From: Verrucomicrobiota bacterium
Lineage (GTDB): Bacteria > Verrucomicrobiota > Verrucomicrobiia > Chthoniobacterales > JAFAMB01
DNA: 32,766 nucleotides
NCBI GenBank assembly: GCA_019246215.1
Contig: JAFAQT010000343.1
Span: 1 to 32,766, forward strand
Direction: 5' to 3'
How positions within the stretch are numbered: position 1 is the stretch's first letter; each line of letters opens with the position of its first letter. Position numbers and translations under genes: made by a program. Of this stretch, positions 1-32,766 are shown piece after piece. Below the pieces are notes generated by a model. The model ran no database searches, had not been told where the DNA came from, and worked only from the letters and a program-made list of their open reading frames with translations.

Positions 1-106
1 GTTCCTGGCGTTCGCGCGTGTTTTGCGAAAACCGGTCGAGGATAACAATGAAGGCGGCAAGCGCGATCGCGATCGCCAGCAGAAAAAGGGTGGTTCTCGG
101 CTTCAT
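1..106 (-). CDS. Probable DUF4340-type membrane-anchored protein, N-terminal fragment
   Basis: Only the first 35 codons are inside the window; the gene runs off the left edge. The ATG at 106 opens a short basic start (Met-Lys-Pro-Arg) followed by one strongly hydrophobic helix (roughly residues 6-23) and then a charged segment, which is a signal anchor. AGGA lies only two bases before the ATG. It follows the ABC ATPase, permease and GldG-like genes on the same strand. In Verrucomicrobiota, Planctomycetota and other phyla this slot is normally filled by a DUF4340 protein, which I use as the tentative identity. The fold domain is not visible, so the assignment rests on position and the N-terminal anchor only. 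A 288-bp repeat separates it from the GldG-like gene. Confidence 0.5.
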   Translation of the reverse strand, partial: MKPRTTLFLLAIAIALAAFIVILDRFSQNTRERQE

Positions 107-178
107 GATCCTATGGTTGCCTTTCGCCGGCCGGCCGCTGTGAACACCATGACATCCTCATCCAATGAGGGCGATACA

Positions 179-466
179 CTAGTGCCTGTCCCCGAAATAG
201 CAGGTATATTGTTGCGATCAAAATGGGCACTCGGCAAGGAGGTCCGACCCGATCGGCAGCAGGAGGGAGATATCTGAATGGATACCTGACCGACGAGCAA
301 CGCAGCCGCCGGCTCATTTTCAGCGCAAAGCCTTGGGGCCGTGCGGCCTCGTCGACTTTGGGGTGTGGCTTGCTCGTCCGTATCAGTTCGAGCCTTCGCT
401 CGCGCCTTGAAAAACAGCCAACTGGCCTACGGCGAAACTTAAGGGATTTAGGAGACGGTACACTAG
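179..466. repeat. CTAG-ended interspersed repeat, long copy
   Basis: The 356 bases between the GldG-like stop and the next gene are mostly this element. Its left end reads CTAGTGCC (179-186). Its right end reads GGTACACTAG (457-466), so the ends are imperfect inverted repeats. The inner right end, AACTTAAGGGATTTAGGAG (436-454), recurs at 11781-11799, where it is again followed by GGTAC and CTAG. The flanks also carry an 8-bp direct repeat TACACTAG at 175-182 and 459-466, which could be a target duplication or part of the ends. The stop codon of the GldG-like gene (463-465) lies inside the right end. No convincing protein is encoded. It looks like a MITE- or REP-like non-autonomous element; the family is not one I can name. 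Confidence 0.5.
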
Positions 467-1989
467 CGGCGCCGGAGCGACCAGACACCCAACCCAAGGA
501 AAGCGACCAGCGTTGGAATCCCTGCGACAGTGAGCAGGACGATTTCATTCATTTGCGCGTCTGAAAGGTTCAGCCTGAATGTTCTGGCTGGCTTTGGCGC
601 GATTGCAAGCAGTTGTTCCCGATCCGCAAGCCAGTTGAGGCTCAACAAAATGAAATCGATGTCCGGGGCAGATTCACTCAGCGATTCGGTCCGCAAGAAG
701 TCTGCGTTTCCGAGAACGATCATCCTGGATGAGGAATGCAGCTGCACGCGTGCATCCTTGATTGCTCCTTTTTCAAGCGCGATCCCAAAATAGAGTGGCG
801 GAGGGAGATCAATTCCCTGGGCATAGGTCGGGGTCTTTCGGGAAAGAAGAGTATCGTCCTTGTCACCCCAATAATCGGACGCCGCCGGCGTTAGAGCCCT
901 CGTCATGGTCAATCCGTCGTGAGCGATCTTTGATTCGTCGATGGAGAGAGAGCAGGTACCTCCGGGAAAATAACCCGTGGCTTGGCTTAACGCTCTCAGA
1001 AAGACTGTTTCTGGCAGGAACTGAGCGTATACATCGAGCGTCACTGATTGTTCTTCGATTCCGGTCTTGAATTGCGTCACAATCAGATCCGGTTCGGCTC
1101 GGATGCCGAATTCGGTGAGGAATTGAGCGAGATTTGGAGTTTTGACTTTGGGATCCAACAAAATGAGCATCCGGCCTTGTTCGTTCCAATAGTTGCGGAG
1201 CAAAGAAATGTCTCTTTCTCCAAGGTCATATTTTGGCCCTGCCAAGATGACGGCGGCGTAATCGGTTGAGATTCTTGCCAAGTTCGTCAGGACCAGATGT
1301 TCGAGTTTGATATTCTGGCGTTGGACGTAGTCTTGGAATCGCGTCAAAGGTGAGCCGGTTCCGAGACTAGGTTCACCGTGGCCCGTAATAAATCCGATCT
1401 TGGTCTCCTGATTTTCCGCGAGCTCGATTAAAGCGCTGGTGATGATTTGCTCTCCACGGAAGGCTCTGACTTGAGGAGCCTCACTAAACATCCCTGGAGG
1501 ATCATATTCGGCCATATCCGCCACGCGGAGTATCCTCTTACGATTAAGATAGTCGAGGATGAGAACATTTTCGTTCGCGGCGAAATTATATTTTACCTGC
1601 AACTCGCGCGTGCGCGTTAGATTGCGATAAGGATCGATGTTCTCCACCTTCACCTTTCTTCTGGCGGCGAATTCGTATTCTTTCAGCAGGTTCTGGAGAT
1701 CGTAATAGAGTTCTGAACCTGCACTCTGAGAAGTCGGTGCAAAGAAGATATAGATCTGCACCTCTTTATTGAGGGATTTCAGAAACTTTCTGGTCAGCTC
1801 CGATAAGGCATACTTATTGTAACGGGACAGATCCCATCGTTTGTAACGGTTGAATCCGACGTAGTTTATCATGAGAACAATTCCAGCAACGATGACGGTC
1901 TGTAGAAGCACGTTTGCGCCTATCCGCAATCGTTTGATGCCGGCTGGCTTGGAAGATGGATGCGACATGCGACTCAGGATATCGGTCAA
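463..1989 (-). CDS. GldG-like ABC transporter auxiliary protein (ABC_transp_aux family)
   Basis: This 508-residue protein has an N-terminal transmembrane helix (about residues 25-43), a long extracytoplasmic region, and a C-terminal transmembrane helix followed by Arg-Arg-Arg. This is the architecture of GldG and related ABC-type auxiliary proteins (PF09822). The family motif region with ITGHGEPSLG near residue 200 is typical. The gene overlaps the permease stop by four bases (TTGA), so the start is taken as TTG at 1989; an in-frame ATG at 1968 is the alternative and neither has a strong ribosome site. The ATPase and permease upstream make it the third gene of an ABC export operon. In Bacteroidota the homologues serve gliding or type IX secretion. 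In this lineage the substrate is unknown. The stop codon lies within a repeat element. Confidence 0.85.
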   Translation of the reverse strand: MTDILSRMSHPSSKPAGIKRLRIGANVLLQTVIVAGIVLMINYVGFNRYKRWDLSRYNKYALSELTRKFLKSLNKEVQIYIFFAPTSQSAGSELYYDLQNLLKEYEFAARRKVKVENIDPYRNLTRTRELQVKYNFAANENVLILDYLNRKRILRVADMAEYDPPGMFSEAPQVRAFRGEQIITSALIELAENQETKIGFITGHGEPSLGTGSPLTRFQDYVQRQNIKLEHLVLTNLARISTDYAAVILAGPKYDLGERDISLLRNYWNEQGRMLILLDPKVKTPNLAQFLTEFGIRAEPDLIVTQFKTGIEEQSVTLDVYAQFLPETVFLRALSQATGYFPGGTCSLSIDESKIAHDGLTMTRALTPAASDYWGDKDDTLLSRKTPTYAQGIDLPPPLYFGIALEKGAIKDARVQLHSSSRMIVLGNADFLRTESLSESAPDIDFILLSLNWLADREQLLAIAPKPARTFRLNLSDAQMNEIVLLTVAGIPTLVAFLGLGVWSLRRR

Positions 1990-2741
1990 ACTTTCCAGCG
2001 CCGGTATTGGAATATCTGGTAAGTAATGAACAATAAGAGAAAAGCCATGCTCGGATAAAAGACAAACACTCGAGAGTCTACGACCCCGCGCGAAAAGGAA
2101 TCCATATGATCCAGCTGAGCGACGTAAGCGGTCATTTCCCGGAGAATCGGCGAAGAGCTGTTAACGACGTAGTTAATGAGAGTCACAAAAAAAAAGCCAA
2201 TCGTCAGCATCAGGGAAATCATTGCCGCAACGATCTGGTCCGAGGTCATGGCTGAAGCCAGGCAGCCCAATGCGACGTTAAACATGCCCATCACTAGCAA
2301 CAGCAAATATGGAGCCCAAACCTGGGCTGCGGATCCAATGGCGCTCCGATTGCCGAGCCAGCCGAAGATCAGAAAATAGAATAAACTCGGCAACCAAAGG
2401 CTCAGGTAGAAAAGCATAGCTGCCATGAATTTTGATGCGACCACCTCCCAATCGCGGACGGGAGCAGTCATCAACGTCTCGATGGTTCCGAGTTTAAATT
2501 CCTCCGCAAAGGATCGCATCGTGATCACGGGAAAGACCAGCAGGTAAGAAATCCAGAAAAATGCCGAATTAAAGAAAACCTGCACAACGGTATTTTCGGA
2601 GGGGGCCCGATTTAGCAATGCAATTGCGAACCAGAACGATAACCCGTTGAGAATCAGAAAGAGAAACAGGACTATGTAAGCTATGGGCGAATAGTAAAAG
2701 ACCGATAACTCCCTTTGAAGCAAAGTAAATAGCCGTTTCAT
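1986..2741 (-). CDS. ABC-2 type membrane permease (GldF-like)
   Basis: The 251-residue product has about six hydrophobic helices and the motif region FAEEFKLGTIETLMTAPV, a hallmark of ABC-2 family permeases. I chose the ATG at 2741 (MKRLFTLLQRE) because it gives the usual cytoplasmic N-terminus ahead of the first helix; the frame stays open upstream, but that extension overlaps the ATPase gene. The stop of the ATPase gene is 32 bases upstream and the GldG-like gene overlaps the permease stop by four bases, so the three are almost certainly cotranscribed. The product forms the transmembrane half of the exporter with the ATPase encoded just before it. Confidence 0.88.
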   Translation of the reverse strand: MKRLFTLLQRELSVFYYSPIAYIVLFLFLILNGLSFWFAIALLNRAPSENTVVQVFFNSAFFWISYLLVFPVITMRSFAEEFKLGTIETLMTAPVRDWEVVASKFMAAMLFYLSLWLPSLFYFLIFGWLGNRSAIGSAAQVWAPYLLLLVMGMFNVALGCLASAMTSDQIVAAMISLMLTIGFFFVTLINYVVNSSSPILREMTAYVAQLDHMDSFSRGVVDSRVFVFYPSMAFLLLFITYQIFQYRRWKV

Positions 2742-2773
2742 CGCCTTATTGAAGCCTGTGCATCTGGTCGGTA

Positions 2774-3706
2774 CTAATTGTCGGTGTGGGTTAGTTCCAC
2801 AAATACATCCTCCAGTGTCGCCCGCTCTTGAGTTAGTTCCCGGATCTTCCAGCGTCGCTCCACCGCCAGGCGGAAAATGTCTTCTCGGAGGTCCGAATTT
2901 GCTTCGACGCGGATCAAACAGCGGTGCCATCCATCTTCCTGGTTGGCAACCACGCTTTTTACCCCATCAATTCTCTCGAGCACTTCCACTGGATCGTCGC
3001 TGCCGGTCGTGGCCTCAACTCTTATCGTGCCAGAGGTTCGGATCCTTCCAACAAGATTTTCAGGGGTATCCGAAGCTTCGATTTTCCCCCGATGAATAAT
3101 GATTACCCGCGAACAGGTGACCTCGACCTCTGACAAAATATGAGTCGAAAGCAGAATAGTGTGGCGTTTGCCTAAGGATTTGATCAGCTCGCGAACATGG
3201 CGGATCTGATTGGGATCCAATCCGATCGTCGGTTCGTCAAGAATCAAAAGGTCCGGCTCATGAATCAGTGCTTCCGCCAAGCCAACTCGCTGGCGATATC
3301 CCTTTGACAAGCTAGCGATCAGCTTGTGCTCGATCTCTTTCAGGCCACAGAGCTCCTTGACTGCATCTGCTCGATTTTGGAGTTTTTTGCCGCTGAGCCC
3401 CTTCAAGGATCCACGATATCGAAGATATTCATTAACCCGCATGTCGCCGTATAAAGGGACGCTCTCAGGGAGATAACCGAGATGCCTGCGCGCCTTAAGC
3501 GAATCCCTGAAAACGTCATGACCGGCAATATACGCTCGACCGAATGTGGGGGGCACGAAGCTTGATAGAATCCTCATGGTTGTGCTCTTGCCGGCTCCAT
3601 TCGGTCCCAGAAAACCGACAATCTCTCCTTTGTCGACCTCGAAGCTTAAATCCTGGATGGCGACTACTCCGGGATATCTTTTGGTTAGCTGTTCAACTTT
3701 GATCAT
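2774..3706 (-). CDS. ABC transporter ATP-binding protein (GldA/CcmA-like)
   Basis: The 310-residue protein has all nucleotide-binding motifs: Walker A GPNGAGKST, the Q-loop segment LGYLPESVPLY, the signature SLSKGYRQRVGLAEAL, Walker B LLILDEP and the H-loop STHILSE. In the Q-loop, Glu replaces the usual Gln, as is common in this CcmA/GldA subfamily. The C-terminal ~80 residues form the extra regulatory domain seen in GldA/NatA-type ATPases. The start is the ATG at 3706 (MIKVEQLTKRYPG), which matches the family N-terminus; an upstream extension of 36 residues is rich in Pro, Arg and Gly and looks non-coding. It energises the permease encoded next and is the first gene of the operon, divergent from sucA. 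Confidence 0.92.
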   Translation of the reverse strand: MIKVEQLTKRYPGVVAIQDLSFEVDKGEIVGFLGPNGAGKSTTMRILSSFVPPTFGRAYIAGHDVFRDSLKARRHLGYLPESVPLYGDMRVNEYLRYRGSLKGLSGKKLQNRADAVKELCGLKEIEHKLIASLSKGYRQRVGLAEALIHEPDLLILDEPTIGLDPNQIRHVRELIKSLGKRHTILLSTHILSEVEVTCSRVIIIHRGKIEASDTPENLVGRIRTSGTIRVEATTGSDDPVEVLERIDGVKSVVANQEDGWHRCLIRVEANSDLREDIFRLAVERRWKIRELTQERATLEDVFVELTHTDN

Positions 3707-3859
3707 TCGGTCCACTCGGCAAAGATCATAACCATCTTCGGCGCGTCCTCCACCGGGAGACGGGGAGCGCGCGTCTGCATAAATTTGTGGTAATTTCCGT
3801 TTGGGTCGAGCCAAAGTTCGGTTAGATTTTTAATCCACTGTTCGTTCCCGATCGACATC

Positions 3860-6619
3860 ATGAAGACTTCGTATTTGAATGATTGGAATGCCGATCTTCT
3901 AGATGAATACTATCAACGCTGGAAGCAAGATCCGGCGTCTGTAGATTCGAGTTGGTCGGCTTTCTTTGAGGGCTTTGAGCTAGGGTCATCCAGCGGTCGC
4001 AACGGCAAACCCGGGATCGCGCCGGAGAGGCAGAGTGCGACTGCCGAGCTTGAGCAACTACAAGGCCGCGTCGACGGGCTGGTGCACAATTATCGCATTC
4101 TTGGGCATCTTCAGGCGCAGATTGACCCGCTCGCGCAAGGCGGTCCCGAAACGCCTGCGCTGAACCTCTCTTCCTTTGGCTTGGAGGATGTGCCGCTGGA
4201 GACGGTTGTTTCATCCCGCTATTTTCAACAATCTCGCTCGATGACGCTGGGGGAGATGATCGACAGACTGCGCGCCATCTACTGCGGACCGATCGGTGTC
4301 GAGTTCATGCACATCCAGAACGAGACCGTTCGCGAGTGGGTCCGAGATCGGATCGAAACAAGAATCGTTTCGCCGCGACCCGATGCTGCTTCACAGAAAA
4401 AATTGTTGCGCTGTTTGATGGAGACCGAAACGTTCGAGCAGTTTGTCCATACGAAGTTCATTGGCCAAAAACGCTTCTCGCTCCAGGGCGCTGAAAGTTT
4501 AATGGTGATCCTGGAGACAATCCTCGCTGATTGTCCGGGCGCAGGGGTCCGGGAGATTGTCATGGGGATGGCGCATCGAGGCCGACTGACAGTTTTGGCG
4601 AATTTTCTGCGCAAATCGTATAACATCATCTTCAAGGAATTCTCCGAAAATTACATTCCTGACCTCGTGGCAGGCGATGGCGACGTGAAATATCATCTCG
4701 GCTACGAAAGCGTGCGAAAAACAGCCTCAGGCGCCGAGGTGAGTATCCGGCTTGCAGCCAATCCCAGCCACCTGGAAATCGTGGATCCGGTCGTTGAGGG
4801 CAAGGCGCGCGCGCGTCAACGCATCCTGGAAGACACTGAAAAACGCGAAAAGGTTTTGCCGCTGCTTATTCATGGGGACGCAGCCTTTGCGGGCCAGGGC
4901 ATTGTTGCGGAAGTCTTGAACCTCTCACAACTGCCGGGCTATGAGACCGGTGGAACTGTGCATGTGATCGTGAACAATCAGATCGGCTTCACCACTCTCC
5001 CAGCCGATGCTCGTTCCACGATGTATTGCACGGATGTCGCGAAGATGATCGAGGCGCCCATCTTTCACGTTAACGGAGACGATCCGATCGCAGTCGAATT
5101 CGTTTCTAAGTTCGCTTTGGAATTCCGACAGAAATTCTCCCGTGATGTTGTCGTTGATATGTACTGTTACCGCCGTTACGGGCACAACGAAACCGACGAA
5201 CCGAGCTTTACCCAGCCCAAGCTTTACAAGAGAATCAACGCGCACTTGCCAGTGACGAAGATCTTTAAGGATCGGATGCTGCAATCCGGAATGCTCACCG
5301 CAGAGGAAGCCGAAACTCTTGAAAAGGAGTTCCGGAGCCAGCTTGAGACTGCGCTTGCCGAGGTGCGGACCAGTGGGGTGACGTCAAAAAAAGATTTCCA
5401 TCGCGGCTTCGAAGATTCGACCGCGATCTTTCAACCTCCCTACAGTCACCAGGAACCGGAGACCCGAATTTCAAAGGAGTTGGTTGATCTAATCGTGGAC
5501 CGGATGACCCGGGTACCGGAGGGTTTCTCAATTTTGCCACAGGTCAAGAAGCTGTTTCTTGATCGCCGTAAGAACCAGCATCAGGGAGGAGGACCCTATG
5601 ACTGGGCTTTCGCTGAAGCCTTGGCTTTCGGATCACTTTTGGTGGAGGGAACGCCGGTTCGTCTCTCCGGCCAGGATAGCCGTCGCGGCACTTTCAGTCA
5701 GCGCCATTGCGTATTGTACGATACGAATACTCGGCAACGGTACATTCCACTGGGAAATCTGAAAGAGGGACAAGCGCGATTTTGCGTCTACAACAGCATG
5801 CTGTCGGAAGCGGCGGTCCTGGGATTTGACTATGGGTATTCGCTCGATTTTTTAGATATGCTGTGTCTCTGGGAAGCGCAATTCGGCGATTTTGTCAATG
5901 GCGCTCAGGTGGTCATTGATCAATTCATCGTGAGTTCTGAATCCAAATGGCAGCGACCCAGCGGGATCGTCCTTTTACTGCCGCACGGGTACGAAGGCCA
6001 GGGGCCCGAACATTCGAGTGCGCGGTTGGAGCGGTTCCTGCAGCTTTGCGCGGAAGACAATATTCAAGTCTGCAATTTGACGACACCGGCCCAGTATTTT
6101 CACGTATTGCGGCGCCAGGTGCGGAGAGATTTTCGGAAGCCGTTGGTAATCATGACGCCGAAGTCGCTATTGCGAAATGAGCGAGCCATTTCGCGGATCG
6201 AAGATTTTACGGAATCGGCGTTTCAACAGGTGCTTGGGCCGACTTTGAACGGCGGTGCCGAGAAGCTCAACCGGATCATCTTTTGCACCGGCAAGGTTTA
6301 CTACGATTTACTTGGTTATTTGGAGTCGAACAAGGTCGCTGACACTGCGCTTGTCCGTATCGAGCAACTCTATCCGTTAGAGCTGGAAGGACTGAACGAA
6401 ACCATTCGCGATGTGCGTCACGCCTCCAAATGGGTTTGGTGCCAGGAGGAGCCGAGGAATATGGGGGCGTGGACCTACATCGAGCCATTGCTAGGCTCAG
6501 TCTCCGGTCAGGAGATCGGGTACGCCGGAAGGCCGCCTGCGGCGAGTCCGGCGGTCGGATCAAAAGCCTGGCATGATCAGCAGCAGAAGGAGCTTGTTGA
6601 ACAGGCCTTTACCATGTAA
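3860..6619 (+). CDS. sucA: 2-oxoglutarate dehydrogenase E1 component
   Basis: This is a full-length thiamine-diphosphate-dependent E1 subunit of 919 residues (E. coli SucA has 933). It decarboxylates 2-oxoglutarate and transfers the succinyl group to the lipoyl arm of E2 in the TCA cycle. The N-terminus (MKTSYLNDWNADLLDEYYQRW) matches the family E2-interaction segment. The ThDP motif starts with GDAAFAGQG and ends with NNQIGF about 30 residues later. Other conserved stretches are MAHRGRL, HLGYE, NPSHLE and YRRYGHNETDEP. The C-terminal transketolase-like half includes VLPHGYEGQGPEHSSARLER (read here as LLLPHGYEGQGPEHSSAR) and the closing WCQEEPRNMGAW. sucB follows after 36 bases. The 153-base gap to the divergent ABC operon must hold its promoter, but I see no clear one. 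Confidence 0.97.
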   Translation: MKTSYLNDWNADLLDEYYQRWKQDPASVDSSWSAFFEGFELGSSSGRNGKPGIAPERQSATAELEQLQGRVDGLVHNYRILGHLQAQIDPLAQGGPETPALNLSSFGLEDVPLETVVSSRYFQQSRSMTLGEMIDRLRAIYCGPIGVEFMHIQNETVREWVRDRIETRIVSPRPDAASQKKLLRCLMETETFEQFVHTKFIGQKRFSLQGAESLMVILETILADCPGAGVREIVMGMAHRGRLTVLANFLRKSYNIIFKEFSENYIPDLVAGDGDVKYHLGYESVRKTASGAEVSIRLAANPSHLEIVDPVVEGKARARQRILEDTEKREKVLPLLIHGDAAFAGQGIVAEVLNLSQLPGYETGGTVHVIVNNQIGFTTLPADARSTMYCTDVAKMIEAPIFHVNGDDPIAVEFVSKFALEFRQKFSRDVVVDMYCYRRYGHNETDEPSFTQPKLYKRINAHLPVTKIFKDRMLQSGMLTAEEAETLEKEFRSQLETALAEVRTSGVTSKKDFHRGFEDSTAIFQPPYSHQEPETRISKELVDLIVDRMTRVPEGFSILPQVKKLFLDRRKNQHQGGGPYDWAFAEALAFGSLLVEGTPVRLSGQDSRRGTFSQRHCVLYDTNTRQRYIPLGNLKEGQARFCVYNSMLSEAAVLGFDYGYSLDFLDMLCLWEAQFGDFVNGAQVVIDQFIVSSESKWQRPSGIVLLLPHGYEGQGPEHSSARLERFLQLCAEDNIQVCNLTTPAQYFHVLRRQVRRDFRKPLVIMTPKSLLRNERAISRIEDFTESAFQQVLGPTLNGGAEKLNRIIFCTGKVYYDLLGYLESNKVADTALVRIEQLYPLELEGLNETIRDVRHASKWVWCQEEPRNMGAWTYIEPLLGSVSGQEIGYAGRPPAASPAVGSKAWHDQQQKELVEQAFTM

Positions 6620-6655
6620 TCGGTGGCTCTTGGATCGCATCACCTCACTTCATCC

Positions 6656-7894
6656 ATGAGCATCGAAGTCAAAATTCCTGCTGTCGGCGAATCGATTACA
6701 TCCGGCGTTCTGTCGGCGTGGCACAAGCAGACCGGAGACACGGTCAGCGAAGGCGAGGCTCTCTTCACTCTGGAGACAGATAAAATTTCAACCGAGGTGC
6801 CGGCCTCCGGTGCCGGCAAACTTCAAATCCAGGTGGATGCCGGCCAGGAAGTCAAAATAGGCCAGGTGGTCGCCCTGCTGGATGAGGGCAGCAACGTGCC
6901 TGCCGAAAAATCGTTCACGCCAGGCGCAAGCGCGAAACCGTCCACGCCATCCGTTCCCGCGCCCCCTGTCCAACCGGAATCCAATATTAGTTTATCGCCC
7001 GCGGCGCGACGGATCGTTGAAGAAGAAAACGTTAAACCAACGGAGGTCCCAGGTACCGGGAAACATGGGCAGGTCACAAAATCGGACTTGGTGCAATATC
7101 TGGAGTCGAAAAGTAGTTCGCGAAGCACGGCGGAACCGAGTGCTCCCCCTGAGGCTGCTATTCCGGCTTCGGCTCCTGCGCCGGCCCAATCCTCGGCGCG
7201 GACGACCCGCCGCAAAATGACTCCATTGCGGAAGAAAATTGCCGCTCAACTGGTTCTGGCTCAGCAGAACGCCGCGATGTTGACCACCTTCAACGAATGC
7301 GACATGACCGCTGTGATGCAGCTTCGATCTCAATATCAGGAAACCTTCCAAAAGCGTCACGGCGTCAAACTTGGTTTCATGTCCTTCTTCGTTAAGGCCG
7401 TCGTGGACGCGCTCCAAACCGTGCGGGCAATGAACGCCAGAATCGACGGCGATGATCTCATCGAAAATCACTATTACGATATCGGGGTTGCCGTTGGAAC
7501 GGAACGCGGATTGGTCGTGCCGGTCCTTCGAGATGCCGATAAGAAGAGCTTCGCAGAGCTTGAGAAGGAGGTTGCTGCTTATGCGGGAAAAGCGCGCGAT
7601 GGCAAATTGGGCCTGGACGATCTGACTGGTGGAGTTTTTACCATCACCAATGGCGGGATTTACGGGTCACTTCTCAGCACACCTATCTTGAATCCTCCAC
7701 AGAGCGGTATTTTGGGAATGCACAAAATCCAGAATCGGCCGATAGCGGTTGGCGATAAAATTGAGGTGCGGCCGATGATGTATCTCGCGGTCAGCTATGA
7801 TCATCGGGTCGTAGACGGCAAAGAGGCGGTCACGTTTCTGGTACGGGTGAAAGATTGTGTAGAAGCGCCTGCTCGTTTGCTCCTGCAGGGGTAG
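6656..7894 (+). CDS. sucB: Dihydrolipoyllysine succinyltransferase, E2 of 2-oxoglutarate dehydrogenase
   Basis: The 412-residue E2 begins with a lipoyl domain (residues 1-77) in which Lys43, in ETDKISTEV, carries the lipoate. A Pro/Ala-rich linker follows. A peripheral subunit-binding domain comes next ([14 protein letters not shown] to [12 protein letters not shown]), then a second flexible linker. The catalytic acyltransferase domain carries the active-site motif [14 protein letters not shown]. The ATG at 6656 ([13 protein letters not shown]) is the standard family start; a GTG at 6623 would add 11 atypical residues, and neither has a Shine-Dalgarno match. It lies 36 bases after sucA, so the two are cotranscribed. 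The E3 gene (lpd) is not in this window. Confidence 0.96.
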
Positions 7895-7938
7895 AGGAAA
7901 TCGTTAGTGTCAGTCCCAGTTAGTGCCCAGTTTCCTCT
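7893..7938 (+). terminator. Inverted repeat at the end of sucB
   Basis: AGAGGAAA (7893-7900) pairs exactly with TTTCCTCT (7931-7938) across a 30-base loop, starting within the sucB stop codon. There is no following T-run and the loop is long, so it could be a weak or factor-dependent terminator, or chance. Confidence 0.22.
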
Positions 7939-8081
7939 GTCAGTAGAGAGAGGATGCGATGGGAGTTAGCGAGAGGTTTTCGAACTTCTATGTCCTACAG
8001 TGATCGTGCAGTCAGCCGGGGCTTCTTAAAGTCCCATCCACTGACAACTGACCCTAACAACTGACCCCTAACTATCACTGA

Positions 8082-8273
8082 CTACTTCCTGCGTTTCCTT
8101 CGATAGAGAATTTCGGCGAGCCGACGGCCAATCCAACGTGGGTTGAAGAGCGGTATTCGGAGCAGAATCCGGGGCGCGCGGGGTGGGCGCACTAGATACC
8201 CGATCACGATGCGCAAAGTCAAGCTGGAGACCGCAATGGATGCCAGCGCGATTAGCAAAACCAGCGGAATCAT
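8082..8273 (-). CDS. Small hypothetical membrane protein
   Basis: A 63-residue frame starts with ATG at 8273, with AGG about seven bases upstream. It has one hydrophobic helix (residues 2-28) followed by a very basic tail that ends in repeated Arg/Lys pairs and contains FNPRWIGRRL. The composition fits a single-pass membrane protein with a cytoplasmic basic C-terminus. It lies alone, convergent with sucB and 176 bases downstream of the NUDIX gene on the same strand. I do not recognise a family, and a chance frame remains possible. Confidence 0.45.
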   Translation of the reverse strand: MIPLVLLIALASIAVSSLTLRIVIGYLVRPPRAPRILLRIPLFNPRWIGRRLAEILYRRKRRK

Positions 8274-8449
8274 GGTGCCTGGAAGCCGATCTTCATTAAC
8301 TTTTCCATTTGAGCCTCTTAGTTCGTTCTTAGCGCAGGTTTCCCCCGAGCACCTTCCCGAGCGGTTGTTCAGCTTGGCATTCTCCCGGTTATCTGTTCAG
8401 TTAGCGCCGGGCGCGCTAAACACCTACATCTCCCGTGAGATTTTCCAAG

Positions 8450-9076
8450 CTAATCAAATCGGCAGGGAGTGTCAGAATTTTTTTGAGCTTCAAAACAAAA
8501 TTGAATCTGTTCCCGAGTTACCCTCGAGGTGGATAAGGGAGGAATGTCGTTTTCGCCGAAAAAATCCACTCCTATCGTTTCCATTGTGGTTCTGGCTTCG
8601 CCTCCCTCCAGACGGCAGAGCATAAACAACTTATAAACATGAAACGGAAACGGTGGCTCGTGCCCATGCTTGGACCGATCGAAGATGGCGAGCACTCTTT
8701 CAACTTTCGTCTGAAATCCCGATTCCTCCACGATTTCCCTTTCCACCGCTTCAGACGGAGAATCGTTCACGTCTGCCCAACCTCCGGGTAAAGTCCAGAG
8801 CTCGTCTGACCGTTCCTGCACGAGCAGCAGTTTGCCGTGTCGAAAGACCACGCCGCGCACATCGACCTTTGGGGTTGCGTATCCGGCTTGATTATTGAAG
8901 AGGCCCCTGATCAGTGCCGATGATTCGCCTGAGAAATTGGCAAAGATCTCTATCGAGATCTCCAGGACCTTCCGGTAACGTTCTCGATCATAGCCGGATT
9001 CCGTAAAGTGTAGTCCGGTTTGTGCGATCGCCTGCAACTCCCGGGCCCAGCCGACCCATTTGGGTTCAGATAACAT
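8450..9076 (-). CDS. NUDIX hydrolase with N-terminal NUDIX_N-type domain
   Basis: The 208-residue protein has an N-terminal helical region (about 1-60) like that of bacterial NUDIX enzymes annotated as ADP-ribose pyrophosphatases, then a NUDIX fold. The NUDIX box is LPGGWADVNDSPSEAVEREI followed by VEESGF. It keeps the metal-binding REIVEE core, with Asp where the first Glu of the consensus usually sits. The GGWADV start is characteristic of the YjhB-like branch. The enzyme should hydrolyse a nucleoside diphosphate linked to another moiety; the exact substrate cannot be read from the sequence. The start is the ATG at 9076. It is divergent from the Ada-AlkA gene across 234 bases. No direct link with that gene is evident beyond a shared nucleotide-housekeeping theme. 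Confidence 0.88.
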   Translation of the reverse strand: MLSEPKWVGWARELQAIAQTGLHFTESGYDRERYRKVLEISIEIFANFSGESSALIRGLFNNQAGYATPKVDVRGVVFRHGKLLLVQERSDELWTLPGGWADVNDSPSEAVEREIVEESGFQTKVERVLAIFDRSKHGHEPPFPFHVYKLFMLCRLEGGEARTTMETIGVDFFGENDIPPLSTSRVTREQIQFCFEAQKNSDTPCRFD

Positions 9077-9122
9077 GGTAACGAACCTCGTCGAAGGACA
9101 AGGAACGTCAACGAACTAGGAG

Positions 9123-9163
9123 GAGTACAGGAGTCAGAAGTTCAGAAGACAAGAGTACAGGAG
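9123..9163. repeat. Short AG-rich direct repeat in intergenic DNA
   Basis: GAGTACAGGAG occurs at 9123-9133 and again at 9153-9163 with AG-rich sequence between, in the divergent gap between the NUDIX and Ada-AlkA genes. The gap also holds CAGGACTCCTGACCCCTGA near 9231-9250, which partly complements the AG-rich part. This is low-complexity repeat DNA with no recognised operator. Confidence 0.4.
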
Positions 9164-9310
9164 CCGCAGCATCTCTCGATCGTTCCATCAACTTCGGCCG
9201 GTAATAGTCCAACTCCCGCTTCACTTCGCCCCAGGACTCCTGACCCCTGAGCACATTTGCATGTCCGAAAACGGCGAGACACAGATCTCATTTCGAGTCA
9301 TCTTCGACAC

Positions 9311-10753
9311 ATGCCATTAAATCGCGACCAATGTTATCAGGCAATGTTAACGCATGATCCGCGATTTGATGGACATTTCTTTGTGGCGGTAAGATCGACC
9401 CGGATTTACTGCCGGCCAATTTGCCGGTCCAAGCGGCCTGCGCTGGAGAATTGCGAATTTTATCGGCTGGCGGCAGCCGCCGAGGTGGCTGGATATCGTC
9501 CCTGTCTTCGTTGCAGACCGGAGCTTGCTCCCGGGCAGTCTCCTGCGGATTCCGCAGACCGGTTGGCGTCGGCGGCCATTAAACAGATCGAAGCTGGCGG
9601 CCTGCAAGAGCAAAGGGTGTCGGATCTGGCGTCCAAGCTAGGGGTAAGCGAGCGCCATCTCAGACGTGTCCTGGTGGAAAACGTCGGTGTCACTCCGATT
9701 CAGTTGGCGCAAACTCACAAACTTCTTTTGGCTAAACAACTCCTGACTGATACAACCTTGCCGATCATCGACGTCGCGCTCGCAAGCGGGTTTGCCAGTC
9801 TCAGGCGATTTAATGCGTTGTTTCGCGAAAGATATGCTTTTTCGCCTAAAACGCTCCGAGAGAAGAATCCAAATGTGAAACATTTGCCCTCCTCTCTGCC
9901 CTCTTGCTTTTGTCGACTCTTTTACCGTACGCCGTTTGATTGGAGTTCGTTGTTGACTTTTTTTTCCAGGCGCATTTTTGCCGGAATCGAGCAACTGGAG
10001 GGAGAAACCTATCGGCGAACAGTCGCAATCGGATCGCACCAAGGATGGATTTCTGTTGAAAATGATCCGGTGCACTCGGCGCTTCGTGCTGAAGTTTCGA
10101 TCTCGCTCCTGCCAGTGTTAATGCAAGTACTGGCGCGGCTTCGGAGATTGTTTGATCTTGAGGCAACTCCTAAGCAAATCACAATGCACCTGGGTTCGCT
10201 GGCGAATGGCAATCCGGGCTTGCGAGTTCCCGGGGCTTTCGATGGATTTGAAATGGCAATCCGGGCTATCCTCGGACAACAGGTAAGCGTTGAAGCGGCA
10301 ACGACATTTGCCGGACGGCTGACCCGTCACTTTGGGCGATCCATAGAGACTCCTTTTCCCGGCCTGACACACCTAGCGCCAACGGCTTCGGCGATTGCAG
10401 CCGCCAGCGAAGATGAACTGACTCGGATAGGGGTTACCAAGTCCCGGGCGAGAACGATTCTTGCGATAGCACGAGCGGTTGCGAATGGCTTAATAACGCT
10501 CGATGTCGCGGTATCTATTGATCAGGCATTAGCCAAGCTGAAAGAGCTTCCCGGTATAGGCGATTGGACCGTTCAATATTTTGCCATGCGGGCTTTTGGA
10601 TGGCCAGACGCATTTCCCCATAGCGACCTTGGTATTTTGAAGGCTCTTAAAACGAAAAATCCGCGTCATGCCTTGGCCGCATCCGAAAATTGGCGTCCCT
10701 GGCGCGCGTACGCGGCGATGCATTTATGGCAGTCATTGGAGAAAAATCTATGA
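9311..10753 (+). CDS. Ada-AlkA fusion: methylphosphotriester acceptor/AraC regulator and 3-methyladenine DNA glycosylase
   Basis: The 480-residue fusion has three parts. Residues 1-75 are the Ada N-terminal zinc domain with ligands Cys34, Cys38, Cys65 and Cys68; Cys34 corresponds to the methyl acceptor of E. coli Ada. About 80-180 is an AraC-type helix-turn-helix domain (VSERHLRRVL, then DVALASGFASLRRFNALFRE). About 195-480 is an AlkA N-domain followed by an HhH-GPD glycosylase, with hairpin LPGIGDWTVQYFAMRAFG and catalytic Asp in FPHSDLG. It removes alkylated bases and probably activates alkylation-repair genes after self-methylation. The ATG at 9311 (MPLNRDQCYQAM) matches the family start; a TTG at 9257 would add 18 unusual residues. 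The guanine-methyltransferase domain of classical Ada is absent, but ogt overlaps the end of this gene. Confidence 0.93.
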   Translation: MPLNRDQCYQAMLTHDPRFDGHFFVAVRSTRIYCRPICRSKRPALENCEFYRLAAAAEVAGYRPCLRCRPELAPGQSPADSADRLASAAIKQIEAGGLQEQRVSDLASKLGVSERHLRRVLVENVGVTPIQLAQTHKLLLAKQLLTDTTLPIIDVALASGFASLRRFNALFRERYAFSPKTLREKNPNVKHLPSSLPSCFCRLFYRTPFDWSSLLTFFSRRIFAGIEQLEGETYRRTVAIGSHQGWISVENDPVHSALRAEVSISLLPVLMQVLARLRRLFDLEATPKQITMHLGSLANGNPGLRVPGAFDGFEMAIRAILGQQVSVEAATTFAGRLTRHFGRSIETPFPGLTHLAPTASAIAAASEDELTRIGVTKSRARTILAIARAVANGLITLDVAVSIDQALAKLKELPGIGDWTVQYFAMRAFGWPDAFPHSDLGILKALKTKNPRHALAASENWRPWRAYAAMHLWQSLEKNL

Positions 10754-11259
10754 GTTATTATTGCGTTTATCACAGCCCGATTGGCCCACTGGAAATGGTC
10801 TCGGATGGTACCTCACTGGTCGGCCTGCATTTCAGCAACCCCATACACCCGGCGAACTCCGTGGAAAATGCGACGGTGAGTCCATTCCCGGAAACTGCGG
10901 AACAGCTGGAAGAATATTTTGCGGGTACACTTGAGGAGTTCGACCTTCCAATCGCGCTCAATGGTAGCGATTTTCAGGTCCGGGCGTGGAATGAACTGAG
11001 GAAAATCCCGTATGGTGAGACAATCTCGTACAAAATGCAGGCGGAGAAAATTGGAAGTAAGCCGCGTGCGGTTGGTTGGGCCAACGGCCAAAATCCTGTC
11101 TGTATTATCCTGCCCTGCCATCGCGTGATCGGGGCTGATGGCCGCCTGGTGGGCTACGGCGGAGGTCTTAATCGCAAGCGCGCGCTTCTGCATTTCGAGG
11201 CGACAGTGCGGGATTTTGGACCGCAACCATTCTGCGGACACGCTCCTTGCCCAACCTGA
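10750..11259 (+). CDS. ogt: Methylated-DNA--protein-cysteine methyltransferase
   Basis: The 169-residue suicide enzyme accepts the alkyl group from O6-alkylguanine. The active site is PCHRVIGADGRLVGYGGGL with Cys123, preceded by the family segment AVGWANGQNP. The N-terminal ~70 residues form the variable RNase-H-like domain. The ATG at 10750 overlaps the Ada-AlkA stop by four bases (ATGA), a strong sign of translational coupling; a longer frame from 10690 would run within the preceding gene. The C-terminal 20 residues beyond the usual end (after HFEA) include a few extra Cys and Pro and look like a lineage-specific tail. Together the two genes reconstitute the activities of Ada and AlkA in one two-gene unit. 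Confidence 0.95.
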   Translation: MSYYCVYHSPIGPLEMVSDGTSLVGLHFSNPIHPANSVENATVSPFPETAEQLEEYFAGTLEEFDLPIALNGSDFQVRAWNELRKIPYGETISYKMQAEKIGSKPRAVGWANGQNPVCIILPCHRVIGADGRLVGYGGGLNRKRALLHFEATVRDFGPQPFCGHAPCPT

Positions 11260-11326
11260 CCAGGGGCGTCGGATTTGTAACTTCTTGATAACCTCATGGT
11301 TTCACTGGACGATCTTGAAAGGCCCG

Positions 11327-11358
11327 GGAAGGGTGACCTAGTGATTAGCCGCCCTTCC
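11327..11358. terminator. Possible bidirectional terminator between convergent genes
   Basis: GGAAGGG (11327-11333) pairs with CCCTTCC (11352-11358) around an 18-base loop, in the gap between ogt and the convergent zinc-ribbon gene. The sequence after it on the plus strand is pyrimidine-rich (ATTTCCTTTCTCC), but there is no clean T-run. Confidence 0.3.
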
Positions 11359-11381
11359 ATTTCCTTTCTCCGGGCACCACG

Positions 11382-11609
11382 TTACGCGTAAACGTGGATC
11401 CAAAATCCACAATCCGGGCAACGGAACCACTGAGGGTCGAAATCCATCCAAGCCGTGAGTGCTGAGCCACAATTCGGACAGGTAAAATTGACACGCGCTC
11501 CATGCGCTGAGACCTCATCCGCTGTTTCGGTCGCGTCTGTCTTTTTGACGACCCGTCCTTCTTTGCTCGCATCAACTTGTTCACCCGGTTTTTGCAATTC
11601 AACTTTCAT
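11382..11609 (-). CDS. Small zinc-ribbon protein
   Basis: The 75-residue protein has an acidic/basic low-complexity N-terminal half and a C-terminal zinc ribbon. The ribbon has knuckles CPNCG (Cys44, Cys47) and CPDCG (Cys64, Cys67) and closes with FWIHVYA. The spacing fits a single structural zinc site. I do not recognise a named family and nothing shows a DNA- or protein-binding partner. The start is the ATG at 11609; a GGAG lies too far upstream to serve as a usual ribosome site. It is convergent with ogt. Confidence 0.65.
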   Translation of the reverse strand: MKVELQKPGEQVDASKEGRVVKKTDATETADEVSAHGARVNFTCPNCGSALTAWMDFDPQWFRCPDCGFWIHVYA

Positions 11610-11690
11610 AATTGTTTAATCTTGATCTCCATTTTTGTTTTTGCGCATTTTTCAATGCCATTGTCTCTTCAATAGTAAGACGATCCTGCC

Positions 11691-11718
11691 AAGAGCTCTT
11701 GCAAAGACAAGAGCTTTT
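11691..11718. other. Stem-loop in intergenic DNA
   Basis: AGCTCTTG (11694-11701) pairs with CAAGAGCT (11708-11715) around a six-base loop, and the stem extends outward through one G-T pair and two A-T pairs. On the plus strand it ends in TTTT and resembles a short intrinsic terminator, but no plus-strand gene precedes it. It lies downstream of the minus-strand ABC exporter gene. Confidence 0.35.
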
Positions 11719-11762
11719 ACGGAGAGGAAGGCTGGAATGGTCGACTTAACTCAAAATCGAAG

Positions 11763-11811
11763 CTAGGGTGCCAACTGCCAAACTTAAGGGATTTAGGAGA
11801 TGGTACCCTAG
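11763..11811. repeat. CTAG-ended interspersed repeat, short copy
   Basis: CTAGGGTGCC (11763-11772) and GGTACCCTAG (11802-11811) are inverted repeats with one mismatch. Inside the right end is AACTTAAGGGATTTAGGAG (11781-11799), identical to 436-454 in the long copy near the left end of the window. GCCAACTG also precedes it in both copies. The copy is only 49 bases, so the family has a constant right end and variable middle. It lies just downstream of the ABC exporter stop codon at 11884, much as the long copy abuts another gene end. Confidence 0.5.
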
Positions 11812-11883
11812 AAAGTCAAACACAGATTGGAGGAGGGCAGTTAGAGGGTTCTCCCCGGCAGTGCCATCCTCCGGGATTCAGGT

Positions 11884-13830
11884 TCAGGTTTGTTGCGCGG
11901 CTTCGTTGTAAAGTTTTCGAAACAGGCCTTCTTGGCCCCGCAACTCTTGTGGCGTTCCTGCTTGGATGATAGTCCCGTCGTGAAGTACCAGAATGCGTTC
12001 GCAGAACCGCGACTGCCATACAATATCGTGGTCGACCAGTACGGCAGTTCTACCTGCGCATGCGTGTTGCATAACGTCTATCAGTGGATACTTCTCCAGC
12101 GGGCCCATCCCGGTCGTTGGTTCATCCAATAAGAGCACTTTCGGATCCCGCAGCAAACATCGAGTCAGCGCAAAGAGTTTGCGTTGGCCGCCGGAGAGCC
12201 GGCCCCCCGCATCGAAGGGTTCATCGAGAGGATGTTCACCGAAAGTGTTTTTAAGGATTTCCCATAGCCCGGTTCTTTCGCAAAGTGCGACGACCTGGCC
12301 GTCCGACGCATGTGGGCTGGCAATTCGAAAATTTTCCCTAATGGTGTCGTGGAAGAATCCTGGGAATTGTGACATCAAAACGATATTGCTGCGGAGCGTT
12401 GCTAAACTAATCCCAGAGATGGGTCGACCGCCCAGCAGGATTTTTCCCCCCTGCGGTTCATAAAATCGAAGAGCCAGCCGAAAGAATGTCGTCTTGCCTT
12501 GCCCAGGTCTGGCGACTAGCCCAATCCGCTGGCCGCATGGGATCTCGAACGACACCCCGTTTAGCACGTTTCGGACCTTCGCTGCCGGATAGCTAAAGAC
12601 TACATCAATAGCTTCCAGGGTCCCGTCTAACTGACTCTCTTCAGCCGGTTCTACCAGTTGGCTGACCGCCGGACGACGTCCTAAAATCGAAGCCACTAAC
12701 GCAAGACCCGGCCATGTCATACGAGCGGTAACGGAAAGCCCGGAAAACAATTGAATGGAACTCATAAACTGTGGTGTAATCAACGCTAGGGCGACGACGC
12801 TCCCAGGATTTCCCCCTTTTTCTGAGAAAACCAGGTAGACGGCTGTACCTAGTAACCCAGCAAGAACAAGTGTCCCAGGAGCCGAATTGAGAACGTTCAG
12901 TTTCTCCATGATGACATTTTGATTCATCTTGGCGCGAAGCGACGCTTGGAGCAGATCCGCGTGTTTCTTTCCGAACGCGTTTTCGGCCCGAATCGCTTGA
13001 ATTTCTTCGGAAGCCGCGATCGCGCCTCCAACCAGCGTGGCAAGCTGAAGGTTGCTCTTTTGAACCGCGGACGATTCCCGTTGCAAGAATCGTCCCAGTG
13101 AATTGATGAGCAGCGGCGAAATAAGTGCAAACCCGCAGATGAACAGAAACGAGATCCACGCCGTTCCGCCGCCACTTCCCTGGAGTTTCACTAACTGATC
13201 GTAGAGAGTCCATCCAGCGATCACGACTCCGGATATCTGAAGAATTGGATCCAGTAAGAGCTGTCGGATTCCCAATTGAGCCTGGGTACAGAACTGGTTC
13301 ACTACCATGGTCAATCGATCCGCGTCATATTCAAAAAAAAACTCGGGGGGCTGACGCAGAATGGCGTTGAAAATATCGATTCGTATCGCGTTAGTCATCT
13401 TTCCGTCCAGAAGGCTCGTCAGATAGCGAAGCAAGCCTGTCATCACGACGAACGCGATCGACAGCAGGAGCCAGAGCAGATACGTCGCTAAGAGTTTGCC
13501 TCGCACACGTGCCGTTTCTGTTTGTCTGTCGGCTGGAGGAGCAACGGCTATGATTTTCTTTGCGGCGGGCGCACTTCCACTAGTCTCTCTTTGAGAATGG
13601 CTCGCTCGCTCTTGCTGGAAAAAGTTTGTTAATTCGCTGAGATTCAGACCGACTGCGATTGGCAGCAGTGGACGGCACACCACGGTCACCAGAATGTACA
13701 CCACGACCAACCATTTGTACCTTCCCAGGTAACGCTTCCCCAGATCGAGGATAACTCGTGGTTGAAATGGCTTATCATCCGGTGAATTTGTCTCAGGGTG
13801 GTCCGCACTCTTTTGATCCACTCTCGGCAC
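11884..13830 (-). CDS. ABC exporter, fused membrane and ATP-binding domains (minus-arm exporter)
   Basis: The 648-residue half-transporter has an exporter-type membrane domain (about 35-390) with a long, polar Ser/Lys-rich loop between the first two helices. The ATP-binding domain (about 400-648) has A-loop FSYPA, Walker A ARPGQGKTT, Q-loop LMSQFPGFF, signature LSGGQRKLFAL, Walker B VLLLDEP and H-loop VDHD. The D-loop is degenerate: after DEPTTG comes MGP where LD is expected. No N-terminal C39 peptidase is present. The start is taken as GTG at 13830, without a clear ribosome site. It lies 72 bases downstream of htrA on the same strand. The other ABC gene (17171-19054) has the same layout and different motif defects, so the two could form a heterodimer; that is inference. 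The substrate is unknown. Confidence 0.85.
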   Translation of the reverse strand: MPRVDQKSADHPETNSPDDKPFQPRVILDLGKRYLGRYKWLVVVYILVTVVCRPLLPIAVGLNLSELTNFFQQERASHSQRETSGSAPAAKKIIAVAPPADRQTETARVRGKLLATYLLWLLLSIAFVVMTGLLRYLTSLLDGKMTNAIRIDIFNAILRQPPEFFFEYDADRLTMVVNQFCTQAQLGIRQLLLDPILQISGVVIAGWTLYDQLVKLQGSGGGTAWISFLFICGFALISPLLINSLGRFLQRESSAVQKSNLQLATLVGGAIAASEEIQAIRAENAFGKKHADLLQASLRAKMNQNVIMEKLNVLNSAPGTLVLAGLLGTAVYLVFSEKGGNPGSVVALALITPQFMSSIQLFSGLSVTARMTWPGLALVASILGRRPAVSQLVEPAEESQLDGTLEAIDVVFSYPAAKVRNVLNGVSFEIPCGQRIGLVARPGQGKTTFFRLALRFYEPQGGKILLGGRPISGISLATLRSNIVLMSQFPGFFHDTIRENFRIASPHASDGQVVALCERTGLWEILKNTFGEHPLDEPFDAGGRLSGGQRKLFALTRCLLRDPKVLLLDEPTTGMGPLEKYPLIDVMQHACAGRTAVLVDHDIVWQSRFCERILVLHDGTIIQAGTPQELRGQEGLFRKLYNEAAQQT

Positions 13831-13902
13831 AAGATTCGATTCTGGGCGTTCTTTTCCCGGTACTGAAGTGAAAGTTCGCCCGCTAGGCTGTGGTGCTATC
13901 TA

Positions 13903-15015
13903 CTAATCTTCTGGCAATGGTCTCTCTCCCAGAGCTACCTTCTCAGAAACCTTTTGACCCTCGCGGTAAATATCCATTTCAACGGTTTTGCCTGGCGGCA
14001 GGAAAATAATGCTCCGCTCAAGTTCCACGCTGGACTTCACCGGGTTACCGTCCAGCGCCGTGATAACGTCCTTGGGCTGCAAACCTGCCTTTCCCGCCGG
14101 ACTGTCCGGCACAAGCCCGACGATAATGACGCCCTTGACGTTTTCTGGAATCGAAAACATGGCAGCCAAACCAGGAGTGAGGGTTTGCAACTCCGCACCT
14201 AAATAGGCGCGCCGGATCTTTCCACCCTTTTTCAGGCCTTGCATGACACTGTCCGCAAGTGGGGCCGCAATCGCAAAATTGACTCCGGAGGGAGTCGGTT
14301 CCTGTTTTTTGTTACCGAGATTAGGATCCGCATAAAATCTCGTGTTAATCCCGATCAAATCGCCATTGAGATTAACCAGCGCTCCGCCAGAGTTGCCATG
14401 GTTGATGGCAGCGTCGGTTTGAATATAGTCTTCGAACTCCCCGGGTGACAGAGGCCGATCGATCGCACTTACGATTCCCATTGAAACCGATTGGCCCAAG
14501 CCAAAGGCATTGCCGATTGCTAACACCGCATCGCCCACTCGGTAGGAGCCAGCTTCAGCAAAATGTAGAGCGGGCAAGTTCGATTCAGATATTTTGATCA
14601 GGGCTAGGTCTGTATCCGGGTCAGTCCCAATGAGCGTTGCGTGGTAATCCTTATGGACATCTTCCCGAGTCACGATAATGCCGGAAGCCCCGTCTACGAC
14701 GTGATTATTGGTAATGATGTAACCATCAGGGGAAAGGATGACTCCGGAGCCTTGGCTGCCTCCCACGATCTCGGATTGATCCGGGTTCTCACGCCTGCCA
14801 AAAGGGTCTGTCTTAATCTCGGAAGAACGCTTTGTAACAGTGATCGAGACGACCGAGGGCGCAACCCTGGCCACAAGATCAGCCACTCCCGGAGCCTGTT
14901 TCGGATTGGTGTTTTGCCCGAACCCGAACTCGCCTGGAGCCAGGATCGCAAAAGCAGTCAAAGCAGTCAATATTGCTGTCGCAGCGGGCGACGCGAGGAC
15001 CCTGCGAAAATTCAT
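13903..15015 (-). CDS. Secreted HtrA/DegP-type serine protease with one PDZ domain
   Basis: The 370-residue protein starts with a signal peptide or anchor (hydrophobic about 9-28). A trypsin-like protease domain follows with triad His105 (ITNNHVVDG), Asp136 (DPDTDLALIK) and Ser209 (HGNSGGALVNL). A single PDZ domain occupies about 265-360, including GVIIVGLVPDSPAGKAGL and DVITALDGNPV. This makes it a DegS/HtrA-like periplasmic quality-control protease rather than the two-PDZ DegP type. It starts with ATG at 15015, 19 bases after the small unknown gene and 72 before the exporter gene, so the three probably form one transcript. Its place in a cassette with a second protease and two exporters suggests a role in processing or surveillance of exported material, which is inference. 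Confidence 0.92.
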   Translation of the reverse strand: MNFRRVLASPAATAILTALTAFAILAPGEFGFGQNTNPKQAPGVADLVARVAPSVVSITVTKRSSEIKTDPFGRRENPDQSEIVGGSQGSGVILSPDGYIITNNHVVDGASGIIVTREDVHKDYHATLIGTDPDTDLALIKISESNLPALHFAEAGSYRVGDAVLAIGNAFGLGQSVSMGIVSAIDRPLSPGEFEDYIQTDAAINHGNSGGALVNLNGDLIGINTRFYADPNLGNKKQEPTPSGVNFAIAAPLADSVMQGLKKGGKIRRAYLGAELQTLTPGLAAMFSIPENVKGVIIVGLVPDSPAGKAGLQPKDVITALDGNPVKSSVELERSIIFLPPGKTVEMDIYREGQKVSEKVALGERPLPED

Positions 15016-15034
15016 GAAAGTTAACGGGTTCTAA

Positions 15035-15409
15035 CTAGGTCAAATGGGCACCTGTCCGGTTGTCTCTTAGAAATCTTGCCGGAAAACCTCCACCAGGGTG
15101 AAAGTGAAGTCCGGTGTAGCAAATGCCATCGTCCTCAGAGACTGCGGTGCCATACAATAGGTCAGAATGCGGTCCATATTGACCGTCTTCGCGGAGCACG
15201 TAGTGGCGCGCAGAGACTTCATCAGCAGCGTTCGCATTTGGAAGAATCAAACCAGTGTAGGGAGCAATCGGCAGATGCCCCAGCTCCTTGATGCGCTCTG
15301 GAGAGACCCTGTGTTGTTTCGCTAGTGCTTCAGGGAATTCGTAGACAAATCCGTCCAGGCCGGTCAAAAAAACTGAGCCAAGAGGCTCCGGATATAATTT
15401 GATGCTCAT
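15035..15409 (-). CDS. Unknown 124-residue protein, possible substrate of the flanking protease/exporter genes
   Basis: I do not recognise this protein. The ATG at 15409 (MSIKLYPEPLGSVF) is chosen because the 88 codons open upstream have no coding character and fall in the divergent promoter region. The N-terminal part includes a helical stretch (PEALAKQHRVSPERIKELGH). The C-terminal third is rich in Gly, His, Tyr, Pro and Asp, has a single Cys, and includes FHPGGGFPARF. There is no signal peptide, membrane helix or double-glycine motif. It is the first gene of the htrA-exporter arm and faces the GAF-subtilisin-exporter arm. The small size and position make it a candidate substrate or adaptor, but an unrelated conserved protein is equally possible. 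Confidence 0.65.
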   Translation of the reverse strand: MSIKLYPEPLGSVFLTGLDGFVYEFPEALAKQHRVSPERIKELGHLPIAPYTGLILPNANAADEVSARHYVLREDGQYGPHSDLLYGTAVSEDDGICYTGLHFHPGGGFPARFLRDNRTGAHLT

Positions 15410-15565
15410 GATGGTAAAACAGGTTGTTACTAAGGGGACGAAGCGGGGATTGGTTTTTTGCAGATTTTCTTGGCTTTTGCGGTCTCGACTCTCGGAGACT
15501 GCGTTGCGATCCAATGTTGCCTCCCTGCAACCTCCAGCAATGCTATCCGCTGCTTGTTTTCTGCA

Positions 15566-15579
15566 TTTTCTGCAGAAAA
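15566..15579. promoter_or_regulatory. Palindrome in the divergent intergenic region
   Basis: TTTTCTGCAGAAAA is a perfect 14-base palindrome, and a partial copy (TTTTCTGCA) directly precedes it. It lies in the 290-base gap between the two divergent arms of the protease/exporter cassette, a natural place for a shared operator. No -35/-10 pair is convincing. Confidence 0.35.
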
Positions 15580-15699
15580 ATTGCAAGAGAGACGAATATG
15601 TCCGTACTACACGGTAGAGAGTCAACGAGCTCCTTAAACCAGAACCAGATATTAGCAAGAGATTTACTACCATCGCCCGGATAAGCCATCACAAAAAAT

Positions 15700-16293
15700 A
15701 TGCGATTTACCCTTTTGCCAGATCCCCGTTTTCGAAAGCATTTCTCCGCTTTGGCAGATCGGCTCGACAAAGCCGCTCAACTTGTTACCCGAGAAACCTT
15801 TAGTGATTTTGTCGACGATCTGATGACGACCGTCCTTAAAGACGGTTTTGCCGCAGCGGGAGCTGATGAAGGTACGCTTTGGCTAGTCAATGCCCGGAAG
15901 CGTAAATTGGACGCCGTATTTAATGACGGGCCAAGGGCTAAGAAAATGCGTGAATTGAGCCAAACATTAGATCGCGGCCTGATTAGCATGGTTTTTTCAA
16001 CCGGCCAGCCGTTCTGTGAAAATAACATCGAGCAAAATCCCGACCATGATAAAGCCGTCGATCGTCAGATGGGATCTCCTACCACCGCGATGATCGCAGT
16101 TCCATTTTACTTCGCCCAGGAATGCCGAGGCATCGTTTCGTGCGTTCATCTCGCAAAGAAGCCCGGATCCGCTCCAGCTCAAAAAGATTTCGACATGGAA
16201 TCGATGAGGGAAGTCACTCGGGCGGCTTCGTTGCTGACGCGCCTTTTCGATCTTAAGCTGATCTCGCGGATTATTGGCTACGGCCACGACTGA
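15700..16293 (+). CDS. GAF-domain protein
   Basis: The 197-residue protein is a single GAF-type sensor domain (about 20-185) with an N-terminal helix. Typical features are GADEGTLWLVNARKRKLDAV, DRGLISMVFSTGQPF and the core strand GIVSCVHLA. There is no attached kinase, cyclase or DNA-binding domain, no signal peptide and no membrane helix, so it is likely cytoplasmic. It starts with ATG at 15700 and lacks a clear ribosome site. The subtilisin-like gene starts 11 bases after its stop, so the two are cotranscribed, with the exporter next. A stand-alone GAF protein at the head of a protease-exporter operon could sense a ligand or control the protease. The ligand is unknown. Confidence 0.82.
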   Translation: MRFTLLPDPRFRKHFSALADRLDKAAQLVTRETFSDFVDDLMTTVLKDGFAAAGADEGTLWLVNARKRKLDAVFNDGPRAKKMRELSQTLDRGLISMVFSTGQPFCENNIEQNPDHDKAVDRQMGSPTTAMIAVPFYFAQECRGIVSCVHLAKKPGSAPAQKDFDMESMREVTRAASLLTRLFDLKLISRIIGYGHD

Positions 16294-16297
16294 GGTG
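16292..16297 (+). promoter_or_regulatory. Ribosome binding site for the subtilisin-like gene
   Basis: GAGGTG overlaps the stop codon of the GAF gene and lies seven bases before a GTG. It supports GTG at 16305 as the start of the protease and indicates translational coupling with the GAF gene. It is one of few clear Shine-Dalgarno matches in the window. Confidence 0.6.
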
Positions 16298-16304
16298 CTC
16301 ATCA

Positions 16305-17126
16305 GTGAAAACTTGGATTTCTTTGGAGCAAGCCAGAGCGGCTATCGCCTTCGGAACCGGGAAAGGGATTCGCATCGCCGTCCTGGACAGCGGGATCGAG
16401 ATCTCGCATCCCGGTTTGAACGGATTGAGGCTGGCCGATGATCTGGCGTTCATTTCGGATGGGAACACTGTGCAGGTGCGCCCTGGCGCGGGCACCGATG
16501 TTAACGGGCATGGTACTGGAATTGCCGGGATCATCCACACGCTCGCTCCGAAGGCCAAGATCGGGAGTTTTCGCGTTCTGCGGATGGGCCTGTTCGATCT
16601 CACCTCCAAACGTGACATTATCCAAAGGGCCGCTTTTGAGGCCATCGATAAACGCTACCAGATCCTGAATTGCAGCTTCGGCTGCCGGGGTGAAAAGGAG
16701 TTTATCATGGAATTCAAGGATTGGGTGGATGAAGCGTACGTCAAAGGGGTTCACGTCATCAGTGCGTGCAGCAATAGGGATTTTACGGAACGAGAATGGC
16801 CCGCTTATTTTCCCACCGTAGTGACGGTGGATAAGATGGACATCGACCAAACCGAACGTTTTTTTTATCGGCCTGGGAACCTGGTGGAATTTGTTGCCAA
16901 AGGTCAATACTCTGAACTGCTCTGTCTGGATGGTAAGAAGAAAAACGGGTTCGGCACGAGTTTCGCAGCGCCGGTCGCTACAGCGCTTCTCGCTAGGCTG
17001 ATCTCTGTGCATCCTGGTCTTTCGCCTCTGGCAGCGAAGGAATTACTTCGCCTCGTTGCGGAACCATGGCCCAGGGCCCTGAAAGCGAGGAGTTCCCCTT
17101 CGCATCGTCCGCCGACTTCCGAATAA
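16305..17126 (+). CDS. Compact leaderless subtilisin-like (S8) serine protease
   Basis: The 273-residue protein is a minimal S8 protease with complete catalytic residues: Asp28 in AVLDSGIE, His69 in VNGHGTGIAG, oxyanion Asn157 in SACSNRD and Ser219 in GFGTSFAAPVA. There is no signal peptide and no I9 propeptide; the catalytic Asp is within 30 residues of the start. It is therefore predicted to be cytoplasmic and active without pro-domain removal, as for intracellular subtilisins and maturation proteases of some ribosomal peptide pathways. The start is GTG at 16305, supported by GAGGTG. The last ~25 residues are Arg/Ser/Pro-rich and probably disordered. It sits between the GAF gene (11 bases) and the exporter gene (44 bases). 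It could trim a peptide before export; that role is inference. Confidence 0.9.
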   Translation: MKTWISLEQARAAIAFGTGKGIRIAVLDSGIEISHPGLNGLRLADDLAFISDGNTVQVRPGAGTDVNGHGTGIAGIIHTLAPKAKIGSFRVLRMGLFDLTSKRDIIQRAAFEAIDKRYQILNCSFGCRGEKEFIMEFKDWVDEAYVKGVHVISACSNRDFTEREWPAYFPTVVTVDKMDIDQTERFFYRPGNLVEFVAKGQYSELLCLDGKKKNGFGTSFAAPVATALLARLISVHPGLSPLAAKELLRLVAEPWPRALKARSSPSHRPPTSE

Positions 17127-17170
17127 GTCCAAAGCTGATCCTACAGCGAACAATTGCTTCCAGAGATCGA

Positions 17171-19054
17171 ATGGAAGATTCAAAGCTCAAACCTTTAACT
17201 TTTTGGCAGGATCTTAGACTTGCCTGGAGCTTTCATTCGTTCTTCCTCCCATACCTCTTTCCGGCGGCGTGCCTCCTGATGCTGGCACTCGCGCAGGCCA
17301 ACCTTTTGTTTGGATCGACCGCTGCCGGTCAGCGCATCATTGACACACTGAGCTCCCGTTGGAGCGGAGCCGGTCCTGCGACTGCGTCGACGCCAATCCT
17401 CGGATTCATAGTAGCTACCCAATCGCCGTTTGTTCTAGCCCTCCTCATGGCCGTTCTCCTGTTGCTTGCGGCGGTCCTGGGCATTGGGACCGAACAACTT
17501 CGCATCGGATTGAGTCAAAGGTTTCGCTTACGGATCCAAGGCGAACTTTTGCAAGCCCTTACCGTCGAGCGAGGTGAGACACGCGTCCAACGTCAAACTG
17601 GCGAGATGATCAAAACCTTCATGACGGACGCCGCCGGCCTCAGCGCTCTGCTGATCTTTGGCGTCTTAGGAATTTTCGAGAATGGGGTTAAAGGCGTGAC
17701 TTACGCCATAGGTCTGTGCGGTATCCCTGACGGCTGGAAGGTGTTATTCATTATCGTGCCGTTCACCATTTTGTTTCAGACTTTGGTGAATCGGATATTT
17801 TCGGATGCGGAACGAACCGCGAACGTGCGCAGCGACACCATGAACCGGAAAGCCTCCGCCCGCATCGTTCGGTTTTTCGAGCTTGTCGGACGCCTGGTCT
17901 ACTTCGGGGGCGAGCAGAAAGAGGCGGCGGAAATACTGCATCTCTCCAGGGAGGCAGGGAAAGCGAATCGAAGGTTCAGTTTAATCTCTTCGGCCCGCGC
18001 CGCCACCGCCGGGATCGTGACGAGCCTCTCGTTGCCGTTGATTGTCATCATTCTCGTGCAGGGAGCCGTGCCGGTTACCCCAGGGACGATTGTTCAGGCG
18101 CAGAGCTTGCTCGGTCTGCTTCTGATGAGCATCTCTAGCCTGGCCACAGCGCCTCTAATGATTGCAGGGTCAAGTCCGGGCATGCGGCAGATCCGAAAGG
18201 TTCTTGATATCCCTAAGCCGGGTCCGCGGCCCCCTGAGCTGCCCGATGTCACTGCTCGCCCCGGTCCAGCTTCTCTCAGTCTCAAAGACGTGACTTTCAA
18301 GTACTCCGGCGGAAGCAAACTCGTGCTCCGCGGGGTGAGCTTTGATATCCCTGCCGGAGCGGTGGTTGGGATAACCGGGAGATCCGGCAGTGGGAAAAGC
18401 ACGTTAGGTAAACTGCTGAACGGCGACCTGATACCGGGGGACGGGAAAATATGCGTGGATGATGTCGATATCACCAGCTGGCATCTCCTCTGGAAACGGG
18501 AGTTGATCGGGTACCTTCCCACTGGGTTTGAGTTTCTCGATGGTACGCTCGAGGAAAATATCCTGATCGGCAGAGACTACTCCCAGATTGACCATTTTGA
18601 GGAAGCTCTACGGCTCTCCGGTGTGGCAAAGTTTTTGCAAGAAGATGGCATTACACTCCAGCATTTCATTCGCAGCCTGAGCGGGGAAGGGTATCTTTCG
18701 TTCGGTCAACGTCGGCGTGTCGGGATCGCTCAACTTCTTTGCGGGAAACAACGCATTCTAATCCTCGACGAACCTGGTTCTAGCCTGGATCCGGAAACGA
18801 TGTTGACCATCGCTGCTAACCTCCGTGAGGCAGTTCGAGGCAGAACAACTCTCCTCATCACGCATGATCCGGACGTCTTTATCACCGATTTTAACTTGTT
18901 TATTAAAAATGGGGTGATCGCAGATGTCGGGCCTCACGAGGTGCTGATGCTGAGAAATCAGGACTATTTTGATTTACTGAACAAAAATATAAACGAACGC
19001 AGCCAGCGGGCCCGGATGACCACCGCCCCGGGAGCGGAACGAGAGTCGTCGTGA
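17171..19054 (+). CDS. ABC exporter, fused membrane and ATP-binding domains (plus-arm exporter)
   Basis: The 627-residue half-transporter has helices around 25-50, 75-115, 160-205 and 285-345, again with a long loop between the first two. The ATP-binding domain (about 375-600) has Walker A GRSGSGKST, Walker B ILILDEP, D-loop SSLDPE and H-loop THDPD. The Q-loop Gln is replaced by Thr451 (GYLPTGFEF), and the signature reads LSFGQRRRVGIAQ with an inserted segment before it. No peptidase domain is attached. I chose the ATG at 17171 because the alternative at 17066 starts inside the protease gene and adds an atypical polar segment. It is the last gene of the GAF-protease operon. Its complementary motif defects make it a possible partner of the exporter at 11884-13830. 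Confidence 0.85.
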   Translation: MEDSKLKPLTFWQDLRLAWSFHSFFLPYLFPAACLLMLALAQANLLFGSTAAGQRIIDTLSSRWSGAGPATASTPILGFIVATQSPFVLALLMAVLLLLAAVLGIGTEQLRIGLSQRFRLRIQGELLQALTVERGETRVQRQTGEMIKTFMTDAAGLSALLIFGVLGIFENGVKGVTYAIGLCGIPDGWKVLFIIVPFTILFQTLVNRIFSDAERTANVRSDTMNRKASARIVRFFELVGRLVYFGGEQKEAAEILHLSREAGKANRRFSLISSARAATAGIVTSLSLPLIVIILVQGAVPVTPGTIVQAQSLLGLLLMSISSLATAPLMIAGSSPGMRQIRKVLDIPKPGPRPPELPDVTARPGPASLSLKDVTFKYSGGSKLVLRGVSFDIPAGAVVGITGRSGSGKSTLGKLLNGDLIPGDGKICVDDVDITSWHLLWKRELIGYLPTGFEFLDGTLEENILIGRDYSQIDHFEEALRLSGVAKFLQEDGITLQHFIRSLSGEGYLSFGQRRRVGIAQLLCGKQRILILDEPGSSLDPETMLTIAANLREAVRGRTTLLITHDPDVFITDFNLFIKNGVIADVGPHEVLMLRNQDYFDLLNKNINERSQRARMTTAPGAERESS

Positions 19055-19148
19055 AGAGGTAACAGATTACATACGTTTTACCGATGACCTGAGGTCAGGC
19101 AATTGGATAGCGGCATGCTCGGAAGAGATTGCACAAGCATCCAGCTGG

Positions 19149-19186
19149 TCGCTGTTCTTCTGCTGATACTGGCACTGACAACTGCT
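19149..19186. repeat. Dispersed intergenic repeat, copy A
   Basis: This 38-base sequence begins TCGCTGTTCT and ends CTGACAACTGCT. It aligns with 25588-25626, with the same ends and a similar middle (ATACTGGCACTG here, ACACTGGCGCTG there). It lies in the 145-base convergent gap between the exporter and the CHAT gene. The same gap holds a 13-base near-perfect palindrome, TGACCTGAGGTCA (19085-19097). No intrinsic terminator with a T-run is visible. Confidence 0.4.
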
Positions 19187-19199
19187 TGTTATCGCGAGT

Positions 19200-22100
19200 T
19201 CATTTCCAATTTCCGATGAGGATGAAAGGGGCCCAGAAATAGGGGTGAGCGAAACGGACACGACTCGGATTGCCCGCGCCTTCGAGCAGTGCAAGTTGCG
19301 CCCTGCGCAACGCCTCCCCTTTCGAAATGCCGCGTTCCATCTCATGCAGATGGTAGAACTGTTGCATCAAAAGCGTTGTACTGTCATCGGCTACCGACCA
19401 GAGCGTGGCAATGATCGCCTTGGCGCCTTTTCGCTGAGCGATCATCCCAAGACTTTCCCATTCGCCGCCGGAAGCGTTCGTCGATCCGACTGCCGTGTTG
19501 CAGGCAGACAATGTCAGGAGATCGACATTGGCAAATAAATTGGGGATTAAACTCAGCTGCGTGAGCGTGAGATGAGTTCCATCACCAAGCAGCAAAAACG
19601 ATCTATCCTCACTTTCAGGTTCAAGCTCGAAATGGCTAGCGATGTGTACAACCGGATAGCTGATACGTAACGAATTCTTCACCTGATCTTCCGTGAACTC
19701 CTCGTTGAGGAGTACTTTGCCGGGAAGCACACCAAGATCGGGTTTGCCGCTTTCATCGCGAACGATGTCGTGCAATTCTTCCGGCACCGATGGTAGCGCC
19801 ACAAATCCCGGCTCGGCTTTCGACATGCCCATGCCGAGCGCTTTCCAACCGGGAACCGGGACTGCTGCAAGTCGCGTGCGGCTGGCCAACGTAAACTCCA
19901 CGTTGCAGAATCGTTGGAGCAAGTATTTCTCACCGTCATAGAGCGCTGCGATCGGCAAATAGCGCAACATGCCGTCGAGCGACCACATTAGGATCTGCGC
20001 ATGCGCGCCATCGAGGTCTTTCGCGATCGGGCCAATCAGGATATTATAAAGATCGTGTGCCAGTGTTCGAGGGTCTTCAGCTGGGTCCTGTAAAGCATTT
20101 CGAAACACCGCGATCTTCTTCTCTAACGCGAGGCGCCCGATTGGATATTCGCGAGCGATGACTACATCCGGAGTGATCAGAATAACATGTAACTTCGTTT
20201 CTCCGGCGAGGGTGCATATCGCTACCACACCCGCACCCAGATCACGAACATCTTGCATGAGGCCTTCCGACTCACGCAGCTCTTGGACTTTTCCTTCAGT
20301 AGATGGAGTTTGCTGCGCCTCCCGCTCCAACTCGGCAAGTGTCCTCTGGAAAAATCCCATCGCCTGTTCGGATTCAAAATCGAGGCGCTTGAGTTCCTGG
20401 GATTCCTGCGGAGTTAGCGATCTCTGTGCGCGCAGTTGACTGCGCCGCGCTGCGGACGCGGCCACTTGATCGGCGCTTTTCTGATAACGATGCTCCCAAT
20501 CTGATTCCTGCGACGTCAGAACGGATGGCGCCGGCGGAGCAGGCGCTGCTCCTCCGCGCTGAATGAACTTCGAATACTCCTGTTCTTTCAGAAGGTCCAG
20601 AATTGCGCTCCCTTCGGAGACCCGTCCCTGCGACATTAACAGGTCCGCTAATTCGCGGTAAATGTCTGCTTGCGCCTGGATATAGCTCTTCCCGGATTCT
20701 GCTCCGAGAGCCCGTACCCCCACACGGATTCGCTCCCAGGCCGAGACGGAAAGCTTACCGTAAAAAATCGCCAGGCTCACCTTACCCGAGAGCCGGAAAT
20801 CGGTCATCAGACTGGCCAAAGCTCCCGCCTCAGCCCGTGGATCTTTAATCGCGCGCGCGACGGTGAGCGCTTGCTGGTGCCGAGATATCGCTTGGGTGTA
20901 TTTACCCTTTGACAAGTAAGCGGATCCCAGATTGTCAAGCGCCACGCTCTCACCTGAAAGATCGCCCGCCTGTCGGGCAAGAGTCACCGCACGTTCAAGG
21001 GCGGCGAACTTTTTGCCTGATTGACCCAGCTTGTCGTACGCTCCGCTCAAATTATTCAGCACAGATGCTTCCGCTCCAGCATTGCCAAGCTCGTGAAAAA
21101 TTGCCAATGCCTGTTCCAGGTAGGTGCTGGCTTTCTCGTAGTCGCCCAGGGAACTCGATGCGACTCCGACGTCTGCAAGGCCACTTGCCTCTCCGGCACG
21201 ATCTTTGATGTCACGGGATATTGTCAAAGCCGCCTCGTAGACTTTTATCGCCTCGCTAAACTGGCCCAGGTTCATATAAACGGATCCGAGGTTGCTCAGG
21301 GACGCGCTTTCTCCTGGTCGATCCTTAATTTCGCGTTCGATCGCCAGTGCCTGGTTGAACGCCCTCATCGCCTCGTCATACTTGCCGAGATTTTCAAGTG
21401 TCTGGCCCAAGTTGTTCTGAATGGCTGCTTCGGCTTGCCGGTTCTTGCCTTGGCGAGCCAAGGGAAGAGCGTTTTCCAAAATTTCTGCCGCCTTATCGAA
21501 TCGGCTCAGCATCGAATAGGCTCCCCCGAGGCCGGCCAGCGCGTTGACCTCTCCATCCGAAGCGCCGGCTTGATGGAGAACCGGGAGAGCCTTCTCGAAG
21601 AATTCGATCGCCTTCCCGTGCTCTCCTTTCGCCATGTAAACATTCCCTATATTAGTTAGCGTGACGCCTTCGCCTCGCAGGTCCTTCACCTCTTGCCGAA
21701 TTGGGAGTGCCTCATTCAAATATGCCAGGGCTTTATCGAACTGGCTCAGGCTAAGATAACTTTGACCAAGGTTGTCTAACGTCTGACCCTCTGCTAATCG
21801 ATTTTGCATTCGGCGATGCCAATCCAACGCCTTCTCATAATATTGAATTGCCTGTTCAAAAGCACCCGCCTGCTTGTAGATAACCCCGATGTAGTTCAGT
21901 TCTGAACCGGCCGACTGCGGGCGGTGCACTTTATCGATTTCAAATGCGGCCAGATATTGGCGGACGGCCTCTTCAAAGGTGTAGGACCTTTTAAAATCTC
22001 TCGCCCATGCCATATGAAGGTCGGCCAATGCCGCCCAGAGCTGAGCCTGCTTTGCTGCATCAGGAAGTATGGAGATCCCTCTTTCAAGAGCACGCTGGCC

Positions 22101-22382
22101 TTCTGCATATTGGCCCGATTGCATGAACGCGTTCGCAAGATCAATCAGATAGCTGACCTCGCCGGGATCAGATGCGACCGCTTCCTGGAAAAGACCCACC
22201 GCCGTTTGGTAATCGCCCGCAGCTAACGCGGCTGAGCCCTTTTGAGCCCAGGTAGCTGCGCTTGGATTCCCAGCGTGAAGATGTTGCGCAGAGAATGAAA
22301 GCGCTATTGCAAGACAGAGCCACTGTTCAAGAGATCCTCCGCCGCTAAACGGGAAGATCGCAGTTTGACGGTGCTGGGCCAA
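19200..22382 (-). CDS. Secreted TPR-CHAT caspase-like protein
   Basis: The 1060-residue protein has a signal peptide (hydrophobic about 20-36, ending near HAG). About 14 tetratricopeptide repeats of the kinesin-light-chain type follow (about 45-540), with repeated cores such as ALGNIGNVYMAKGEHGKAIE. A helical linker comes next, then a C-terminal CHAT domain (about 760-1060). The protease dyad is present: His917 in HIASHFE and Cys961 in LSACNTAVG. This predicts a caspase-like cysteine peptidase controlled by the TPR array, acting outside the cytoplasm. The only possible start is the TTG at 22382, because an in-frame stop lies two codons upstream; no ribosome site is seen. It is divergent from the unknown/CHASE2-cyclase pair, and CHAT and CHASE2 genes are known to neighbour each other in other bacteria. 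The target is unknown. Confidence 0.9.
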   Translation of the reverse strand: MAQHRQTAIFPFSGGGSLEQWLCLAIALSFSAQHLHAGNPSAATWAQKGSAALAAGDYQTAVGLFQEAVASDPGEVSYLIDLANAFMQSGQYAEGQRALERGISILPDAAKQAQLWAALADLHMAWARDFKRSYTFEEAVRQYLAAFEIDKVHRPQSAGSELNYIGVIYKQAGAFEQAIQYYEKALDWHRRMQNRLAEGQTLDNLGQSYLSLSQFDKALAYLNEALPIRQEVKDLRGEGVTLTNIGNVYMAKGEHGKAIEFFEKALPVLHQAGASDGEVNALAGLGGAYSMLSRFDKAAEILENALPLARQGKNRQAEAAIQNNLGQTLENLGKYDEAMRAFNQALAIEREIKDRPGESASLSNLGSVYMNLGQFSEAIKVYEAALTISRDIKDRAGEASGLADVGVASSSLGDYEKASTYLEQALAIFHELGNAGAEASVLNNLSGAYDKLGQSGKKFAALERAVTLARQAGDLSGESVALDNLGSAYLSKGKYTQAISRHQQALTVARAIKDPRAEAGALASLMTDFRLSGKVSLAIFYGKLSVSAWERIRVGVRALGAESGKSYIQAQADIYRELADLLMSQGRVSEGSAILDLLKEQEYSKFIQRGGAAPAPPAPSVLTSQESDWEHRYQKSADQVAASAARRSQLRAQRSLTPQESQELKRLDFESEQAMGFFQRTLAELEREAQQTPSTEGKVQELRESEGLMQDVRDLGAGVVAICTLAGETKLHVILITPDVVIAREYPIGRLALEKKIAVFRNALQDPAEDPRTLAHDLYNILIGPIAKDLDGAHAQILMWSLDGMLRYLPIAALYDGEKYLLQRFCNVEFTLASRTRLAAVPVPGWKALGMGMSKAEPGFVALPSVPEELHDIVRDESGKPDLGVLPGKVLLNEEFTEDQVKNSLRISYPVVHIASHFELEPESEDRSFLLLGDGTHLTLTQLSLIPNLFANVDLLTLSACNTAVGSTNASGGEWESLGMIAQRKGAKAIIATLWSVADDSTTLLMQQFYHLHEMERGISKGEALRRAQLALLEGAGNPSRVRFAHPYFWAPFILIGNWK

Positions 22383-22395
22383 GATCTAGCGCTTT

Positions 22396-22587
22396 TTAAA
22401 TATTGTCACCTGGTGTGTGCCGCCGACAACAACTACAAAGTCGGTTCTGTAAATCAGTGTACAGCTTCCGTAGGATCGCCGCAATCTCATCATCGCGCAG
22501 CGCCCATCGCTGATTCAATTCGACAGCGCGAATGGGATTGGACCAATATAGAAAACCAAAGAACTTCGATGTTCTATGGTTGCCCAT
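22396..22587 (-). CDS. Possible 63-residue protein just upstream of the CHAT gene
   Basis: This frame ends 13 bases before the TTG start of the CHAT gene. Its middle (AVELNQRWALRDDEIAAIL) has the look of real helical protein, and the C-terminus has Cys-Ser-Cys-Cys. If translated, reinitiation after its stop could explain how the CHAT gene, with a TTG and no ribosome site, is expressed. Its ATG at 22587 overlaps the divergent gene's start, so either this frame or that start may be wrong. I do not recognise it. Confidence 0.25.
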   Translation of the reverse strand: MGNHRTSKFFGFLYWSNPIRAVELNQRWALRDDEIAAILRKLYTDLQNRLCSCCRRHTPGDNI

Positions 22588-23302
22588 GAAAAGGAAACCG
22601 CATCGGCTCTGGGCGTTTGCAATGACAGGTAGCGAAATTTTTTTCGCCGTTGTCTGTTTCGGTCGTGTTGAACTGGGCGATCTTGCGGCAGTGTCTGAGG
22701 CGGATTCATCCAGACCTTATGCCAAGGTTTGCCTGGCGGTGCTCGATCAAAACGAAGGTAGTGAAGTGGCGTTCACTCCGGAACTCGAGCCGGGACCAGG
22801 TAAATCCATTGTCGCTCACGCCGTCGCAAGCGCTCCTTGTGTTCTCTTTGTCGCGGCATTCTATCAGGGCAATGGGCAACTCGCGAATGACTGGCGCCCC
22901 CAGTTTAAAGAGCTCAATGAAGAGTGGGATGAAGTCACACTTCCGGGGAAAAAAACAACATGGCGGTGGGAGGAAAAGGTAGAACCGCTTGATTTTTATA
23001 TACTTTTTTTGTCGCCCAGTTCGGTGTTCGCTCGTGAGCTCAAGGATCTTGCCGGCGCGATGCAGGATGCCAATTCAACGGGAGGCATCCTGAAATTGCA
23101 GACCAACAAATTGCACGAGCTCATTTCGGGCGCCGCGGGCGACTCCGACCCATCAAAGCACCGGGCGACCGCCACTGTGACCGAAATCCACGGGGTCACT
23201 CGCGGACAGAAGGAATTCCCCTGGAGGAGCTTTGCGTCCAAGGTGTACTTTGACGATCAAAATTCCGGGCTATTAGTCTTCCCGACAAACCAGCTCCGGT
23301 GA
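22586..23302 (+). CDS. Unknown protein coupled to the CHASE2 cyclase gene
   Basis: The 238-residue product is not a family I recognise. With the ATG at 22586 it has a basic N-terminus and a short hydrophobic stretch (IFFAVVCF) that might be a weak signal peptide. An ATG at 22622 and an upstream start at 22532 are alternatives, and the N-terminus is the least certain part. The rest is a soluble alpha/beta-looking protein with a WRWEEK motif, a strand-rich segment (LDFYILFLSPSSVF) and a C-terminal FPWRSFASKVYFDD region. Its stop overlaps the cyclase start by four bases (GTGA), a strong sign that the two act together. In other genomes CHAT and CHASE2 genes are accompanied by small accessory proteins of unknown function; this may be such a partner. 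Confidence 0.72.
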   Translation: MKRKPHRLWAFAMTGSEIFFAVVCFGRVELGDLAAVSEADSSRPYAKVCLAVLDQNEGSEVAFTPELEPGPGKSIVAHAVASAPCVLFVAAFYQGNGQLANDWRPQFKELNEEWDEVTLPGKKTTWRWEEKVEPLDFYILFLSPSSVFARELKDLAGAMQDANSTGGILKLQTNKLHELISGAAGDSDPSKHRATATVTEIHGVTRGQKEFPWRSFASKVYFDDQNSGLLVFPTNQLR

Positions 23303-25434
23303 CTTTGATGATCCGCAGGTTTCGGTTCCCTGATTACCTTACTTCAGTCTGGCCTCTTGCGATCACTCTGACCGGTGCGTTCCTTTTTTGGCTCCTTGTT
23401 TTTGGAAATCCACTCGGGATCGTTGAGCTGCGATGGCTCGGAGAGTTGCTCAAGAGCCGCGCAGCCGCTGGCATTGCACCGCCCGTCGACCCACACATTG
23501 TCCATTTGGATATCGACAGGCATCAGTTCGAGAGTTTCTCTACGATCGCCCTCGAATATCAAAATGCGGCGGACATCATTCGCCAGGCTACCGCGCTCGG
23601 TGCAAGCGTCGTAGTCTTTGACATTATCTTCTCACGAGGGTCCCAAGAGGAATCGCAACCGATTCTCGATTCAATCAAGGAAGCTGAACGATATGGGACT
23701 CACGTCGTCCTGGCTGAGGCGTTAGAGCCTAAGCCCGCGGATGGATTGGCGCCGGATCGAATCCGATCCTTTCCCTTCAGAGAAAGACTGAGCGAGCCGT
23801 CTGGGTTGATTAATGCTCGATCGGATATCGACGGTGTTCTTCGTCGCTACGCGCTCGTCGAACCGGGGCCCCAGGGGCTGGAACCCTCGCTCGCGTTAGC
23901 AGCCTATCTCTCCTGGCGTGGCCTTAACTGGAAGGATGTCACCTTTCCGAATCCCAGAGTGGCCCGTTGGCCGGAGTTAAGCCCGGACAATAAATCCATC
24001 GCTCCGCGTGAAATCGGGGTCGAGCCCGTGCTATTGAATTTTCGGACTGCCTGGAGTTTTCGAACCAGTGACGTGAATGCTGCCAAAGGTGTTTTCATTC
24101 ACTATCGGCTCGAGCAGATGCAACGGGAGTATGCCGACGCGCAAAATGCGCGCAGCGCGTCTCGCCCGGTGACCAAATCTTTGGACGATTGCGTGGTGGC
24201 CGTATCCTATATCGCAACGGGCATTGGCGACGTAGGGACCACACCCATGGGGACGAATCAACCTCGAGTGGTTTCCCACCTGCAGGCACTGAATGATCTG
24301 ATTCAGAGCAGTTTCCTTCACCAGACCTCCAGAATGACGGATGCTTGCGCTCTCCTCGCCGTTCTATTGTTAGTTTTCTTTATGAAGCGCTGTTCCGGTC
24401 TGGTGTCGTTACTGGTTCTCTGGCTCGGCGGTGTTTTGCTGATCATTGGTTTGGACGCCTGGTTTGTGTACGCCAGGAATACCGTTTTCAGCGCGCTCTT
24501 TGTCACCAGTCTGTGGACGGCAGTGAACCTTGCGGAAATCGTTCGTCGGTACACCCTGGAGTTCGTTGAGCGCTTGAAGTTGCGCACTACAATGAGCTTT
24601 TATTTTTCTCCGCGGGTTTTGGAACGAGTGCTGAAGAACCCGGGGTCAACCGAGCCGCAGGAGGCCGAACTTACCTTACTGCTAACTGACCTGCGCAATT
24701 CGACTCCCCTGGCGGAGCGGCTGGGCGCGAACTGCTTTTTTGCGCTTCTAAACCAGGTTTTCGAGATCCAAACTCGTGTGGTCACAGGTGAGGATGGAAA
24801 TATCGAGCACTTTCTTGGTGACCAATTTTTGAGCTATTGGGGAGCACCTGACCCCCAGCCAGACGGTCCCGATCGCGCCTTGCGGGCCGCACTGACGTTA
24901 ACAGCAGAAATGGACAGCTTCCGGGACACCCTGCCGGTCGAAATTCGTCAATTATTCGGGTACGGTGTGGCTCTGCATAGCGGTTCTGCACTCGTCGGAA
25001 ACAAAGGTTCGCGACTCCGGCTAGATTATGGCGTCGTCGGAGATCTGGTCAATACGGCGGCACGCATCGAATCACTGACTAAATATTATGGGGTCCGGGT
25101 ATTAGTAACCCGAGATACCTATGCCAAGCTGGCACATCCACCTCCGGCCCGAATGTTGGATTGCGTTGCGGTGAAAGGCAAAAATGTGCCAACAGAGATT
25201 CTGGAAGTGAGCCATGCGCCGGGAAAATCGAATTTCCACGAAGTTGCGAAAAAATACGGTGAAGCCTTCGCCCGTTACCGGGCGGGGCAGTTTGACGTTG
25301 CGGAACGGTTGTTCACCCAGGTGGCAGAAACTGAGGGTGACTCGCCGAGCTTGGTTCTGGCACGAAGGTGCGCACAATTGCGAATTAGTCCTCCTGCGTT
25401 CTGGGAAGGCGTCTTTCGCCTCGAAAACAAGTGA
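23299..25434 (+). CDS. CHASE2-domain class III nucleotidyl cyclase
   Basis: The 711-residue protein has an N-terminal helix (about 16-36), a periplasmic CHASE2 sensor (about 40-340), three closely spaced helices (about 345-415), a class III cyclase domain (about 450-635) and a C-terminal TPR-like segment ending PPAFWEGVF. Metal-binding Asp464 (LLTDLRNST) and Asp508 (LGDQFLSYWGAP) are present, as are transition-state Asn585 and Arg589 (VNTAARIE). The two residues that normally select the base are unusual: His505 replaces Lys (EHFLGD) and Gly578 replaces Asp/Thr (DYGVVGD). It probably makes a cyclic nucleotide in response to an extracytoplasmic signal, but cAMP cannot be assumed. The start is GTG at 23299, overlapping the previous stop; an ATG at 23308 is the alternative. 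Confidence 0.92.
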   Translation: MTLMIRRFRFPDYLTSVWPLAITLTGAFLFWLLVFGNPLGIVELRWLGELLKSRAAAGIAPPVDPHIVHLDIDRHQFESFSTIALEYQNAADIIRQATALGASVVVFDIIFSRGSQEESQPILDSIKEAERYGTHVVLAEALEPKPADGLAPDRIRSFPFRERLSEPSGLINARSDIDGVLRRYALVEPGPQGLEPSLALAAYLSWRGLNWKDVTFPNPRVARWPELSPDNKSIAPREIGVEPVLLNFRTAWSFRTSDVNAAKGVFIHYRLEQMQREYADAQNARSASRPVTKSLDDCVVAVSYIATGIGDVGTTPMGTNQPRVVSHLQALNDLIQSSFLHQTSRMTDACALLAVLLLVFFMKRCSGLVSLLVLWLGGVLLIIGLDAWFVYARNTVFSALFVTSLWTAVNLAEIVRRYTLEFVERLKLRTTMSFYFSPRVLERVLKNPGSTEPQEAELTLLLTDLRNSTPLAERLGANCFFALLNQVFEIQTRVVTGEDGNIEHFLGDQFLSYWGAPDPQPDGPDRALRAALTLTAEMDSFRDTLPVEIRQLFGYGVALHSGSALVGNKGSRLRLDYGVVGDLVNTAARIESLTKYYGVRVLVTRDTYAKLAHPPPARMLDCVAVKGKNVPTEILEVSHAPGKSNFHEVAKKYGEAFARYRAGQFDVAERLFTQVAETEGDSPSLVLARRCAQLRISPPAFWEGVFRLENK

Positions 25435-25587
25435 GAGCAAGCGAAGCGCCCCCACTTTGCTCTCCGTTCAGTCAAAAACCAAAGAAAGGCCATCACCACA
25501 GATTACAAAGACTTCGCAGATGATTGAAGTTCAGGAGGTTGAGAGCCGGCAGGGGCCGTAAATGGTCGCCTCAACATCGGGCTGCTG

Positions 25588-25626
25588 CTCGCTGTTCTCT
25601 TTGCCGACACTGGCGCTGACAACTGC
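25588..25626. repeat. Dispersed intergenic repeat, copy B
   Basis: This 39-base sequence matches 19149-19186: both start TCGCTGTTCT and end CTGACAACTGCT. CACTGGCGCTGACAACTG here parallels TACTGGCACTGACAACTG there. The shorter core CTGACAACTG also occurs at 8041-8050 after sucB, so it marks at least three intergenic regions of the window. Confidence 0.4.
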
Positions 25627-25655
25627 TGTTCGCAGAAACCGTGTGCCCTTCTCCT

Positions 25656-25673
25656 CTAAGCTTCCAAGCTTAG
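25656..25673. promoter_or_regulatory. Perfect palindrome upstream of the DUF5069 gene
   Basis: CTAAGCTT and AAGCTTAG are exact inverted repeats separated by two bases, about 105 bases before the DUF5069 start. It could be an operator for a dimeric regulator or a remnant of a mobile repeat; nothing else distinguishes these. Confidence 0.3.
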
Positions 25674-25777
25674 GTAATCTCTGGTTTTGTTCCTTTTTTC
25701 TATCGGATAATTCGATCTCATTGCCAATGGTGGACCTTCTGAATTAATATCTATGGATTCGATCATCCCCAAAACAT

Positions 25778-26218
25778 ATGAGTAAAATTGTTCCCCTGAT
25801 TGGTTCCGCCGAGGTCGGGCCGCTTGGCGTACTTCATCTACCCCGGCTTTGGCTCAAAGTTTCCCTCGACGCGAAAGGACTCCTGGCAGATGGGTATCCG
25901 GCTGTCGGCAAAGGCTTCGATCAGATGGTGCTCGACGGGTTAGGCCTGGAGAAGGAGGCGGTTGTCGACTACATCACAAGAAATAGACCGACCTATCCAC
26001 AGTTCGAAACCTGGATTAAGCAGCAACCGGGCACCCGACTGGACACCGCCTCAATCGCAAAACTCAACGAAGCTATCCGCTCTTACAATCATGACGATGG
26101 CACGGTTCAATCCGTTCTCGGAGACAATGAGTTGCCACCCGATGTCGGGATTCGCGATGCGGTAACGCTCAACAGGATCGATGACTGGAAATGCTTTCAT
26201 GAAGCGTTTTTGAAGTGA
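25778..26218 (+). CDS. DUF5069 family protein
   Basis: The 146-residue protein matches the DUF5069 family along its length. Key conserved segments are GPLGVLHLPRLWLKVSLDA, GYPAVGKGFDQMVLDGLGL, PTYPQFETWI, and the closing DAVTLNRIDDWKCFHEAF. The family is common in Verrucomicrobiota and Planctomycetota, is cytoplasmic by sequence, and has no known function. The start is the ATG at 25778. It is convergent with the methyltransferase gene, with only three bases between the stops. Confidence 0.87.
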   Translation: MSKIVPLIGSAEVGPLGVLHLPRLWLKVSLDAKGLLADGYPAVGKGFDQMVLDGLGLEKEAVVDYITRNRPTYPQFETWIKQQPGTRLDTASIAKLNEAIRSYNHDDGTVQSVLGDNELPPDVGIRDAVTLNRIDDWKCFHEAFLK

Positions 26219-26221
26219 ATC

Positions 26222-26992
26222 TCATCGGGCGGCGACGACGAAGAGCCTTCGGAAAGGAAAAAGGACCTTACCGTTTATTTGTGGCGGAAACAGATTGCGA
26301 TAGGATTCCTGCAGATCGGATTTGAACCGGTCTCGAAGTTCGTCCGAAGGCAAGCCTTCCAGGTAAAGCTTCAGCCCAGTGCTGGAGTAGAATTCAATGA
26401 TCTTTTGATGATTCTCCATTTCGTGGAAGTAAACGGTTTCCCAGATCTGCAGGTCCCTCGATATCGGAGCGAGCCAATCATAATAGCGGATCGGTTCGTG
26501 GGCGCGGAGGGTATATCTTTCCTGCAGACGGTAAGGCTGCCACCTCCGAGACTGGGCCAATTCGTTAACTGCTTGCGAAGCGGGTTGGTTGTACAGCGCC
26601 GGGATCTGAAACGCGAAAACGCCCGCCGGTTTTGTCATCGCGATCAGCCGGCGCGTGAGGGTTTCGTGATCGGCAATCCAATGCAGAGATGCGTTGGCAA
26701 ATATCAGGTCGAATCGATCGGGCTCGGACCACGATTGAATGTCTCCGACTCTCCACTCAATATCATTTGAGCTCTGACCGGCGCGTTCGATCATTGCCGG
26801 CGAAGAGTCCAGGCCTACTAGTTGCGCATCGGGCCATCGCTGCCGTAGCACCTGTGTACTGTTGCCGGGTCCGCAGCCGAGATCGATGATCTGCTGTGGC
26901 GATTCAAGCGGGATTCGCCACGCCAGATCAACAGAGGGTTGCGTTCTTTCCTGTTCGTACCGCAGATATAGTTGGGAGTCCCAGGCGATCAT
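26222..26992 (-). CDS. tam: Trans-aconitate 2-methyltransferase
   Basis: The 256-residue protein is a class I SAM-dependent methyltransferase that aligns with E. coli Tam throughout. The SAM motif is DLGCGPGNSTQVLRQRWP, followed by VGLDSSPAMIERA, the conserved LIFANASLHWIADH and the C-terminal VLFPFRRLFVVAAR. Tam methylates trans-aconitate, a spontaneous by-product that inhibits aconitase. It starts with ATG at 26992, 39 bases downstream of the secreted-protein gene on the same strand. The start region MIAWDSQLYLRYEQERTQP fits the family N-terminus (WxxxLYLxFxxERxRP). Confidence 0.93.
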   Translation of the reverse strand: MIAWDSQLYLRYEQERTQPSVDLAWRIPLESPQQIIDLGCGPGNSTQVLRQRWPDAQLVGLDSSPAMIERAGQSSNDIEWRVGDIQSWSEPDRFDLIFANASLHWIADHETLTRRLIAMTKPAGVFAFQIPALYNQPASQAVNELAQSRRWQPYRLQERYTLRAHEPIRYYDWLAPISRDLQIWETVYFHEMENHQKIIEFYSSTGLKLYLEGLPSDELRDRFKSDLQESYRNLFPPQINGKVLFPFRRLFVVAAR

Positions 26993-27031
26993 CCAGCTCT
27001 CCGATATAAATTGCGATCTAGTGCACCAGGC

Positions 27032-27613
27032 TTAACTCTCGTTTCCTGGCTGCGACTCGGTTGCAGGCAGTTTGGCCAGATTTTCGTAAGACGTCACCAC
27101 CGCGTCAAAGGCGGGAATAGCTTGCCGGAACGAGTCCTGGTCTCGGGCCGATACGGTGATGAAATGGATGGAGTTTTTCGCCTGGATGTATGCCGCCGCT
27201 TCGAAATTGCCGAATTTATCACCTGCAAAGTAGTAGATTTCCGCCTTGCTCGCATCCTGGGTGGTAACTGTTTTGACATGTTTAACAGCCACGTTCGGAC
27301 TCCCTGTTGCCCGCAGGTTGCGCAACGTATCATTAACCTGGTCAGCGATATTCCGAATTGTCGCGTCGTTCGTTCGAACTCGGACATAAATGACTGCTTT
27401 GCTGGTATTCCAGTCTGTGCCGGTAGGGTAGAAGACCAGGTTGATTCCCTGGTCCTTCGCGGCTTCGTTGTCGAGGACCCAGCTTTGCGGCGCCTTAATT
27501 TCAAATGCATAATCCTTTCCCCGCACGACGCTGTACCCTTCGAGAATTGGTTCAGCGAAAACGCTGTTCGCAAAAATAATGAAGCACACGCCAAATACAC
27601 GAAAAAGGAGCAT
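27032..27613 (-). CDS. Secreted protein of unknown function
   Basis: The 193-residue protein has a signal peptide (MLLFRVFGVCFIIFANSVFA) with predicted cleavage near Ala20, before Glu-Pro. The mature part alternates strands and helices, with segments such as DYAFEIKAPQSWVLDNEAAK and KAEIYYFAGDKFGNFEAAAY. It resembles PsbP/DcrB-like periplasmic proteins, which share an APxxW opening, but I cannot assign it firmly. The ATG at 27613 is preferred because it places the signal peptide at the N-terminus; an extension to 27706 would add a polar leader. A good ribosome site is absent. It is 39 bases upstream of tam, possibly cotranscribed. Confidence 0.72.
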   Translation of the reverse strand: MLLFRVFGVCFIIFANSVFAEPILEGYSVVRGKDYAFEIKAPQSWVLDNEAAKDQGINLVFYPTGTDWNTSKAVIYVRVRTNDATIRNIADQVNDTLRNLRATGSPNVAVKHVKTVTTQDASKAEIYYFAGDKFGNFEAAAYIQAKNSIHFITVSARDQDSFRQAIPAFDAVVTSYENLAKLPATESQPGNES

Positions 27614-27843
27614 AGTCTGACCGGATTGGGCGGCAGTATAATGCTCATCGCACTCACCACGCAACTGATCTCCTCCTCCTTGAAAAGGCGATGTTTTCGA
27701 GATCATCTAAATCCGTTGCCGATTGTCCTGAGTTCCGAATTTGCAGTGTGTAGTCTACCTCGTGTCTTCGGTTTTTCGTTATCAACTCGAGGCCACCGTT
27801 TGACAGAAGTTTAAGTTCGGTTCTCTGGAAGATCAGCCCGCGA

Positions 27844-28446
27844 TTAGTCTTTCGAAATTGATTTCTTTACGATTCGAAATAATCGAGGAGCAATAGGCGA
27901 ATCGCTCGCGCTGACCAGCTCTTCGACGATCCATTCCTGCTCGGACAACTGCTCCAGGAATCGCCGAAGCTCGTTATACTCTGGCACGCCACCTTCGTGT
28001 CCACGATACACAAGTAGCGTCACGCGCCCGCGCTCAGCCAAATGCTCAAGCACTGACCGCAGAGCGCTCACCGTTGTGTCGGGTTTCGTGATAATCTGAC
28101 GGTTGCCACGCGGCAAATAACCAAGGTTAAACATCGCGCCCTGGATCGTCGCTCCAGCAGGCAGATAGTCAGCCAATCGAGAGTGGGAATCATGGATCAG
28201 CGCAACGCGATCGATCGAGCCGACGAATTTCAATATTTCGCGGGCCCCGGCAAGCGCTGCCTTTTGCACGTCAAATCCAAGTACCTTTCCTGTTGGACCG
28301 ACACGGTGCGCCAGAAACAACGCGTCGTACCCGTTTCCGACCGTAGCGTCAATCGCGAGCGCGCCATCAAACAGCGCAGCCTCGATCCAGGCGGTTGCGG
28401 CCGCAGTCAATCTACCCTCCGCTACTGCCACCAGGATTTTCGGCAT
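27844..28446 (-). CDS. MnmM/YtqB-like tRNA methyltransferase
   Basis: The 200-residue SAM-dependent methyltransferase belongs to the PF06962 family. The SAM motif is AIDATVGNGYDALFLA followed by VLGFDVQKAAL, and the family hallmark GAMFNLGYLPRGN is intact, with LVYRGHEGG near the C-terminus. The Bacillus subtilis member (MnmM, formerly YtqB) methylates 5-aminomethyl-2-thiouridine at the tRNA wobble position, so a role in tRNA wobble modification is likely. The ATG at 28446 overlaps the end of the preceding gene by 25 bases, which points to translational coupling. It is the last gene of the rplS-rnhB-yraN operon, a fitting place for a translation-related enzyme. Confidence 0.85.
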   Translation of the reverse strand: MPKILVAVAEGRLTAAATAWIEAALFDGALAIDATVGNGYDALFLAHRVGPTGKVLGFDVQKAALAGAREILKFVGSIDRVALIHDSHSRLADYLPAGATIQGAMFNLGYLPRGNRQIITKPDTTVSALRSVLEHLAERGRVTLLVYRGHEGGVPEYNELRRFLEQLSEQEWIVEELVSASDSPIAPRLFRIVKKSISKD

Positions 28447-28871
28447 ACATCAAATTCCGGATGAATCGGCTCACCCGTATCGAAATTAGCAATCAATTGC
28501 ATGGACGCAAAAGGAGCCTCTGGATTGATTTCAAAAAATAAACTCCCGCTCACCTTATAACCCTCGCACAATACTAGCGCTTGTGCGGAGCATCCGCGTG
28601 ATTTCGCGCGATTTATTGAGAATCGCAGTTCGTCATAATTGAATTCGCTCTCAACCACTCTCCGGGTCCCGCCACACACGGCCGCTCCCGGAGAATGAAA
28701 GCCGCAACGTCGAAGCGGCCGACTATGGCAACTCCAAAGCCTTCCAACCATGACTTGACCAGCGGCAAAGCAAGGGCAATCGAGCGATCCGAGATATTTC
28801 GCGCAATCGCCCAAGGCGAGCCGTTCAGTCCACTGAAGTAACTCCTCCGCGGGCGCCAACAGCCGCCGCAT
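28422..28871 (-). CDS. Unknown protein between yraN and the MnmM-like gene, possibly frameshifted
   Basis: This frame gives 149 residues from an ATG at 28871, preceded by a strong ribosome site, GGAGGTG (28881-28887), nine bases upstream. A TTG at 28901 is the longer alternative. The N-terminus (MRRLLAPAEELLQWTERLA) and the C-terminal half (from VVESEFNYDELRF, ending EPIHPEFDV) look like real protein. The middle (about residues 45-78) is Cys/Arg/His-rich and improbable. Over that same stretch a neighbouring frame reads SIALALPLVKSWLEGFGVAI and then GRFDVAAFIL, which looks more natural. Compensating indels or a sequencing error may therefore have scrambled the middle. I do not recognise a family. 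It sits 60 bases after yraN and overlaps the methyltransferase start. Confidence 0.45.
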   Translation of the reverse strand: MRRLLAPAEELLQWTERLALGDCAKYLGSLDCPCFAAGQVMVGRLWSCHSRPLRRCGFHSPGAAVCGGTRRVVESEFNYDELRFSINRAKSRGCSAQALVLCEGYKVSGSLFFEINPEAPFASMQLIANFDTGEPIHPEFDVCRKSWWQ

Positions 28872-28931
28872 CTGCCACTTCACCTCCAAACCTGAAACCA
28901 ACCTCAGATCTTGAAACCGCAGATCACCACC

Positions 28932-29414
28932 TCACCAGTAAATGTCATCCGGCATTTCAAAGGCTCCCTTGATCAGTTCTACCCGCGGAGTGGGTTTCAT
29001 CAGCACCTCCACTACATCGAACCGATACCGCACCCGAGGATCATCGAGCAATCGTAGCCATTCTTTGGCGCCTCTGACAATTCTGTGCTGCTGCGCTTGC
29101 ACTACCGCGGCGTGTGGCGGACCGAATGCGTCTGTTGTGCGTGTTTTCACCTCAACGAAAACCAGTGTGTCTTCGCTTCGATCGCGACAAACCAGATCGA
29201 TTTCCCCGCCTCGTCGAGATCGAAAATTCCTGTAGAGAACGCGGAAACCGTGGCGGCGGAGATAGTCGGCCGCGATTTTTTCGCCTGCTCGACCAAGCGT
29301 CAGATGTGGAGGGGCAAGTCGGCGTCCGGCCACTCTCGGCCAGAATCTAATGAAAAAGAAAATACGTTTGAGCGACCGGCGCAAATGAGCGTCGATGAAT
29401 CGGACAAGGTCCAT
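28932..29414 (-). CDS. yraN: UPF0102 (YraN) family nuclease-like protein
   Basis: The 160-residue protein carries a YraN domain from about residue 40. It has LGRAGEKIAADYLRRHGF, the catalytic-like RGGEIDLVCRD and FVEVKTR of the restriction-endonuclease-like fold, and a C-terminal RYRFDVVEV segment. The first 40 residues are basic and hydrophobic and longer than in most homologues. The start is taken as ATG at 29414; another possible start at 29474 would deepen the overlap with rnhB, which is already 68 bases. rplS-rnhB-yraN is a conserved bacterial gene order, which supports the call. The cellular role of YraN is not firmly known. Confidence 0.9.
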   Translation of the reverse strand: MDLVRFIDAHLRRSLKRIFFFIRFWPRVAGRRLAPPHLTLGRAGEKIAADYLRRHGFRVLYRNFRSRRGGEIDLVCRDRSEDTLVFVEVKTRTTDAFGPPHAAVVQAQQHRIVRGAKEWLRLLDDPRVRYRFDVVEVLMKPTPRVELIKGAFEMPDDIYW

Positions 29415-29973
29415 GAATCTGTAAGTTTTCCAGGTGCGCTGGCGTTCCATAGCCTTTGTTCTGATCGAAATCATATAGCGGAAAATCGCTATGCCATCTT
29501 CTCATCATACGGTCTCGCGTGACCTTCGCAATGACGCTAGCGGCAGCGACGCTCAGGGATTTTCCGTCCCCACCGACGATCGCGGTCTGTGGTTGGTGCA
29601 ACACAGGAACCGGAAGACCGTCTACCAGAAGATGATCCGGCTGCACCGGTAAAGCGGTGACCGCTCTCTGCATCGCCAGAAATGTCGCCCGGAGAATGTT
29701 AAGCCGGTCGATCTCCGTTGATTCGGCGATGCCAATGCCGTAACCGACGAGTTTTCCGGGAGTGGTCAGAGTTTCAAAGAGTTGCTCACGCACTGTTTCC
29801 GGGAGCAGTTTTGAGTCGTTCAAGCCGGTCAATGAGAACTCGGCTGGAAGAACGACCGCCGCCGCGACTACAGGTCCCGCAAGCGGGCCGCGTCCGGCTT
29901 CATCGATGCCGGCAATAAGCGGAACGCCTGTCGACCAGAGATGCTTCTCAAATCTAAGACCACAGCGCGGCAT
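29347..29973 (-). CDS. rnhB: Ribonuclease HII
   Basis: The 208-residue enzyme cleaves RNA in RNA-DNA hybrids, including single ribonucleotides in DNA. The acidic active-site motifs are intact: GIDEAGRGPLAGPVVAAAV, LLVDGLPVP and ASVIAKVTRDR. The family segment DFDQNKGYGTPAHLENLQIH and the closing HRRSFAPV are also present. It starts with ATG at 29973, ten bases after the rplS stop, and its 3' end overlaps yraN. It is therefore the second gene of the rplS operon. Confidence 0.96.
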   Translation of the reverse strand: MPRCGLRFEKHLWSTGVPLIAGIDEAGRGPLAGPVVAAAVVLPAEFSLTGLNDSKLLPETVREQLFETLTTPGKLVGYGIGIAESTEIDRLNILRATFLAMQRAVTALPVQPDHLLVDGLPVPVLHQPQTAIVGGDGKSLSVAAASVIAKVTRDRMMRRWHSDFPLYDFDQNKGYGTPAHLENLQIHGPCPIHRRSFAPVAQTYFLFH

Positions 29974-29983
29974 CGGGCGATAT

Positions 29984-30331
29984 TCACTTTTGCGATTTTT
30001 CTTTCACGGTTATCGCTTGCTTTCCTTTGCGATTGCGAAGGTAGTTGAGCTTGGAACGGCGTACGCTGCCGGCTCGCTCGATTTCGATCTTGGCTATGCG
30101 GGGAGAGTGCAGAGGGAATACACGTTCGACGCCTTCGCCGTAAGAGATCCGGCGAACGGTGAATGTAGAATTGAGCCCGGTGCCCCTTTTACCAATCACG
30201 ATGCCAGTGAAGATCTGGATCCGCTCTTTGTCGCCCTCCACCACGCGGGTGTGAACTCTGACGGTGTCGCCCACCTTAAACGAGATATTCGGCTTCAGCT
30301 GCTCTTGCTCAATCTTCTGAATGATGTTCAT
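29984..30331 (-). CDS. rplS: 50S ribosomal protein L19
   Basis: The 115-residue protein matches bL19 along its length: [20 protein letters not shown], the [16 protein letters not shown] loop, [20 protein letters not shown] and [15 protein letters not shown]. The ATG at 30331 has AGGAG eight bases upstream, which fixes the start; an ATG at 30364 would add 11 residues. It lies at the subunit interface of the ribosome. It leads the operon with rnhB and yraN. The trmD gene usually found just before rplS is absent here; a divergent HDAC-family gene takes that place. Confidence 0.97.
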
Positions 30332-30549
30332 ACAAGGCTCCTGGCTGCGTGGAGGGTGCAACAACTAACTCAGCATGGTGAAAATGCAACCCCCAAAAGG
30401 ACGGCAGCCTCACGCTCAAAAGCGAAACGGCGCCCGCGTTTGGAGCGGCGTGGACTGATCGGCCGCGGCAAACGAAATGCGTCATTTGGGACAAGATAAT
30501 AGGCGGCACCCTTTCGACGCAATCCAGATAAACCGTTACGATATATTAT

Positions 30550-31407
30550 ATGCCAACTATCATTTTCGACCAATCCGCGACTGTCTTCAGCGCAGATTAT
30601 CATCCGGAGCGCCCTGCCCGTCTCACCACGACCGAAGCCCACCTTCGCGATCAGCATCCCGATTGGGCCTGGATCGTGCCGCGACTTGCCTCCGAGGAGG
30701 AAGTTTTGAAGGTCCATCACCCAAAACACCTCGAGAGGCTGCAGCAACCCGTCGATTTTGACGCTGATACCCCGTATTATCCCCGGATTGAAGAACACGC
30801 CTTGCGCGCTGCGGGAGCGGCGATCGGGTCGGTTGACCTGGCGCTCCGTGGCGATCAAGGCTTTTCGCTTATGCGTCCTCCTGGGCATCATGCGACCTCA
30901 ACCCGGGCAATGGGCTTTTGCTATCTGAACTCCATCGCCATTGCCGCTCACCATGCGCTCGAAGCCGGGTGTCAGCGGGTCGCGATCTGGGATTTTGACG
31001 CTCATCACGGAAACGGCACGGAAGACATCGTCTTTGGCAACAATCGAATACGATTTGCGTCCATTCACCAGCATCCCTGTTATCCGGGGACTGGAATCGC
31101 GTCCCGGGGCAATGTTTTGAACTGGCCGATCCCACCCCGAAGCCCGGCCGAACGACATACGTCGGCCGTTCAACAGGCTCTTGATCAACTCATTGAGTTC
31201 AGGCCGGATATCGTGTTGGTATCGGCAGGGTTCGATGCGTACGTCAAAGACCCGCTCACAGAGATGACTTTGGAGCAGGAAGATTTTGCCAGCTTCGGGC
31301 GTTGGCTCAAGGAAACGGGTTTACCAGGAGCCCCCATCTTGGAGGGGGGATACAGTAACGATCTGCCGATTTTGATAGATGCGTTCCTGACCGCCTGGAG
31401 CGATTGA
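30550..31407 (+). CDS. Histone-deacetylase-family (HDAC/AcuC-like) zinc hydrolase
   Basis: The 285-residue protein has the full HDAC signature: RPPGHHATSTRAMGFCYLNS with the tandem active-site His, DFDAHHGNGTEDI supplying a zinc Asp and His, SAGFDAYVKD with the second zinc Asp, and LEGGYS with the catalytic Tyr. In bacteria this family removes acyl groups from proteins or small acylated polyamines, and the substrate cannot be read from the sequence. It is slightly shorter than typical members (about 300-340) and has no signal peptide. The start is the ATG at 30550, 218 bases from the divergent rplS start. Confidence 0.93.
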   Translation: MPTIIFDQSATVFSADYHPERPARLTTTEAHLRDQHPDWAWIVPRLASEEEVLKVHHPKHLERLQQPVDFDADTPYYPRIEEHALRAAGAAIGSVDLALRGDQGFSLMRPPGHHATSTRAMGFCYLNSIAIAAHHALEAGCQRVAIWDFDAHHGNGTEDIVFGNNRIRFASIHQHPCYPGTGIASRGNVLNWPIPPRSPAERHTSAVQQALDQLIEFRPDIVLVSAGFDAYVKDPLTEMTLEQEDFASFGRWLKETGLPGAPILEGGYSNDLPILIDAFLTAWSD

Positions 31408-31637
31408 GAGTTCGCTCAGCGTTCGGGGACGCCGCGCAAGACGAGGCGTAGATGTCCACGATGCCCAAATGAGCAATTCCATCGCAGCTTGTTCACAACA
31501 CCGCAAGCCGGGCCCTTCCCCGCTTGTCGATAAGCCGGCCTCTACGACAAACCCGTGATAGGCTCTCACAGCCCGCGGGCTTACCTAGTACCGGTTGCTT
31601 ATACAAGGACAGGGCTCAAAGCGAAGTAAATCTCAGA

Positions 31638-31919
31638 CTAATTCTTCGTAGAGAAAATCAAAATTCCCAGTTTGTCACCGACTTTCAGCTCCTCTCCCGA
31701 ATTGAAGCTGAATTCGCCATGTTCCATCTGCGATCCTTGTGCGTGCTGAAGTTGGGGCTTGGCGATCTTTACCGTAAACGAGCCATCTGAATATTTGTCC
31801 GTCGGCGCGTAGATTCTGGCACGAACAGTGTAGCCGCCGACTTCTACGCCCTCGGCTATCTCAACGACGGGTTGCTTCGTCACGCTTATTACTTCTGCGA
31901 CTCCGGTGCCTTCCTCCAT
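31638..31919 (-). CDS. Small unknown beta-rich protein
   Basis: The 93-residue frame looks like a real protein: alternating strands (VEVGGYTVRARIYAP, DGSFTVKIAKPQL), an acidic N-terminus and a clean C-terminus (KVGDKLGILIFSTKN). There is no signal peptide, Cys or membrane helix. The start is the ATG at 31919. No family is recognised. It lies alone between the HDAC-family gene and the hairpin repeats, in a stretch with little other coding potential. Confidence 0.5.
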   Translation of the reverse strand: MEEGTGVAEVISVTKQPVVEIAEGVEVGGYTVRARIYAPTDKYSDGSFTVKIAKPQLQHAQGSQMEHGEFSFNSGEELKVGDKLGILIFSTKN

Positions 31920-32021
31920 CCCAGCAGTTTGTCAGCGCATCGACCACAGGTCAAATCGCGCTCTGATTTACAACTTCATTTTTCCGACAACGCTCAAGAG
32001 GCAACGCTCAAAACGCCCAAG

Positions 32022-32081
32022 AGGGACAGGTCGAAGGGCGGGGATACGTTAACTCAGGTAGGCCTTATTTGACCTGTCCCT
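32022..32081. repeat. REP-like hairpin repeat, copy 1
   Basis: AGGGACAGGTC (32022-32032) pairs exactly with GACCTGTCCCT (32071-32081) over a 38-base loop containing GATACGTTAACTCAGG. It is a direct repeat of copy 2 about 101 bases away; the similarity continues past the stem through TTTTCCTTCT. It lies 480 bases from the C-terminal end of a RAYT-type transposase, the enzyme class that mobilises REP palindromes. Confidence 0.6.
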
Positions 32082-32124
32082 TTTCCTTCTCCGCTTCGTG
32101 CTAGATGAAAAAGGCGCGCAAGAA

Positions 32125-32181
32125 GGACAGGTCGAAGGCGGAGATACGTTAACTCAGGCAGCCCTGATATTTGACCTGTCC
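32125..32181. repeat. REP-like hairpin repeat, copy 2
   Basis: GGACAGGTC (32125-32133) pairs exactly with GACCTGTCC (32173-32181). The loop contains GATACGTTAACTCAGG as in copy 1, and the right flank CTTTTCCTTCT is also shared. The two copies differ mainly in the loop (AGGCCTTAT against CAGCCCTGATAT). Confidence 0.6.
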
Positions 32182-32559
32182 CTTTTCCTTCTCTGTCGGG
32201 GAAACCAGGTGTGCGCTTTTTACACCATTCTGATCCGTTCCGAAATCGGTCGCTTTTGCTCTCTGCCCAACTCACCCCTTCCCGTGCTACGATTTTTAAA
32301 GCTTCTTTCGCTACGCTCGTTGATACGTCATCGTGAACGGGCGTTCGGAGAAAGGCGTCGCGCTTGCGTTGGAGCAAAGTAGGCGAGCTATGCCGGAAGG
32401 CAACCTCAAACGCTTTGCACGGCCAACTCGGCCGAGGATCTGTTCGAACGGTTCCTCGCGATAGGCATTATCGTTAACAACCTCGGAATGAAATCGAGTC
32501 GATGCGTTTGCACAGATGTTCCTATTGGCTGGGTGAGTGCGAAAGCCAGGCAATCTAAA

Positions 32560-32766
32560 TTACCCAAAAAGCCGGACTCGCAGGTTACGAAAGACCCAGA
32601 GCGATGCTGGAGCGAGGAGCTTTAAGGGGGTCGGGCCGCTCTTGCGCTTGTAGCCGATCTGTTGGTTCAGTCGCTGACAATGAGATTCGACAAAAGAGCG
32701 ACTTCCCAGGATGACTCCGTCGCTAAAGTAGCGGATTTTGCAGCGCAGCTGTTCCTGGGCCGAGAG
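32560..32766 (-). mobile_element. C-terminal part of a RAYT-type (Y1/TnpA_REP-like) transposase
   Basis: The last 69 codons read on the minus strand from the window edge to a TAA at 32560-32562. They give a protein with YFSDGVILGSRSFVESHCQR, then GYKRKSGPTP, and a WVFRNLRVRLFG end. This YFSDG-x-x-LGS-x-xFV pattern followed by a KRK-x-G segment and a final LR-LRV motif is typical of the C-terminal region of REP-associated tyrosine transposases. The HUH and tyrosine motifs lie outside the window, so activity cannot be judged. The adjacent hairpins suggest a matched REP/RAYT unit. Confidence 0.7.

Follow-up and report, generated by a model that had tools for sequence, protein, structure and literature searches.

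Which genes of a divergent cluster encoding two proteases and two ABC exporters in a member of the Verrucomicrobiota belong together, and what would they process? The cluster lies in a window of 32,766 nucleotides (the whole stretch of DNA analyzed here), which is part of a 3.8-Mb metagenome-assembled genome (MAG); its relatives among public genomes are likewise MAGs of Verrucomicrobiota. The earlier note on this DNA regarded six genes as a cassette in which a cytoplasmic protease trims a product, paired exporters move it out and a secreted HtrA protease works outside. The analyses described below suggest, with a probability that we put at roughly 0.6, that the locus is one copy of a Verrucomicrobiota peptide maturation/export system, in which a GAF-S8 pair trims a precursor and an ABC transporter of the P0003 type exports the core.

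Gene content of the locus

Verification of the ORFs, together with Pfam searches of the window, placed all six genes and both divergent arms where the earlier note had them, and likewise bore out the gene order, the tight spacing and the length of the region between the arms. The features of the locus are:

11382..11609, minus strand: 75-aa precursor-like gene; residues 1-36 form the leader, which ends in the site D31-E-V-S-A-H36, and residues 37-75 (CPNCG...WFRCPDCG) the zinc-ribbon-like core
11502..11519, minus strand: DEVSAH, where S8 is predicted from conservation and the ElxP register to recognize the 75-aa precursor and to cut it after His36
11884..13830, minus strand: P0003, ABC exporter of a clade always found with precursors, without a C39 peptidase domain
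13903..15015, minus strand: P0002, secreted protease of the HtrA type with a signal peptide, a trypsin domain and a single PDZ; a genus-level addition
15035..15409, minus strand: P0001, 124-aa protein without homologs beyond the genus, with DEVSARH inside (site E64-R68 at 15206-15220)
15410..15699, no strand: divergent intergenic region, 290 nt
15700..16293, plus strand: P0004, stand-alone GAF protein (above the Pfam gathering threshold for GAF; S8 neighbor in 81/82 loci), presumed sensor/regulator of S8
16305..17126, plus strand: P0005, leaderless S8 protease, predicted to be cytoplasmic (triad D28/H69/S219, oxyanion N157)
17066..19054 (probable start 17171), plus strand: P0006, second ABC exporter, found in this genus only

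The genes are separated by 19 nt (P0001 and HtrA), 72 nt (HtrA and the ABC exporter) and 11 nt (GAF and S8); P0005 and P0006 overlap if the latter starts at 17066 and lie 44 nt apart with the better start at 17171. Pfam gathering thresholds are passed by P0002 (Trypsin_2/PDZ), P0003 and P0006 (both ABC_membrane and ABC_tran), P0004 (GAF) and P0005 (Peptidase_S8), and no Pfam family was found for P0001. All six genes are under purifying selection, with dN/dS of 0.08-0.19 relative to the copy in the congener, which indicates that the ORFs, including that of the 124-aa P0001, are real genes. The catalytic residues of both proteases are intact and no modification enzyme was found among the scanned window proteins, as had been noted earlier. 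The statement that no precursor could be recognized does not stand: the 75-aa gene (dN/dS 0.19 in the same comparison), which follows P0003 on the same strand at a distance of 274 nt from its stop codon and was absent from the first description, had been overlooked and is the likely cargo.

S8 proteases and their GAF partners

P0005 is a member of the S8 subtilases: it matches Peptidase_S8 (PF00082) with 88.4 bits (gathering threshold 21.8), and the triad is intact in P0005 and in 82/82 homologs, in which Cys123 and Cys127 beside the S1 strand are also invariant or nearly so. P0005 lacks a signal peptide and begins only about 27 residues ahead of its catalytic Asp; its sequence is that of a cytoplasmic protein. 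Orthologs with about 50% identity are present in 11 of the 57 relatives; the genome that holds the window contributes a second copy to this set. A wider scan, covering one genome per species, yielded 80 further S8 loci, nearly all from Verrucomicrobiota (Spartobacteria, Verrucomicrobiales, Akkermansiaceae, Pedosphaera, Methylacidiphilaceae), plus one from a Gemmatimonadaceae MAG.

A GAF gene adjoins the S8 gene in all but one of the 82 loci, mostly directly upstream and often overlapping by a few bases, and this strict linkage suggests that the GAF protein probably gates the protease. The pair is commoner than the combination of exporter and precursor described below (35/384 versus 9/384 genomes of the class), and therefore GAF-S8 has other jobs. 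Many GAF-S8 loci contain cl2 (a small protein discussed below) alone, or a YkuD, CobW, trypsin or unknown 300-aa partner; in 23/82 loci a YkuD-type partner occurs without any recognized site-bearing protein, and a PapB-like radical SAM protein is encoded in locus L056 only. Distant S8-GAF pairs accompanied by a sigma factor, in one case also by CHAT, were found in Actinomycetota and Gemmatimonadota. The ancestral role of GAF-S8 may have been regulated proteolysis and peptide export a lineage-specific output; both can be true.

A family of zinc-ribbon-like precursors with a common site

The pattern [DE]-V-[SGA]-[GA]-[RH], used in a survey of small genes near S8 loci, is matched by 33 of 325 small genes, many of which are homologous and not independent, and by 16 of 1029 large ones, which is about the chance level. 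The shuffle probability of the site is 0.0024 in the 75-aa protein and 0.004 in P0001. For the precursors the pattern was [DE]-[VA]-x-[GA]-[RH], and the site is present under the loose pattern in 37/37 aligned members of the family (n=37). These are proteins of 59-90 aa, composed of a charged leader rich in lysine, glutamate and glycine, the site, and an aromatic-rich core with two cysteine knuckles. Assuming a cut after R/H, the predicted cores comprise 33-57 residues (median 38), and the predicted leaders have a median of about 35 aa. The family has the features of RiPP-type precursors, i.e. short length, a conserved leader site, a variable core, and a linked protease and exporter.

The 75-aa gene of the window matches the precursor HMM (A5) with E=8e-19, and in the second copy of the system in the same genome (L017/L165) a GAF-S8-ABC array is followed by a gene at L165:2706-2885 for a 59-aa precursor, in which the cut would fall after R26. 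The precursor core matches the zinc ribbon profile RpoM-2 (E=4e-6) and may bind zinc; however, the first knuckle reads CxxD in numerous family members, and a Foldseek search with the precursor model retrieved nothing significant. In the AF2 model of the 75-aa precursor the confidence is lowest at residues 26-35, just before the predicted cut, and reaches about 75-83 in the core, i.e. the model portrays the segment ahead of the cut as disordered and the core as better predicted.

Genome-wide co-occurrence of exporters and precursors

Both P0003 and P0006 consist of ABC_membrane and ABC_tran alone, with no N-terminal C39 peptidase domain, so that with P0003 leader removal needs another enzyme. 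A heterodimer of the two need not be invoked: Walker B and the H-loop are intact in both, and single P0003-type exporters occur elsewhere. Searches with the precursor HMM were positive in 10 of the 57 relatives, with up to 10 precursors per genome, mostly far from GAF-S8, and an independent search for exporters of the P0003 clade retrieved exactly the same 10/57 genomes. In the survey of 384 genomes of the class, this clade was again found in exactly those 9 genomes that have convincing precursors (Fisher 2e-18, or 9e-10 by genus). A precursor gene lies within a few hundred bases of a P0003-type exporter in all loci examined except in G174, where the exporter and a precursor-like gene with a degenerate site are about 15 kb apart.

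Nine of these 10 relatives also have GAF-S8; in the exception, G051, a sigma-cl2-GAF array reaches the contig end exactly where S8 should come next. Likewise, S8 is present in 8 of the 9 class genomes with exporter and precursor. The remaining one, a 93%-complete MAG (G354), has eight precursors and the exporter, and neither GAF nor S8 was found in it, perhaps owing to a gap in the assembly, as both are present in its four congeners. The co-occurrence of precursors with S8 is partly conditioned, because the initial alignment of precursors started from peptides picked by their site near S8 loci, and it stays significant after removal of the seed genomes (p 4e-5 to 3e-4). The exporter-precursor unit adjoins GAF-S8 in some genomes (e.g. 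G397) and is distant from it in others, e.g. by 700 kb in the single-contig genome G228.

The conserved unit consists of GAF-S8, a P0003-type exporter and a zinc-ribbon-like precursor with the EVxGR site, whose genes lie together in some genomes and are dispersed in others. The proposal that a cytoplasmic S8 protease trims a product for an exporter finds good support in the comparative genomics, and the precursor that it lacked is now at hand; its six-gene frame does not hold. A search for co-occurrence of the six genes, suggested in the earlier note, found the complete set beyond the window only in the congener (G001/L029), and the six-gene cassette was rejected as a unit outside the genus. 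The two arms do not stay together outside close relatives; the smaller core passes the same test and is widespread. P0006 is restricted to the genus, and HtrA, P0001 and P0006 are genus-specific additions. The similarity of HtrA to the secreted trypsin-like proteases that follow S8 in three relatives is confined to the protease domain, which leaves the place of HtrA uncertain. That all six genes make up a single dedicated system of two proteases and two exporters, whose product is P0001, would agree with their synteny and purifying selection in the congener and with DEVSAR in P0001, but we regard it as most improbable, given that P0001 and P0006 were not found beyond the genus and GAF-S8 and P0003 are widespread without them.

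Other proteins bearing the site

In P0001, DEVSARH adjoins a linker that differs between its two orthologs, and judging from the site this protein is a probable second client of S8 in the window. No P0001 homologs were found in the 57 relatives beyond the congener, nor in the 384 class genomes beyond its own; known from two sequences, it was rejected as a widespread precursor. An AF2 model built from these two sequences was useless (pLDDT 37).

The same site recurs in cl2, which is helical, about 75 aa long and unrelated to the zinc-ribbon precursors; its gene lies next to that of an ECF-like sigma factor or just before GAF. It occurs in 51/82 loci and a sigma factor in 31/82, and 50/57 cl2 sequences have the site by the strict pattern. 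These counts invite a mainly regulatory interpretation of GAF-S8, according to which a GAF signal leads to cleavage of cl2 at EVxG[RH] and alters sigma activity, the zinc ribbons are intracellular regulators that carry this site as well, and the exporters move something else. The gene orders sigma-S8-GAF in Miltoncostaea (Actinomycetota) and sigma-S8-GAF-CHAT in Gemmatirosa point in the same direction, and zinc ribbons frequently serve as modules of RNA polymerase or in RNA binding. We nevertheless consider this interpretation unlikely, as it offers no reason for exporter clade and precursors to share an identical set of genomes and to lie side by side, far from GAF-S8.

Some neighbors of GAF-S8 could also be seen as parts of a conflict or defence system, in which the products of CHAT-TPR, CHASE2-cyclase, TIR-type and trypsin genes would act in a proteolytic cascade, and S8 would free the small proteins as toxins or activators. 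CHAT-TPR is found near GAF-S8 in 6/82 loci (directly adjoining it in L049 and in Gemmatirosa), TIR-type genes are found in L022/L024, and multi-peptidase conflict systems with S8 and trypsin have been described (PMC7159879). However, PADLOC yields generic domain matches only, and in most genomes the exporter-precursor units are far from such genes, which makes a defence function very unlikely in our view.

Comparison with known systems

Maturation of quinohemoprotein amine dehydrogenase is the task of the Qhp system. There the cytoplasmic subtilisin QhpE removes a leader of 28 residues from QhpC, which the ABC transporter QhpF then exports (PMC7876137). The predicted scheme is analogous: a leaderless cytoplasmic S8 protease would remove an N-terminal leader, with ABC export to follow. 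P0005 matches the QhpE model (NF049966) as its second-best NCBIfam hit with 69.5 bits, below the cut-off of 165; its partner differs (a GAF protein), as do the precursors (zinc ribbons, many per genome), and no QhpD-type radical SAM protein, QhpC-type precursor, flavoprotein QhpG or dehydrogenase subunits were found among the scanned window proteins. The best NCBIfam match of P0005 is to mycosin (TIGR03921, 87.7 bits, below the cut-off of 278.75); unlike the mycosins of type VII secretion, P0005 has no signal peptide or membrane anchor, and no type VII genes were seen in the window.

ElxP is a cytoplasmic S8 leader protease with the motif (D/E-5)-(L/V-4)-X-X-(Q-1), and the NisP motif has Arg at -1 (PMC10885120). 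The site [DE]-[VA]-x-[GA]-[RH] has the same register as the motif of such class I lanthipeptide proteases, for which reason the cut is predicted after R/H. The difference from ElxP is that P1 is R/H rather than Q, and there are no lanthionine enzymes and no lanthipeptide-type core here. With the double-glycine/C39 PCAT systems the locus has in common small precursors, a short glycine-containing site and ABC export; it differs from them in that a separate S8 protease carries out the processing, P0003 lacks C39 and the leaders are not of the Nif11 or nitrile-hydratase type.

The suspicion that the system is undescribed agrees with the open-access literature, in which we found no description of it and no papers on this combination in Verrucomicrobiota or on zinc-ribbon bacteriocins. 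Measured against that literature, the chemistry of an S8 protease plus an ABC exporter is known, while no precedent turned up for a GAF partner, a zinc-ribbon cargo, precursors scattered over the genome or a tag that also occurs in a sigma-linked protein.

A model for maturation and export

In the proposed system, which soil and water Verrucomicrobiota seem to use, a precursor of 59-90 aa would be made with a K/E/G-rich leader, the [DE]-[VA]-x-[GA]-[RH] site and a zinc-ribbon-like core of 33-57 aa. The cytoplasmic S8 protease, probably gated by GAF, would cut after R/H of the site, and the P0003-type exporter would carry the core out, as suggested by adjacency and perfect co-occurrence. One GAF-S8 pair may act in trans on up to 10 scattered precursors, and the sigma-linked cl2 is probably a further substrate of this protease in most genomes, which would couple processing to transcription. 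In this window the precursor product would be residues 37-75, with P0001 (DEVSAR) as a probable second client, HtrA presumably acting outside, and HtrA and P0006 as local extras.

More tentatively, and with the odds somewhat against it, one can envisage a general signal-gated proteolytic sorting, in which a GAF-controlled subtilisin reads a transferable tag, E-[VA]-x-G-[R/H], in unrelated small proteins (zinc-ribbon peptides, sigma-linked regulators, P0001) and couples regulation to ABC export of unmodified mini-proteins, while other phyla would have an older core of GAF-S8-sigma (and CHAT).

With sequences, partners and cut-site predictions in place, a small number of purified proteins would be enough to test the idea. 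If it is true, an abundant and little-studied phylum would have a family of exported zinc-ribbon peptides with up to 10 genes per genome, and a sensor-linked cytoplasmic subtilisin would have a short transferable cleavage tag, which offers a route to further clients of the S8 protease.

Genomic neighborhood of the GAF-S8 pair

Beside the cassette, the window contains the following genes:

19200-22382, minus strand: CHAT-TPR gene
19200-25434: CHAT-TPR gene, unknown 256-aa gene and CHASE2-cyclase gene

A CHAT-TPR gene is found near the adjacent genes for the stand-alone GAF protein and the leaderless S8 protease (GAF-S8) in 6 of the 82 loci compared, and it immediately adjoins the pair both on the plasmid of a Gemmatirosa (L214) and in locus L049. 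The CHASE2-cyclase was found again in a few loci of Spartobacteria.

Other partners also occur. In L101, L070, L088 and ~20 other Verrucomicrobiales loci, GAF-S8 is followed by a protein that resembles YkuD L,D-transpeptidases and whose N-terminal region is novel; near these loci we recognised no small protein bearing the predicted S8 site. In L087 (6757-7686) and ~15 other loci, of the Akkermansiaceae type, the pair is immediately followed on its 3' side by a ~300-aa family without a Pfam or NCBIfam match. Another GAF-S8 locus (L056, 7454-12117; also L026) encodes a PapB-like radical SAM peptide maturase; here the P0003-type exporter is replaced by a cNMP-binding C39 ABC exporter. In genus g4 (L031, L033, L057) three tandem paralogues of cl2, a small sigma-factor-linked family, adjoin the sigma gene. 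A distant sigma factor-S8-GAF arrangement, with the order of S8 and GAF reversed, is present in another phylum, on a plasmid of the Actinobacterium (Actinomycetota) Miltoncostaea oceani (L215, 5336-7367).

Conserved cysteines

Despite the cytoplasmic location of both proteins, cysteines are conserved in the S8 protease P0005, where they border the S1 strand (residue 123 in 82/82, 127 in 81/82 and 155 in 73/82), and in the GAF protein P0004 (residue 148, kept in 73 of 80). These residues possibly constitute a redox or metal switch.
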